64,000 nucleotides of DNA from Humidesulfovibrio mexicanus (GTDB taxonomy: Bacteria > Desulfobacterota > Desulfovibrionia > Desulfovibrionales > Desulfovibrionaceae), in the NCBI RefSeq assembly GCF_900188225.1, contig NZ_FZOC01000001.1, forward strand, positions 62,001-126,000, written 5' to 3'. Under the pieces are notes generated by a model, which saw only the letters and a program-made list of their open reading frames with translations, searched no databases and was not told the origin of the DNA. The position numbers and the translations under genes were made by a program. Below, piece by piece: positions 1 through 64,000 of this stretch. Position 1 is the first letter of the stretch. Each line of letters starts with the position of its first letter.

Positions 1-630
1 TCAGGCATTTTTCAGCACCACCCCTTCGATGATGTCGGCCAACCGTTCAGCCTGGTTCACGGCCTGCTCGATCCTGTCATAAATGTGGGTCCACTTGACG
101 ATCTCCATGACCGAATCAAACCCAGTGAGCTTGATGTCGTAGACTTCGCCCAAGGCCACAAGCAGCAGCATCTCGCATTCGTACTTGAGCGACTTCACTT
201 TCTTTGCGTTCTCTTCGACGGGCTTGCGTTCCCGAAGGCGGTCAAGCATCCTTCCGCCCTCTTGAACCATGATGGCGAGGTTCATGACGAGCTTCTTGGC
301 CGGGAATTTAACGGCGTGGAAGTCGTAGAGGCCGATGCGGGTGCTGATGGCCTTGATGAGGTTCAGCAGGTCTTCCTGGGCGATGTTGATGTTGTGGATG
401 TCTTCGCGATCAATGGGGGTAATGAAGGTCAGGGACAGCTGCTGGGATATCCTTCGGGCGATGCCGTTTCCGGCTTCCTCGATGATGTTGATGGACTTGC
501 ACTTGTTCTCAACGTCTTCGAATTCTTGAAATATGCTGTTCAGCGCGGCCACGGCCTCGTTGAGTTTAAGAAACTGTTCCTGGAAGAGGTCAAAAAACTG
601 GATTTCCTTAGGAAAAAAGCTGAACCCCAT
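1..630 (-). CDS. DUF47 family PhoU-like protein
   Basis: A 209-residue, mostly alpha-helical protein of the DUF47 family, distant relatives of PhoU that usually accompany Pit-type low-affinity phosphate transporters and are thought to tune their activity. The family call rests on overall sequence character: an N-terminal FFPKE-type segment, long amphipathic helices and a conserved IMVQEGG stretch near the middle. The start is supported by an AAGGAG ribosome site four bases upstream of the ATG. The stop is the first three bases of the window, so the gene is complete, and a pit gene could lie just outside the window on its downstream side; that is inference. No Pho box was recognised upstream. 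Confidence 0.8.
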   Translation of the reverse strand: MGFSFFPKEIQFFDLFQEQFLKLNEAVAALNSIFQEFEDVENKCKSINIIEEAGNGIARRISQQLSLTFITPIDREDIHNINIAQEDLLNLIKAISTRIGLYDFHAVKFPAKKLVMNLAIMVQEGGRMLDRLRERKPVEENAKKVKSLKYECEMLLLVALGEVYDIKLTGFDSVMEIVKWTHIYDRIEQAVNQAERLADIIEGVVLKNA

Positions 631-888
631 AGGCTCTCCTTACGGATGGCATCCTTCGCCGTGGCATCGGCGGAAACTCACGGCGGCGACATGCCGCCAA
701 ACCATTCAAGCATACTCCGAGGCTTCTCGTCTGCCAAGTCAAAAGCGACCATGGGCGGCGGACGCCAACCTTGACACTGGTCATCAAAATGCGCAGAACA
801 GGCTATGCTGTCCAACCCATCTTCATGCGTGCATCATTGTGACCCTCTGGTGAAGGCGCCCCCCGTGCACGATGCATGTGGAAATAAA

Positions 889-919
889 AAAAGCCGACCC
901 AAGTTGGATCGGCTTTTGT
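889..919 (-). terminator. Rho-independent terminator of tRNA-Lys
   Basis: Read on the minus strand, an AAAGCCGA / TCGGCTTT stem with a short loop is followed directly by a run of seven T. It lies nine bases beyond the CCA end of the tRNA-Lys gene and so ends that single-gene transcript. Confidence 0.8.
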
Positions 920-927
920 GTCTTACG

Positions 928-1003
928 TGGTGGGTCACCAAGGAATCGAACCTTGAACCTCCGGATTAAGAGTCCGCTGCTCTACCAATTGAGCTAGTGA
1001 CCC
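928..1003 (-). tRNA. tRNA-Lys (anticodon CTT)
   Basis: A 76-base tRNA read on the minus strand, with acceptor stem GGGTCAC / GTGACCC, a normal D arm, an anticodon loop CTCTTAA giving anticodon CTT (reads AAG), a GGTTCGATTCC T-arm and an encoded CCA end. It is flanked by its own promoter (TTGACA box) and a T-run terminator, so it is a single-gene unit. Confidence 0.97.
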
Positions 1004-1043
1004 ACGTTTGCGTTGCGTCGTTGTCGTCGTCAGCGCGAAAAGG

Positions 1044-1072
1044 GGTCTACGCAAACGGGCTTTCTTTGTCAA
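1044..1072 (-). promoter_or_regulatory. Sigma-70 type promoter of tRNA-Lys
   Basis: On the minus strand a perfect TTGACA -35 box is followed by exactly 17 bases and a TAGACC -10 box, about 40 bases before the first base of the mature tRNA. Spacing and position fit a strong housekeeping promoter. Confidence 0.65.
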
Positions 1073-1099
1073 CACGAAAAAATGCATTAGGCAAAAAAA

Positions 1100-2971
1100 A
1101 TGTCACGGAAATTCCTAACATTTCTTGTAAGTATCATCATTTCAACATGTTGCACCAGCTTGACCGCTTCGGCCATGGAGCGGCACGGCGATTTGCCACT
1201 GGGCACGCAATGGACGGCCTTTGAACTCACGCCTGCGGAGCTGCAGCAGACGGGGCTCATGGGGCCGGGCCTGGTTGTGCTCTTTGTCGAGCCGGATCGA
1301 GGCTGGTACACGTACACGGACCAGCCAGGAGAGGACGCAAAGCCCACGCGCCTTCAGGCGAGCATGGAAACAAAGCCGCTGACGGTGCTGTATCCCCCTG
1401 GGGTCGCGAAGGAAAACCCGCTTCATGCCGGAAAGCAGGTCTTCACGTACATCGGTAGGACACCGCTGTTCGTGCCATTGCCGGTCTTGCCCCCATCCGG
1501 AGACACGCCCAGGCTGGCTGCGCAACTTGATCTGCTGCTATGCTCTCAGGACAAGTGCCTTCCCGTCCGCATCAAGCTGGAAAGCACACTGCCGGCCCCT
1601 CTGCTGCGCGATGCGGACAAACAGCCTTGGTGGCCGCAGCTGCTTGCCGCCGCAAAAATCGCAAGCACAAGCACGCGGAAGTCCACACAGCTCTCCGAAA
1701 CCATGGGAAATCCGGACACAATGCCACGAACGGAGAGTTCGGCCTGGGCGGATCTGCGCCCTCGTTATTTCCAACCGGAGCTTGAGGTTTCGGGCCTTGT
1801 CAAGGCCGTGCTCCTGGGAGTTCTGGCTGGTTTCATACTGAACTTCATGCCGTGCGTGCTGCCCGTCATCAGCATCAAGCTTTCAGCGCTGCTCGCTGGG
1901 GGCGGCATTGAAGATGCCGCTCGGCGCAGAAGCGGTTTCAGGCGGCATAACCTTTTCTTCGCCTTCGGAATCATGCTGTATTTTCTATTCCTCGGCGGTC
2001 TCCTTGGCGTCACGGGGCTGGCCTGGGGGCAGATATTCCAGCAGGCCAACGTGGTCATGCTTTTGATCACCCTGGTTTTCATTCTCTCGCTGAGCCTTTT
2101 CGGCGTATTCAGTCTGCCGGTCATAGACCTGAAGTTCGGCCAACACGCAACCCATCCTAGACTCCAGGCCCTTTTCACCGGGCTTTTGGCGACGCTTTTG
2201 GCCACTCCCTGCAGCGGCCCCCTTCTCGGTGGCGTTCTGGGATGGACGCTCATGCAACCTGCATGGATCATCAGCAGCGTGCTTGCAGCCATTGGCGTGG
2301 GCATGGCGTTTCCCTACCTGCTCTTGAGCCTGTATCCCGACCTTGCACGCCTGTTTCCAAAACCTGGGTCATGGACTGGACACGTGGAAAAGGCCGTGGG
2401 CCTGTTTCTGGCCGGAACCTGCCTCTATCTGCTGTCGATCCTGCCAACGCCGCGGCTCATGCCAACCCTGGTTTTGCTGTGGTTCGCGGCCGTCGCCGGT
2501 TGGGCATGGGGGGTGGCCGGGCCTGGTTTCGACACCCTGCGGAACAGGAGCATCAAAATCGCGGCTCTGCTTTTTTTCGCTTTGGGCCTGTGGCTTGCCT
2601 TGCGGCCCCCTGAGACGAAGGCGCCTCTTGAGCCGTTCGCCACGGCGGCGTTGCGCGAACGCATGGGCCGACAGACCGTGCTTGTGGATTTCACGGCGGA
2701 CTGGTGTCCCTCATGTAAGGCGCTGGAGCAAACGACCTTGACGCCGGAACGCCTTAGGGCCATGAAGAACCGTTTTGATTTGGCGCTTATGAAAGCCGAC
2801 CTGACGCAGAGCAATCCCGATGCAGAAAGGCTTTTGGAGGCTCTTGGCAGCAAAAGCATTCCGCTTTTGGCTGTATTCCCCAAGAATGCCCCCAACGAGC
2901 CTTTGGTGCTGCGCGACCTGTTCACTCCGGCACAGTTGGAAGAAGCGCTTACGTCCACCGCACGTCAGTAA
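1100..2971 (+). CDS. dsbD: DsbD-type thiol:disulfide interchange protein
   Basis: A 623-residue inner-membrane protein that passes electrons from cytoplasmic thioredoxin to periplasmic thiols for disulfide isomerisation and cytochrome c maturation. All three DsbD modules are visible: a signal peptide and N-terminal periplasmic domain with a CSQDKC pair (Cys148/Cys153), a central transmembrane domain with the two redox cysteines in NFMPCVLP (Cys252) and ATPCSGP (Cys371), and a C-terminal thioredoxin-like domain with WCPSC (Cys536/Cys539). It is somewhat longer than the E. coli protein. The TrxA/TrxB pair that could feed it is near 57 kb in this window. The alcohol dehydrogenase gene follows after 11 bases. 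Confidence 0.92.
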   Translation: MSRKFLTFLVSIIISTCCTSLTASAMERHGDLPLGTQWTAFELTPAELQQTGLMGPGLVVLFVEPDRGWYTYTDQPGEDAKPTRLQASMETKPLTVLYPPGVAKENPLHAGKQVFTYIGRTPLFVPLPVLPPSGDTPRLAAQLDLLLCSQDKCLPVRIKLESTLPAPLLRDADKQPWWPQLLAAAKIASTSTRKSTQLSETMGNPDTMPRTESSAWADLRPRYFQPELEVSGLVKAVLLGVLAGFILNFMPCVLPVISIKLSALLAGGGIEDAARRRSGFRRHNLFFAFGIMLYFLFLGGLLGVTGLAWGQIFQQANVVMLLITLVFILSLSLFGVFSLPVIDLKFGQHATHPRLQALFTGLLATLLATPCSGPLLGGVLGWTLMQPAWIISSVLAAIGVGMAFPYLLLSLYPDLARLFPKPGSWTGHVEKAVGLFLAGTCLYLLSILPTPRLMPTLVLLWFAAVAGWAWGVAGPGFDTLRNRSIKIAALLFFALGLWLALRPPETKAPLEPFATAALRERMGRQTVLVDFTADWCPSCKALEQTTLTPERLRAMKNRFDLALMKADLTQSNPDAERLLEALGSKSIPLLAVFPKNAPNEPLVLRDLFTPAQLEEALTSTARQ

Positions 2972-2982
2972 AGGAGCCCCCC

Positions 2983-4167
2983 ATGTTGTCCTTCGCCTTC
3001 CATCTGCCCACCGCGCTGCTGTTCGGACCTGGAAAAATTGACGAAATCGAGACCAGCCCGCATATGCCCAAGGGGAAGAAAGCGCTCATCGTCATTGGCC
3101 AAAGCGGCAACATTCTGCGCCAGGGGTATCTTGCCCGTGTGCAGGGACTGCTCGGGGCAAGGGGCGTCAAAACAGTCGTCTTCGATGGGATTCGGGCCAA
3201 TCCTCGCACCGAGGACGTGGATGCGGCAGCGGAACAGGCCCGGAGCATGGGGGTGGATTTCATCGTGGGTCTCGGCGGTGGAAGCGTCCTGGATTCGGCC
3301 AAGGCCATCGCCCTTGCAGCGACAAAGGAAGCTCCGTTCTGGGCCGGTTTCGCCGCACAGGTCTACGAGAATGTCTGCGCTCTGCCCATGGTGGCGATTC
3401 CCACAACGGCAGGCACCGGCAGCGAAGCCAACGGAGCCGCACTTATTTGCGGCGCGCCGGGAAAACGCGGCTTCATCCAGCCAGGATTTTTCCCAACCCT
3501 GGCCGTGGTCGACCCTCGACTCAGCGCATCCATGCCCGCAAGACTCACGGCTGTTACCGGCATGGACGCCTTTTTCCACGCCGTGGAATGCTTCCTTTCC
3601 ACCGCGCGCCAACCCATGAGCGACATGCTCTGCCTGGAGGCCGCACATCTCGTCACCCGTTTTCTTCCCCAGGCCGTGGCCCAGGGCGACGACCTCAACG
3701 CCCGCACCGCCCTTGCCTGGGCCAGCACAGCGGCGGGAATGGCGCTGGCGCTTTCCTCCCCCATCTCTCAGCACGCCTTGGAGTATTCCTTCAGCGGCTC
3801 TGGGCGCGGTTCGGAGCACGGGGCCGGGCTTTCCGTGCTTTCGCGCCCGTACTTCAAGCGGTTTTTGCTGCTTGCACAACAGCAGGGGCAAGAGGACACG
3901 CTGGACCGGTTGTCGAATCTCTCAGTCGCCATGGGCTTCGGAGCTGATGATCAGCAAGGTCATCCCTTCCTGCTGGCGTTGGACGCCCTGCTCGAAGCCG
4001 TTGGTCTGTCCGAACTGCGCGCCGAGGATATGGGGTATTCAGCCGAGGAGATCCCGGCCTTTGTGGCTGCGGCCATGGCCCTCAAGGACGCCAGGAACTT
4101 TGCCAACACCCCCGTACGCATGGGGGAAGAGGACGTGCGCGGCATTTTCGAGGACGTGTTCAAATAG
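2983..4167 (+). CDS. Iron-containing alcohol dehydrogenase
   Basis: A 394-residue group III (Fe-type) NAD(P)-dependent alcohol dehydrogenase. The dinucleotide site shows as GGGSVLDSAKA (98-108), followed by the family signature PTTAGTGSEA (140-149). The four metal ligands can be placed as Asp195 and His199 in GMDAFFHA, His264 in SQHALE and His279 in SEHGAG, so the enzyme should be active. The substrate cannot be told from sequence; in sulfate reducers such enzymes often oxidise ethanol or other short alcohols. It starts 11 bases after dsbD with a GGAG ribosome site, suggesting co-transcription. Confidence 0.9.
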   Translation: MLSFAFHLPTALLFGPGKIDEIETSPHMPKGKKALIVIGQSGNILRQGYLARVQGLLGARGVKTVVFDGIRANPRTEDVDAAAEQARSMGVDFIVGLGGGSVLDSAKAIALAATKEAPFWAGFAAQVYENVCALPMVAIPTTAGTGSEANGAALICGAPGKRGFIQPGFFPTLAVVDPRLSASMPARLTAVTGMDAFFHAVECFLSTARQPMSDMLCLEAAHLVTRFLPQAVAQGDDLNARTALAWASTAAGMALALSSPISQHALEYSFSGSGRGSEHGAGLSVLSRPYFKRFLLLAQQQGQEDTLDRLSNLSVAMGFGADDQQGHPFLLALDALLEAVGLSELRAEDMGYSAEEIPAFVAAAMALKDARNFANTPVRMGEEDVRGIFEDVFK

Positions 4168-4326
4168 GAAGACAATGCCCGGCCGCACACATCGCGCCAT
4201 CTCTTGACGCTGGCATTCCCGGTCATGGAAAAAGGAATTCCGGTCGGAGCATGGAGAGTGCGGCGACCTGGTCGGCCAGGGGCTGTTCGCCTTGCGGTCG
4301 ATCACAATCAATGCCGGACGCAGAGG

Positions 4327-5250
4327 CTAGGGGTGCCCTTCCCAGCCCTCGGCCAACTCGTGCAGTCGGCTGAATCCCTCGTTGCGTACCCAGCGGACCC
4401 CGCCTTCCTTGGCGAACCAGGTGAGCTGACGCTTGGCGTAGGCACGGGTGTTCCGGAACCAAAGTCGACGAGCCTCGTCCAAATCCGTTTCGCCCAGCAC
4501 ATGCGCAAGCAATTCGGCGCACCCTATCCCCGAATAGCCTGGAGCGGAGCGATCGGGAGTGCGCAACCAGGCCTCGCGCAACTCGTTCAATGCGCCCCTT
4601 TCCAGCATGTTGCCGATGCGGAGGTTGAGGCGAGGTTCAAGTTCGCCAAGGGTGGCGGACACGCCGATTTTACGCAGCATCACGCCGGGTTCCGTGCTTT
4701 TCTGCTCCCGTATCCATTCGCTCAACGTACGGCCCGTGCCCAACAAAACCTCCAAGGCCCGTGCAATGCGCTGCGTGTCGTTCGGGTGCAGGCGCGAAGC
4801 GGTTTCCGGATCGGATTGGGCCAAATCCGCGTGCAAGGCGTTCGGCCCTTCGGCGTCCATCCTGGACAGAACCCAGGCGCGCACCTCCTGCGGAACAGGG
4901 GGAATGTCGGCCAAGCCGCGCTCCAAGGCCCGCACATACAGCCCTGTTCCCCCCACAAGCACAGGCACGCGTTTCTCCGCAAGGCATCGTGCTATCTCCT
5001 CCCGCGCCAACTCGGCAAAGCGGGCGGCGGTCATGGACTCTGCCGTGGGCAAAAAACCATAAAGCCTATGCGGACACGCGGCCTGTTCGTGCGCCTCGGG
5101 CTGGGCGGTGATAACGGGAAAATCGGCGTACAGCTGCCGCGAGTCAAAGTTGATCACCGTCACGGGCAGGCGCTCCGCCAGACATAAGGCCGCCTCGGTC
5201 TTGCCGGAGCCGGTAGGCCCAAGGATGCACAGGGCGCGCAGTGCGGTCAT
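4327..5250 (-). CDS. miaA: tRNA dimethylallyltransferase MiaA
   Basis: A 307-residue enzyme that attaches a dimethylallyl group from DMAPP to N6 of A37 in tRNAs reading UNN codons. The P-loop GPTGSGKT is at 11-18, followed by the DSRQLY motif and VGGTGLYVRAL in the prenyl-donor pocket. Its ATG overlaps the coaD stop by four bases (ATGA), pointing to translational coupling. It is the last gene of the beta-CASP - rsmD - coaD - miaA minus-strand unit. The 159 bases between it and the convergent alcohol dehydrogenase hold no gene and no clear terminator that I can see. Confidence 0.95.
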   Translation of the reverse strand: MTALRALCILGPTGSGKTEAALCLAERLPVTVINFDSRQLYADFPVITAQPEAHEQAACPHRLYGFLPTAESMTAARFAELAREEIARCLAEKRVPVLVGGTGLYVRALERGLADIPPVPQEVRAWVLSRMDAEGPNALHADLAQSDPETASRLHPNDTQRIARALEVLLGTGRTLSEWIREQKSTEPGVMLRKIGVSATLGELEPRLNLRIGNMLERGALNELREAWLRTPDRSAPGYSGIGCAELLAHVLGETDLDEARRLWFRNTRAYAKRQLTWFAKEGGVRWVRNEGFSRLHELAEGWEGHP

Positions 5251-5762
5251 GACGCCTGCTGGCCGCGCAAGGCTTCATATTTTGCGGCAAGGCCGGTCAG
5301 CACCGGTTCCGACACCAGCCCCTTGACGTTGCCGCCGTGCAGGGCCACTTCCTTCACGATGGTGGAACTCAGGTACATCCACTTGTAGTCGGTCATAAGG
5401 AACACGGTCTGCACCTGTCGTGAAAGCCTGCGGTTCATGAGCGCCATCTGAAATTCGTACTCGAAATCGCTCACCGCGCGCAGACCACGCAAGATGGCCC
5501 CGGCTCCCCGCTTGGCCACGTACTCGATGAGCAGCCCGTCAAAGGGCTCGACAACGATGTTCGGCTCGTCGGCAAAGCTCCGCCGGGCCATGTCCACGCG
5601 TTCCTCAAGCGTGAAGCAGGTTTTTTTGGGCGTGCTCTTGGCGATGGCCAGCACAACGGTCTCAAACACGCGCAGACCTCGGTAGATGAGGCTCATGTGG
5701 CCGCGGGTCAGAGGATCGAAGGTTCCGGGGTAGACTGCGAGCCTTGGGTTGAATTCCGCCAT
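5247..5762 (-). CDS. coaD: Phosphopantetheine adenylyltransferase CoaD
   Basis: A 171-residue enzyme making dephospho-CoA from 4'-phosphopantetheine and ATP, the penultimate step of CoA synthesis. The nucleotidyltransferase signature GTFDPLTRGH (13-22) and the later LSSTIVKEV motif are intact. The start cannot be moved downstream without losing the first strand that carries YPGTFDP, so the ATG at 5762, with a GAGGA ribosome site, is the only good choice. As a result the gene begins 55 bases inside rsmD. It is coupled to miaA by an ATGA overlap. Confidence 0.95.
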   Translation of the reverse strand: MAEFNPRLAVYPGTFDPLTRGHMSLIYRGLRVFETVVLAIAKSTPKKTCFTLEERVDMARRSFADEPNIVVEPFDGLLIEYVAKRGAGAILRGLRAVSDFEYEFQMALMNRRLSRQVQTVFLMTDYKWMYLSSTIVKEVALHGGNVKGLVSEPVLTGLAAKYEALRGQQAS

Positions 5763-6307
5763 AAGAGTATCCTCGTCTGCCCGTAGAGCCTGTCGGCCTG
5801 CGGGATGAGTTCAGCTGGAAGCCGGTCCGCGAAATCGCACCGGGCCTCCACTTCGGCGAGCACAAGTCCGCCTTCGGCGATCCAACCGCCGCGAACGGCC
5901 TTTTCCATGGCCGGAGGCAGAAGGTCAAGACCATACGGAGGGTCCACAAAGACGATATCGAATGGCGCAGGAGCTTCCCGTGCAAGGGCTTTCAGCAGGT
6001 CGGCGGCGAGAACGCGCGCCCGCGACGGCCTGACGCCAAGCTCAGCGAGCGTCGCCTTGATGGCCGAAACCGCGCGTGGGTTCTTGTCCAGAAACCAGGC
6101 TTCGTCCGCCCCACGGCTCAGGGCTTCCAGAGCCAGAGAGCCGCTGCCTGCGAAAAGATCAAGCACGCGGGATCCGGGCCACAGCACTCCCCTGGCCTCA
6201 AGCATGGAGAACACGGCCTGGCGCACCTTGGCCGTTGCCGGGCGGTAGCCAGGGCCCTCCACGGTGCGGATGCTTCTCCCGCCATACTCTCCTGATATGA
6301 TACGCAC
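5708..6307 (-). CDS. rsmD: 16S rRNA (guanine966-N2)-methyltransferase RsmD
   Basis: A 199-residue SAM-dependent methyltransferase acting on G966 of 16S rRNA during small-subunit assembly. SAM motif I reads LDLFAGSGSLAL (49-60) and the catalytic motif DPPY is at 122-125. The protein begins with the typical MRIISGEYGGR. About 17 residues after the expected end (ILLWRN) are encoded in the region that overlaps the start of coaD. The start follows the stop of the upstream beta-CASP gene with no spacer. Confidence 0.93.
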   Translation of the reverse strand: MRIISGEYGGRSIRTVEGPGYRPATAKVRQAVFSMLEARGVLWPGSRVLDLFAGSGSLALEALSRGADEAWFLDKNPRAVSAIKATLAELGVRPSRARVLAADLLKALAREAPAPFDIVFVDPPYGLDLLPPAMEKAVRGGWIAEGGLVLAEVEARCDFADRLPAELIPQADRLYGQTRILLWRNSTQGSQSTPEPSIL

Positions 6308-7999
6308 TTACAACTCCGTAATCATTTCCACCATCTTTCTGTTCAAGTCCAAAACACGGTCGCGCAAGTCGGTCTGCGCCACCCAGGACTTTTCCTTGGC
6401 CGTCTCCATGCGCTTCTGGAATTCGGCGTACAGGTTCCTGGAATCCGCCAGCAGGTACTCCCAGTCGATTCTCGGAGCGGCCTTGGCCTCGTCCACCACG
6501 GGCACCATGACCTTGCCCGGAGCGAGGGTCAGCTCTTCAAGGTAGCTTGGGACATGGACATCCATGCCGATTGTGTCCTTGATTATGCCGGAAAGCGCGT
6601 TCAGCGCCTTCACTTCGCCGTGGATGAGGATGACCTTGGTGTCCTTGCCATCGAAGCTGCTGAGCCATTTGAGAATTTCTGACTGACCGGCGTGGGCGGA
6701 AAAGCCGCCGATGGTATAAATCTTCGCCGCAACGGAGATTTCCTCGCCGAAGATGGTGATGTGTTTGGCGCCGTCCACGATCTTGCGTCCGGGAGTTCCC
6801 TCGCCCTGATATCCGCAAAACACCACGCTGGCGCCCCTGCGCCAAAGGTTGTGGCGCAAGTGGTGGCGAATTCTGCCCGCATTGGCCATACCGCTGGCGG
6901 AGATGACGATGGCCGGGCCGGTCATGGTGTTGATGGCGCGAGACTCCTCGCTGGTGAGGCTGAAGCGCAGGTTGGGCAGGGAAAGGGGATCCTTGCCCGC
7001 GGAGATGAGCGCTTTGGCGTGCTCGTCGAAGTACTGGTGGTGCTGCCTGAAAATTTCCGTCGCCTGGATGGCCAGGGGGCTGTCCAGAAAAATGGGCATG
7101 TCGGCGGGGAGCTTGTTTTCCTCGCGCAGCAAAAAGAGGGTGTAGAGGATTTGCTGGGTGCGTTCCACGGCAAAGGCCGGGATGATGACCTTCTCGCGAT
7201 TTTTATAGCTGTAGGCTATGGCCTGGGCCAATTCCTCACGGCTGGATTCCGAGGACTTGTGGTCGCGGTCGCCGTAGGTGGATTCAAGGAAGAGGTAGTC
7301 CGCCCGGCCGCCGGTGCTCGGATCGCGAAGAATGAGCTGGTCCGGGCGGCCCAGATCGCCGGAGAAAATGATTTTCGTGGGCTTGCCGTCCTCCACGTAC
7401 TCCACCTCAACGAAGGCGGAGCCCAGAATGTGCCCGGCGTCGCGGTAGGTCACGCGAATGCCCGGGGCGGGTTCGAACGGGGTGTCGTACTGCACCGCGT
7501 GGATGAGCGGGAACGTGGCGGTGGCGTCCTCGGTGGTGTAGAGCGGCTGCTCCATCATAGCGGCGCGGCGCTCGACCGGTGGGAAATGCGTCGCCGGCAC
7601 AGCCTTGCCACGACGCTCCATGGCGGGAGCCGATGGCGCCCCCCTGCCCTTGCGCTGGTTGCGGCGCATCCGCTGTTCCGCATCCATTTCCTGAATGTGC
7701 GCGCTGTCCAGAAGCAGAATCTTCATCAGGTCCATGGTGGGCGGGGTGGCGTAGATCTTGCCCTTGAATCCTGCCCCCACAAGGCGAGGCAGCAGGCCGA
7801 TGTGATCGATGTGCGCATGGGTCACAAGGACGAAATCAAGGCTTGCGGGCCGGTAATTGTCCATGTTGAGGTTGCGTTTCTCGATCTCCTTGTTGCCCTG
7901 GTGCATTCCGCAGTCGATGCTGAAGCGGTGGCCGCCGGTCTCCAAAATGTAGCAGGAGCCGGTGACGGCCTGCGCGGCTCCGAGGAAATTGATCTTCAT
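6308..7999 (-). CDS. Beta-CASP metallo-beta-lactamase (RNA-processing type)
   Basis: A 563-residue protein of the metallo-beta-lactamase/beta-CASP superfamily, which contains RNases such as RNase J and archaeal CPSF homologues. Zinc ligands appear in THAHIDHIG (60-68), and a late FSAHAGQ motif belongs to the RNA-metabolism-specific C-terminal domain. The start is the ATG at 7999, after a GGGGGG stretch; an ATG seven codons further upstream lacks a ribosome site. A basic insertion around residues 120-170 (many Arg/Lys/Pro) interrupts the core. It opens the unit with rsmD, coaD and miaA, so a role in RNA processing is plausible but not shown. Confidence 0.88.
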   Translation of the reverse strand: MKINFLGAAQAVTGSCYILETGGHRFSIDCGMHQGNKEIEKRNLNMDNYRPASLDFVLVTHAHIDHIGLLPRLVGAGFKGKIYATPPTMDLMKILLLDSAHIQEMDAEQRMRRNQRKGRGAPSAPAMERRGKAVPATHFPPVERRAAMMEQPLYTTEDATATFPLIHAVQYDTPFEPAPGIRVTYRDAGHILGSAFVEVEYVEDGKPTKIIFSGDLGRPDQLILRDPSTGGRADYLFLESTYGDRDHKSSESSREELAQAIAYSYKNREKVIIPAFAVERTQQILYTLFLLREENKLPADMPIFLDSPLAIQATEIFRQHHQYFDEHAKALISAGKDPLSLPNLRFSLTSEESRAINTMTGPAIVISASGMANAGRIRHHLRHNLWRRGASVVFCGYQGEGTPGRKIVDGAKHITIFGEEISVAAKIYTIGGFSAHAGQSEILKWLSSFDGKDTKVILIHGEVKALNALSGIIKDTIGMDVHVPSYLEELTLAPGKVMVPVVDEAKAAPRIDWEYLLADSRNLYAEFQKRMETAKEKSWVAQTDLRDRVLDLNRKMVEMITEL

Positions 8000-8166
8000 G
8001 TGCCCCCCGCGTTGGTGCATGGTTGTTCAGCTGGGCCGTGTACGCCTCTGTCCCGGCCTCTTTCGCTCGGGCCGGAATGCGTGTATTTGTTTTCATCCGG
8101 CGGATGCACATGTTAGCCGCACTCGGCTCGGCCTCGCAACCCCTATTACGCAAGCAGAGAGGAGCC

Positions 8167-8823
8167 ATGCCCCATTCCAAGCAATATCTCATAGACGACC
8201 TGTCCATGCAGGAATCCTGGCGGCTGTTCAAGATTCTGTCGGAGATCGTCGACGGTTTCGAGACGCTGAACGACATCGGCCCCGCAGTGTCCCTGTTCGG
8301 ATCCGCACGGGTAAAGCCTGGCGAACCCTGGTACGAACGCACCGTGGACCTCTCCCGTCAGCTCGTCGAGGCCGGCTTCACGGTCATCACCGGCGGCGGA
8401 CCGGGGCTCATGGAGGCGGGCAACAAGGGCGCCTTCGAATCCGGCGGACGGTCTGTGGGCTTGCACATCCACTTGCCCCTTGAGCAGATGAACAACCAGT
8501 TTCTGAGCACGCGCTGCGACTTCCGCTACTTTTTCGTGCGCAAGCTCATGTTCATCAAATACGCCTTGGCTTATGTCGCCCTGCCAGGCGGCTTCGGCAC
8601 CTTGGACGAGCTTTCCGAGGCCCTGGTGCTTATCCAGACCAAGCGCATCAAGGCTTTTCCCATCGTACTGCTCGGAACGGAATTCTGGGGGGGGCTGGTG
8701 GACTGGTTCCGCCACCGTCTGGTGACGGACGGCTACTGCAATGCCAAGGACCTGGATCTTTTCCTGCTTACGGATTCAAGCGAGGAAGCCGTGGCGCACA
8801 TCAAGCGGCACGTGGTGCTCTAA
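8167..8823 (+). CDS. LOG family protein (lysine decarboxylase-like Rossmann fold)
   Basis: A 218-residue cytosolic protein of the LOG family. Members hydrolyse nucleoside 5'-monophosphates, in plants releasing active cytokinin; bacterial members often have unknown substrates. The diagnostic motifs GGGPGLMEAGNKGA and PGGFGTLDEL are both intact. The ATG at 8167 has an AGAGGAG ribosome site, whereas the longer open frame upstream has none and reads across the divergent promoter region. The next gene begins four bases after the stop. Confidence 0.88.
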   Translation: MPHSKQYLIDDLSMQESWRLFKILSEIVDGFETLNDIGPAVSLFGSARVKPGEPWYERTVDLSRQLVEAGFTVITGGGPGLMEAGNKGAFESGGRSVGLHIHLPLEQMNNQFLSTRCDFRYFFVRKLMFIKYALAYVALPGGFGTLDELSEALVLIQTKRIKAFPIVLLGTEFWGGLVDWFRHRLVTDGYCNAKDLDLFLLTDSSEEAVAHIKRHVVL

Positions 8824-8827
8824 CCTC

Positions 8828-9721
8828 ATGCCTGACGCCTCGCGGCAACGCCTGGCCTACATGTATGGCTTGGCCACTGTGCTCATTTGGAGCACCGTGG
8901 CCACGGCCTTCAAAATCGCGCTGCGCAGCCTGGAGCCCGTTCAATTGCTTCTCGTCGCGGATGCGGTCTCCATCGTCACCCTGTTCGGCCTCCTGGCCCT
9001 CACAGGGAAACTCGTGCTGCTGCGCTCGCTTTCCGCCGCCGACTTGCTGCGAAACTGCGTGCTTGGGGCGCTGAACCCATTCCTGTACTACCTTGTGCTG
9101 TTCAAGGCGTATTCGCTGCTGCCCGCGCAAGTGGCCCAGCCGCTCAACTACACCTGGGCAGTGACCCTGTCGATTTTGTCCGTGCCGCTACTTGGCCAGA
9201 AGCTGTCCCGCCGCGACTTAGCCGCCATCTGCATCAGTTATCTGGGCGTGGTCGCCCTGTCCGCCCAAGGGGAACTCGACGGGGTCGCGCTCGGCAATCC
9301 GCTGGGCATCCTGCTGGCCCTTGGCAGTACGATCATCTGGGCTCTGTATTGGATTGGCAACACCCGAAACAGCACAGACCCCATTCTGGCCCTGCTGGTG
9401 AACTTCGTCGCCGCACTGCCGCTGATCCTGGCCGCAACGCTCATCACATCCGGCCTGCCCGCCTGGGACAACCCCGGACTTGCTGCAGCAGCCTACGTGG
9501 GCGTGTTTGAAATGGGCGTCAGCTTCGTGCTGTGGCTCAAGGCCATGCGGCTGACGGACTCCACGGCACGCATCGGCAACCTGATTTTCCTGTCGCCCTT
9601 TCTGTCGCTCGCGTTCATCCACCTTATTCTGGGTGAGCGCATCCACCCCACAACCTATCTTGGCCTTGCCTTTATCCTGGCAGGGAACCTGATCGGGCGG
9701 AAAAAAACGGTGCCAGGCTAA
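8828..9721 (+). CDS. DMT-superfamily (EamA) permease
   Basis: A 297-residue integral membrane protein with about ten hydrophobic segments arranged as two EamA repeats, ending in a typical last helix (TYLGLAFILAGNLIG). Such permeases export or import small metabolites; the substrate cannot be told. It begins five bases after the LOG stop with no strong ribosome site of its own, which suggests translational coupling. Its stop overlaps the stop of the convergent rhodanese-ferritin gene by three bases. Confidence 0.85.
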   Translation: MPDASRQRLAYMYGLATVLIWSTVATAFKIALRSLEPVQLLLVADAVSIVTLFGLLALTGKLVLLRSLSAADLLRNCVLGALNPFLYYLVLFKAYSLLPAQVAQPLNYTWAVTLSILSVPLLGQKLSRRDLAAICISYLGVVALSAQGELDGVALGNPLGILLALGSTIIWALYWIGNTRNSTDPILALLVNFVAALPLILAATLITSGLPAWDNPGLAAAAYVGVFEMGVSFVLWLKAMRLTDSTARIGNLIFLSPFLSLAFIHLILGERIHPTTYLGLAFILAGNLIGRKKTVPG

Positions 9722-10560
9722 AGGCGGCCGCGGTCGCTGACGAAATTCCCCAACACCTTCAAATGTGAGCGCTCCTCCTCGGCCAACAGCGTCAGTCTTG
9801 CGCGCAGTTCCGCGTCTGCTTCGGCCATGGAGCGGCGCATGTACAGATCAAGCGCCTGGGCCTCCACGGCCATGGCGAGTTCCATGGCCTCGGCGGAATC
9901 ATCGGGGTCGCGCATGAGGCTCATATAGTCGTTGGCCGAAACGCCGCCTTCGAGCACGGTCGATGAGGCAAAGGCGCGTGCGCGGGCCTCAAAGGCGGTG
10001 ACATCGGCGTCTTCTCCCTTGCTCGTCCGATAATGCGACCAGAGAAGGGATAGGACGCGGCGGTGCTTGTCCTCGAACCCAGCCAGACGCCGGAACACAT
10101 CCGCACGTTCCGGATCTGCAGCTCTGCCAGCCAGTTCCAGGTACAGCGCCTCCAGCGCGAGCTCCATGGCCCAGGCGCGTTCAAGAAGCGCATCAACCGT
10201 GCGGACCGCTGCGAGGGACTGCATTCCAAGATCGGCGGGACCGCGCGCCACCCCGCCCTCCCATGCCAGGAAGCCTCCCGTAAGGCTCATGGGCTCGGCG
10301 AACCCTTGTCCTGCAAGGAGATTGGCCGCGGCGAGGCTGCGCACCCCGGAACGACAATAGACCAGAACAGGCAAACTGCGGTCCAACTCGTCAAGACGTT
10401 CGGAAAGCTCTGGAAGTGGAATGTGCCGCGCCCCCGGCAGATGCCCTTCGGCATACTCGAAGTCCTGGCGCACATCGAGAAGGGTGCGCTCGCCAAGACG
10501 CGCCGAGTCGAGAAAACTGCCTGCTTCATGCGGAGCGAGTTGACGGACTGTGGCGGTCAT
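9718..10560 (-). CDS. Rhodanese-ferritin-like fusion protein
   Basis: A 280-residue two-domain protein. Residues 1-110 form a rhodanese domain with the active cysteine in VYCRSG (Cys69). Residues 120-280 form a four-helix ferritin/rubrerythrin-like domain carrying paired carboxylate-histidine motifs, EDKH near 165 and EERSH near 265, expected to bind a di-iron centre. No rubredoxin domain is present. In strict anaerobes such di-iron proteins often act in peroxide or oxygen defence, and the rhodanese part suggests sulfane-sulfur handling; the joint function is unknown. It is convergent with the EamA permease and lies downstream of the DUF523 gene. Confidence 0.85.
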   Translation of the reverse strand: MTATVRQLAPHEAGSFLDSARLGERTLLDVRQDFEYAEGHLPGARHIPLPELSERLDELDRSLPVLVYCRSGVRSLAAANLLAGQGFAEPMSLTGGFLAWEGGVARGPADLGMQSLAAVRTVDALLERAWAMELALEALYLELAGRAADPERADVFRRLAGFEDKHRRVLSLLWSHYRTSKGEDADVTAFEARARAFASSTVLEGGVSANDYMSLMRDPDDSAEAMELAMAVEAQALDLYMRRSMAEADAELRARLTLLAEEERSHLKVLGNFVSDRGRL

Positions 10561-10634
10561 AGGGTGCTCCTATCCTCCCTTGCGGGCGCTGAAGGTATAT
10601 CTCCCGGCCAGGCGTCCAGTGTCCGGCGGCCCAT

Positions 10635-11615
10635 TCAAACATGGTTGCGCAATTTGAGCTCCGCCGGGTGCGGGTGAAGATGCCATTGAGCGGACAGGTA
10701 GGGTTCATGGAACTTGCGCACATAATGGTTCAAAAGGGTCACCGGGACCACAAGCGGCACAAGCTCGCGTCCGTATGCCCCGATGACCTCCAACAGCTCC
10801 TGCTTTTCATCGGGATTCAAGTGACGCTTGAAGTATCCCATGGCGTGCATGAGGACATTGACCTGTTTTTTGACCGTGGCCTTAAGGCGCAGGCTTTCCA
10901 TGAGTTCAGTGAAATAGCGTTTCTCAAGCGTTTGCACGTCCATGGTAGACCCGGCGGCCACAAGCCTGCCCAGGCTCCGATACCCCTCCACGCTGTGCGC
11001 CATGACCAGCAGCTTGTGTCTGGTGTGATACTCCACAAGCCGTCCCAGGCTGAAGCCACGGGAGAGCAGTCCCTGCCAGCGGTGCATGACAAACACGCGT
11101 TCGATGAAGTTCTCGCGCAGGGCCGGGCTGTGCAGCCGACCGTCATCTTCGACCGGAAGCATCGGCATGGCATCCATGAGCCGAGCGGCAAAAAGTCCCC
11201 TGCCCTGCAGCGACGGCGCGCCCCCAGCCTCCGGGTACACTTTGACCCGGCTCATGCCGCTTGAGGGCGAGCCGAACATGAAGACAAAGCCGCACAATCC
11301 CTCGGAACGCATGGCGGCAACCCGATGTTCCGCCCATTCCGTCATCTGGGCCGTCAGGTCCTGCCCCCCCCTGACGGTCACCAGGCGCGGGGATCGCGGG
11401 TCGCCCACAAGGCGCATGGCTTCGCGCGGAACCCGCAGCCCGCATTCCACCTCCGGACACACGGGGACATACTCCACATGCGGTCCAAGCACATCGCGCA
11501 AAAAACGGTCCAGCTTATGCCCGCCGTCATAGCGCACGGGGTCGCCCAGCAGACATCGGCTGATGCCGATTCTGGGTCTGCCTTGCGCAGTGCGCCCGGA
11601 TGGATTCCCCGTCAT
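10635..11615 (-). CDS. DUF523-DUF1722 protein (thiouracil desulfurase-like)
   Basis: A 326-residue protein with an N-terminal DUF523 domain (about 1-165) and a C-terminal DUF1722 domain (about 175-320). DUF523 cysteines are present in ISRCLLG and in VCPEVECGL; DUF523 includes the 4Fe-4S enzyme TudS, which removes sulfur from 2-thiouracil. DUF1722, the YbgA-type domain, has no settled function. The two are frequently fused, so the architecture is not new. Its neighbours are the U32 protein upstream and the rhodanese-ferritin gene downstream, which suggests but does not prove a sulfur- or RNA-linked theme. Confidence 0.85.
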   Translation of the reverse strand: MTGNPSGRTAQGRPRIGISRCLLGDPVRYDGGHKLDRFLRDVLGPHVEYVPVCPEVECGLRVPREAMRLVGDPRSPRLVTVRGGQDLTAQMTEWAEHRVAAMRSEGLCGFVFMFGSPSSGMSRVKVYPEAGGAPSLQGRGLFAARLMDAMPMLPVEDDGRLHSPALRENFIERVFVMHRWQGLLSRGFSLGRLVEYHTRHKLLVMAHSVEGYRSLGRLVAAGSTMDVQTLEKRYFTELMESLRLKATVKKQVNVLMHAMGYFKRHLNPDEKQELLEVIGAYGRELVPLVVPVTLLNHYVRKFHEPYLSAQWHLHPHPAELKLRNHV

Positions 11616-11633
11616 GTCCGCCTACCCGCCTGT

Positions 11634-13658
11634 TTACAACAACCCCGTCTCCCAGTTGAAAACACTGATGCGCGGTGCGATTTCCAAAAACTTCGGCCAT
11701 GGTTCCCGCAGCATGGCGAAACGGGCGTACCCAGCCTGCTCCAGCTCCCGGCGATGAGCGGAGATATCCAACTCCCAGCCTGGATAGATCCAATGATTGC
11801 CACCATGCTTGCGCACCCAGGCCACTTCCCCGCGCGGGCTCAGCACCGGCTCCTCAAGCCGAACCTCCTCGGCCAGAATGCGGGTGATGCCCAGGGGCCA
11901 GAATCCGCCAAGGACGATGCCCATGGGCACGGGACAGGTACGCGGCAGCGAGAGCAATTCCTCGCCGGAGAGCTCCGGACTGGCGAAGCACCCTTCCACG
12001 CCAAGCGAGGCGAACACGGCGGCCGTGTGCGGGCTGGCGAGATTGCAGAACGGGCCGCTCCAAAGCTTAAGCCCTTTGCAAGTGGCTTCCTTGCCGGGGA
12101 AAAGGCCTGCCTGCCATGGCGCGTTGAGCACGAACCGTACTGCGCCTCGCTCCAAGGCTTCGGCCATAAGGCGCACATAGCGTTCCTCTTCAGAGGGCCA
12201 GATGACCGGGGGGAGCCACCACCAGATTGCGCCAGCGACCGGGCGCGGGACATCCAGCAAAGCCGATCGCTCAAGCCATATGCCTGTTTCCGCTGTCTTG
12301 CCTCCCCTGGCCAGGCCACGCGGCAAGGAACGGAACACCTGCGTCTCCACTGGACGGGAGGCTGGCGGTGGGGAATACGACGGCGGCGCGAAACGAGCCG
12401 CTTCCTTCTCCGGCACCTCGCCCAACACCGCGACATCCTTCTCCATGTCGGCGAGGATGCGCATGAGTTCGGGCTCCCGCCGGTCGATGAGAAACACAGG
12501 GGCCTTGGAAGGCGCGGCCCCCATGCGCCGGGCGCCGGGGCTGGCCGGTGGCGCGGCGGGCAGGTCCAGTCGCCCGCCTTTTGGAATTCTGCGTCGCAGC
12601 GGGATGGTCTGGTGCCAGGGATCGTCCTCGCAGCCCAAACGCAGCAGATCGCCGGGAAGCAGGTCTTCGCGCGGCTGGACATAGGCCCGGCCGCCTGGCT
12701 CGCGCTTCACCTGTCCAACCAGCAGCCCGGAAGCGGTTTCCTGCTCCGGGCGAACAGGCGGGTGCGGACGCTGGGGCAAAAACACCCCATGGGTTCCGGG
12801 TCGGCCAAGAGCCTGGGAAAGAAGCGAGACGGCGGTCTTCCGCGCCTGGGGATCGCCGGGGTTGTCGCGCAGCAGGCGGTAAGCGGAAACAACGTAGTAG
12901 ACGTAATGCGGCCCTTTTTTGCGGCCTTCAATCTTCCAGGACACTATCTGCGGGATGTCCAGCAAGGGCTTGGTCAGCACGTCCAGGCTGAGATCTTGGC
13001 AGGAGAACAGCCGCTCGGGCTTGCCTTTGGGGCCGCCTTGCCTGTACAAGCGGCGGCAGGGTTGAACGCAACGGCCGCGCAGTCCACTCTTGCCGCCGAA
13101 GAAGCTGCTCCACCAGCATCTCCCGGATACGCAGTGGCAAAGCGCGCCATGGACAAACATTTCCAGGCCCATGCCTTCCGGGCAGTGTTGCGCCATGAGC
13201 TTGGCTTCGTCCAGGGACAGTTCGCGCGGCAGAACCACCCGGCTTGCGCCAAGTTTCTGGGCCACGGCGAGGGCCGCAGGGTGCGTTGCGTTCGCAAGCG
13301 TGGAGATGTGCAGCTCGCCTGTGAACCCCGCTTGGCGGGCCAAAGGGATTACCCCGAGGTCCTGCACAATGAGCGCGTCCGGGTGGACGATGCCGGACAG
13401 GCGCTCCACGAGGTTGCCTGCCGCGCGCGCGTCATCGGGCTTGAGCAGCACATTCATGGCCACATACACGCGCACACCGCGCTGGTGCGCATAGGCCGTG
13501 AGCGCGGCAAGCTCGCCCAGGCCGAAGTTCTTGGCCTGCATCCGCGCGGAAAAATGCTTCAGGCCCAGGTACACGGCGTCCGCTCCGGCGGCCACGCCAG
13601 CCAGGAAGCTGGCGCGGTCGCCAGCTGGGGCCATTATTTCAGGTACTTGTCTCTCCAT
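11634..13658 (-). CDS. U32 family protein (RlhA/TrhP-like hydroxylase)
   Basis: A 674-residue member of the peptidase U32 family. Despite the name, well-studied members hydroxylate RNA (RlhA at 23S rRNA C2501, TrhP at tRNA U34) or act in ubiquinone synthesis. The N-terminal PEIMAPAGD, the central GALCHCVSGRCW followed by GRCVQPCRR with the conserved cysteines, and SWKIEGR are characteristic and closest to the RlhA pattern. I place the start at the ATG at 13658; the longer frame would run into pyrK on the other strand. The C-terminal half is less conserved. It is divergent from pyrK, separated by 69 bases. Confidence 0.83.
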   Translation of the reverse strand: MERQVPEIMAPAGDRASFLAGVAAGADAVYLGLKHFSARMQAKNFGLGELAALTAYAHQRGVRVYVAMNVLLKPDDARAAGNLVERLSGIVHPDALIVQDLGVIPLARQAGFTGELHISTLANATHPAALAVAQKLGASRVVLPRELSLDEAKLMAQHCPEGMGLEMFVHGALCHCVSGRCWWSSFFGGKSGLRGRCVQPCRRLYRQGGPKGKPERLFSCQDLSLDVLTKPLLDIPQIVSWKIEGRKKGPHYVYYVVSAYRLLRDNPGDPQARKTAVSLLSQALGRPGTHGVFLPQRPHPPVRPEQETASGLLVGQVKREPGGRAYVQPREDLLPGDLLRLGCEDDPWHQTIPLRRRIPKGGRLDLPAAPPASPGARRMGAAPSKAPVFLIDRREPELMRILADMEKDVAVLGEVPEKEAARFAPPSYSPPPASRPVETQVFRSLPRGLARGGKTAETGIWLERSALLDVPRPVAGAIWWWLPPVIWPSEEERYVRLMAEALERGAVRFVLNAPWQAGLFPGKEATCKGLKLWSGPFCNLASPHTAAVFASLGVEGCFASPELSGEELLSLPRTCPVPMGIVLGGFWPLGITRILAEEVRLEEPVLSPRGEVAWVRKHGGNHWIYPGWELDISAHRRELEQAGYARFAMLREPWPKFLEIAPRISVFNWETGLL

Positions 13659-13690
13659 TTTGGGAAAACGCCTTTGGTGTAAGTGCGGAA

Positions 13691-13712
13691 GCCCCGCTCC
13701 TGGCGGCGGGGC
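13691..13712 (+). promoter_or_regulatory. GC-rich hairpin just before the pyrK ribosome site
   Basis: GCCCCGC and GCGGGGC form a seven-base-pair stem with an eight-base loop, ending three bases before the AGGA ribosome site of pyrK. It could limit access to the site in the pyrK mRNA; there is no T-run, so it is not a terminator. Confidence 0.35.
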
Positions 13713-13727
13713 AAAGGAAGTGTCATC

Positions 13728-14504
13728 GTGGTCAGAAACTGTCGTGAAGTCAAGGTTCGCGAATCGCGTCATCTGGGCGCCTGGGACCAGCCTGGCGATT
13801 TTGTGGAGCTGACGCTTGAAAATCCCGGCTGGGAGGACTACCGCCCCGGCCAGTTCGCCATGCTGCGCCCCAAGTCCTGGGGCCTTGATCTCACCTGGGG
13901 GCGACCGCTCTCGATATCACGGGCGGACGCAGATTCCGTGACGTTTTTCTTCCAGGTTGTCGGCAAGGGCACGCATCGCATGGCCTCCCTCGCCGCGGGA
14001 GACGAAGTGGTGGTATGGGGGCCGCTGGGGAACTGGTTCAGCGCGCCTGTGGACGGCCCTGTGACGCTGCTCGCGGGGGGCATGGGCATCGCCCCCTTCC
14101 GCGGCTATGCGGAGCGTTACCCGAATCCCGACAACCTGCGGCTCGTGTTCGCCCACAGGGCCGATTTGTCGAGCTACCCGTACCAGCTCATCGCTGACAG
14201 GATCGCTGCCCAGGCCATCCAGGAGCGTAGCCGAGAGGATCTGCCCATGATCATTGAGCGCATTGAGTCGGAGGTGAAGGCGGCAAAAGGCGGACTTGTG
14301 CTCGCCTGTGGCCCGACACCCTTCTTGAAGACGATTCAACATGCCGCAAAGGACCATGGCGTGCGGGCCGAACTCTCACTCGAAAGCAGCATGGCTTGCG
14401 GTGTCGGGGCCTGCCTCGGCTGTGTATGCAAAGACGGCAGGGACCGCCACGTGCAGGTCTGCGCACGCGGACCAGTGTTCCCGTCCGACGATGTGCGTTT
14501 GTAG
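13728..14504 (+). CDS. pyrK: Dihydroorotate dehydrogenase electron transfer subunit
   Basis: A 258-residue FAD and 2Fe-2S subunit that passes electrons from PyrD to NAD+ in class 1B dihydroorotate dehydrogenase. Visible are the flavin-binding RPLSIS motif, the pyridine-nucleotide GGMGIAPF motif and a C-terminal CGVGACLGCVC...C cluster site. I choose the GTG at 13728, nine bases after AGGA; the longer frame has no site. pyrD follows eight bases later, so the two subunits are made together. Confidence 0.9.
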   Translation: MVRNCREVKVRESRHLGAWDQPGDFVELTLENPGWEDYRPGQFAMLRPKSWGLDLTWGRPLSISRADADSVTFFFQVVGKGTHRMASLAAGDEVVVWGPLGNWFSAPVDGPVTLLAGGMGIAPFRGYAERYPNPDNLRLVFAHRADLSSYPYQLIADRIAAQAIQERSREDLPMIIERIESEVKAAKGGLVLACGPTPFLKTIQHAAKDHGVRAELSLESSMACGVGACLGCVCKDGRDRHVQVCARGPVFPSDDVRL

Positions 14505-14512
14505 GAGGCCTC

Positions 14513-15427
14513 ATGGATCTGCGCGTTGAATTCGCCGGGCTGGTGCTCAAAAATCCCATCATCACCGCCTCGGGCACTTTCGGATTCGGATTGGAATTTC
14601 AGGATTTCGGCGACATCCGTCGACTTGGGGGCATCGTGGTCAAGGGGCTGTCCCTCAAGCCCCGGGAAGGCAACCCTATGCCGCGCATCGTCGAAACGTC
14701 CTGCGGAATGCTCAACGCCATCGGCATCCAGAATCCGGGCGTCGAGGCCTTTGTTCGGGACAAGCTTCCCCTTTTGCCCTGGCGGGAAACCGCCATCATC
14801 GCCAACCTGTACGCCTGCTCCGTGCAGGAGTTCGGTGCGCTTTCCGGCGTGCTTGCCGCAGAGGAAGGCGTGGCCGCGCTTGAGGTCAACGTAAGCTGCC
14901 CCAATGTGCAGAGCGGCGGCGCCGCTTTCGGTCAGGACCCGGCACAAATCCGCAAGGTTACCGAGGAAGTCAAAAAGCATGGCGGGGGCAAGCCGGTCAT
15001 CGTCAAGCTTTCCCCCAACGTAACGGACATTGGCCTGTGCGCACGCGCCGCCCAGGATGGTGGCGCCGATGCCGTGTCGCTCATCAATACCCTGCTCGGC
15101 ATGGCCGTGGACATCCGCACCCGCAAGCCCAGGCTGGCCAATGTGGTGGGCGGCTTGTCCGGACCGGCCATAAAGCCCGTGGCCCTGCGCTGCGTGCACC
15201 AGGCCTGCCGCGCTGTGAAGATTCCGGTCATCGGCATCGGCGGCATCGCAAGCGCAGAGGATGCGCTGGAGTTCATTCTGGTCGGCGCAAGCGCCGTGCA
15301 GGTCGGCACCGCAAATTTCCTGCGCCCGGATCAAGCGTTTCGCATCGTGGACGAACTGCCTGACGCCATGCGCATGGCGAAGGTGGAGGATCTGGATGCG
15401 CTTCGACGTGGCCTTGTGCTGCCCTAA
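14513..15427 (+). CDS. pyrD: Dihydroorotate dehydrogenase catalytic subunit (class 1B)
   Basis: A 304-residue FMN enzyme oxidising dihydroorotate to orotate in pyrimidine synthesis. The catalytic loop carries cysteine in NVSCPNVQSGG, the class 1B mark (class 2 has serine), matching the PyrK partner just upstream. GIGGIASAEDA near the C-terminus binds the FMN phosphate. The start is the ATG at 14513 with an AGGAGG site. Class 1B fits an anaerobe that uses NAD+ rather than a quinone. Confidence 0.95.
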   Translation: MDLRVEFAGLVLKNPIITASGTFGFGLEFQDFGDIRRLGGIVVKGLSLKPREGNPMPRIVETSCGMLNAIGIQNPGVEAFVRDKLPLLPWRETAIIANLYACSVQEFGALSGVLAAEEGVAALEVNVSCPNVQSGGAAFGQDPAQIRKVTEEVKKHGGGKPVIVKLSPNVTDIGLCARAAQDGGADAVSLINTLLGMAVDIRTRKPRLANVVGGLSGPAIKPVALRCVHQACRAVKIPVIGIGGIASAEDALEFILVGASAVQVGTANFLRPDQAFRIVDELPDAMRMAKVEDLDALRRGLVLP

Positions 15428-15469
15428 GGAAGGCCCTCGAAAAAAAACGGCTCTGCCTCGACTTTTTTC

Positions 15470-15497
15470 TTGCCAGGCATGATGATTCGTATTAATT
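15470..15497 (+). promoter_or_regulatory. Possible promoter of the tRNA-Ser / SRP RNA unit
   Basis: TTGCCA and TTAATT lie 16 bases apart and end 14 bases before the tRNA-Ser gene. The match to the -10 consensus is only fair, so this is a tentative placement. Confidence 0.35.
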
Positions 15498-15510
15498 GCT
15501 ACGACCTCGC

Positions 15511-15601
15511 GGAGAGGTGTCCGAGTTGGCCTAAGGAGCACGCCTGGAAAGTGTGTGTACCCTAACGGGTACCGGAGGTTCGAATCCTCTCCTCTCCGCC
15601 A
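15511..15601 (+). tRNA. tRNA-Ser (anticodon GGA)
   Basis: A 91-base class II tRNA with acceptor stem GGAGAGG / CCTCTCC, discriminator G and an encoded CCA. The anticodon loop CTGGAAA gives GGA (reads UCC/UCU), and the long variable arm (GTGTACC / GGTACC type) and GGTTCGAATCC T-arm are clear. The SRP RNA begins about 12 bases later, so both are probably cut from one transcript. Confidence 0.97.
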
Positions 15602-15613
15602 CTTTTTCAATCC

Positions 15614-15704
15614 TGGGGAAGCCGGACGGCGGGTTTGCCGTGAACCCCGTCAGACCCGAAAGGGAGCAGCGGTAGCGGTCCGAACCCGGGTGTCCGGTTT
15701 CCCT
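15614..15704 (+). ncRNA. ffs: Signal recognition particle RNA (small bacterial type)
   Basis: About 90 bases forming one long hairpin: GGGAAGCCGGAC (15616-15627) pairs with GTCCGGTTTCCC (15692-15703). The tip carries the conserved GTGAACCCCGTCAG...GGAGCAGCGGTA domain IV signature that binds Ffh. This is the scaffold that targets nascent membrane proteins to the translocon. It lies directly downstream of tRNA-Ser and just before a strong terminator. Confidence 0.93.
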
Positions 15705-15708
15705 AAAA

Positions 15709-15738
15709 GAAGGGCGCAGTGATGCGCCCTTCTTTTTT
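15709..15738 (+). terminator. Rho-independent terminator after SRP RNA
   Basis: AGAAGGGCGCA and TGCGCCCTTCT form a perfect stem around a short loop and run into seven T. It ends the tRNA-Ser / SRP RNA transcript. Confidence 0.9.
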
Positions 15739-15792
15739 TGCGTCTGGTGCGCCGTGTTTGAAATACGCATTTACATTGTCGGGGATGGATGT

Positions 15793-15842
15793 TAACTGAC
15801 TTTGCTTTCGATGAATATGCTCACTAAAGCAAATGGTTAGTT
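15793..15842. promoter_or_regulatory. Inverted repeat upstream of the FadL-type gene
   Basis: TTTGCTTT (15801-15808) and AAAGCAAA (15826-15833) are perfect inverted arms 17 bases apart, with weaker outer symmetry (AACTGAC and TTAGTT). It lies 40-90 bases before the porin start in an AT-rich stretch, where an operator or leader stem-loop would sit. The cognate protein is unknown. Confidence 0.4.
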
Positions 15843-15884
15843 GCGATTATTGGCATAAATAAAATCAGTCTAACGAGGAAGAAC

Positions 15885-17102
15885 ATGCGTCTCAAACGCA
15901 ACCTGCACCACTTGGCCGCAAGCGCGCGCGCCATGGCCCTGCTCATGCTGGTGCCCACGGTCTGCCACGCGGGCGGCTTCGCGCTCAACGAATTCAGCGC
16001 CCGAGGCAACGCCATGGGCGGTGCCGTCATCGCCCTGCCCGCCGATGCCTCCACCGTCATTTACAACCCCGCCGGAATAACGCAGTTGCCGGGCACCAGG
16101 ACCATGGTCGGCGTCACGGCAATCGCCCCCACGGCAGACGTGCATGCCGGTTCCGGCTCCAAGACCACCCTGCAAACAAACGTCTACACCCCCCCCCACG
16201 CTTTTCTCACCCATCAGTTGAGCGACACCACTTGGCTGGGCGTGGGCACCTATACCCGCTTCGGGCTGGGAACCCAATTCGGTTACGAATGGGCGGGTAC
16301 GACCAAAACCTACAAGGCGGAGCTGGCTTCCTACTCCTTCGCAGCCAACATCGCCTTCAAGCTTACCGACAAGCTTTCCTTCGCCGTCGGGCCAGAAATT
16401 ATTTACAGTTCCGCAGACCTGCGTAAACGCCCGACTTCCACAACTGATATGCGCATGATCGTGGATGGTGTGGGAATCGGCGCTCAGGCAGCCTTGCACT
16501 ACGTGTTCAACGACCAGTGGTCTGCCGGATTTGTCTATCATTCCACGCAAAAGCAGTCGGATTCCGGGCATGTTCATTACACAGAAATAATCGCCCCTCC
16601 CCTCGTCCTCAGAAATCAGGCGCTCACAATCCGCATGGACCTGCCCGCCTCCTACAGTCTGGGCCTGGGCTATAAGCCGAACTCGGATTGGAAGATCGAG
16701 GCCGACGCGGTGTTCACCCAATGGGAGGACTACAAGAAGCTGCGCTATGATTTCGAAAACCAGGCCGATGTGACATCGCTGAAGAACTGGCGCAATACTT
16801 GGCGTTTCCAGCTGGGTGCGGAATACATGGCTACGGACTGGCTGGCCCTGCGCGGCGGTTTCGTGTGGGATCAGGACCCCATCCGCCGCGGCTACGAAGA
16901 CTACATGCTGCCAACCAACGACCGTAAGATCTACAGCCTGGGCTTCGGCATCATCGACGACAAGCTGACCTACGACTTCTCGCTCATGTACCTGATCAAC
17001 AACGACCGCAGCATGGATTCCAATCCCAACTTGGCTGGTGCGACCAAAATCACCAACAGCAAGGCGTACATGGCCGGTTTCTCCATCGGCTACACATTCT
17101 AG
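15885..17102 (+). CDS. FadL/OmpP1/TodX outer-membrane transporter
   Basis: A 405-residue outer-membrane beta-barrel of the FadL family, which lets long-chain fatty acids or other hydrophobic compounds diffuse in. It has a signal peptide ending near CHAGG (about residue 29), then the N-terminal hatch with ALNEFSARGNAMGGA and the family NPAG motif (VIYNPAGITQLPG). It ends with an aromatic residue (YTF), as barrel proteins do. A GAGGAAG ribosome site precedes the ATG. It is a single-gene unit with a strong terminator behind it and an unusual inverted repeat in front. The substrate is not predictable. Confidence 0.9.
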   Translation: MRLKRNLHHLAASARAMALLMLVPTVCHAGGFALNEFSARGNAMGGAVIALPADASTVIYNPAGITQLPGTRTMVGVTAIAPTADVHAGSGSKTTLQTNVYTPPHAFLTHQLSDTTWLGVGTYTRFGLGTQFGYEWAGTTKTYKAELASYSFAANIAFKLTDKLSFAVGPEIIYSSADLRKRPTSTTDMRMIVDGVGIGAQAALHYVFNDQWSAGFVYHSTQKQSDSGHVHYTEIIAPPLVLRNQALTIRMDLPASYSLGLGYKPNSDWKIEADAVFTQWEDYKKLRYDFENQADVTSLKNWRNTWRFQLGAEYMATDWLALRGGFVWDQDPIRRGYEDYMLPTNDRKIYSLGFGIIDDKLTYDFSLMYLINNDRSMDSNPNLAGATKITNSKAYMAGFSIGYTF

Positions 17103-17127
17103 CCGCGCAGAAGGATACGATTTGCAG

Positions 17128-17152
17128 GGGCCGGGTAACCGGCCCTTTTTTT
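17128..17152 (+). terminator. Rho-independent terminator after FadL gene
   Basis: GGGCCGG, loop GTAA, CCGGCCC, then seven T. It begins 26 bases past the porin stop codon. Confidence 0.92.
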
Positions 17153-17441
17153 ATCTGTTCGAGTCTGGAGCGTTCGCTGTTATCGCATACGAAGTGTTCG
17201 ACTCTTCCAGGCGCGCAATAAAGATTCGCACAAAAAAGGGGGGGGTGAGAGGTTGCCAGGGGGATGACGGGTTGAACTGGCGTTATCTGCTGGAATCGTC
17301 ACAAGGCGCGTGATCCAATTCCCTGTCTGCGCAGGACAATGCTTAAACCCTGGTGCCCCAAGAAGCAGCGGCCCTCGGCCCGTCATTGTCTGGAGCGTGT
17401 TGGGCTGTGCTTCTTCTGTCCCCACGCAAACAGGCATTGCA
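17153..17441. other. Gene-free convergent spacer with one long-range inverted repeat
   Basis: About 290 bases between the porin terminator and the pyrophosphatase terminator. I find no open frame with gene character. GACAATG (17335-17341) and CATTGTC (17384-17390) are exact inverted arms around a G+C-rich 42-base centre; whether this is a small RNA or chance cannot be told from sequence. Confidence 0.4.
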
Positions 17442-17473
17442 CAAAAAAAGCGGGCCCCCGAAGGAGCCCGCCG
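17442..17473 (-). terminator. Rho-independent terminator of Mn pyrophosphatase gene
   Basis: On the minus strand GCGGGC and GCCCGC pair across a ten-base centre, followed by seven T, beginning some 25 bases after the stop codon. Confidence 0.85.
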
Positions 17474-17497
17474 AAGGTGCTGCTGTAAACCCTTGGA

Positions 17498-18415
17498 TTA
17501 GGCGAAGGCCTTTTCCATGGGGGGAACAACCTGCTTCTTGCGGCTCATGCAGCCGTCAACCCACATGGAGTTGTTGGCCACCTTGCCATTGAAGGCCTTT
17601 TCCACCAGGGAGGCGTCTTCGGAGACCACGAGGATCTCGGAGCCTTCCTTCATGATGTCGGTCAGGAGCAGCATGACGGTGTGACGGCCGTCGGCCTTGG
17701 AGGACTTCACCTCTTCCAGCAGAGCGGGCTTCACCTTGTCGAGGAGGGTGAGGTCCAGCACTTCGACCTGGCCAATGCCGACCTTCTTGCCGCCCATGTT
17801 GAAATCCTTGAAGTCCCGGTACATGAGATCCTTGGCGGGGATGCCGTCCACGGAGCCCTTGATCTTCAGCATCTCCATGCCCAGAGCCTTGAAGTCGGCC
17901 ACACCGGCGATCTTGGCGAGGCCTTCGACGGCCTTCTTGTCGGCATCGGTGCAGGTGGGGGACTTGAAGAGGACGGTATCGTTCAGGATGGCGCACAAAA
18001 GGGCTCCGGCGATGCCCTTGGGGATCTCGATGCCGTAGAATTCGTACATGGCCTTGATGATGGTGCCGGTGCAGCCCACGGGCCAGACCCACATCTCAAG
18101 GGGATTGGGGGTGGTCACGTCGCCCAGCTTGTGGTGATCGACGACGAAGAGCACCTTGCCCTTGTCCAGGTTGTCAAGGGTCTGGGAAAGATCGGAGGTG
18201 TCGACCAGGGCGATGTCCTTGCCGGTGGCGTCGGTCTCGATGGCGGGAGCGGCCAGGCCAAACTTGTCCAGCACGAACTTGGCGTCAGGGGTGCAAGGAC
18301 CCTGGGCCGCTGCAACGGCTTCCATGCCGCGCTTGCTCAGCAGGTCGGCAACGGCAATGGCGGCGGTGATGGAATCGCAATCGGGATTTTTGTGACCGCA
18401 AACGATAATAGCCAT
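17498..18415 (-). CDS. ppaC: Manganese-dependent inorganic pyrophosphatase
   Basis: A 305-residue family II (DHH/DHHA2) pyrophosphatase hydrolysing pyrophosphate to phosphate. Metal ligands show in GHKNPDCDS (8-16) and VVDHHKLGD, and the C-terminal substrate motif SRKKQVVPP is intact. No CBS domains are inserted, so this is the simple form. The start at 18415 has a strong GAGGAGG site; the longer frame does not. In sulfate reducers this activity is important because sulfate activation by ATP sulfurylase releases pyrophosphate, and removing it pulls that reaction forward. It is monocistronic with its own terminator. Confidence 0.95.
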   Translation of the reverse strand: MAIIVCGHKNPDCDSITAAIAVADLLSKRGMEAVAAAQGPCTPDAKFVLDKFGLAAPAIETDATGKDIALVDTSDLSQTLDNLDKGKVLFVVDHHKLGDVTTPNPLEMWVWPVGCTGTIIKAMYEFYGIEIPKGIAGALLCAILNDTVLFKSPTCTDADKKAVEGLAKIAGVADFKALGMEMLKIKGSVDGIPAKDLMYRDFKDFNMGGKKVGIGQVEVLDLTLLDKVKPALLEEVKSSKADGRHTVMLLLTDIMKEGSEILVVSEDASLVEKAFNGKVANNSMWVDGCMSRKKQVVPPMEKAFA

Positions 18416-18654
18416 GTAGAAGTCCTCCTCAATATTATGTGGATGCCACAAACGGTCATTCCTCACGAATGATTGTTCCATTTATCACAAAGCATCGGCT
18501 TTGCCAAGCCAGAAGATGTCATGGGGATGTGAAAAATGAGGGTAACCGCTTCGCTTGCAACCCAAAAACAGTCCTGAAGGAGGAAACGCGAGTGCACAGC
18601 GCGGCGTCCAGGAAAGCTTTTGTGCGATTTGTCCCAAAGTGGCCTGGCGGAGTA

Positions 18655-19355
18655 TCAAAAAATTCCGAGAAGGCGCAAGACTCCGAGGACGATGCCCCCC
18701 CCGGCCAAGGCGACGTACAGGCTGCGCAGACGCAGGGCCAACAGCCCCCCAACGCTTGCGGCAAGAAGCAGTTCACTCCAGCTGATGCGACACGATGCCA
18801 GCGTTGGCCCGTACTGGTGCAGCACAAAATGAACGGCTGAGGCAAGCAGGCCTGCCCCGATAAGGAAAAACAGCCAATTCGCAAGAAGCTTGCTGATGAG
18901 CGTCCACATGAGCAGCCGCCCTGGCACAGCGACATCCGCAGGCTTGCGCACCCATTGCAGCACGCCGCTGTATGATCGGTTCAGACGGTCGCGCATGATG
19001 CGCTCCAGGCGTGTCCCCATCCAGGCCATGGGCAAGCCGGCTGCAAGGGCTAGGCTGGCCAATGGCAGGGAATCAAGGCCAAAGTAGCTGCACAAGGCCA
19101 ATGCAGTGAACGTTGCTGCGGTTGTGTGCGGGGGAATGAAGGTGCCGACCGGGATGAAGTCGAGCCAGAGCAGTTCGAAAAACACGGCAACCAGCATACT
19201 CGTCTCAAGATTGCCGAAAGAAAGCCCCCAAAGAAGCCCGACAAACAGGGGGCGCTCAATGAGCCCAAGGCTTAGCGAAAAGCGGAAAAGGGAAAACAGC
19301 GCAAAAAAAAACCAACGGTGGCGAACCACACAGGGCCGGTCATGCTTGCGTCCAT
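18655..19355 (-). CDS. Mannose-type PTS EIIC component, probably frameshifted
   Basis: The main open frame (GTG at 19329 to 18655, 224 residues) encodes a sorbose/mannose-family EIIC membrane protein with about six hydrophobic segments and the ERPLFVGLLWG motif near its start. That GTG has no ribosome site. By contrast the ATG at 19355 overlaps the EIIB stop (TGATG), has GAGG eight bases upstream and encodes VWFATVGFFF, which fits the first membrane helix, but this frame stops after 28 codons. The two frames join if one base is gained, or the ribosome slips back one, in a run of nine T at about 19302-19310. I therefore give the region from the coupled ATG. No EIID gene is present. Confidence 0.7.
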
Positions 19356-19816
19356 CAGGTGAACCTCACGGATACAGGATCGTTTGGAACGCAACGAAAG
19401 TCGAGCTCAACGCCCTTGTCCTGCAGGAAACGCAAACAGGCCTCGTCGTCCGGACCGATGGAAACGCTGGGAGACACCTGACGTTTTCCCTGTGAATAAT
19501 GAAGGTTGCCGATGTTCAGAATGGAGATGGACAGCCCCTTTTCCACCGCTCGCCGGACATCGAGACAGGTAGAGAACAGGAGCAGCGTTGATTCACGGGC
19601 AGGCGCCTTGAGCCTCGAATCCGCGGCTAGGGCGTCTATGGGCAAAAAGGCGCTTTCCACCGCCCTTGGAATCGCCAAGGACATGATCTCCTGCTGAAAT
19701 TCGTCGCGGGACAATTCGTCGTTGCCGACGATGATGCACTTGGCGTCCATAAACGGCACCCATGCCTCCACAACCTGCCCGTGGATTAGCCGGTTGTCGA
19801 CCCGCACCCAAAACAC
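19355..19816 (-). CDS. Mannose-type PTS EIIB component
   Basis: A 153-residue cytosolic EIIB domain of the mannose/fructose/sorbose PTS family. The phosphorylated histidine lies in VDNRLIHGQV (His12), the usual EIIB(Man) context. I start at the GTG at 19816, with GGGAG upstream; longer starts would reach back into the EIIA gene. Phosphate would come from the EIIA product of the gene 13 bases upstream and pass to a sugar through EIIC/EIID, but EIID is missing here, so a regulatory role is plausible. Its stop overlaps the presumed EIIC start by one base. Confidence 0.85.
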   Translation of the reverse strand: MFWVRVDNRLIHGQVVEAWVPFMDAKCIIVGNDELSRDEFQQEIMSLAIPRAVESAFLPIDALAADSRLKAPARESTLLLFSTCLDVRRAVEKGLSISILNIGNLHYSQGKRQVSPSVSIGPDDEACLRFLQDKGVELDFRCVPNDPVSVRFT

Positions 19817-19829
19817 GACAGCCGCTCCC

Positions 19830-20288
19830 TCAGGTCCGCTTCCTGAGCATTTCGCCAGGGACGACAATACCTTGCACACCTGCGGATTTGGCCTGGGCGG
19901 CCAAAGCATCCAGGCTTTCCGAACGCGACTGGAGCACCTTGAGCAGCATGGGAAGGTTTACTCCGGCCACAACCTCGACATTGCCGAGCTTGCGCAGAGA
20001 AAGACTCAAGGTCGTCGGGGTGCCGCCAAAAAGGTCCGTCAACACCAGCACGCCCATGCCCATTTCCAACTGGGCCAAATCGACCTTCAGTTCCGCAAGA
20101 ATATCGTCCACCCCGCGCGATTCGAGCACAGAGACCGCGAGGAGCCCCTCTTGGGGGCCGACAATCAACTGCGCCGCACCAAGCAAGGCCGCGCCAAACT
20201 CCCCGTGTGTGACAAGAAGCACGCCCACCTGCCGGGCTCCGGGGCGCGCATCGTTGGATTCCGCCATCATACCGCCTGTGTGCGCCAT
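19830..20288 (-). CDS. Mannose-type PTS EIIA component
   Basis: A roughly 152-residue EIIA(Man)-type domain. The phosphoryl-accepting histidine is in LLVTHGEFG (His28 with this start), and TDLFGGTP, typical of the fold, is present. Two starts are possible: the ATG at 20288 with AGGTG six bases upstream, or ATG-ATG at 20270/20267 after AGGCGG. The gene follows rapZ, in the place where E. coli has npr, so it sits in the rpoN-linked PTS context. It would accept phosphate from HPr, which is not in this window. Confidence 0.85.
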   Translation of the reverse strand: MAHTGGMMAESNDARPGARQVGVLLVTHGEFGAALLGAAQLIVGPQEGLLAVSVLESRGVDDILAELKVDLAQLEMGMGVLVLTDLFGGTPTTLSLSLRKLGNVEVVAGVNLPMLLKVLQSRSESLDALAAQAKSAGVQGIVVPGEMLRKRT

Positions 20289-20315
20289 GGTGCGCACCTG
20301 TTCTGGAACGAACTG

Positions 20316-21203
20316 TCAACCAAGGTCGAAGTGCCGGTGCTCCAGGGTGACGCTGTAGCCCGCATCATGCAAAGTGGCATAGGCCAATTCCGCAAGCGCA
20401 ACGGAACGGTGCCTCCCCCCGGTGCACCCCAGGGCCAGGGCCACGCGGTAGCGTCCTTCGGCCGCATAAAGCGGCAACAGGTAGAGCAAAAAATCAAGGA
20501 ACCTGGCCTTGAAGGTCCGCCCGGTCTCCGAGTCGAGCACATAGTCCGCCACTGGGGCGTCCTTCCCGGACATGGGCCTAAGCTCGGGGACGAAATATGG
20601 GTTTGGCAAAAAACGCAGATCAAAGACAAGGTCCGCCTCGGCCGGTGCGCCGTACTTGAAGCCGAAGCTCATGACGTGCACGCGCATTCCCTGCCCTGCA
20701 TGTTCCTTGGCGCCGAAACGCTCCTGAATCTGGCGGCGCAAGTCATGGATGGAAAAGCTGCTTGTGTCGAGCACCAGTTCAGCATCGCGCCGAAGAGGCG
20801 CAAGCAGGGCGCGCTCCTTGGCCAGGGCCTGCTCAAGCCCTCTTTCGTCGCTCTCCAGAGGATGCGGACGGCGCGTGGTGGCGTATCGGCGCATGATGGC
20901 GTCGACCGTGGCTTCCACAAACAGCACCCGAACCACTATGCCCTTTGCGGCAAGCTCCTGCACCGCGTCATTCCATTGGTCAAGAAACTCATGTTGTCGC
21001 AAGTCCATGCCCAGGGCGAGTCCCCTGTGTTTGGAGTCCTTGCCGAGAAACAAGGCGACGAGCTTGGGAAGCATGGCTGCGGGAAGACCATCCACGCAAA
21101 AATAGCCCAGATCCTCGAACACGTTGAGCGCCGTGCTTTTGCCCGCTCCGGACAGGCCGGTGACCACCACGACCGAGAAGGACTCTGACGGATACTGCGA
21201 CAT
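20316..21203 (-). CDS. rapZ: RNase adapter / nucleotide-binding protein RapZ
   Basis: A 295-residue P-loop protein of the RapZ (YvcJ) family. Walker A is GLSGAGKS (16-23); the C-terminal half contains GCTGGRHRSV typical of the family. In E. coli RapZ binds small RNAs and guides RNase E to GlmZ, controlling amino-sugar synthesis; Gram-positive members bind nucleotides and affect competence or carbon regulation. Which role applies here is unknown. Its place after ptsN matches the widely conserved rpoN-hpf-ptsN-rapZ order. Confidence 0.92.
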   Translation of the reverse strand: MSQYPSESFSVVVVTGLSGAGKSTALNVFEDLGYFCVDGLPAAMLPKLVALFLGKDSKHRGLALGMDLRQHEFLDQWNDAVQELAAKGIVVRVLFVEATVDAIMRRYATTRRPHPLESDERGLEQALAKERALLAPLRRDAELVLDTSSFSIHDLRRQIQERFGAKEHAGQGMRVHVMSFGFKYGAPAEADLVFDLRFLPNPYFVPELRPMSGKDAPVADYVLDSETGRTFKARFLDFLLYLLPLYAAEGRYRVALALGCTGGRHRSVALAELAYATLHDAGYSVTLEHRHFDLG

Positions 21204-21215
21204 GACTGACGGACC

Positions 21216-21665
21216 TCAGTAAGACTGGAGCAGGCGCAAAAGCCCCTCGCGGTCCTCGGCCTCAAAGAAGTCCTTACGGAACGAATCGTCCTTGATGAGC
21301 CGCGAGATGTGCGCAAGGATGCGCAGGTGGATTCCGGTCATCTGCTCTGGCGCAAGAACCAGAAAAAAGATGCTGCACGGCTTGAAGTCCAAGGCCTCAA
21401 AATCAACACCATGCAGGCTGCGCCCCACAAGCAGGATGATGTTCGACAGCGTGGGGAGCTTGCCATGCGGAATGGCGACGCCATCGCCAATGCCTGTGGT
21501 GCCGAGCCCCTCCCGGTCCAGCAGGACCGAGAGGGCAAGATCGGCATCAAGCTGCGGGTGCCTGGCGGCTACGGCCATGGTCATTTCCCGCAGAACTTCG
21601 GGCTTGCTGGTGGCCGCAAGAGCGGGCAGCACCAATTCCCGATCCAGATACTCGTCAAGACGCAT
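21216..21665 (-). CDS. ptsN: Nitrogen PTS EIIA protein PtsN
   Basis: A 149-residue EIIA(Ntr)/fructose-type domain with the active histidine in GVAIPHGK (His67). In other proteobacteria its phosphorylation state links nitrogen and carbon status to potassium transport, sigma-54 regulons and phosphate signalling. It sits two bases after hpf and 12 bases before rapZ and is surely co-transcribed with them. Confidence 0.92.
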   Translation of the reverse strand: MRLDEYLDRELVLPALAATSKPEVLREMTMAVAARHPQLDADLALSVLLDREGLGTTGIGDGVAIPHGKLPTLSNIILLVGRSLHGVDFEALDFKPCSIFFLVLAPEQMTGIHLRILAHISRLIKDDSFRKDFFEAEDREGLLRLLQSY

Positions 21666-21667
21666 TG

Positions 21668-22210
21668 TTAGTTTCCGGGGTCGATGAGACCGAAGTCTCC
21701 GTTCTTGGTCCTGTACAAAACGTTGACGCGGGCGGTTTCCGCATTGCGGAACACCAGAAACTCGAACTTGCGGCTCTCAAGCTGCATGGCCGCTTCATCG
21801 ACGCTCATGGGCTTGGGCTCGAAGTTGTCGCTTTCCTTGATGGTTGGCGTCCGGCCAGAGCCTTCGTCAGTGAAGCTTATGACATCCATGCGCGCGGCGC
21901 GGGGCGTTCCGGCGCGGCGACGCTCCTTGTGGCGTTCGCGCATCTTCTTGAGCTGCGCCTCCAGCTTGTCAAGCACCTGGTCGATGGTCGAGTACATGTC
22001 CTCGGACTCTTCGTAGGCCGAAATATGCAGATTGTCCGCCGCAAGAACCACTTCCGCCTTGTGGCGGAACTTCTCCACGGAGAGATTGATCTGGAGTTCG
22101 GTCTCTATGGTATCGCCAATGAACTTGGCCATCTTCTCGAAACGGGAAGTGGCGTATTCCTTCAAGTGGTCGGAGGGCTCGAAATTCTTGAAGGCGAAAG
22201 AGATGTTCAT
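21668..22210 (-). CDS. hpf: Long-form ribosome hibernation promoting factor
   Basis: A 180-residue protein with an N-terminal RaiA/YfiA-like fold (1-100) that blocks the ribosomal decoding centre, a charged linker rich in Arg, and a C-terminal dimerisation domain (about 125-180). The latter makes it the long form that drives 100S ribosome dimers without RMF. A GGAGGT site precedes the ATG. It lies 38 bases after rpoN. Confidence 0.93.
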   Translation of the reverse strand: MNISFAFKNFEPSDHLKEYATSRFEKMAKFIGDTIETELQINLSVEKFRHKAEVVLAADNLHISAYEESEDMYSTIDQVLDKLEAQLKKMRERHKERRRAGTPRAARMDVISFTDEGSGRTPTIKESDNFEPKPMSVDEAAMQLESRKFEFLVFRNAETARVNVLYRTKNGDFGLIDPGN

Positions 22211-22248
22211 GCAATACCTCCAGTAGTCTTGATGGCGCGCGGCGCCTG

Positions 22249-23694
22249 TTAAAACACGTGCTTGCGCTTGGAGGAAGACTCGATGTGCATGGCCGTTCGG
22301 TACTTGGCCACTGTTCTCCGTGCTATGTTCACCTCCAGTTTCTGTTTCAGGATTTCGCCGATCTGTTCATCGCTCAACGGTCGTTTTGGGTTTTCCTCGC
22401 CGATGAGCTGCTTGATGAGCGCCTTGACGGACTCGGATCCGACCTGAGTGCCGTCGTCAAGGTCCAGCGCACTGTTGAAAAAGAACTTGAGCTCAAAAAT
22501 GCCGTGGGGGGTCGCCACATACTTGCTGGTGGTGATGCGGCTCACGGTGGACTCATGCATCCCGATGTCCTCCGCGACCTCCTTGAGGATCAACGGCTTG
22601 AGCCGGGTCACCCCATGTTCGAAGAAGTCGCGTTGAAAGCGGACGATACTCTCCATCACCTTGTACAAGGTGCGCTGCCGCTGGTAAAGGCTCTTCATCA
22701 GCCATTCCGCGCTGCGGACCTTGTCCTGAAAATATTCACGCTCGGCCGTGTTCTTGGCCTTGGCGTTTTCCATGTAGAAGGGGTTGAGCTGAAGGCGGGG
22801 GAACCCCTCCTCGTTCAATACGATGACGAAATCCTGCCCGACCTTGTACACGAAGACATCCGGGCTCACATACTGCGGCTCGCCGGAGGAGAAATGCGCT
22901 CCGGGCATGGGCTCAAGACTCTGGATCAGGTCGAGATAGTCCTTCAAATCCTCCATGGTGATCTTGAACTTCTTGGTCAACGGCTTGTAGCGGTGCTTCT
23001 CAAAATCCTCCAAGTGATCCCGCACGAGAGAAACCAGCACAGGATCCTCGTCGAGGCCCTGGTGCTGCAGCTGGACGAGCAGACACTCCTGCACGCTGCG
23101 CGCGGCCACGCCCACCGGATCCAGCCGCTGGATGCGCCGCACTACAGCCTCTATGTCCTCGACGGGACAATCAGGCAGCTGCTCGGCCATTTCCTCGACC
23201 GAAGCCTGCAGATATCCGCGGGAATCCAAGTTGCCAATGACGATCTCGCCGATGTCCAGATCCCGATCAGTGAAGTTGGACAAACGCATCTGCCAGGCCA
23301 GATGGCCTTCAAGACTCGGCTTGGAGGTCAGCCTGGACTCGAAGGAGAGCCCCTCTTCAGGCACTTCCAGCTCACGCCCAAGCGACTGCTTCGTAACGCT
23401 TGAAAACTCTCCGAGATAGTTTTCCCAATCCGCGCTGCGCATGAGGTTTTCGTCCTCCCTGCTCTGCGCGTCCACATGGGCGGCCTCGTAGTCGTCGAGA
23501 TTGTCTGTGGCAGGTGCCGTGTCCACAACCTCCGGGTCCAATTCCTCAAGGAAGGGGTTTTCCATGAGTTCCTGCTGAATGGACTCAACAAGCTCTAGCC
23601 TGGACAGCTGGAGCAGCTTGATAGCCTGCTGCAACTGCGGCGTCATCACCAGTTGCTGCGTCAGCTTGAGTTGTTGGCGGAGCTCAAGACCCAT
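22249..23694 (-). CDS. rpoN: RNA polymerase sigma-54 factor
   Basis: A 481-residue sigma-54. It has the N-terminal glutamine/leucine-rich activator-interacting region (LQQAIKLLQLSRLEL), the central core-binding domain, the helix-turn-helix region and the RpoN box ARRTVAKYR near the C-terminus that reads the -24 element. It is linked to ptsN and rapZ as in most proteobacteria. A 278-base AT-rich gap with two palindromes separates it from lptB, so rpoN may have its own promoter in addition to read-through from the lpt genes. Confidence 0.96.
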   Translation of the reverse strand: MGLELRQQLKLTQQLVMTPQLQQAIKLLQLSRLELVESIQQELMENPFLEELDPEVVDTAPATDNLDDYEAAHVDAQSREDENLMRSADWENYLGEFSSVTKQSLGRELEVPEEGLSFESRLTSKPSLEGHLAWQMRLSNFTDRDLDIGEIVIGNLDSRGYLQASVEEMAEQLPDCPVEDIEAVVRRIQRLDPVGVAARSVQECLLVQLQHQGLDEDPVLVSLVRDHLEDFEKHRYKPLTKKFKITMEDLKDYLDLIQSLEPMPGAHFSSGEPQYVSPDVFVYKVGQDFVIVLNEEGFPRLQLNPFYMENAKAKNTAEREYFQDKVRSAEWLMKSLYQRQRTLYKVMESIVRFQRDFFEHGVTRLKPLILKEVAEDIGMHESTVSRITTSKYVATPHGIFELKFFFNSALDLDDGTQVGSESVKALIKQLIGEENPKRPLSDEQIGEILKQKLEVNIARRTVAKYRTAMHIESSSKRKHVF

Positions 23695-23834
23695 TCACGG
23701 ACACCATTGCCTTCACGTCGCCAGGGGGGAAACGCCAAAAAAATTATGAAACCTGGATATTCGCTTGCCGCCATGGTGCCACAGGCGTTGGGACTGTGCA
23801 AGTTCTTTTTGGTAACTCACCAAATATACGAACC

Positions 23835-23863
23835 TTTTCATAGCGGAATACATCATATGAAAA
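23835..23863. promoter_or_regulatory. Operator-like palindrome upstream of rpoN
   Basis: TTTTCATA (23835-23842) and TATGAAAA (23856-23863) are perfect eight-base inverted arms separated by 13 bases, about 140-170 bases before the rpoN start. The spacing fits a dimeric regulator on two successive major grooves. The binding protein is unknown. Confidence 0.45.
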
Positions 23864-23881
23864 AACTGTACCAACCTTCCA

Positions 23882-23904
23882 GGAATGTGTAAATCCACAA
23901 TTCC
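23882..23904. repeat. Short imperfect palindrome upstream of rpoN
   Basis: GGAATGTG and CACAATTCC flank a six-base centre with one bulged base. It may be a second operator half of the rpoN control region or a weak mRNA hairpin. Confidence 0.35.
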
Positions 23905-23972
23905 TTGCCCTCGGCTGCTCCCCGTGTTTCGAGAAGCCGAGACAGATCGCAACCGCCTGAAATTACGGGGTG

Positions 23973-24695
23973 CTACAGACTGAACGATTCGCCCAGGTAG
24001 AGCTTTCTGGCCTTGCTGCTCTGCACGATCTCCGAGGGGCTCCCCTCAAGGATGACCATGCCCTCATAGACGAGGTAGGCTCGATCGCAAATATTGAGCG
24101 TCTCCCGGACGTTGTGGTCGGATATGAGGATGCCGATGCCCATCCCCTTGAGCACGGAGATGATCTCCTGAATATCGATCACGGCGATGGGGTCGATGCC
24201 GGCAAACGGCTCGTCCAAGAGGATGAACTTGGGGTTCACGATAAGCGCGCGGGCGATCTCAAGCCTCCGGCGCTCACCCCCCGAAAGGAACATGGCGGGC
24301 TGGTTGGCAAGCTTGGTGATGGTGAACATCTCAAGCAGTTCTTCGGCGCGCGTCTTCCGCTCGGCCCGGGTCATGGGCATCTGCTCAAGAATTACGTCAA
24401 GGTTGTGGCGAACCGAGAGTTTCTTGAAAATGGAACTTTCCTGGGGCAGGTAGGAAAGACCGAGCCGAGCACGCTCGTGCAAGGGCATTTCGGTCACGTC
24501 CTGCTTGTCCAGAACGACATTTCCCGTGGTGGGATTCACCACGCCCACGAGCATGTAGAAGGTTGTGGTCTTGCCTGCGCCGTTCGGCCCCAGCAGCCCC
24601 ACAACCTCGCGATCATGGATGGCGAGATTGATGTGGCGCACGACCTCGCGTTCGCCATAGCGCTTTGACAGGTTCGTCGCGATAAGTTCGGCCAT
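23973..24695 (-). CDS. lptB: LPS export ABC transporter ATPase LptB
   Basis: A 240-residue ABC ATPase that powers extraction of LPS from the inner membrane with LptF/LptG (not in this window). Walker A GPNGAGKTT, the signature LSGGERRR and Walker B ILLDEPFAGIDP are intact. It begins two bases after lptA, in the kdsC-lptC-lptA-lptB order conserved in proteobacteria. Confidence 0.95.
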   Translation of the reverse strand: MAELIATNLSKRYGEREVVRHINLAIHDREVVGLLGPNGAGKTTTFYMLVGVVNPTTGNVVLDKQDVTEMPLHERARLGLSYLPQESSIFKKLSVRHNLDVILEQMPMTRAERKTRAEELLEMFTITKLANQPAMFLSGGERRRLEIARALIVNPKFILLDEPFAGIDPIAVIDIQEIISVLKGMGIGILISDHNVRETLNICDRAYLVYEGMVILEGSPSEIVQSSKARKLYLGESFSL

Positions 24696-24697
24696 GC

Positions 24698-25579
24698 CTA
24701 TTTCCTGTCCGAACCTGGGGTAAAAAAGACCGCTTCCACACGCCGTTGCGCGCCACTCAACACTTCGCTGCGCTTTTCGTTCAGATAATACTTGATCACA
24801 TCGCCGCGTACGGTGTTCTGCCCTTCGCGGAGGATGGGGTTGCCTTCCATGCGCAAAACCCCCTCGTTCACAAAATAGGTAAGCTGAGCACAGGCCCCTT
24901 CATTCTTGCCTGCGACAAGGCGCACATCCCCTTCCGCAACAATGCGGTCGATTTTTCCAGCCCCCAGGTCCGTGCCGTTTTCCTTCTGCTGGCTCCCCGG
25001 CGTCTTGGCCTTGTCGGCAAAGTAGGCCGTAATCTTGCTGGCCCAGATGGCCATGTCGGCCTGCGCGCCATGCACATTGCCCTGAAAGACAACGGCGTTA
25101 TCCGTCTGGCTGTACACCATCTTGTCGGAGGTGATCCGAACAGGATCCTGATTTGCATCCTTGGCCGCTTTCACCGGTGGGCTTTGGACGGCGCTGGCTT
25201 TGAGCTCACTGCCTGGCTTCACCCCCTGCGACGACTTCCCTTTTGTGCCAGAGGACAATGCCGTGGCGGGATTCTCCGGATGGGGCGTCCCCGGCACGGC
25301 GAAACTCGTCGCCTCGGCGTAGCCAATGGCGCGGTTGGGGTCGCGTTTGGGTTCGCTCAAGTCGTACACTGCCAGCCATCCAGATGGTTTGGCGGGCTCA
25401 ACGCGGACACGAACGCCCTGCTGCAGCACGCGCACCACCTGGGCGCCAGGCTCCGGCTTAAGCCGCACGGCAACTTCTCCTGCGGCCATTTTCACCTCGC
25501 CCCCTGTCGTTTGGGCTGAAGCAACGGCAACCAGCGCCAAAAGCGCCGCTACGGCGAGTACGTGGACAAACGGCCTCAC
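24698..25579 (-). CDS. lptA: LptA (OstA-like) periplasmic LPS carrier with N-terminal SH3-like domain
   Basis: A 293-residue exported protein. After a signal peptide (about 1-22, ending ASAQ), residues 28-95 resemble a bacterial SH3 domain (VRLKPEPGAQVV...GWLAVYD...IGYAEA). A low-complexity linker follows, then the OstA/LptA beta-jellyroll from about 145 (DPVRITSDKMVY...VVFQGNVHG), which bridges LPS across the periplasm. E. coli LptA is about 185 residues and lacks the SH3 part, so roughly 100 residues are extra. The start overlaps the lptC stop by four bases. Confidence 0.85.
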   Translation of the reverse strand: MRPFVHVLAVAALLALVAVASAQTTGGEVKMAAGEVAVRLKPEPGAQVVRVLQQGVRVRVEPAKPSGWLAVYDLSEPKRDPNRAIGYAEATSFAVPGTPHPENPATALSSGTKGKSSQGVKPGSELKASAVQSPPVKAAKDANQDPVRITSDKMVYSQTDNAVVFQGNVHGAQADMAIWASKITAYFADKAKTPGSQQKENGTDLGAGKIDRIVAEGDVRLVAGKNEGACAQLTYFVNEGVLRMEGNPILREGQNTVRGDVIKYYLNEKRSEVLSGAQRRVEAVFFTPGSDRK

Positions 25580-26160
25580 GGCTTCTTCTCCTTCTTGAGC
25601 CCCTCCAGGGCGGCTGGCGTAAATTCTGCGGCAACGCCTCCCGCGGCGGTAAGCTCCCGTGTCTCCAAATTTATCTCCACCGTTGTGGCATTAACAGTGA
25701 AGTCCGGCCGGGTGACAATGACCCGGCCCTTGAAATACGCTTTCTTCATGGCGCCGATGTAGTCGAACACATCGGAACTGAGCGCAAACTGCCCAAACCG
25801 GCCAGCGATGTTGTCTCGCAGGGTCACGGTGTTGCCGGACTGATTTATCTCGCCCAGGTCGGACTTGATAAAGACCTCCTCGCGCTCAGGCCCGACATAG
25901 GCGAAAAGCTGTGGCCTGATAACCTGCACGATACGCTGGTCCAGGCTATATTCGGCGCTCGTGGCGCGAATGCGCCAGAGTTCCTTGCCATCGCTGCCCT
26001 GCACCAACTCCAGATCCTCGGCCAGAACGTCGGGCTCAGCCTTGGTCTGCGGCTTTTCGGCAGGCGCGTCGTGAACGTTGTCCCGCTGCATGTTGACCAC
26101 AAGGCCGACGACCAGGCCAAGCAGGAAGATCACGATCACGGTGAAAAAAGGCTTGCGCAT
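25576..26160 (-). CDS. lptC: LPS export system protein LptC
   Basis: A 194-residue inner-membrane-anchored periplasmic protein with one N-terminal transmembrane helix (about 5-23) and a beta-jellyroll that hands LPS from LptBFG to LptA. Sequence conservation in the family is low; the call rests on topology, the jellyroll-like repeats and its place between kdsC and lptA, whose start it overlaps. Confidence 0.85.
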   Translation of the reverse strand: MRKPFFTVIVIFLLGLVVGLVVNMQRDNVHDAPAEKPQTKAEPDVLAEDLELVQGSDGKELWRIRATSAEYSLDQRIVQVIRPQLFAYVGPEREEVFIKSDLGEINQSGNTVTLRDNIAGRFGQFALSSDVFDYIGAMKKAYFKGRVIVTRPDFTVNATTVEINLETRELTAAGGVAAEFTPAALEGLKKEKKP

Positions 26161-26163
26161 GCA

Positions 26164-26691
26164 TCATCTCCACTTCTCCCAGGCCGCATCGTACTGTCCG
26201 CGGCAGCGCAGGAGGAACATCACGGCCTCGCGTACGGCTCCGTGGCCGCCGGGGCGCGTGGAGACCCATCGGGCCAGGGCCAGGATTTCCGGCTGCGCGT
26301 TGAGCACGGCCATGGGCAGCCCCACGGAACGCATAACGCCCGCATCAACCCAATCGTCGCCAAGGTAGGCGACTTCGGCGCGTTCCAGCCCCAGCCGCCC
26401 GCAGATGCCATCCACCAACGGCGCCTTGTCCACGTGCCCAGCGTGGTATTCGGCGATGCCGAGCTCGCGAACCCGTTTTTCCACCGCGCCATGGTTCAGG
26501 CCAGTGGTGACGGCGACATCCAACCCAAAGGATTGTGCAATTTTGATTCCAAGGCCGTCTTGAACGTTGAAGCGCTTGGAGACACGGCCCTCATGGTCGT
26601 AATACAGGCCGCCATCGGTGAGCACTCCGTCAACATCCAGAACAAGGAGCTTGATGCCCGCTCCAAGGCGCGCAATGTCCGCTTCAGACAC
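26164..26691 (-). CDS. kdsC: KDO 8-phosphate phosphatase KdsC
   Basis: A 175-residue HAD-family phosphatase releasing phosphate from KDO 8-phosphate. Motif [11 protein letters not shown] gives Asp19 (nucleophile) and Asp21 (acid/base); GDDWVD is motif IV. The compact tetrameric C0-type HAD length fits KdsC. Its start overlaps the end of kdsA by eight bases. Confidence 0.92.
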
Positions 26692-27502
26692 TGGGCACGC
26701 TCCATATGGCGAGCAGACGCTTCAAAAGCGGCTCCAGTTGCGAAAGAGGGAGGCTGTTCGGGCCATCGCACAAGGCGCAGTCCGGATCCGGATGCACCTC
26801 CATGAACACGCCCGAAGCACCGGCGGCCACTGCCGCGCTTGCCAGGACGGAGACATATTCGCGCTGTCCGCCCGAACAGCCTCCCTGCCCTCCCGGCAAC
26901 TGGACGGAATGGGTGGCGTCGAAGACCACCGGCGCGCCGAAGCCCCGCATGATGGGAATCGAGCGCATGTCCACCACAAGATTATTATAGCCGAATGAGG
27001 CCCCGCGCTCCGTGAGCCAGAACCGTCCGTTGCCTGTGGAGCGCAACTTTTCGCAGGCGTTTTTCATGTCCCAGGGGGCAAGGAACTGCCCCTTTTTGAC
27101 GTTGACGATGCGCCCCGTTTCAGCGGCCGCCACAAGCAGATCCGTCTGCCTGCACAAAAAGGCAGGAATCTGCAGCACGTCGGCCACCTCTCCCACGGGC
27201 GCAGCCTGTTCCGGCAGATGGATGTCCGTCACCACGGGCAGGCCTGTGGTCTCGCGCACCTCGGCCAGCCACGTGAGCCCCATGTCCAGCCCAGGTCCAC
27301 GGAAGCTCGTCACCGAGGTCCGATTGGCCTTGTCGAAAGAGCTCTTGAAGACGATGGGCAGCCCCAGTCGCTCCGAGATGGCGGCGAGTTCCTTGGCCAC
27401 ATCAAGTGCCAGCTGGCGGCTTTCGAGCACGCACGGTCCGGCCAGCAGGAACGGCCCGGCCAGGCTTTTGGCGTACAATGCCGCGCTGTCGGTGCAGCTC
27501 AT
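26684..27502 (-). CDS. kdsA: 3-deoxy-D-manno-octulosonate 8-phosphate synthase KdsA
   Basis: A 272-residue enzyme condensing phosphoenolpyruvate and arabinose 5-phosphate to KDO 8-phosphate, the first step of KDO synthesis. The motifs [10 protein letters not shown] and [18 protein letters not shown] are diagnostic. The latter has Asn in the NNLVVD position, pointing to the metal-independent class, although cysteine-containing segments elsewhere make me cautious. It follows pyrG by one base; KdsC acts on its product. Confidence 0.94.
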
Positions 27503-27503
27503 G

Positions 27504-29156
<1,653 letters not shown>

Positions 29157-29186
29157 TCAAGTCTGCTGTGGTTCAATCGCCGCGTG

Positions 29187-29215
29187 TTGACTGCGCGCGT
29201 CCGCACACGTATTCT
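29187..29215 (+). promoter_or_regulatory. Sigma-70 type promoter of purQ
   Basis: TTGACT and TATTCT are separated by exactly 17 bases, 61 bases before the purQ start codon. The layout is that of a vegetative promoter in the pyrG-purQ divergent spacer. Confidence 0.5.
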
Positions 29216-29275
29216 TTCCGTTTGCGGGCCCGAAAAAACACTCGGCCCCCGCGCCATCGCCGCAGGAGGATGTTC

Positions 29276-30085
29276 ATGGCCCGCGTCAAAGCACTTGTTC
29301 TTACCGGATACGGCACCAATTGTGAACAGGAATCCGCACACGCTGCCCGGCAATCCGGCGCAGACGAGGCGGACATCGCCTATTTTTCCGATATCTCTTC
29401 CGGACATGTCCGCATGGAGAATTACAATTTCCTCATTTTCCCCGGCGGGTTCCTGGATGGCGACGATCTGGGTTCGGCACAGGCGGCGGCCTTGCGCTGG
29501 CGTTTCGCCAAGACGGCAAATGGAGAGCCCGTCATTGAACAGTTGCGCGCCTTCTTCGAAAAAGGCGGCATCATCCTGGGCATCTGCAACGGTTTCCAAC
29601 TCCTGGTGAAGCTTGGGCTGCTGCCCGCAATTGGCGGCAAGTACTTCGAGCGCCAGGTATCCATTTCGCACAACGATTCCGCCCGCTATGAGGACCGCTG
29701 GGTGACCTTGAGGGCCAACCCCTCCTCGCCCTGCGTGTTCACAAAAGGGGTGGACGTGCTCGCCGCCCCGGTGCGCCACGGCGAAGGCAAGATCGTGCCG
29801 CTTGACCAGGCCACGCTGGACGCACTTGAAGCCGCCAACCTTGTGGCCCTGCGCTACATAGACCCGGAAAGCGGCCTGCCCACCATGGACTATCCGCTGA
29901 ACCCCAACGGCGCGGCCAACGCCATCGCCGGGCTCACCGATCCCTCTGGCCGCATTCTGGGCCTTATGCCGCACCCGGAGGCCTACAACCACCCCTGCAA
30001 CCATCCCGGTTGGACACGTGGCGAAGGTTCGGCCCTCGGCCTGATTTTGCTGGAGTCCGGGGTGCGGTACCTGAAGAACCTTTAG
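29276..30085 (+). CDS. purQ: Phosphoribosylformylglycinamidine synthase glutaminase subunit
   Basis: A 269-residue class I glutamine amidotransferase supplying ammonia to PurL for the fourth step of purine synthesis. The nucleophilic cysteine is in GICNGFQLL, and the catalytic His/Glu lie in MPHPEAYNHP near the end. It is longer than B. subtilis PurQ (about 227 residues) and closer to the glutaminase part of large PurL. The ATG at 29276 is chosen because AGGAGG lies seven bases ahead; the ATG two codons earlier is too close. tadA follows after four bases. Confidence 0.9.
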   Translation: MARVKALVLTGYGTNCEQESAHAARQSGADEADIAYFSDISSGHVRMENYNFLIFPGGFLDGDDLGSAQAAALRWRFAKTANGEPVIEQLRAFFEKGGIILGICNGFQLLVKLGLLPAIGGKYFERQVSISHNDSARYEDRWVTLRANPSSPCVFTKGVDVLAAPVRHGEGKIVPLDQATLDALEAANLVALRYIDPESGLPTMDYPLNPNGAANAIAGLTDPSGRILGLMPHPEAYNHPCNHPGWTRGEGSALGLILLESGVRYLKNL

Positions 30086-30089
30086 GCCC

Positions 30090-30593
30090 ATGCGCCCGGC
30101 CCCCACCCCTCCAGCCCTGCCGCCGGGCCATGCCGCTGGCCAGACCTGGCGGAGCATGATGGCCGAAGCCTTTGACGAGGCATGCCTGGCTGCGCAGGAA
30201 GGCGAAATCCCCATCGGGGCGGCCCTGTTCGACGCGAAGGGTGAACTGCTGGCTCGCGCCCGCAACCGCAACATATCCCTTTGCGATCCCAGCGCACACG
30301 CGGAAATCCTCTGTCTCCGCGAGGCTGGCGCCATGCTTCGCAACCATCGCCTCACGGGAAGCGTGCTTGCGGTGACCCTTGAGCCCTGCCTCATGTGCGT
30401 TGGCGCCCTGTTGCACGCCCGCGTGGCCGGTATCCTGTTCGCCGCGGCCGACCCCAAGGCCGGCGCACTGACTTCCAACCTTGACGGCGCAAACCTTCCT
30501 TTCGCCAACCATCGGCCATGGGTCATCCAAGGCGTGCTGGCCGAGGACTGCTCCGCCCTGCTCAAACGCTTCTTTCTCGCCCGCCGCAAATAG
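30090..30593 (+). CDS. tadA: tRNA-specific adenosine deaminase TadA
   Basis: A 167-residue zinc deaminase converting A34 to inosine in tRNA-Arg(ACG). The zinc and proton-relay residues appear in HAEILC (His and catalytic Glu) and PCLMCVGAL (two Cys). The N-terminal 20 residues are Pro-rich and may not be translated; an internal ATG exists at MMAEAFDEA. Confidence 0.92.
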   Translation: MRPAPTPPALPPGHAAGQTWRSMMAEAFDEACLAAQEGEIPIGAALFDAKGELLARARNRNISLCDPSAHAEILCLREAGAMLRNHRLTGSVLAVTLEPCLMCVGALLHARVAGILFAAADPKAGALTSNLDGANLPFANHRPWVIQGVLAEDCSALLKRFFLARRK

Positions 30594-30701
30594 CCCTCAC
30601 ACATGAGAACAGCTTTCCGCCTTATGAATTTGCGACTAGAGAAAGTATAGATATTTTCTACATATTGATTTTCCATAAAAAAATTTGATTCGCTTGTGGA
30701 C
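30594..30701. other. AT-rich convergent spacer, no gene
   Basis: An AT-rich patch between tadA and the terminator of the zinc-ribbon unit. Apart from short AT palindromes I see nothing to annotate. Confidence 0.5.
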
Positions 30702-30735
30702 AAAAAAAGGCGGCGCACCTGCAGATGCACCGCCC
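30702..30735 (-). terminator. Rho-independent terminator of the gpmI / zinc-ribbon unit
   Basis: On the minus strand GGCGGTGC pairs with GCGCCGCC (one G-T pair) and is followed by seven T, 24 bases after the stop of the zinc-ribbon gene. Confidence 0.85.
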
Positions 30736-30758
30736 GGAGTGGAATCGTAAGGCCGAAG

Positions 30759-30992
30759 TTAGAGAAAATCCGGATCGATTGCAGCCTTGCCGCCAGCAAG
30801 CATGATCTTGAAGTACCGCAAAGCGCGGTCGTCCACGGGGACGATGGGAAAGGTCTTGCGGCAGGAATCGCACTGGGCCATGGCTGGCCGGGTTGGGGCG
30901 ATGAGGGTGACCTCGCGGCCGCAGTGCGGGCATTGGTACAGGAAAATGATCTCCATTCCAGCCGGGCGGACCGGGGTGATGGGCTTGGTCAT
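30759..30992 (-). CDS. Small zinc-ribbon protein
   Basis: A 77-residue protein with two CxxC knuckles, CPHC (about 21-24) and CDSC (about 41-44), spaced as in a treble-clef or zinc-ribbon fold, then a hydrophobic tail. I do not recognise a named family. It lies 15 bases after gpmI and ahead of a strong terminator, so it is the last gene of the rsfS-gpmI transcript. A nucleic-acid-binding or redox role is possible but nothing in the sequence decides. Confidence 0.7.
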   Translation of the reverse strand: MTKPITPVRPAGMEIIFLYQCPHCGREVTLIAPTRPAMAQCDSCRKTFPIVPVDDRALRYFKIMLAGGKAAIDPDFL

Positions 30993-31007
30993 TCGCGTTC
31001 CCCGCCC

Positions 31008-32546
31008 TTACGCCTTATTGGCGAAGAGGCATTCGCCGGTCATGGCGGCGGGTTGGTCCAGGCCAAGCGTGGCCAGGATGGTTGGGGCGATGTCGCCCAG
31101 CTTGCCGGGCCGCAGGTTCCGGCCGCCCGAAGGATCGGCGTGGAGCAGCGGTACGGGGTTGGTGCTGTGCGCGGTCTGCGGGCCGCCTGTCGCATCAAGC
31201 ATTTCTTCGGCGTTGCCATGGTCGGCTGTGAGGAACACCTGCCCGCCATCGGCCAGGAAAGCGTCCACAAGTCTGCCCACGCACTCGTCAACCACTTCGC
31301 AGGCGGCCACAGCGGCAGAAATGACCCCGGTGTGGCCCACCATGTCCAGGTTGGCCAGGTTGCACACGCACAGGTCGAATGCGCCCCGGCGCTCTAGCAG
31401 GGCCTGGGTCACCTCACGCGCGCTCATTTGCGGCTTCAGGTCGTAGGTGGCCACGTCACGCGGTGAGGGAATGAGCGCACGCTCTTCGCCGGGAAGCGGC
31501 TCCTCCACGCCACAATTCAGGAAATAGGTTACGTGCGCGTACTTCTCGGTCTCCGCAATGCGCAATTGCCGTAGCCCCTTTTCGCTCGCCACCTGTCCCA
31601 GAAAGCCCTCCATGGACTGGGGGCCGAAGGCCACAGGCATGGGAAAGCCGGACTCGTAACGGGTCATCGTAGCAAAGGCCGACAGGGCGGGTACTGTCGG
31701 CCGTGAAAATTCCTTGAAGTCCTGCTCGAAGAACGCACGACAAAGCTGCCGAGCGCGGTCGGCACGAAAATTAAAGAAAAACAGGGCATCGCCATCGCCT
31801 ATAGTGCCAATGGGGGCATTGGCCTGATCGACAACGATGCGCGGCTTCACGAACTCGTCGGTCTCCCCGGCGGCATAGGCCTGACGGATGGCCTCCGTGG
31901 CGGAGTGGACCGCCACGCCCTGACCGCTGGCCAAGGCCGCATAGGCGGGCTCGTTGCGTTCAAAGTGCTTGTCGCGATCCATGGCATAGTAGCGGCCGGT
32001 GATCGTGGCGATGCGCCCAACGCCAATGGCGTTGAGCTTGGCCTCCAGCGCCCGCACATACCCGCCACCGCTCGAGGGCGACGTGTCCCGGCCATCGAGA
32101 AAGGCGTGGACAAACACTTCGCGCACGCCCTGCGCCTTGGCCAGGGCAAGCAAGGCGTGGATGTGGTTCTGGTGGCTGTGGACCCCGCCGTCGGACACGA
32201 GCCCCATGAAATGCAGACGACCGCTTCCAGCCTTGGCCTTGGCGCACAGGTCAAGCAGCACAGGGTTGGCGGCGAACTCGCCGTTCTCGATGGCGATGTC
32301 GATGCGGGTCATGTCCTGGTACACGATGCGCCCGGCTCCGATGTTCATGTGCCCCACCTCGGAGTTGCCCATGAAACCGTCGGGCAGCCCAACGGCGCGG
32401 CCCGAACAGGCGAGGCTCGTGTGGGGATAGCGGTCGAACAGCCTGTCGAGATTGGGGGTCTTGGCCAGGGATACGGCGTTGCCAGGCCCGCCTGGGGCAA
32501 TGCCGAAACCGTCGAGGATGAGCAGAAGCGTCGGGATGGCGGACAT
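31008..32546 (-). CDS. gpmI: 2,3-bisphosphoglycerate-independent phosphoglycerate mutase
   Basis: A 512-residue Mn-dependent mutase interconverting 3- and 2-phosphoglycerate. The phosphoserine nucleophile is Ser62 in MGNSEVGHMNIG, and LTADHGNAEEM supplies late metal ligands. The ATG at 32546 has a GGAGG site and overlaps the rsfS stop (TGATG), so the two are coupled. The upstream extension of the frame is within rsfS and is not used. Confidence 0.95.
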   Translation of the reverse strand: MSAIPTLLLILDGFGIAPGGPGNAVSLAKTPNLDRLFDRYPHTSLACSGRAVGLPDGFMGNSEVGHMNIGAGRIVYQDMTRIDIAIENGEFAANPVLLDLCAKAKAGSGRLHFMGLVSDGGVHSHQNHIHALLALAKAQGVREVFVHAFLDGRDTSPSSGGGYVRALEAKLNAIGVGRIATITGRYYAMDRDKHFERNEPAYAALASGQGVAVHSATEAIRQAYAAGETDEFVKPRIVVDQANAPIGTIGDGDALFFFNFRADRARQLCRAFFEQDFKEFSRPTVPALSAFATMTRYESGFPMPVAFGPQSMEGFLGQVASEKGLRQLRIAETEKYAHVTYFLNCGVEEPLPGEERALIPSPRDVATYDLKPQMSAREVTQALLERRGAFDLCVCNLANLDMVGHTGVISAAVAACEVVDECVGRLVDAFLADGGQVFLTADHGNAEEMLDATGGPQTAHSTNPVPLLHADPSGGRNLRPGKLGDIAPTILATLGLDQPAAMTGECLFANKA

Positions 32547-32953
32547 CAGTCCTCCAGGTCGGCTGCCGAAACGCGGCCAGCGGGAGCGTCCACGCGCCGA
32601 CCTTCGGCCCAAAGCCCCTCGATGTTGTACATGCGGCGCATATCCTCTTGGAAAATATGCACGATGACATCGTTCAGGTCCGCCAGAATCCAGGTGCCGG
32701 CATCGTAGCCCTCAACGCCGAAGGACACGAGCTTGCGATCCTTCACCGCATCCATGACGGCGTCCGCCAAGGACTGGGCATGGCGCTGTCCACGCGCCCC
32801 GGCGATGATGATATTCTCGGCTATGGGGCACAGGCCGGAAACGTCGAGCACCACGATGTCCTCGGCTTGCTTGTCGTCAAGCAGCGCGGCGAGCATTTGG
32901 CTCTTTTCCGGAGTGGGCATTGCGGGAACTGTCGGATTTGCTTTTTTCTTCAT
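32546..32953 (-). CDS. rsfS: Ribosomal silencing factor RsfS
   Basis: A 135-residue Iojap/RsfS protein that binds uL14 and blocks joining of ribosomal subunits in starvation. Family motifs LDVSGLCPIAENIIIAGARGQRHAQSLAD-like and VEGYDAGTWILADLNDVIVHIF-like segments are clear. The ATG at 32953 follows AGAGGA; the preceding open frame has no site. Together with hpf near 22 kb the window holds two ribosome-dormancy factors. Confidence 0.93.
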   Translation of the reverse strand: MKKKANPTVPAMPTPEKSQMLAALLDDKQAEDIVVLDVSGLCPIAENIIIAGARGQRHAQSLADAVMDAVKDRKLVSFGVEGYDAGTWILADLNDVIVHIFQEDMRRMYNIEGLWAEGRRVDAPAGRVSAADLED

Positions 32954-33028
32954 GATTCCTCTGGCCGCAAGGGCGGCGGTGTGCTTGCCGCGCTTTGTAG
33001 CGGAATCGGCGCGGGAGCGCAATGCGCC

Positions 33029-34264
33029 CTACCCTGCGGCCACCTGCAGGCTGGTCCAGCGCAGCCACAGCCACAGGGCCGCACATGCGAAACTGACCAG
33101 GGTGACGGGCACTCCCACCCGCAGGTGCCGTCTCCAGGTCATGAAGACCCCCATGCGCGCAGCCTGTTCGGCCACGATGAGGTTGGCGATGCTGCCCAGC
33201 AGGAACAGGTTGCCCGCAAGCGTGCTGACAAGGGCCAAAAGCAGTTTGTCCTGGGGAGAGGCGCAAACGGGCAACAGCAGCATCACTGCCGGAACGTTGG
33301 AGATGACGTTGGAAAGCCCGGCGGTCAAGGCGAAGAGCCACACCGGTTGTTCGGGTGCCACGCCAAGGCCGCGAAGGCCCGCGAACATGTCCCCCAACAC
33401 TCCCACCTCCGCCACGGCGTGGTTGACCACGAAAAGGCCGAGGAACAGCAACAACAGCTGCCAGTCCACCAGCGAGAACACGGCCTGGGATTCGGTTTTA
33501 CGGCTCAGCAGGACGAATCCCCCCACGGTGAGCGCCACCACCTCGCGCGGAACGTCCAGCCAAAGAAACCCGGCCAAGGCGGCGGCCATGAGCAGGCATC
33601 CCTTGGCTGTGGGCCATGCCCGAAACTCCACAGCCGGAGCGGGCGCGCTGTGGCGCTCAAGATTCCAGTCGCCGCGATGCACGTATGCAATGACGCCCCA
33701 ACCGGCCAGAAGGGAGGCCGTAACCGGAGGCAGCGCGTCGAGAAGAAACGCTCCGAAGGGCAATCCCCCTACTTGGCCAATGAGCATGTTCTGCGGGTTG
33801 CCGATGAGCGTGGCCGCTGATCCGATGTTTGATGAACAGGCCAGGCCAAGCAGAAACGGCATGGGGTTCAGCCTGCGGCGCAGACAGCCCTCGACGAGGA
33901 TAGGCGTCATGGCCAGACATACGATGTCGTTCACCAACACGGCCGAAAGTGCCCCCCCGGCGGCCATGACCAGCAAAAGCAGCCAAGGCGCGGGGAGGTC
34001 GGCCTTCGCGATGCGACGCGCCATGAAGGTGTAGAACCCGCCCAGACGGAGCTGCGCGGACACGAGCATGAGGCCGAAAAGCAGGCTCATGGTCGGCATG
34101 TCGACGCTGGCCCAAGCCTGACGTGAGTCAAGCACGCCGAAGGCGAGCAAGGCCACGGCGCCCAGCACGGCGATTCCGGACCGGTTCACCGCGAGGCCAG
34201 GCAATCCTCCGAGCACCATGCCAACGTATACCACGGCGAAAACCACCATCACGATGTTCTGCAT
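33029..34264 (-). CDS. SLC13/ArsB-type anion permease
   Basis: A 411-residue membrane protein of the ion-transporter superfamily (ArsB/NhaD/DASS), with about eleven hydrophobic helices and two symmetric motifs: SSNIGSAATLIGNPQN in the first half and GLSNVISNVPAVMLLLP in the second. Substrates in the superfamily include arsenite, dicarboxylates, sulfate and sodium/proton exchange; sulfate or carboxylate is attractive for a sulfate reducer but is inference. The start is the ATG at 34264 after GGAGGAAAGG. It precedes rsfS by 75 bases. Confidence 0.83.
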   Translation of the reverse strand: MQNIVMVVFAVVYVGMVLGGLPGLAVNRSGIAVLGAVALLAFGVLDSRQAWASVDMPTMSLLFGLMLVSAQLRLGGFYTFMARRIAKADLPAPWLLLLVMAAGGALSAVLVNDIVCLAMTPILVEGCLRRRLNPMPFLLGLACSSNIGSAATLIGNPQNMLIGQVGGLPFGAFLLDALPPVTASLLAGWGVIAYVHRGDWNLERHSAPAPAVEFRAWPTAKGCLLMAAALAGFLWLDVPREVVALTVGGFVLLSRKTESQAVFSLVDWQLLLLFLGLFVVNHAVAEVGVLGDMFAGLRGLGVAPEQPVWLFALTAGLSNVISNVPAVMLLLPVCASPQDKLLLALVSTLAGNLFLLGSIANLIVAEQAARMGVFMTWRRHLRVGVPVTLVSFACAALWLWLRWTSLQVAAG

Positions 34265-34598
34265 CCTTTCCTCCACTTCCGCGACAGTCCGGTTATGCGC
34301 TGCCGGGCTAGGCATTTCAAGCATCCAGCAAGGCAGCCATTTCATCGGCCTTCCTTGACGGCCAAAAGGGATTCGGGCAAAGGATTTCTCATGCTGAATC
34401 TTTTGCACAGTCTGGCCCGCAGCCACCGGCCCGGCTCATAGACTGCATGCATCCGTGGCGCGGTTTGGCGGGGCAAAGCGCGACCCCCAGCCCACGGAAT
34501 GCAACAAATGGTACCGCTGTCGCGGGTGGTTGCCCGCTTCACCCGAACGCGCACACGCAGCTCGCCCCTGCGAGACCTCTCCCGAAGGAGGACAGGCC

Positions 34599-35906
34599 AT
34601 GATTTTTGACGTGGAACACGAAACCATGCCGCGCGAGGAACTGGAAGCCCTCCAGCTGCGCCGCCTGCAGAGCGTGGTGGCCCGCGTGTATGAGAATGTG
34701 CCTTTTTACCGCAAGAAACTTGACGAACGCGGTGTAAGGCCAGAGCACATCCAGAAGCTCTCCGATGTGACGCTGCTGCCTTTCACTGAAAAGCAGGATT
34801 TGCGCAACCACTATCCTTTCGGCCTTTTCGCCGTCAGCCGCGAAAACATCGTGCGGCTGCACTCCTCCTCCGGCACCACGGGCAAGGCGACGGTCGTCGG
34901 CTACACCAAGCGCGACATTAAGAACTGGGGGCATATGGTGGCCCGCTGCTTGGCCGCGGCCGGTGCCACCAGCGGCGACTTCATCCATAACGCGTATGGC
35001 TACGGACTGTTCACCGGCGGCCTGGGTGTGCATTACGGCGCAGAGGAACTCGGAGCCACCGTGATTCCCATCTCCGGAGGCGGCACGCGCAGGCAGGCCA
35101 TGATTCTGCGCGACTTCGGCGCAACGGTCATCACCTGCACGCCCTCCTACTCCCTGCACCTGTACGAAGCCGCCAAGGAAATGGGCATCGACATCAAGGA
35201 GCTGCCCTTGCGGATCGGCATCTTCGGGGCTGAGCCGTGGACAGACTCCATGCGCGCGGAAATCGAAGGCAAGCTCGGCATCACCGCCATCGACATCTAC
35301 GGCCTGTCGGAGATCATGGGGCCTGGGGTGGCCATTGAATGCGCCCGCGTGAAAAACGGTCTGCACATCCAGGAGGACCACTTCCTGGCCGAAATCATCG
35401 ACTCTGAAACAGGCGAGCAGCTGCCGCACGGCGAAAAAGGCGAAATTGTCTTCACCACGCTCACCAAGGAAGGCATCCCGCTCTTGCGGTACCGCACCCG
35501 CGACATCAGCCGCCTGAATACCGCGCCCTGCCGTTGTGGTCGCACCACGGCGCGCATGGAGCGCGTCACCGGCCGCAGCGACGACATGCTCATCATCCGC
35601 GGCGTCAACGTGTTCCCCTCGCAGATCGAGACCATTTTGCTGGAAACCGATGGTCTTACCCCGCACTACCAGCTCATAGTGGGCCGCGAGGGCACGCTGG
35701 ACACCATGGAGGTGCGCGTGGAAATCGACGAGGCCGTATTCTCGGACCAGATCAAGAATTTACAACGCCTTGAATCCAAGATAGAAAAGAACATCAAGGA
35801 GTTCCTGGGCGTCACCGCCAGGGTGAAGCTTGTGGAGCCAAAGAGCATTGAGCGCAGCGAAGGCAAGGCCAAGCGCATCATCGACATGCGCAAGCCTCAG
35901 GCATAG
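34599..35906 (+). CDS. Phenylacetate-CoA ligase family AMP-forming enzyme
   Basis: A 435-residue adenylate-forming enzyme of the PaaK / coenzyme F390 synthetase-like family. The ATP loop [10 protein letters not shown], the motif [10 protein letters not shown] and YRTRDIS plus the C-terminal hinge [20 protein letters not shown] are complete. In anaerobes such enzymes often sit beside an ACT-domain gene, as here, and activate aryl acids made from amino acids; the indolepyruvate oxidoreductase genes frequently found with them are absent from this window. The ATG at 34599 has AAGGAGG seven bases ahead. Confidence 0.88.
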
Positions 35907-35952
35907 CGCTCCGCGCCACCGGACACGAGCACCACAACCAAGCGAGGACATC

Positions 35953-36384
35953 ATGAAGGTCGATCAGCTCTCCATCTTCCTGGAAAACCGCGCCGGTCGC
36001 CTGGCCGAGGTCACCCGCATCCTGGCCGACAGCGGCGTCAACATCCGCGCCTTGTCCCTGGCGGACACCTCGGACTTCGGCATCCTGCGGCTCATCGTCT
36101 CGGACTTTGAAAAGGCAAGGGAGAACCTGAAGGCCGGCGGCTTCACCGTGGGACGCACCACCGTCGTGGCCGTGGAGGTCACCGATCAACCCGGCGGCCT
36201 CAACAACATCCTGCAAATGCTGCGCGACGCAAAAATCAACGTCGAATACATGTACGCCTTCGTCACACAGGCCGGAGCGAACGCCATCATCATCTTCCGC
36301 TTCGACCGCACCGACCAGGCCATCGAACTGTTGCAAAAAAGCAACATCTCCATCGTTCCCGGAGAAAAGTTGTACAGGATGTAA
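35953..36384 (+). CDS. Double ACT-domain protein
   Basis: A 143-residue protein made of two ACT domains in tandem (about 4-66 and 72-140), each starting with a beta strand and a D/N-x-x-G turn (ENRAGRLAEVT; DQPGGLNNIL). ACT domains bind amino acids and control partner enzymes. It lies 47 bases after the CoA ligase gene, so it probably senses an amino acid, plausibly aromatic, and adjusts the ligase or its expression. AGGA precedes the ATG. Confidence 0.88.
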   Translation: MKVDQLSIFLENRAGRLAEVTRILADSGVNIRALSLADTSDFGILRLIVSDFEKARENLKAGGFTVGRTTVVAVEVTDQPGGLNNILQMLRDAKINVEYMYAFVTQAGANAIIIFRFDRTDQAIELLQKSNISIVPGEKLYRM

Positions 36385-36392
36385 CGAAACGA

Positions 36393-36426
36393 GAGGGGGG
36401 GGCCGAAGGGTTCCCCCTTTCTTTCT
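36393..36426 (+). terminator. Likely terminator after ACT gene
   Basis: A run of eight G, a short centre and five C followed by TTTCTTTC forms a terminator-like hairpin 9 bases after the ACT stop and just before the Hpt gene. It may only reduce read-through into the Hpt gene. Confidence 0.5.
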
Positions 36427-36438
36427 CACGGAGCCGCC

Positions 36439-36795
36439 ATGCCCGATGATCAGCCTCCTCCCATCAACCGTGAATGGCTGAAGCGGATGCGCGAGAATAA
36501 ACCAGCGCTGCTCCATGAATTGTGCGCAATGTTCCTCAAGGACGAGCCGGAACGCATCAAGACGATCCGTTCAGCCGTGGAAACCGGCGACCTTGAGCTC
36601 GCCCGATACCATGCCCATTCCCTGAAGGGGGCCGCAGCGGTCATGGGCATGGCCGCCCTGTGCGACGCGTGCCGTGATGTGGAGTATGCCGCGCGCGATG
36701 CGCAAGCGGACGTGCTGCCAGTGCGCTTGGAGCGACTGGATCGCGCGGCCAAGGCTGTGTGCGACGCGATGCGCGTCGAACTTCCGCAAACGTAA
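36439..36795 (+). CDS. Stand-alone histidine phosphotransfer (Hpt) protein
   Basis: A 118-residue all-helical Hpt domain with the phosphorylatable histidine in YHAHSLKGAA (His60). Such proteins shuttle phosphate between receiver domains of hybrid kinases and response regulators. No kinase or receiver gene lies next to it; the nearest signalling genes are cheA/cheB 12 kb away. It is convergent with dapB. Confidence 0.85.
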   Translation: MPDDQPPPINREWLKRMRENKPALLHELCAMFLKDEPERIKTIRSAVETGDLELARYHAHSLKGAAAVMGMAALCDACRDVEYAARDAQADVLPVRLERLDRAAKAVCDAMRVELPQT

Positions 36796-36812
36796 TTTCT
36801 GAGCATAGGCAC

Positions 36813-36846
36813 GAAAAACGCCGGACCTCCAGCGGAAGCCCGGCGC
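36813..36846 (-). terminator. Rho-independent terminator of dapB
   Basis: On the minus strand CGCCGGGCTT and TCCGGCG pair around a short centre and run into five T, about 24 bases past the dapB stop. Confidence 0.75.
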
Positions 36847-36869
36847 GTTGATCCTGTGCAAAGAGGGCG

Positions 36870-37661
36870 CTACAAAAGGTCGCCAATGTCGTAGAGCCGC
36901 CCAGGCTTCTGCCTGGCCAGCCACTTGGCGGCGCGCAGGGCGCCCTGGGCGAAGTTTTCGCGTGAATGCGCCCGATGCGTGATTTCGATGCGCTCTCCTG
37001 GCCCGAAGAAATAGGCCGTATGGTCGCCCACGACATCGCCTCCGCGCACGGCCATGACTCCCATTTCCTTTTCCGGCCGCTCGCCCACAATGCCGTCGCG
37101 GCTATGGCGCTTGACCTCGTCATACACCCATCCGCGAGCCTGAACCATGCACTCCGCCAATTTGAGGGCCGTTCCGCTGGGCGCGTCCTTCTTCCGGCTG
37201 TGATGAATCTCGACCATCTCCATGTCATAGGCCGGGCCGAGCATGCGCACCAACTGGGGCAGAATCTTCAGGAGCACGTTGACGCCAAGGCTCATGTTCG
37301 GGGCCAACAACACGGGAGTTTCCATCGCTGCCTCCCGTATGGTCGCCAACTGGTCCGGCTTGAGTCCCGTGGTGCCGATGACGATGGGGTTGCCGTGCCG
37401 CTTGCACACGCCCACATGCTCAACCGTGGCCTCGGGAGAGGTGAACTCCACCACGACCGCGCGCGGCGACTGTGGCAACACCTCGTCCAAATCGGCGGAG
37501 AGCTGGCAATCAAGGCGCTCCAATTCGTCCAGCCGCTCGGCGCGCTCAATGACGGCCTTGAGGTGCAAATCCGGGTCGTTCTGCGCCATGCGCACCAGGG
37601 TGCCGCCCATGCGGCCGCAGCCGCCCATGACGATGATATCGGTGATGAGATCAGTGGCCAT
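36870..37661 (-). CDS. dapB: 4-hydroxy-tetrahydrodipicolinate reductase
   Basis: A 263-residue NAD(P)H reductase of lysine and diaminopimelate synthesis. The dinucleotide motif GGCGRMGG is near residue 14, GTTGL is conserved, and the catalytic [13 protein letters not shown] stretch is intact. The ATG at 37661 has GGAGG six bases ahead; a TTG four codons earlier overlaps that site. It is last in the uvrB-channel-ligA-dapB run and ends at a clear terminator. Confidence 0.95.
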
Positions 37662-37675
37662 TGCGTCCTCCAAAA

Positions 37676-43113
<5,438 letters not shown>

Positions 43114-43201
43114 CGCATCCGCTCCGCTTCCAGGATATGCCCTTGTGCCGACTGGACGAAAGGGCTACATTGCGTTCACGAAATTCGCCGGAGGCTTGCC
43201 C

Positions 43202-43693
43202 ATGGACATTACGCTCATCGCTCCAGATCGTCCCCTGCCCATTGACCGCGCCTATGCCCTCTCCATGACCATAAAAAGCTTCAAGGGCCGCCGCGATGTC
43301 GAAGTGCACCTGTTCCGCAGCGCCTGGGACCCGGAGGAAGAGGAAGCTGTGGACTGGGACAAGCTCCTCGCCGCGCAAAACATGAGCGAGGCCCCGGAAG
43401 CGTCCGGCAGCCGCCATGTGGTGCTTGAAGCCCTCACGGTCGAAGAACGCGACAAGGCCGTGGCCTACCTCAAGGAGCATTATGCAAGCCGTCTCTCTGG
43501 CGTCTTCAGTGCGCCGATTCCCTTCCCCGTGCCCATCGGCCTTGTGGCCCTTTCCGACCTGACAGAGGGCAAAAGCATCGGCTTCATCCATTTCGAACGT
43601 ATTCCGCACTTCAATCTTGGCTTTGCCTTGCGCGGGTTCTACGATTTGGCCCAGCACGCCCCCATCGTGGGAACCGAAAGCAACGCCGGGTAG
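43202..43693 (+). CDS. Protein of unknown function, 163 residues
   Basis: A soluble, acidic, 163-residue protein that I do not recognise. It has no signal peptide, membrane segment or cysteine motif. The body is likely mixed alpha/beta: SMTIKSFKGRRDVEVHLF near the start, a central Glu-rich helix, then a PIPFPVPIGLVAL strand region and a hydrophobic SIGFIHFERIPHFNLGFALRG-like end. Codon use and G+C match the neighbours, and the start has a GGAGG site, so it is a real gene. It is divergent from uvrB, 88 bases away, and convergent with crcB. Confidence 0.7.
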   Translation: MDITLIAPDRPLPIDRAYALSMTIKSFKGRRDVEVHLFRSAWDPEEEEAVDWDKLLAAQNMSEAPEASGSRHVVLEALTVEERDKAVAYLKEHYASRLSGVFSAPIPFPVPIGLVALSDLTEGKSIGFIHFERIPHFNLGFALRGFYDLAQHAPIVGTESNAG

Positions 43694-43729
43694 GCGTCTC
43701 TGCCCGCCTGCCGGACGGAAGGAATTGCC

Positions 43730-44107
43730 CTAGAAAAATCTGCCAAGTGCCAGTCCGGCCACCATGCACGCCACGCCAAGCGCGGTCTGCCCGGCCAGGT
43801 TGATCCCGGCAGAAAGCCACTGCCCGTGCTGCATGAGGGCGACGGACTCGAACATGTAGGTGGAAAACGTGGTGTACGCGCCCATGAACCCGGTCAACGC
43901 ATAGAGGCGCAGTTCCCCCGGCAGGCCGCTTCTGCTTTCCACTATTGCATACACGAACCCGAAAAACAGGCAGCCACTCACGTTCACCACGAAGTTGCCG
44001 AGCGGAAACGCCTCGCCAGCCAAACGCTGCACCACCCCGCCGAGCCAGAATCTGGCCAATGTGCCAGCGGCCCCGGCCAAGCCAAGCACCAGGTGCTTTT
44101 GCATCAT
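43730..44107 (-). CDS. crcB: Fluoride exporter CrcB/Fluc
   Basis: A 125-residue protein with four membrane helices, the size and pattern of a Fluc fluoride channel. The motifs GTLARFWLGG, GNFVVNVSGC and TGFMGAYTTFSTY are the conserved pore and sodium-site segments. The second ATG (44104) has the better spacing from GGAG. I looked for a fluoride riboswitch upstream and did not see its conserved sequence. Confidence 0.93.
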   Translation of the reverse strand: MMQKHLVLGLAGAAGTLARFWLGGVVQRLAGEAFPLGNFVVNVSGCLFFGFVYAIVESRSGLPGELRLYALTGFMGAYTTFSTYMFESVALMQHGQWLSAGINLAGQTALGVACMVAGLALGRFF

Positions 44108-44175
44108 TACTCCTTTGTGCGCCTTGCGGCGCGATGCGAACCCTAGCAGCAGGCGTTCAGGGAGAAAAGTGGAAA

Positions 44176-44754
44176 ATGGGCATTGAAACCGAGTTGAAAT
44201 TCATCGACGCCGACCATGTCGCGCTGCGCGCGCTCCTGGCCGAACAGGGCGCTACGCCCCACGGCGCTGGGTTCGAGTCCAATGTTGTGTTCGACGATCC
44301 CAGTGGTGGGCTCAAGGCGAAGGGCATCCTGCTGCGCCTGCGCGAATTTTGCGGACGCCACATCCTTACCGCCAAAACCCCGGTCAATGCGCCAGGACCG
44401 GCCAAGACCTGCCGCGAAGACGAAACCGAGGTGACCGATGCCGTGGCGACTTCCGCAATTTTCGCCGACTTGGGCCTCATCCCTGCCCTGCGCTACGAAA
44501 AATTCCGGGAATCATGGTCGTTTATGGACTGCGAGGTCTGCCTGGACACGCTTCCATTTGGGCGATTTGTGGAGATCGAGGGCGGGGAACAGGATATTCT
44601 CGCCTGTGCGGCCGCGCTGGGTCTGGACCTGGACAAGGCCAGCCGCGAAACCTACCATGAGCTCAACCGGCAGTGGCGTCTGTGCACCGGCCTGGCGCCC
44701 GACCCCTCCTTTGTGTTCGATGAAGCCTCCCGGAGGGAGCTTGGCCTGGGGTGA
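44176..44754 (+). CDS. CYTH domain protein (adenylate cyclase / triphosphatase fold)
   Basis: A 192-residue triphosphate-tunnel enzyme. The CYTH signature ExExK is present at the start (ETELK), and acidic and basic tunnel residues recur (LLRLR, KTP, EIEGGE). The family covers class IV adenylate cyclases, thiamine triphosphatases and inorganic triphosphatases; the sequence alone does not separate them. The ATG at 44176 is chosen because the tunnel strand begins right there. It precedes clpS by 83 bases that contain a promoter. Confidence 0.82.
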   Translation: MGIETELKFIDADHVALRALLAEQGATPHGAGFESNVVFDDPSGGLKAKGILLRLREFCGRHILTAKTPVNAPGPAKTCREDETEVTDAVATSAIFADLGLIPALRYEKFRESWSFMDCEVCLDTLPFGRFVEIEGGEQDILACAAALGLDLDKASRETYHELNRQWRLCTGLAPDPSFVFDEASRRELGLG

Positions 44755-44765
44755 CGCGCCCCCCC

Positions 44766-44793
44766 TCGACAAACGCCGCCAAATTGCTATGAT
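44766..44793 (+). promoter_or_regulatory. Sigma-70 type promoter of clpS-clpA-aat
   Basis: TCGACA and TATGAT are 16 bases apart, 44 bases before the clpS start codon, in the spacer after the CYTH gene. Confidence 0.55.
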
Positions 44794-44837
44794 GTAGGAC
44801 ATGTGGAAAACCCCCAGCGGCAGGATGCATTGAGACC

Positions 44838-45149
44838 ATGAGCGGATCAACGGAAACCAGGCAGGCTCCTGGCCTGGACTTCGAAAGCGAGACGCGGGAG
44901 CCGAGGCGCTACAAGGTGCTGCTCCACAACGACGACTACACCACCATGGAATTTGTGGTGCATGTGCTCAAGCGCGTGTTCCACAAGGCGGAGCCGGAGG
45001 CCATGCGCATCATGCTGGCCGTGCACAAGCAGGGACTTGGCATGTGCGGCGTGTACACGGCGGAGGTAGCCGAAACCAAGGTGGACACGGTTCACACCAT
45101 GGCCAAGGCCGCAGGGTATCCACTGCGGGCCAGCCTTGAGGAGGTTTGA
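44838..45149 (+). CDS. clpS: ATP-dependent Clp protease adaptor ClpS
   Basis: A 103-residue adaptor that binds bulky N-terminal residues and hands the protein to ClpA. The N-degron pocket motifs YKVLLHNDDYTTMEFVVHVL and MLAVHKQGLGMCGVYTAEVAE-type helix are conserved. It lies four bases before clpA and ahead of aat: the recogniser, the unfoldase and the enzyme that makes the degron are in one unit. Confidence 0.95.
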   Translation: MSGSTETRQAPGLDFESETREPRRYKVLLHNDDYTTMEFVVHVLKRVFHKAEPEAMRIMLAVHKQGLGMCGVYTAEVAETKVDTVHTMAKAAGYPLRASLEEV

Positions 45150-45153
45150 GGTC

Positions 45154-47517
45154 ATGTTGAGCAAGGGGCTTGAAGCCGTACTCACCAGCGCGTTCCACGA
45201 GGTCCGCCGCCGCCGCCATGAATACCTGACCTTGGAGCATTTGCTGTACGCCATGATCCACGAACCAGTGGGCAGCAACATCCTGGATGCCTGCGGGGCG
45301 AACGTCGAGAGGCTGCGTAGCCAGCTCGAAGGATTTTTCCGCGACCATATGGACGCCCTGCCCCCGGATGCCGACACCGAGGTGGTGCAGACGTTGAGCG
45401 TACGGCGCGTGATGCAGCGGGCCGTGTGGCAGAAGGAATCCTCCGGCAAGGATCTTGTGGAGGTCGGCGACGTGATCGCGGCGATGTTCGAGGAAGAGGA
45501 TTCCTTCGCCGTGCACTTCCTCACTTCCCAGGGCGTCTCGCGCCTGGACGTGCTGGAATACATCTCACACGGCCTGCGCGATCCCGACGGCATGGAGACC
45601 AAGCGGGACGAGGGCTTCGGCCCTGGGGATGACCCCCTTGAGCGTCCTGCCCGGCATCAGGACGGACCGCAACGCAAAAGCGCCCTTGAGGAGTTCACCC
45701 GCAATCTGACGGCCAAGGCCCGCGATGGGGAGATCGATCCCATCATCGGCCGCGCGGCCGAACTGGAACGCATGGTCCAGGTGCTGGCCCGCCGCCGCAA
45801 GAACAATCCCATTCTTGTGGGGGAACCTGGGGTGGGCAAGACCGCACTCGCCGAGGGCTTGGCCCTGCTCATCGCCCAGGGACGCGTCCCCTCCCAGTTC
45901 GCCGAGGCCAAGGTCTTCGCCCTGGACATGGGCGCCCTTCTTGCCGGCACCAAGTACCGCGGCGACTTTGAAGCCAGGCTCAAGGGCGTGCTTGCCGAAC
46001 TCAAGCGCGAGCCGGGAGCCATCCTTTTTGTCGACGAAATCCACACCATCGTGGGCGCTGGCTCCGTGTCCGGCGGCAGCATGGACGCCTCCAACATCCT
46101 CAAGCCGTTCCTGGCCTCTGGCGAGGTGCGCTGCATCGGCTCCACCACCTTCGAGGAATACCGCAACAACTTCGAGAAGGATCGCGCGCTTTCCCGTCGC
46201 TTCCAGCGCATCGACCTTGTCGAGCCCAGCGTGGACGAAACCGTTGAGATTCTGAAAGGCCTCAAGCCCTACTACGAAGACTTCCATGGCGTGGTCTACA
46301 CGCCCCCAGCCCTGCGTTCCGCGGCGGAACTGTCCTCGCGCTACATCACGGAGCGTTTCCTTCCGGACAAGGCCATAGACGTGCTGGACGAGGCCGGTGC
46401 GCAGTTCAAACTCTCCCCGCGCAAGAACCCGCGCATCACCGTGCAGGACGTCGAGCGCGTGGTGGCCCGCATGGCGCGCATCCCGGCCCGACGCCTCAGC
46501 GGCTCCGACAAGGACCGTCTGCAAGGCATGGAAGAGGAGGTAAAGCGCGTGGTGTACGGCCAGGACCAGGCCGTAAGCACCCTCTGCAAGGCGATACGGC
46601 GTGCGCAGGCGGGCATGAAGCAGCCGGGACGCCCTCTTGGCGCGTTTTTGCTCACCGGCCCCACAGGCGTGGGCAAGACGGAGCTTTCCCGGCAGTTGTC
46701 CAGCGTCATGGGGGTGCGCTTCCTGCGCTACGACATGAGCGAATACATGGAAAAGCACGCGGTCTCCCGGCTCATCGGCGCGCCTCCCGGCTATGTGGGC
46801 TTTGATCAGGGTGGGCTGCTCACCGAGGCGGTGCGCAAAACGCCGCACTGTGTTGTGCTGTTCGACGAGATCGAAAAGGCCCATCCCGACGTGTTCAACA
46901 TCCTGCTGCAGGTGATGGACTACGCCACATTGACCGACAACACCGGACGCAAGGCCGACTTCCGCCATGCAATTGTGCTCATGACCTCCAACGCCGGAGC
47001 GCAGGAGTTGGCCAAAGGCGGCATGGGCTTTTCCCGCAACGCGCAAAGCGATTGCAAAAGCGGTTCGATCAAGGCCGTGGAGCGGCTCTTCAGCCCCGAA
47101 TTCCGCAACCGTCTGGACGCCATCGTTCCCTTCCAGGCTCTGAGCCGCGAGGTCATGCTGCTTGTGGTGGACAAGCACATCCGCGAGTTGAACGCACAGC
47201 TCAAAGAACGCAAGGTGGAGTTGCACCTCACCGAGGCGGCGCGGGTTCGGCTCTCCGTGCTTGGGTACGACCCGGCCTACGGAGCGCGGCCAATGGCCCG
47301 TGTCGTTCAGGCGGAGCTCAAGGACGCCATTGCGCCGGAACTGCTCTTCGGGAGTCTGCAAAAGGGCGGAGTCGTTCTGGTCGACCTTGCGCCAGGAGTT
47401 GACAGGGAAGCCCCGGTCAAGAATCGCGGCGTTCCAAGCGGCGAGAGTTCGGGCGATTTCGTGTTCGCCTATGCGCCGCACGAGGCGCGGGCGGTGGAAC
47501 CGGCGCTGGCCCAGTGA
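45154..47517 (+). CDS. clpA: ATP-dependent Clp protease ATP-binding subunit ClpA
   Basis: A 787-residue AAA+ unfoldase partner of ClpP. Two Clp_N repeats (1-145) dock ClpS, and two AAA modules follow with Walker A GEPGVGKT and GPTGVGKT. There is no long coiled M-domain, which separates it from ClpB. The C-terminal tail after about 740 is variable. The GTG of aat overlaps its TGA stop. clpP is not in this window. Confidence 0.95.
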   Translation: MLSKGLEAVLTSAFHEVRRRRHEYLTLEHLLYAMIHEPVGSNILDACGANVERLRSQLEGFFRDHMDALPPDADTEVVQTLSVRRVMQRAVWQKESSGKDLVEVGDVIAAMFEEEDSFAVHFLTSQGVSRLDVLEYISHGLRDPDGMETKRDEGFGPGDDPLERPARHQDGPQRKSALEEFTRNLTAKARDGEIDPIIGRAAELERMVQVLARRRKNNPILVGEPGVGKTALAEGLALLIAQGRVPSQFAEAKVFALDMGALLAGTKYRGDFEARLKGVLAELKREPGAILFVDEIHTIVGAGSVSGGSMDASNILKPFLASGEVRCIGSTTFEEYRNNFEKDRALSRRFQRIDLVEPSVDETVEILKGLKPYYEDFHGVVYTPPALRSAAELSSRYITERFLPDKAIDVLDEAGAQFKLSPRKNPRITVQDVERVVARMARIPARRLSGSDKDRLQGMEEEVKRVVYGQDQAVSTLCKAIRRAQAGMKQPGRPLGAFLLTGPTGVGKTELSRQLSSVMGVRFLRYDMSEYMEKHAVSRLIGAPPGYVGFDQGGLLTEAVRKTPHCVVLFDEIEKAHPDVFNILLQVMDYATLTDNTGRKADFRHAIVLMTSNAGAQELAKGGMGFSRNAQSDCKSGSIKAVERLFSPEFRNRLDAIVPFQALSREVMLLVVDKHIRELNAQLKERKVELHLTEAARVRLSVLGYDPAYGARPMARVVQAELKDAIAPELLFGSLQKGGVVLVDLAPGVDREAPVKNRGVPSGESSGDFVFAYAPHEARAVEPALAQ

Positions 47518-48206
47518 CCATCTACCGGCTCTTCGACCAGCCGGTGTTTCCGGACCCCGAAGAGTCCGACCCGGACGGTCTGCTGGCCATCGGCGGGGAC
47601 CTCTCCCCGAGGCGGCTCGTCACGGCCTATTCCCTGGGCATCTTCCCCTGGTACGCGGAGGGATCACCCATTCTGTGGTGGACGCCCGATCCGAGGCTTG
47701 CGCTCATTCCCAGCGAACTCCATGTGCCGAAAAGCCTCAGGCGCGTGCTCAACTCCGGCACGTTTCGCCTCACCCTCGACACGGCCTTCGCCCGCGTCAT
47801 CCGCGCCTGTGCGCAGACCAAACGTCCGAACCAGGAAGGCACCTGGATCGTTCCGGACATGGTGCTGGCGTACGAGAAACTGCACAGCCTCGGCATTGCC
47901 CATAGCGCGGAGGTCTGGCGGGACGGGGAACTGGTGGGGGGCCTCTACGGCGTGGCCCTTGGGGGCGCGTTTTTCGGGGAATCCATGTTTCACGCCGAAC
48001 CCAACGCGAGCAAGGCCCTGTTCGTCACCCTGGTGCGCTGGCTCCAGTCACGCGGCTGCGAATTGATCGACTGCCAGCAAACCACAGCGCATATGCTGCG
48101 TTTCGGCGCACGCGAGCTGCCGCGCAAGGCGTTTCTCGAAAGGCTGCGCAAGGCATTGCGCTCCGATGCCCTGACGGCCCCCTGGGGCCTGGAGACAGGC
48201 ATCTAG
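47514..48206 (+). CDS. aat: Leucyl/phenylalanyl-tRNA-protein transferase
   Basis: A 230-residue enzyme adding Leu or Phe from tRNA to proteins with N-terminal Lys or Arg, creating primary N-degrons. The family opening [27 protein letters not shown] and WWTPDPR are all present. Translation starts at a GTG inside the clpA stop. Its stop overlaps that of the convergent cheB by four bases. Confidence 0.95.
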
Positions 48207-49279
48207 TCGCGACAGGACCGGACCACCTCCGCCGCAATGGTGGCAAGCGGCAACACCTTGTGCACGCCCCCGTGCTTGATGGCCTCCTGCGGCATCCCGA
48301 AGACCACGCAACTGGCCTCGTCCTGTGCGATGGTGTAAGCTCCGGCATCAAACATTTCCCGCATTCCCTTGGCGCCGTCGTCGCCCATGCCGGTCATGAT
48401 GACGCCGACAGCGTTCTTGCCGGCATACCTCGCGCCGGAGCGAAACAAGACATCAACGCTGGGGCGATGCCGAGAAACAAGCGGACCGTCTTTCACTTCC
48501 ACATGATAGCGTGTTCCGCTGCGCTTGAGCAGCATGTGCCTGCTGCCGGGCGCGATAAGCGCCTGGCCGCGCAGCAAGGTGTCATTGTCCTTAGCCTCGC
48601 GCACGTTGATGCGACAGATGCCGTCCAAACGCTTGGCGAAAGCCGCGGTAAAATGCTCGGGCATGTGCTGCACCACGGCTATGGCCGGGCTATCGTGCGG
48701 CAAAGCCTGCAAAAACGTGAGTAATGCCTCGGTCCCGCCGGTGGAAGCACCGACCAGCACGACCTTTTCTGTGGTCCGAAAGTGGTTTGCCCCGGGCTGG
48801 GCCTTGGCGAGCATGACGTCAGCGTCGAGCTTCGGAGTCACCTTGAAGGAGGAAGCGCCGGAACGGAGCTTCAGCTTGGACTGGGCGGCGGCACGCACCG
48901 CATCAAGGATGCGGATGCGCGATTCTTCCAGGAATTGTTTGGTTCCAACCTTGGGCTTCGTGATGATCTCCACGGCCCCGTATTCCAGCGCGCGGAAGGT
49001 GGTCTCGTCGCCCTCCTCAGCCAGGGACGAGCAGATCACAACGGGAATGGGATGCTGGCTCATGAGCTTGCGCAAAAACGTCAGCCCATCCATGCGCGGC
49101 ATCTCGATATCAAGGGTAATGACATCGGGAACCACTTCGCGCAGTTTTTCCGCCGCGACAATAGGATCCGCTGCTGCGGCCACAACCCTGATGTCCGGGT
49201 CGGACTGCAATATGTCGATGAGGGTCTGACGCACCAGGGCGGAATCGTCCACGACCAGGACGTTGATGGGCCTGCCCAC
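48203..49279 (-). CDS. cheB: Chemotaxis protein-glutamate methylesterase CheB
   Basis: A 358-residue response regulator-methylesterase. The receiver domain has the acidic pair in VVDDSAL and the phosphorylated Asp57 in [11 protein letters not shown]; the esterase domain has the catalytic Ser in GASTGG, His in VQHMPEHF and Asp in [10 protein letters not shown] prefer the GTG at 49279, seven bases after AGGAG, over a TTG too close to that site. It removes methyl groups that CheR adds to receptors. No methyl-accepting receptor, cheW or cheY is in the window. Confidence 0.93.
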
Positions 49280-49309
49280 TTTCAAGCTCCTCCGCTTGCT
49301 CGCACGGTT

Positions 49310-50197
49310 TTATGTCCTTCTGTATACCGTTGGTGCTACTGGTTCAAGGGGCAGATTCATTCCGGTCAGGCTTTCGGAATGGCCGATGAACAGAAACCCG
49401 CCGGGTGCAAGCTTACGGCAAAAACGGGTAAAGAGCCGCTCCTGGGTCGGCCTGTCGAAATAGATGACGACGTTCCGACAAAAGATGATGTCAAGCTGGT
49501 GCTCAAGACTGAAATCCTCCATGAAATTCAGCCTGCGGAAGCGCACATTGGCTCTTGCCTCCGGCCCTATGCGCACCAGCCTGCGGGAGCGATCCTTGCT
49601 GCGCAGCAGATAGCGCTTGCGATACTCCAGAGGTACGGGCCCGATCTTGGATTCCGGATACACCGCGCGCACGGCCATGCGCAGCACCTGGGTACTGATG
49701 TCCGTTGCGAGGATATTGAACGAAAAACCCGGGCTCACGCGTGCATATTCCGAAAGCACCATGGACAGGGTGTAGGGTTCCTCCCCGGAGGAGCAGCCGG
49801 CACTCCAGACATGGACTCTCTTTCCAGAGCCGCCACGGTCGAAGAGAGTGGGCAGCACATGGTCCAGAAGCAACCCGAAGTGTTTCGGTTCACGAAAGAA
49901 ATCTGTTGTGTTCGTGGTCACGACATCCACAAGGTTCACAAGCTCTTCGTCCATGCCTTGCGGACTGAAAAGGTAGCTGCAATATTCCTCGTGGCTCTCC
50001 ATGCAGAGCTCACGCAAGCGCTTCTGGAGCCGCGCCTCAAGAAGCGTCTTCTTGGACGAGGGCATCTTGATGCCAAGCTCGGCCTTGATGAATTCGCTCA
50101 GACGTTCGAAAATGCGGTTGTCCATGCGCGCAAGGCCAAGGCCTTCCGTCTTGGGCTGGCCCCCTGGAGCCGCTGTCTTTACGGGTTGCCGGGGCAT
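49310..50197 (-). CDS. cheR: Chemotaxis protein methyltransferase CheR
   Basis: A 295-residue SAM-dependent methyltransferase for receptor glutamates. An N-terminal helical domain with FREPKHF and the SAM motif VWSAGCSSGEEPYTLSM are clear, as is IIFCRNVVIYFD. The start is the ATG at 50197, just after the cheA stop with GAGG ahead. It sits between cheA and cheB. Confidence 0.93.
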   Translation of the reverse strand: MPRQPVKTAAPGGQPKTEGLGLARMDNRIFERLSEFIKAELGIKMPSSKKTLLEARLQKRLRELCMESHEEYCSYLFSPQGMDEELVNLVDVVTTNTTDFFREPKHFGLLLDHVLPTLFDRGGSGKRVHVWSAGCSSGEEPYTLSMVLSEYARVSPGFSFNILATDISTQVLRMAVRAVYPESKIGPVPLEYRKRYLLRSKDRSRRLVRIGPEARANVRFRRLNFMEDFSLEHQLDIIFCRNVVIYFDRPTQERLFTRFCRKLAPGGFLFIGHSESLTGMNLPLEPVAPTVYRRT

Positions 50198-50201
50198 GGC
50201 C

Positions 50202-52412
50202 TCAGTCCGCGGCCTCGGCCGCAACGGAACGCACCAGTCGTGGCACGTCGAGAATTAGCGCCAGACTGCCGTCCCCCTTGATGGTGGCGCCGGAAATGCC
50301 TTCAACATCGCGGTAGACGCGCCCAAGGCTCTTGATGACCGTTTGATGTTCACCAATCACGTGGTCCACGACAATGCCCACGCGGCGTCCCTCGACCCCG
50401 GTGATGACGATCTGTTCGATGTCCGGCGGCTGGCCTTCGATTTCGAACCAACGCCGCAGGCTGATGTACGGCACCAATTCGCCGCGCAGGTTGATGATGC
50501 GCTTGCGTCCGCTGGGATCGACATCCTTTTGGTGCAATTCGACGCACTCCTCAACCAGGGAAAGCGGGATGACATAGAAGCCATCGCCCACTTGCACCTG
50601 CAGGCCCTCGATTATCGCCAGGGTCAACGGCAGGCGGATGGTGATGGTGGTGCCACGGCCTGGTTCGCTGGCGATCTCGATGGCCCCACGAAGCGAGTCG
50701 ATGGCCTTGTGGACGACATCCATTCCCACCCCGCGGCCGGAGATGCTGGTGACCTTGGCCGCAGTGGAAAAGCCGGGAAGAAAGATGAGCTTAAGGGCCT
50801 CCTTGTCCGGGAGCTCTGCATCCGGTCCGATGAGCCCTTTTTCCACGGCTTTGCGGCGGATGGCGTCAGGGTCCATGCCTTTACCGTCGTCGGTGATGCG
50901 GATGAGCACCTCGGAACCGGAATGCTCCGCCTCAAGCAGAATAAGGCCCTGGGGGCGCTTGCCTGCTGTTTTGCGCTCCTCTGGCATGTCGATGCCATGA
51001 TCGATGCTGTTGCGCAACAAATGCACCAGCGGGTCGCCAAGCCGCTCAAGAACGGTTTTGTCCAGCTCCGTCTCCTCGCCGCGGGTCACCAACTCGATTT
51101 CCTTGCCCAGTTCGGCGGAGAGGTCGCGCACCAGGCGGCGGAATTTGCTGAAGGCGGATCCGATGGGCAGCATCCTGATGCCGAGGGTGCTGTCGCGCAG
51201 GTCCGCGCTCAGTCGTTCCAACTGTTCCGCCAAAGCCGTAAGCTGGGAATCGCCGCGCTCGGACACGATCTGGGTTATCTGCGCCTGCACAATGACCAGC
51301 TCGCCCACAAGGTCGACAAGGGTGTCGAGCTTGTCCGCAGCGACACGAAGGCTGTTGACGCCGTCCCTGGGCATGGACTTGGGCGCCGCCTCGCGTGGCG
51401 GAAAAGCCGCCTGCGTGGATGCGGGAGCAGCACAGGTCTGGGGCTTGGGGGCAGGCTGGGCTTGCGGTGACGACGGGCCAAGCTCCGTCGCGGTCGAATC
51501 CCCTGTCCCAGAGCCCTCTGACGGTGCAGTCAAAAGAGGGTGCTGGGGCTGAACAGACTCTCCGGCGTCTGCGCTGCCGGTCTGCATCCCTGGTCCGGAA
51601 TCAAAAGCTTCCGCTGCGGCGGAATCCGTAACAGGCTGCAGATCAACATCCAGGTCGATATCGGCGAAGAAAAACAAATCGAGAATTTGAGACTGAGCCG
51701 CTGTTGTTGTGAGCAACGCCTCCCAGCTCAAGTACAGATTCTGGGGATCAAGTTGAGAGAGATCAGGAAGAGCGGAGTCGTCCATGCGCAGTCGGCATTC
51801 TCCAAGTCCGTGGAGATCATCGAATATGGGCTGGAGATTCAACTCTTTGCCGACCTTGGGGTCACGTGGGCGGATGCGAATGCGATACGTAACGGGGACA
51901 TCGTCCGGTTGGCCGCAACAACCCGAATCTTGCCCAGACGTTGACAGGTCTGGGTCGGCGATCATCGATGGCGGCACGGCCGTATCCACGGTTCCGGTCG
52001 AATCCGTGGCGCTTGCGGGCTGCTGGGACAAGGGGTCAAGCAGTCCTTGCAGCTCCACGTGGATGGCCTGTCCGCGTTCTGGGCTGCCGTTGCCCAATTC
52101 GTCCACTCCGTTCAGCAGGCCGAGGATGTGATCGCGAGCGGCGAAGGCTGTGCTGACGAGTTCCCGGCTGATGTGCAATTCCTCGTTGCGGACCTTGTCG
52201 AACACGCCCTCGATGGCATGGGTGAAATCCGCAATTTCATCAAACCCGAACATTGCGCCGGAACCCTTGATGGTGTGCAGAGCCCTGAACACCTGGTTCA
52301 CAAGATCCATGTTCAGCGGGTTTGCTTCCAGTTCAAGCAGCGTGGACTCAAGTTCCGCCAACAGATCAAGCGCTTCTTCCCGAAATATGGCGCGGCTTTC
52401 GTCGTCGGACAT
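50202..52412 (-). CDS. cheA: Chemotaxis histidine kinase CheA
   Basis: A 736-residue kinase. The Hpt (P1) domain has the phosphorylated histidine in ALHTIKGSG (about His46); residues 180-270 form a small alpha/beta domain starting VTYRIRIRP, in the place of P2; a Pro/Ala/Gln-rich linker follows; then P3 dimerisation, the P4 ATPase (LLRNSIDHGIDMPEER, GRGVGMDVV) and a CheW-like P5. Start choice is ATG 52412 or GTG 52415. It heads cheA-cheR-cheB. Confidence 0.93.
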   Translation of the reverse strand: MSDDESRAIFREEALDLLAELESTLLELEANPLNMDLVNQVFRALHTIKGSGAMFGFDEIADFTHAIEGVFDKVRNEELHISRELVSTAFAARDHILGLLNGVDELGNGSPERGQAIHVELQGLLDPLSQQPASATDSTGTVDTAVPPSMIADPDLSTSGQDSGCCGQPDDVPVTYRIRIRPRDPKVGKELNLQPIFDDLHGLGECRLRMDDSALPDLSQLDPQNLYLSWEALLTTTAAQSQILDLFFFADIDLDVDLQPVTDSAAAEAFDSGPGMQTGSADAGESVQPQHPLLTAPSEGSGTGDSTATELGPSSPQAQPAPKPQTCAAPASTQAAFPPREAAPKSMPRDGVNSLRVAADKLDTLVDLVGELVIVQAQITQIVSERGDSQLTALAEQLERLSADLRDSTLGIRMLPIGSAFSKFRRLVRDLSAELGKEIELVTRGEETELDKTVLERLGDPLVHLLRNSIDHGIDMPEERKTAGKRPQGLILLEAEHSGSEVLIRITDDGKGMDPDAIRRKAVEKGLIGPDAELPDKEALKLIFLPGFSTAAKVTSISGRGVGMDVVHKAIDSLRGAIEIASEPGRGTTITIRLPLTLAIIEGLQVQVGDGFYVIPLSLVEECVELHQKDVDPSGRKRIINLRGELVPYISLRRWFEIEGQPPDIEQIVITGVEGRRVGIVVDHVIGEHQTVIKSLGRVYRDVEGISGATIKGDGSLALILDVPRLVRSVAAEAAD

Positions 52413-52513
52413 CACATCAGGCTCCTCATGGCGGCTCCCCGGTCCCGGGTGACATGCAGTTCGGGCGCCGGTCGCAACCCTTCACAGGACACAGGGTCAG
52501 GTCCGTTCTGCTC

Positions 52514-52540
52514 GCATCGTGGCGGCAACCCGGCACTTTA
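52514..52540 (-). promoter_or_regulatory. Weak sigma-28-like promoter ahead of cheA
   Basis: On the minus strand TAAA is followed after 15 bases by CACGATGC, matching the central CGAT of the flagellar sigma consensus GCCGATAA. It is about 100 bases before cheA. The match is partial. Confidence 0.22.
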
Positions 52541-52576
52541 CCCTGTAGCAATTGACGGGGGAAAATGCAACGTGGC

Positions 52577-52609
52577 TGGCCGATTCCATCAACAGGATCC
52601 TATCGGCCA
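52577..52609. repeat. Perfect eight-base inverted repeat after EF-G paralogue
   Basis: TGGCCGAT (52577-52584) and ATCGGCCA (52602-52609) flank 17 bases, with extra inner pairing TCC/GGA. It lies 15 bases past the EF-G stop on the minus strand. No T-run follows, so it may be a mRNA 3'-end stabiliser or weak terminator between the EF-G unit and cheA. Confidence 0.4.
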
Positions 52610-52624
52610 TGGGAAGAGGCAAGC

Positions 52625-54673
52625 TTAGGCAAGCACATCGAATTTGGCGAACTTCATGGAAAAAGAAGCACGCCCTTGCGTTGCGGAACGCAGGAACGTG
52701 GAAAAGCCGAACATCTGCCTGAGCGGCGCGTACGCCTGGATGAGCTTGTTGCCGCCTCGGTCCAAAATGCTCTCGATCTTCGCCCCCTTGCTGCCAAGAA
52801 GCCCCACGACCTCGCCGACAAAGGCGTCAGGAGCGATGAGCTCCACCAGCATGATCGGCTCCAACAACTGCGGCCCTGCTTCGGCAAGCACGCTTTTGAG
52901 CGCCATCGCCGCAGCCATGCGGTAGCCTGCCGGGCTTGATTCGCCCTCGCGGCGAGGGAGATCCAGCACGCGCAACCGCACATCCTGCACCGGGTAGCCC
53001 CCAAGCACGCCGCACGCCAGACCATCGGCGAGCCCCAACTCCACAGCCTCCATCCAGGCTTGCGGAAAACGCATACGGTCACATTCCACGCGCACCTCTC
53101 TGCCCTGTCCGCGGGCAAGGGGTTCCACGGCCAGACGCACGGCGCCGTAATGCAGCGCCTCGCCAAGCTCGCGGTGGAATTCCTCTGTCACCTCGGCCGC
53201 ACGGGTCACGGTTTCCTGATGCACCACTTGCGGCTTTCCTGTCCGGGGATGCACACCATGCTCGCGGGCCATGCGCTCCAACAAAACCTCAAGATGCAGC
53301 TCGCCCATGCCGGAGAGCACCACCTGACCGGTATCCTCGTCGCGCACCACGGACAGCGTCGGGTCCTCCACAAGATAGCGCCGCAGCACCTCGTCGAGCT
53401 TGTCCGCCTCTTCGGCGTTTCGAGGCTCGATGGCCAGGGAGATCACCGGCTTGTAGTCTGCCATCTGCTCAAGGAGGATGGGATTGTCCGCCCGGCACAG
53501 GGTGTCCCCCGTGACGCCGAACCGAAGCCCCACCGCCGCCACGATCTCGCCTGCGCGGGCGATTTCGATCTTCTCCCTGCGGTCGGCGTGGAGTCGGAAC
53601 ACCCTCGCCACACGCTCTTCGCAGTCGCGCGTGGCGTTGTGCACGCTTTCCCCCTCAACCAGGTGCCCGGAATATATTCGCAAGAGTGATTGCTTCCGGC
53701 CGGAGTCCATGACGACCTTGAACACCAGCGCCGAAAGCGGAGCCTCGGGATCGGGCGGAAAGGACTTTGGCAGTCCGCTGGCTGGATCAACGCCGCATTG
53801 CGGCGATGCCTCAAGCGGACTTGGCAAGAAATCGCATACTGCGTCCATGAGCGGTTGGACGCCGCAGTTGCGCAAGGCCGAGCCCAGCAGCACAGGCACG
53901 AGCTTGAGCGCAATCGTGGCTTGGCGAATCGCCGCCACAAGGGTCTCGGCCGGAATATCCTGTCCGGCCAGGTACGCCTCCATGATCCCGTCATGGGCAT
54001 CCGCGAGGGTTTCGAGCATGGCTTCGCGTCTTGGAGCAACGCGCTCACGTTCGGCCTGGGTAAGCGGTCGGCGGCTGTACTCCGCCCCGCGACTGTCCGC
54101 ATCGAACTCAAGGCGCTCCATGCGAAGCAGATCGAACACGCCGGAAAAATCCTGTCCTTGGCCGTCGGGAACCTGCAGGGCGAGAGGCACGACTCCGAGC
54201 TTCTCCCGAATGGAGGTAAGCACGGCGTCAAAGTCAGCCCCAAGCCGGTCCATCTTGTTCACAAAGGCCAATTTGGGCACATGATAGGACTCGCTTTGAC
54301 GCCACACGGTCTCAGACTGCGGCTCCACACCGCTCACGGCGCAGAAGACCCCTATGGCGCCATCCAGAACGCGCAGGCTGCGCTCCACCTCGACAGTGAA
54401 ATCCACATGCCCTGGCGTATCGATGAGGTTCACCACATGCCCTCGCCACTGACAGGAGGTGACGGCAGAGGCGATGGTAATGCCGCGGTCCTGCTCCTCC
54501 GGCATGAAGTCCATGGTGGCCGTACCTTCATGGACTTCTCCGAGTCGATGGATACGCCCGGAATAAAAGAGAATGCGTTCGGAAAGCGTCGTCTTGCCCG
54601 CATCTATGTGCGCAATGATGCCGATGTTGCGGATGGACTGCAGATACTTGGAAGAAAGCGGTTTCCTGCTCAC
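52625..54673 (-). CDS. Elongation factor G paralogue
   Basis: A 682-residue translational GTPase with complete EF-G layout: P-loop AHIDAGKTT, switch II DTPGH, NKMD and domains II-V (PSGELHLEV-like GMGELHLEVLLERM, then the C-terminal domains). The sequence departs from housekeeping EF-G at several usually invariant places and the gene is not beside rpsL, rpsG or tuf, so it is probably the second EF-G many deltaproteobacteria carry (translocation- or recycling-specialised). Start is GTG. It follows the HisD-like gene by 37 bases. Confidence 0.82.
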   Translation of the reverse strand: MSRKPLSSKYLQSIRNIGIIAHIDAGKTTLSERILFYSGRIHRLGEVHEGTATMDFMPEEQDRGITIASAVTSCQWRGHVVNLIDTPGHVDFTVEVERSLRVLDGAIGVFCAVSGVEPQSETVWRQSESYHVPKLAFVNKMDRLGADFDAVLTSIREKLGVVPLALQVPDGQGQDFSGVFDLLRMERLEFDADSRGAEYSRRPLTQAERERVAPRREAMLETLADAHDGIMEAYLAGQDIPAETLVAAIRQATIALKLVPVLLGSALRNCGVQPLMDAVCDFLPSPLEASPQCGVDPASGLPKSFPPDPEAPLSALVFKVVMDSGRKQSLLRIYSGHLVEGESVHNATRDCEERVARVFRLHADRREKIEIARAGEIVAAVGLRFGVTGDTLCRADNPILLEQMADYKPVISLAIEPRNAEEADKLDEVLRRYLVEDPTLSVVRDEDTGQVVLSGMGELHLEVLLERMAREHGVHPRTGKPQVVHQETVTRAAEVTEEFHRELGEALHYGAVRLAVEPLARGQGREVRVECDRMRFPQAWMEAVELGLADGLACGVLGGYPVQDVRLRVLDLPRREGESSPAGYRMAAAMALKSVLAEAGPQLLEPIMLVELIAPDAFVGEVVGLLGSKGAKIESILDRGGNKLIQAYAPLRQMFGFSTFLRSATQGRASFSMKFAKFDVLA

Positions 54674-54710
54674 GGTCTTCAGCCTTCGCGTGTATGCGGG
54701 TCAAGGGGAA

Positions 54711-55589
54711 TCAGGCTGGGGAAAAAACCTCGTTGCAGACAAGGAAGGCCTGAGGGCCAAGTCCTGGCCAGCGCCACATGCCCAGGCTGCCGGTGGCGAC
54801 CGTCACGGCCGCACCGCCCTGGCGTGCGCGTTCGTCCGGGCAAACGAGCAAGTCCCGTTCCGCATTGCAAAATGCCAGCCAATCGGACTCATGCGTATCC
54901 TGTCCTGGGCGGTTGGTCTCCCATTGCAGCACGCCATACAACAAGGACACGTCATCAGCTGGGGGAATATCGGCGGTGTCGCGCCACAGAGCGACTCGCC
55001 AGGGGCGACGCAGCGCAAGCAGACGCACGGTTGATGCAGCCAGACGCTCTGCAAGCGTTGGACGTTGCAGCAGACGAGCCAATGCCGCGGTTCCCGGATA
55101 GAGCACGACGCCGGGGCGACCGTCCGCCATGCAGGCGTCAAGCAACCGCTGCACCTGGATTGGGCCAAAAGCGGCGACACGTTCCTGGCCGGCAAGCTCG
55201 CAGGCGGTCAGCAGCGTGTCAGGAGCAGCGGAACGAGACCCCATCCAGGCCACAAGCACATGCGGGACACGTGCGCAAAGCGCAGGAATCAAGGCCGCCA
55301 ACAAAAACGCCGGAGCGCTCATGCTGTCGTCAACGAGCAAGAGCGCGAAGGAGACGGGAGCCATGCGGGATTCCCGCCGCATGGTCGGATAGTGCTCGTC
55401 CAGGGTCCAGGACAAGGGGCCCATAGGCTGATCAAGCTGGTAATGCCGGGCGATGAGCCCCTTGATCAGACTTCTGCTGCGATCGCCAAGCGAAGCATAT
55501 GCGCGGGAAAAACAGGCCTCAGGCACCATCCGGCCCTCGGTCCAGGCCGGAAAGGGGCTCGGGCGCAATTCTGGAAGGGGCGGCTCCAT
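54711..55589 (-). CDS. Unknown protein, weakly HisD/aldehyde-dehydrogenase-like
   Basis: A 292-residue cytosolic protein without a name that I can give. The middle (ALIPALCARVPHVLVAW-like, then TLLTACELAGQERVAAFGPIQVQ) recalls histidinol dehydrogenase, where PAKVAGV...ASLAGVDEIYRIGGAQA occupies the same order, and VLYPGTAALARLL recalls the following segment. Catalytic His and zinc ligands of HisD are not evident, so any relation is structural at best. The start at 55589 is uncertain; it overlaps bamD's end only if the longer frame is used. It lies between bamD and the EF-G paralogue. Confidence 0.6.
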   Translation of the reverse strand: MEPPLPELRPSPFPAWTEGRMVPEACFSRAYASLGDRSRSLIKGLIARHYQLDQPMGPLSWTLDEHYPTMRRESRMAPVSFALLLVDDSMSAPAFLLAALIPALCARVPHVLVAWMGSRSAAPDTLLTACELAGQERVAAFGPIQVQRLLDACMADGRPGVVLYPGTAALARLLQRPTLAERLAASTVRLLALRRPWRVALWRDTADIPPADDVSLLYGVLQWETNRPGQDTHESDWLAFCNAERDLLVCPDERARQGGAAVTVATGSLGMWRWPGLGPQAFLVCNEVFSPA

Positions 55590-55617
55590 GGCGGCACGTT
55601 TCCTGCTGCTGCCTTCA

Positions 55618-56343
55618 CTACAGCCATTTGAGCAGGCGCTTCCAGGTCCACTGGATGCGCTCGCGTTCTTCTTCGGACAGCACCTTCTGGTATTCAAAGT
55701 AGGAATACTCGGCCCTTTTCTTCACGTATTCCTTGAATTCCACAACGTCTGCGAAATTCTCCAGGACATACATGTAGCGATGCCACGCGGCGCCGAACTG
55801 ACTTGTACGCCAGTAAAAATCCGCAACAAAGATCTCGTGCTCGGCCAGAATCTTACGGCAACGGGCGATGTTCTGCTTTACCGACTCGGAAAACTCCGAG
55901 TTGGGATAGGCTTCTTCAAGGCGATAGAAAATTTCCAGCGCCTCCTTCACGTTGTCCTGGCGTAGGTCGATAGTGCGGAATTGGTTCAGGTTGCTCAGGC
56001 CCATTTGGAACAGTACATACGGAATCTGTTCGCTGCTGGGGTGAAGGTTCTCGAACTCCTTGTAGGCGTCCAAGGCCTCGGGGAACTTGCCATCCAGGAA
56101 ATAGGCGTCGCCAAGCGCAATTTCAGCCTTCGGGGTAAGCGGACTGAAAGGATAACGATCCTTGAGCTTCAGGAAGTTCTCTGCGGCGCTGGAATAATGC
56201 TTGTCGCGCATGTGGTCCATGCCGGTCTCGAAAAGCTCCTGCGCGGTGTCGTCGGGTGGGGGAAGAAAATAATAGTCGATGAGCCCGCAAGACGACAGGA
56301 GCGGGAGCAACAGAAGCAGGAGTGACGCAAAGCGCTTATGCAT
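55618..56343 (-). CDS. bamD: Outer-membrane assembly lipoprotein BamD
   Basis: A 241-residue lipoprotein of the BAM complex that inserts beta-barrels. The lipobox LLSSC gives lipidated Cys19; five TPR-like repeats follow (AAENFLKLKDRYPFSP, ALDAYKEFENLHP, ALEIFYRLEEAYPNSE). It overlaps the end of trxB by eight bases. It would help place the FadL-type barrel found in this window. Confidence 0.92.
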   Translation of the reverse strand: MHKRFASLLLLLLPLLSSCGLIDYYFLPPPDDTAQELFETGMDHMRDKHYSSAAENFLKLKDRYPFSPLTPKAEIALGDAYFLDGKFPEALDAYKEFENLHPSSEQIPYVLFQMGLSNLNQFRTIDLRQDNVKEALEIFYRLEEAYPNSEFSESVKQNIARCRKILAEHEIFVADFYWRTSQFGAAWHRYMYVLENFADVVEFKEYVKKRAEYSYFEYQKVLSEEERERIQWTWKRLLKWL

Positions 56344-57265
56344 TCAATTCTTCCAGGTAGGCGTACGCGGCGGTTGCGGCGGTTGCGCCATCGCCCACTG
56401 CGGTGGCCACCTGACGGCAATTCTTGCTGCGGACATCGCCAGCGGCGAAAATTCCAGGCAGGTTGGTGCGCATTTCGCAATCGGTGACAATGAACCCCGC
56501 GGGATCAAGCCCAAGGCCTTCCGGCACAAACGGGCACACAGGCTCGAAGCCGACGAATACAAACACGCCATCAACGGCAAGTTCGCTTTTGCCACCGTTT
56601 TTGACGTTCTTAAGGGCCACGGAGGTTACGCCCTTGAAGGGGTCTCCCTTGATTTCCTCGACCACGGTGCTTCGCAGAATGCTGATCTTGGGATTGGTCA
56701 CGCACTTGTCCTGGTAGCACTTGGCTCCACGGAATTCGTCGCGACGGTGGATGAGGTGGAGCTTGTCCACCAGCCGGGCCAAGTACAGAGACTCCTCGAG
56801 GGCTGAATTGCCGCCGCCAATGACCGCGACCGTCTTGCCACGGAAGAAATTGCCATCGCACAGGGCGCAATAGGACACGCCCCGTCCGGTGTACAAATCC
56901 TCTCCCGGGGTGCCTACGCGCTTGTAGCGGGCACCGGAACACAACACCACGGCCTTGGCGCGCAACACCTCGTCGCCGACCTTGATGTCGTAGCCGCCGT
57001 CGGCGGCGGTGATGGAGCGCACCTCGTCAGAATGGCGAGACAGTTCATAATTATTCAAGTGCTCGACGAACTTGTCCACCAACTCATAGCCCTTAACAGG
57101 CTTTGGAAACCCGGGGTAGTTCTCGATTTCTTCGGTCATGAGCACCTGCCCGCCGGGAGAAAGCTTCTCGACCAGGGCGGTATTCACGCCAGCGCGCACA
57201 AGATACAATGCGGCGGTGAGCCCGGCAGGCCCACCGCCGATGACGACAACGTCGTAAGTATTCAT
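56336..57265 (-). CDS. trxB: Thioredoxin reductase
   Basis: A 309-residue FAD enzyme passing electrons from NADPH to thioredoxin. The FAD motif GGGPAGLTAA is at 10-19, the redox pair is in YCALCDG, and the second nucleotide motif is VIGGGNSALEE. Here GGGNSA with few basic residues downstream does not make the NADPH preference certain. It begins eight bases after trxA. Confidence 0.95.
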   Translation of the reverse strand: MNTYDVVVIGGGPAGLTAALYLVRAGVNTALVEKLSPGGQVLMTEEIENYPGFPKPVKGYELVDKFVEHLNNYELSRHSDEVRSITAADGGYDIKVGDEVLRAKAVVLCSGARYKRVGTPGEDLYTGRGVSYCALCDGNFFRGKTVAVIGGGNSALEESLYLARLVDKLHLIHRRDEFRGAKCYQDKCVTNPKISILRSTVVEEIKGDPFKGVTSVALKNVKNGGKSELAVDGVFVFVGFEPVCPFVPEGLGLDPAGFIVTDCEMRTNLPGIFAAGDVRSKNCRQVATAVGDGATAATAAYAYLEELNA

Positions 57266-57272
57266 ACCTAAG

Positions 57273-57590
57273 TTAGACCTTCTTGGCGATCATGTCCTTG
57301 ATGCTGCTCTTGGAAACGGCGCCGGTGGACTGGTCCACCACCTCTCCATCCTTGAACAGAATCAGGGTGGGGATGGCACGAATGCCAAAGCGGCTTGGGC
57401 TGGCGGAGTTCTCGTCCACATTCATCTTGCAGATTTTGACCTTGCCTTCGAATTCAACCGCCAATTCGTCGATGATGGGACCCATCGCGCGGCAGGGGCC
57501 GCACCAGGGAGCCCAAAAATCCACCAGAACGGGAACCGGGCTTTTGAGGACTTCCTGCTCGAAATTGCCGTCAGTCACCTGGGTAGCCAT
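57273..57590 (-). CDS. trxA: Thioredoxin 1
   Basis: A 105-residue classic thioredoxin with the active site WAPWCGPC (Cys30/Cys33), cis-proline in AIPT and standard length. It is reduced by TrxB from the next gene and is the natural electron source for the DsbD protein at 1.1 kb. A GGAGAGAG ribosome site precedes the ATG. Confidence 0.97.
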
Positions 57591-57681
57591 ACTCTCTCCT
57601 TCAGCCTTGAGGTGTCGTTGGTGCTATGCGTAATTTGTCGTCTGGCCTGTAGGATGAAGGCCATGCCGCATGTTCGGCAAA

Positions 57682-58812
57682 CTAGTTCCCCGGCCCAATT
57701 CTGTCAAGACGCATGGCCTGCAGCATCGGTGCATCGCGGGTCCAATCGCGCGGCACGGCGCGGCCACGTGGAATGCTTTCAAGATCAAGACCGTGAGAAT
57801 ATCCTTCACGCAGGGCAAGCCACCCCGCGTGGGCCACCATGGCGGCGTTGTCCGTGCAGAGGGAAGGCTTTGGCATGTGCGCCGCAAGGCCCCGGCCCTC
57901 GGCCTCGGCGCGTAGGGCCGCGCGCACATGGGAATTCGCCGCAACGCCTCCGGCCACGACAACAGCACGCAGTTCGGAATCGCGATCCAAAGCCCGGGCC
58001 ACCTTGACCCGCAACGTTTCGGCCACCGCGTAATTGAACGAGGCGGCAAGAAGCGACAGTTCAGCCGGATGCGGGTGAGCGGTCAAGACCCCGCCACGGA
58101 GCAAGACTTCGGCCTGTGGCATGACCGGAAAGGGCAAGTGCGGCCTCGCGGCCAGACGCTCGGCAACTGCGGTCTTGAGGCCGCTGAAGCTGAAGTCGAG
58201 ATTGTCGTTGTGCACATAGGCAAGGGGAAACATGGAGCGCTCGGGCTCCACCCCCTGGCTCATCTCGTCAAGATACCGCCCGCCGGGATACGGAAGATTG
58301 AGCAGCTTGGCCACCTTGTCAAAGGCCTCGCCGGCGGCGTCGTCCAAAGTGCGGCCCAAAAGGGTGAAGCGCGTGGGATCGTCCACGCGGTAGATGTGAG
58401 TATGGCCGCCCGAAACCAGCACCCCGAGGGCGGGGAACAGCATCTGCTCCTGCAATCCCGCAGCAAGGATGTGCGCGTGGAGATGGTCGACGCCAACAAG
58501 CCGAGCTTCTGTGGCCAGGCACAGCCCCTTGGCGAACGAAAGTCCTACCAGCAGACTGCCGAGCAGGCCGGGGCCGCGGGCGACGGCGACTCCGGAGAGG
58601 CCTTCCGGCGAAGCTCCGGTCTTGCGCAACAGATCGTGAAACAAGCCAGGCAGCATCTTCTGGTGCTCACGCGAGGCGATTTCCGGCACCACTCCGCCGA
58701 ATACGGCGTGGATGTCCGTTTGCGAGGCCAAGGATTCGCCAAGCAGCCGCCCATCATCAATCAGGGCGACCCCGGTTTCATCGCAAGAGGTCTCGATTCC
58801 GAGGACGAGCAC
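57682..58812 (-). CDS. tsaD: tRNA N6-adenosine threonylcarbamoyltransferase TsaD
   Basis: A 376-residue ASKHA-fold enzyme adding threonylcarbamoyl to A37 of ANN-reading tRNAs. The opening LGIETSCDETGVAL, metal-binding DHLHAH (109-114) and VSGGHTHIY are diagnostic. It starts at a GTG. The window also has miaA, so both main A37 modification systems are represented. It is six bases after fbp. Confidence 0.95.
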   Translation of the reverse strand: MLVLGIETSCDETGVALIDDGRLLGESLASQTDIHAVFGGVVPEIASREHQKMLPGLFHDLLRKTGASPEGLSGVAVARGPGLLGSLLVGLSFAKGLCLATEARLVGVDHLHAHILAAGLQEQMLFPALGVLVSGGHTHIYRVDDPTRFTLLGRTLDDAAGEAFDKVAKLLNLPYPGGRYLDEMSQGVEPERSMFPLAYVHNDNLDFSFSGLKTAVAERLAARPHLPFPVMPQAEVLLRGGVLTAHPHPAELSLLAASFNYAVAETLRVKVARALDRDSELRAVVVAGGVAANSHVRAALRAEAEGRGLAAHMPKPSLCTDNAAMVAHAGWLALREGYSHGLDLESIPRGRAVPRDWTRDAPMLQAMRLDRIGPGN

Positions 58813-58817
58813 TGGGC

Positions 58818-59837
58818 CTATGCCTGTTGCGCGGCGGTGTAGATTTCCCGGACCTTTTCCACGTCGAACCGCGAGCCGACGAAGAGCGGCACCCGCTGGT
58901 GCAGGTGCTCAGGCACGATGTCGAGGATGCGGCGGACGCCGTCGGTGGCGAGCCCCCCCGCCTGTTCGACGATGAAGGCCATGGGCGCGGCCTCGCACAT
59001 GAGACGCAGCTTGCCCCCTGGCTTGCTTGGGTCGCGGTTGTCCGAGGGATACATGAAGATTCCGCCGTAGACCAGATTGCGGTGGAAATCCGACACGAGA
59101 GAGCCGATGTACCGCAGGCTGCAAGGCTTTTTCCGGCTCATGCCCACGGCCTTGAAATGCGCCAGAACGTCAAGGGTCGGCTTGTCCCAATAGTGATAGT
59201 AGCCCTCGTTGACGGAATAGATGTTGCCCTGCTCCGGAATGCGGAGGTTGGGGTGCGAAAGCAGGAACTCGCCCACGCTGGGATCAAGCGTGAATCCGTT
59301 CACTCCGTCCCCGGTGGTGAAGACCATCATGCAGGAAGAGCCATAGAGGATATACCCTGCGGCGACCTGGTCCGATCCCCTTTGGAGGTAATCCGAGGCG
59401 AGCAGGCGCGTATCGCTGGGACTTTTGCGACGGTAGATGGAAAAAATGGTCCCGATGCTCACATTGGCGTCGATGTTCGAAGAGCCGTCCAAGGGATCGA
59501 AAATGACAAAATAGTCCCCGGTGGGCAGGCCGTCGGGAATCTCGATGATGTCGGCGTTCTCCTCGGAGGCCATGGCGCACAGTGCCCCGCAGCGGGAAAG
59601 CCTGTGGATGAGCACCCGGTTGGCGAACTCGTCCAACTTCTTGACCTCTTCACCCTGGACGTTCACGTCGCCGGTGAAGCCGAGCACATCCACAAGCCCG
59701 GCCTTGCTCACCTCGCGCTGGATGATCTTGGCCGAGAGAATCAACTCGTTGAACAGACGGGTGAAGCGGCCGGTGGCCATGGGGACCTGCTTCTGGTGCA
59801 AAAGCAGATGCTCGGTGACGGTGATTTGCTGGGCCAT
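58818..59837 (-). CDS. fbp: Class I fructose-1,6-bisphosphatase
   Basis: A 339-residue gluconeogenic phosphatase. The metal site [19 protein letters not shown]-type motif is intact, and the substrate loop [21 protein letters not shown] follows. A GGAGG site precedes the ATG at eight bases. It follows the lipoprotein gene by 34 bases. Confidence 0.96.
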
Positions 59838-59871
59838 GAGGGGGTCCTCCGTGCGCGCAGAGCTGCGCCGA

Positions 59872-60747
59872 TTACGAATTGCCGCCGAAGAACGGGATCG
59901 AAAACCCCTTGTCCTCGATGCTTGCGTTGGCGCTTTCGGTGGCGAAGACGAACAGATCGCGCCCGATGAACCGGGCCAGCCACGTGTACTGCTTTTCCCC
60001 GGCCATGACCGTGCCGTGAATCTTTTCCTTCATGATTTCAAGCCAGGGGATATTGGTCAGTTCGACAGCGCCAGCGGGAGGGGTCTCCGTCGAGGTCCAC
60101 AGCTTCTGGGCGCGCGGATCGACGATCACGAGCTGTTCCGGCTCGGGGCAAAAGGAAAAGAGCACCCGCGGGTCAAAGCTGATCACGTGCAGGCCTTTGA
60201 AATCCGCGCCGTCGAAATTGGGCATTCCGAAGTACAGCTCCGGACCAAGAGCGGTGTAGTCCACAACGGTCTTGACCAACGTCTCGCGCCAGATGGACTC
60301 GAACACCAAGGGCTCGGAGAAACGCTTGAGGGGGACAGGAGGCCTGCGCATCAAGATCTCCCCGTTCTCATCGGCCACAATGACCCCGTCTACCCAGGGG
60401 AAACGCGTCAGCAACGCGTTGATCCAGGCCTCGTCGGGACGATAGTCAATGCTGGTGACATAGCGGGTGAGGGCCATGATCCGCGCATCCACGGGCGAGA
60501 ACAGCAGGGCCAGCTTCTCCTGGTTGGGATTCTCCCACTTGTAGCGATTCACGTCGATGGCAGGAGCGGGGTTGATGAACTCCTTGGTGTCCTTCATCGT
60601 TGAGCGCATACTGCTGACGCCAGTCTCCCAGCTGGGGCCAACGGCGCCGCAGCCTGAGAGAAACGCCACGCACACGGCGAAGCACGATACCAAAACGGGG
60701 CGGCGAGAAACGCGCCACCATCCTGACCTGAAAAGGGGGGTGGACAT
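59872..60747 (-). CDS. Lipoprotein of unknown function
   Basis: A 291-residue exported lipoprotein: basic N-terminus, hydrophobic segment and lipobox AFLSGC (Cys33). The mature part contains [18 protein letters not shown], like the sheet of sensor (Cache/roadblock-type) domains, and a later [17 protein letters not shown] cannot name the family. It lies between the TPR gene and fbp in the same direction, so probably in the same transcript. Confidence 0.7.
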
Positions 60748-60771
60748 GATTGTGCGACCTCTGCGGCTGTC

Positions 60772-61608
60772 TCAGGCCTGGATGCGGGACTCAAGGCGCG
60801 CGGCCAGGGCCTCCAGCGTGCTCATCAGGCGGTTCTTGGCGTGTTTTCCGAAGGGATCATCAGCGGGTGGTGGGACAGGACCGCCCTCTCCCGCCGGGGC
60901 CGCAGCCATGTTTGCCTCAAGGGTTGCGATGCGGCTGGAAAGGTCGGTCTTCTCGCGATCGTCCAGGGCGCGCCCCCAAAGTTCGCGGTAGATGCCCAGA
61001 GCTCCGCCAAAATCGCCCTGAGAAGCGAGCAACTCGGCCATGGTGCGCGTGCGGTAGCTCCCCGCTTCAGGAGCGGGCCCGTCGTACCCCGCTTCGGCGC
61101 CATCCAGCGCTGCGGCAGAACGGTCCGGCGCGGGCTGGGCCTGTGGGGCAGAAACTGTATGCTCGCGCGGTTTGCGCGCACCGGTCTTGAGGGGGCCGAT
61201 AAGCCGTTCGGTGAGCGAACTCAGGCCCTCGATGACGACATCGGTCCATTTGACGGGACGATCAGTGAAGTGCGAGGCGACCAGCATGAGGAAGACGGAG
61301 AAATCGCGGTCCTTTTCAGCAGTCTGCTGCGCCCACAGGGACCAAAAAGCCGGATAGCGCTCAAGTGGCTTGATGACGGCGGGCATATGCTCCAGAGCCT
61401 CGTCGTATCGCTCCTGCCGTGTCAGCACCTGGATGAGCAGAAGCCGCGCTTCCATGGAATCGGGGTGGCGGTCCAACCCTTGCCGCAGCGTCCGCTCGGC
61501 GTCCTCAAGCTGGCCGAACTCCACAAACAGCTTGGCGAGGGGGAAAAAAATGCGAGACCCCGGTTCGAGGGCCAAGACCTCTTGATACCACTCAATCTTT
61601 CTTCTCAT
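60772..61608 (-). CDS. TPR-repeat protein
   Basis: A 278-residue protein with TPR motifs at about 10-45 (YQEVLALEPGSRIFFPLAKLFVEFGQLEDAE), 46-75 (LRQGLDRHPDSMEARLLL) and 200-225 (ASQGDFGGALGIYRELW), separated by an Ala/Pro-rich linker. It overlaps the end of ftsB by 17 bases, and GAGG lies before its ATG. Its coupling to ftsB suggests an envelope or division scaffold role, which is inference. Confidence 0.75.
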   Translation of the reverse strand: MRRKIEWYQEVLALEPGSRIFFPLAKLFVEFGQLEDAERTLRQGLDRHPDSMEARLLLIQVLTRQERYDEALEHMPAVIKPLERYPAFWSLWAQQTAEKDRDFSVFLMLVASHFTDRPVKWTDVVIEGLSSLTERLIGPLKTGARKPREHTVSAPQAQPAPDRSAAALDGAEAGYDGPAPEAGSYRTRTMAELLASQGDFGGALGIYRELWGRALDDREKTDLSSRIATLEANMAAAPAGEGGPVPPPADDPFGKHAKNRLMSTLEALAARLESRIQA

Positions 61609-61912
61609 CGTCCTCGGCCCCCTGGGGTACGTCGGTCCTGTCGGAGAAGATATACAGCACTTCATTTTCTTTCACGTAGTTCATCTTGTCGCGAATGACC
61701 ATCTCCTGGTAGGCGCGGTCCGTCTTCAGACGGCGGATCTCGTTGCTCAACTCAAGACATTTGGCGTCAACGTCGCCCAATTGTCTCTCAAGCTCCGCGG
61801 CGCGCTTTTGCATGTTCATGTAGGCGATGACGCCATGGTCGCTCCAAATGATACGGAACAGAAGCACCAAGTTGACCGCGACCAACACGGTGAGCAGAAT
61901 TCTCCGGGCCAT
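61592..61912 (-). CDS. ftsB: FtsB/DivIC-type septum protein
   Basis: A 106-residue bitopic protein: a short cytoplasmic end, one membrane helix (about 4-22), then a heptad coiled coil (AAELERQLGDVDAKCLELSNEI) and a conserved VIRDKMNYVKENEVLYIF tail. This is the FtsB/DivIC plan; it joins FtsL and FtsQ in the divisome. Acidic residues end the protein. Confidence 0.85.
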   Translation of the reverse strand: MARRILLTVLVAVNLVLLFRIIWSDHGVIAYMNMQKRAAELERQLGDVDAKCLELSNEIRRLKTDRAYQEMVIRDKMNYVKENEVLYIFSDRTDVPQGAEDDEKKD

Positions 61913-61921
61913 GTGCGGTCC

Positions 61922-62197
61922 TCACTGCAGGCGCGAGCCGAAGCGTCCGTTGGGCCGAACACGTGCCAACGGCGCACGAAGCTCCTCAAGAAAACTCGCG
62001 GTGGCGCTCTCCACGCGCGACACATCATCCTCGTTCAACAGCACGGTGTCGATGCGGCGCAAAAAATCCTTGAGCACGCCAAACTCCTCAAGCAGGCCCT
62101 TGCCGAGCTCAAGCTTCTCCAATTCCGGCTCCAAATCCAAAATGGTTTGGAGGCAGTTGGAAATGCGCGCCAAATGGCTGTCATCCGGATTGCTCAT
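61922..62197 (-). CDS. Small conserved-looking protein, 91 residues
   Basis: A 91-residue acidic helical protein with leucine repeats (ILDLEPELEKLELGKGLLEEFGVLKDFL) and no cysteine or signal. Not recognised. The ATG at 62197 has GGAG upstream; a longer frame lies within pgsA. It sits nine bases before ftsB. Confidence 0.65.
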   Translation of the reverse strand: MSNPDDSHLARISNCLQTILDLEPELEKLELGKGLLEEFGVLKDFLRRIDTVLLNEDDVSRVESATASFLEELRAPLARVRPNGRFGSRLQ

Positions 62198-62238
62198 CAC
62201 CCTGCTCCGCAGCGGTCGCCAGCAACGCCGCTTCCTGC

Positions 62239-62799
62239 TCACTCGGCTTGTAACCAGTTCTTATAGAAATTGTACAGATAATTCCCCCCCGAAAAAACCG
62301 TAAGTCCAAGAGCGACATAAAGCACAAACATGCCGAGAGGCGCTGGATCGTATCCAAATATCGGGTAATGGGCCAGCAAGGGCACCAATGCCAAGCTCTG
62401 GGCTATTGTCTTCATCTTTCCGAAGCGATCCGCAGCGATGACGACCCCGCGGTCGGCAGCGACACCGCGCATTCCGGTCACGGCCAACTCGCGGCAAATG
62501 ATGACCACAACGATCCAGGCCTCGACCCACCCCAACTCCACGAGCATGATCAACACCGACCCGATGAGCAGCTTGTCCGCGAGGGGATCGAGGAACTTCC
62601 CAAGGTTGGTGATGAGATTCTGCCTGCGGGCGACGTAGCCATCGGCCATGTCTGTGAGCGAAGCCAAAGCGAACACGATAGCGGAAAGATAGGCCAGCAA
62701 CACAGTTTGCATCGCCTGTTCCAGATACAGGAGCACGACGATGACCGGCACCGCAAAGATGCGCGCCAGGGTCAACATGTTGGCCAGATTCAAGGTCAT
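62239..62799 (-). CDS. pgsA: CDP-diacylglycerol-glycerol-3-phosphate 3-phosphatidyltransferase
   Basis: A 186-residue membrane enzyme making phosphatidylglycerol phosphate. The CDP-alcohol phosphotransferase motif is complete: Asp50, Asp53-Gly54, Ala57-Arg58, Gly67, Asp71 and Asp75. The ATG at 62799 follows a G-rich stretch; the longer frame overlaps mrp. It begins 22 bases after mrp. Confidence 0.93.
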   Translation of the reverse strand: MTLNLANMLTLARIFAVPVIVVLLYLEQAMQTVLLAYLSAIVFALASLTDMADGYVARRQNLITNLGKFLDPLADKLLIGSVLIMLVELGWVEAWIVVVIICRELAVTGMRGVAADRGVVIAADRFGKMKTIAQSLALVPLLAHYPIFGYDPAPLGMFVLYVALGLTVFSGGNYLYNFYKNWLQAE

Positions 62800-62821
62800 A
62801 ACGTGGCTGCGCCCCCCCGTG

Positions 62822-63709
62822 CTACTTGTGGACGGTGGAAGCGGCCTCCAGGCTGGTCTGAGCCGCATGGGCGACGCGGTCTCCAAGCGCCAGCAAGGCG
62901 GTCTTGGCAGGGGTTTCACCAGGCAGAAGCACCACCGGCGTCCCCATATCCCCGGCTACGACAGTGGCTGGATCAAGGGGGATGGCGCCGAGGAACTCCA
63001 GCCCGTACTGGTCTGCCAGCTCCTTTCCGCCGCCCTGCTTGAAAAGATCGATGATCTTGCCGCAATGCGGGCAGGCAAGCCCGCTCATGTTCTCCACAAC
63101 GCCAAGAATGTTGGCCTGGGCGTACTGAAGGAAATTGATCGCCTTGCGCACATCGGCGAGGGATATTTCCTGCGGGGTGGTGACGACCACGGCCAATGCG
63201 TCCGGGATGAGCTTCAGCACCGTCATGGGCTCGTCGCCGGTGCCCGGAGGCGAGTCCACGACCAGAAAGTCAAGCTCGCCCCATTGCACATCGGAAATGA
63301 ACTGGCGAATGGCCGAAGTCTTCATGGGCCCGCGCCACATCACGGCCTGGTCCGGATCCAGCAGCAGCGAGTCCATGGACACCACGTGAAGGTTGTCGTT
63401 GTACTGCTTTGGTTTGACGAGGCTGCCGCGATCCTGCTCCAATTGCCCCGTGAGGCCAAGCAGCCGCGGCACGCTGGGGCCATGGATGTCCACGTCCATA
63501 AGCCCGACCTTGAATCCCTTTGCGGCGAGCGCAGCGGCTATGTTGACGGAAACGGAGCTTTTCCCGACGCCGCCCTTGCCGCTCATGACAAACAACTTGT
63601 AGCGGATGCGCTGAAGGGTAAGGGAAATAAGCTGATCCTGCATGGCCAGCTTTGCGTTGGTTTCACCCTTGTTGGCCGAGGAACAGGAACTACCGGTGCA
63701 CGAACTCAC
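62822..63709 (-). CDS. Mrp/NBP35-type Fe-S carrier ATPase
   Basis: A 295-residue P-loop protein that loads iron-sulfur clusters onto targets. The deviant Walker A SGKGGVGKSS, DVDIHGPS and the C-terminal ACPHCGK cluster site are all present. I prefer the GTG at 63709, eight bases after GGAG; that start gives an N-terminal Cys4/Cys9 motif (SSCTGSSCS) recalling NBP35-like members. No DUF59 domain is attached. Confidence 0.9.
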   Translation of the reverse strand: MSSCTGSSCSSANKGETNAKLAMQDQLISLTLQRIRYKLFVMSGKGGVGKSSVSVNIAAALAAKGFKVGLMDVDIHGPSVPRLLGLTGQLEQDRGSLVKPKQYNDNLHVVSMDSLLLDPDQAVMWRGPMKTSAIRQFISDVQWGELDFLVVDSPPGTGDEPMTVLKLIPDALAVVVTTPQEISLADVRKAINFLQYAQANILGVVENMSGLACPHCGKIIDLFKQGGGKELADQYGLEFLGAIPLDPATVVAGDMGTPVVLLPGETPAKTALLALGDRVAHAAQTSLEAASTVHK

Positions 63710-63835
63710 AATAGACACTCCAGGGTCGGAATTATGGCGCTTTTGACCTTCAAAAATGAAGTATGGCCGATTTTGCCGTGCGTGTAAATCGTGAAGAAGG
63801 AGACCAGGCCAGCGGGGCCGGGGCACAGGCGCAGA

Positions 63836-64000
63836 CTACCAACCATGCTCACCGACGAGATCGACGAAGGCCACGGGGCACACCTCGCTCCATTGCGGTC
63901 CGTCCGGCTGCCGCTCAACAAGGATCAACCGCTGGGAGCGCCGACTGGAGCCGACAGGGATGACGAGACGCCCGTCCTCGGCCAACTGCTCCACAAGAGG
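63836..64000 (-). CDS. pcm: Protein-L-isoaspartate O-methyltransferase, C-terminal part
   Basis: A partial gene cut by the window edge. The last 54 codons on the minus strand read as the end of an isoaspartyl methyltransferase: LVEQLAEDGRLVIPVGS followed by LILVERQ and a final strand pair ending PVAFVDLVGEHGW. The PVG turn after a LxxGGRLVxP-type strand is the family mark. The protein repairs isoaspartate in aged proteins. It would be transcribed toward mrp, 126 bases away. Confidence 0.75.
   Translation of the reverse strand, partial: PLVEQLAEDGRLVIPVGSSRRSQRLILVERQPDGPQWSEVCPVAFVDLVGEHGW

Follow-up and report, generated by a model that had tools for sequence, protein, structure and literature searches.

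A conserved nine-T run as a probable programmed slippage site in the PTS EIIC gene of Humidesulfovibrio mexicanus and its order

We examined a 64,000-nucleotide stretch of the Humidesulfovibrio mexicanus genome (the window; assembly GCF_900188225.1, contig NZ_FZOC01000001.1, forward-strand positions 62,001 to 126,000), in which the gene for a PTS EIIC protein, the membrane component of a sugar-uptake system of this sulfate reducer, is divided between two reading frames at a run of nine T (T9). Comparison of related sequences indicates that the T9 site is ancient and order-wide, with one gain and about six losses. The split very probably reflects a built-in slip, most likely by RNA polymerase, on which the cell depends for whole EIIC. 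Some programmed shift, whether transcriptional or ribosomal, is highly probable; the narrower reading, that T9 is an ancient programmed slippage site at which RNA polymerase slippage throttles EIIC synthesis, we consider probable. The observed basis for this reading is the run itself, its register, the intact gene body, the conservation of the arrangement, and the loss of the run only through unbroken genes.

The EIIC locus and its gene array

The features discussed here all lie on the minus strand of the window:
17498..18481, minus strand: manganese-dependent inorganic pyrophosphatase, the next downstream gene (profile match)
18655..19311, minus strand: EIIC body, read in the -1 frame; 218 codons starting at the run, followed by a stop (PF03609, PTS EIIC of the mannose/sorbose family, E 4.6e-13)
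19272..19355, minus strand: zero-frame start of EIIC, an ATG frame of 27 sense codons ending in TAA, which encodes the N-terminal portion of membrane helix 1
19303..19311, minus strand: T9 run, the putative slippage site, A9 on the plus strand (sequence)
19327..19329, minus strand: body-frame GTG, unconserved as a start
19355..19909, minus strand: PTS EIIB, sorbose subfamily (profile match; domain from residue 33 of the ORF)
19364..19367, minus strand: GAGG resembling a Shine-Dalgarno sequence, 8 bases ahead of the EIIC ATG (sequence)
19830..20297, minus strand: PTS EIIA, mannose family (profile match)
20316..21203, minus strand: RapZ, the upstream gene in the same operon-like array (profile match)
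21216..21665, minus strand: EIIA-Ntr/PtsN-like protein, PTS_EIIA_2 (profile match)

The minus-strand array runs in the order LptB-like ATPase, RpoN, HPF, PtsN-like EIIA, RapZ, EIIA-Man, EIIB, EIIC, manganese pyrophosphatase; the PTS genes, RapZ, and the pyrophosphatase were named by profile, and RpoN, HPF, and LptB by reading the open reading frames. Because the EIIB domain begins only at residue 33 of its ORF, the true EIIB start lies downstream of 19909. The EIIC body matches PF03609 and, distantly, the E. coli ManY structures 6K1H and 7DYR, with EIIA and EIIB adjacent and EIID elsewhere in the genome, as expected of a mannose/sorbose-type PTS. This PTS is complete but split over two loci: EIID, HPr, and EI form one cluster far from EIIA/EIIB/EIIC (G000:C4:82500-92500, ORFs 2545-4329, 4329-4673, and 4686-5570, minus strand). 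The nearest named relatives belong to Humidesulfovibrio and other Desulfovibrionaceae.

The reading of the start region in the original prediction agrees with the sequence. The ATG of EIIC (19355-19353) overlaps the EIIB stop TGA (19357-19355) as TGATG, the GAGG at 19367-19364 sits eight bases ahead of it, and the ATG frame supplies the conserved beginning of the first membrane helix. This frame does stop early, at a TAA (19274-19272); however, the 28 codons reported for it include the stop, and the sense codons number 27. Averaged over the aligned loci, anti-SD energy reaches its minimum 48-54 bases before the run, which is at the start codon; in H. mexicanus the ATG lies 44 bases from the run. 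The run is exactly nine T with a G bordering each side (G000:C1:81302-81312 with flanks), and the zero frame through it reads GGT TTT TTT TTG, placing the slippery heptamer T_TTT_TTT in register, as predicted. The remainder of EIIC lies one frame away, open across the run to its stop at 18655; again as proposed, the gain of a single base within T9, or a -1 slip of the ribosome there, connects the two frames. The sole start codon of the long frame ahead of the body is the GTG at 19329, which, in line with the earlier reading, has no Shine-Dalgarno sequence.

Conservation of the run and selection on it

We checked order-wide conservation in two partly overlapping ways, by homologue extraction and by a pattern census. 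A search of 119 relatives found the EIIC gene in 100 of them, and 99 of these loci were informative. Run-length comparison in related genomes, which had been suggested as a check, gave a clear result: an exact T9, in the same out-of-frame register and the same phase relative to the body, was present in 92 of the 99 informative homologues, and the EIIC body was open in every one of these (212-244 codons in complete loci). With exact T9 runs numbering just nine in the whole genome of H. mexicanus, such recurrence of run and register goes well beyond chance. In the seven exceptions the run was lost or interrupted and the gene was unbroken from an in-frame start. T9 occurred in all 13 members of Humidesulfovibrio having the gene. 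In a set of named loci, which overlaps the first set, T9 was present in 70 of 80 and T10, in frame, in two; the isolates with T9 include Pseudodesulfovibrio pelocollis, Nitratidesulfovibrio oxamicus, Solidesulfovibrio alcoholivorans, and Halodesulfovibrio spirochaetisodalis. The EIIC genes that we examined outside the order, in other classes of the phylum, were unbroken, with in-frame starts, and had no run.

For the census we used a pattern consisting of the run and its conserved downstream bases, and reversed-pattern controls gave few chance matches. Across the order, the T9 pattern was found in 226 of 348 genomes and the in-frame T10 pattern in 4, and all six families carry T9. The T8 pattern was found in ten genomes; four of its matches were at the gene, three of them in genes unbroken via other changes and one, in genome G452 (locus L230), still out of frame with its ATG, a situation observed at this site only there. 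In genome G606 (locus L226), a T10 is in frame across the run, then the frame closes after 60 codons; the gene may first have come into frame and then been disrupted again. A number of genera in the family (e.g., g20, g39, and g42), many of them with small genomes, scarcely matched the T9 site or did not match it at all, and the PTS EIIC gene seems to have been lost or to have diverged in them.

We built a tree of the EIIC bodies after removing the columns of the run. In it, the order separated from the outgroup with full support, and the T9 state changed seven times on the tree, as one gain and six losses; the tree was made by a quick method, so the loss count is approximate. The slippage device is therefore not indispensable, as a few relatives do without the run.

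Judged from its substitution pattern, the run is kept by selection as a run of nucleotides. The three TTT codons within it had zero wobble changes to TTC on the tree, compared to 7-19 changes for other Phe codons, and elsewhere in these genes 51% of Phe codons are TTT. The first T of the run is the third base of a zero-frame codon (GGT, GCT, AGT, or TGT) and is T in 92 of 92 loci, whereas in comparable Gly, Ala, Ser, and Cys codons of the bodies T makes up ~21% of T plus C. The last T is equally invariant (92/92), and all nine positions are fixed. Given that the unbroken relatives have no Phe-Phe-Phe at the position of the run, the encoded amino acids are not the reason for its conservation. 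Among the 13 congeners, substitutions follow the ATG frame before the run (211/116/346 by codon position, rich in third positions) and the body frame after it, which indicates that both parts are read and that the frame changes at the run.

Programmed slippage and the alternatives to it

In the mechanism that we favor, RNA polymerase would slip at T9 and add one U to a minority of the EIIC messages (U10). On a U10 message, ribosomes starting at the ATG, which is coupled to the EIIB stop, would continue into the 218-codon body and yield complete EIIC; the templated U9 messages would give just a short peptide terminating shortly past the run. Overall, EIIC synthesis would be throttled and set relative to the cotranscribed EIIA and EIIB. 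We infer from the sequence that slipping occurs and that it is transcriptional, and the same is true of its frequency and purpose. The site is an A/T homopolymer, long enough to be prone to slippage, that lies where two frames overlap, and its length is conserved in both the homologue set (92/99) and the census (226/348). Conservation of a 9A or 9T length among homologues has been taken to make purposeful transcriptional slippage very likely (Baranov 2005, PMC1088944), and E. coli RNA polymerase slips more readily on poly-T, with insertion preferred (PMC6260861).

The strongest competitor is programmed -1 ribosomal frameshifting into the body frame on U_UUU_UUU (or U_UUU_UUG), which we consider unlikely. 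The heptamer xxT TTT TTT is in the zero-frame register in the T9 loci, and U_UU.U_UU.U is a frameshift-prone motif that in E. coli exceeds 0.10% without a stimulator (PMC4066793). However, such stimulator-less heptamers raise slippage no more than ~tenfold above a background of 0.055%, so that in E. coli it stays well below 1% (PMC4066793), and we found no stimulator. In the aligned loci, neither side of the run showed a conserved structure exceeding that of shuffles (mean z 0.08, -0.24, and 0.10), and no internal Shine-Dalgarno sequence or anti-SD minimum near the run, including upstream of it. In addition, a single heptamer needs only seven bases; the first and the ninth T are synonymously free under one or the other heptamer, yet both are invariant. 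The lack of stimulators together with the invariance of both run ends favors RNA polymerase slippage over a ribosomal shift, although the polymerase and the ribosome may both be at work. Thus, where the original prediction left transcriptional slippage and a programmed -1 shift side by side, a programmed shift of some kind is strongly supported; the transcriptional form fits better, without being proved.

The remaining explanations deny a programmed shift, and each is far less probable. Phase variation, in which gains and losses during replication switch EIIC on (T10) and off (T9), was among the possibilities first raised and now appears very unlikely. Homopolymers are mutable, and in-frame T10 does occur in 4 of the 348 genomes; however, a switch should often show both states, and run length is nearly invariant instead, with 226 T9 genomes against those 4 and very few T8. 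Close relatives do not differ in length (T9 in 13 of 13 congeners), and the EIIC bodies of T9 genomes are still under purifying selection. Slightly less probable again is that the body is translated separately, by reinitiation from an internal start (GTG 19329 or later), with the ATG frame as a small leader. The GTG is present here and in most congeners, but it arises from a conserved Trp codon and the base before it (xxG TGG of the conserved WF(A/V)) and is absent in most other genera, and 41 of 92 loci lack any ATG, GTG, or TTG in the body frame ahead of body residue 19. Upstream of the run, the codon positions of the body frame carry no coding pattern, and the ATG frame encodes the conserved helix start, and in unbroken relatives this N-terminal segment is fused to the body. 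Sequencing error, also suggested originally, or a decayed pseudogene has a negligible probability. Homopolymers are error-prone; nevertheless, the same length and register recur independently in dozens of assemblies from many genera, isolates included, and this recurrence across species refutes both error and pseudogene. The bodies are open in all of these genomes, keep their conserved motif columns, and are under purifying selection.

Two further candidates were rejected. One was an intrinsic terminator or attenuator: we found no terminator-like site at the U-run in the window, and upstream folding was no better than that of shuffles. A conserved role for the short zero-frame peptide was set aside because the distance from the first T of the run to its end ranges from 10 to 235 bases, which indicates that only the part shared with EIIC is kept.

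Function, novelty, and comparison with known systems

Programmed slippage at T9 would likely keep EIIC low relative to EIIA and EIIB, and these two proteins, arrayed with rpoN, ptsN, and rapZ, may have regulatory roles. The run has been conserved despite easy mutation to T10, which suggests that EIIC made without throttling does harm or, alternatively, that the slip is under regulation. A bolder possibility, to which we assign a low probability, is a regulated switch operating on this housekeeping membrane transporter since the origin of the order, with slip frequency tracking UTP or the state of RNA polymerase; if so, EIIC and the balance between transport and regulatory PTS roles would follow the nucleotide or energy state of the cell. 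In D. vulgaris, the fitness patterns of PtsI and of a putative EIIA (DVU1632) on alternative nitrogen sources are strong and alike (PMC10102598), which indicates that the PTS is physiologically active there.

We found no prior report in the open-access papers searched of slippage in this EIIC gene or in this order, although an earlier mention is possible (Sharma 2011, Santana 2006). The main text of Antonov 2013 does not mention PTS or phosphotransferase; frameshifts <50 nt from a start can escape the program used there, and the EIIC run, 44 nt from its start, would therefore do so. The kind of mechanism is already known, and the EIIC case is unusually old and widespread. Most known bacterial examples of programmed transcriptional slippage come from IS elements, secretion systems, dnaX, and AT-rich symbionts, and a single T9 site kept in a core transporter through an entire order would be one of the oldest and most broadly conserved examples in a cellular gene. 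Automatic annotation is likely to miss EIIC or call it a pseudogene throughout the order. Some hosts are culturable and have genetics (Desulfovibrio/Nitratidesulfovibrio), and EIIC offers a simple test bed for why a cell keeps a gene permanently out of frame.

The closest known system is mxiE of Shigella flexneri, which, like EIIC, has nine T between overlapping ORFs, with one added U giving the longer protein (PMC1088944). It slips on T9 (PMC6260861), at 20-30% (PMC4256274). The two differ in that mxiE is a plasmid regulator gene of one genus, whereas EIIC is a chromosomal transporter gene with the site near its N terminus, found order-wide; mxiE slippage has been measured, whereas that of EIIC is read from sequence. 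Recoding in prfB and in IS elements is likewise needed for the full product and is conserved across species; however, it is ribosomal and usually accompanied by Shine-Dalgarno or structural stimulators, unlike what we see at the EIIC run. E. coli ManY, the EIIC of the mannose PTS, is a homologous membrane protein, and, as noted above, the EIIC genes examined outside the order are unbroken.

Thermus thermophilus dnaX, a cellular gene with nine identical bases (A9), has a product ratio set by heterogeneity in message length (PMC1088944). Its slippage shortens the product and both products function, whereas in EIIC slippage would be needed for the full product. The short EIIC peptide has no conserved end. 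Insect endosymbiont genomes are AT-rich and have many long runs. Among these bacteria, Blochmannia reportedly has old poly-A frameshifts that are kept and rescued by slippage (Wernegreen 2010), as proposed here for the EIIC split. By contrast, the window here is ~61% GC, and the whole 3.52-Mb genome contains only nine exact T9 runs. The eight T9/A9 runs other than that in EIIC are at G000:C1:348033, C1:690376, C2:211415, C2:234739, C2:557040, C4:116178, C10:13401, and C11:24302; several of them lie inside long open frames and may cause unprogrammed slippage.
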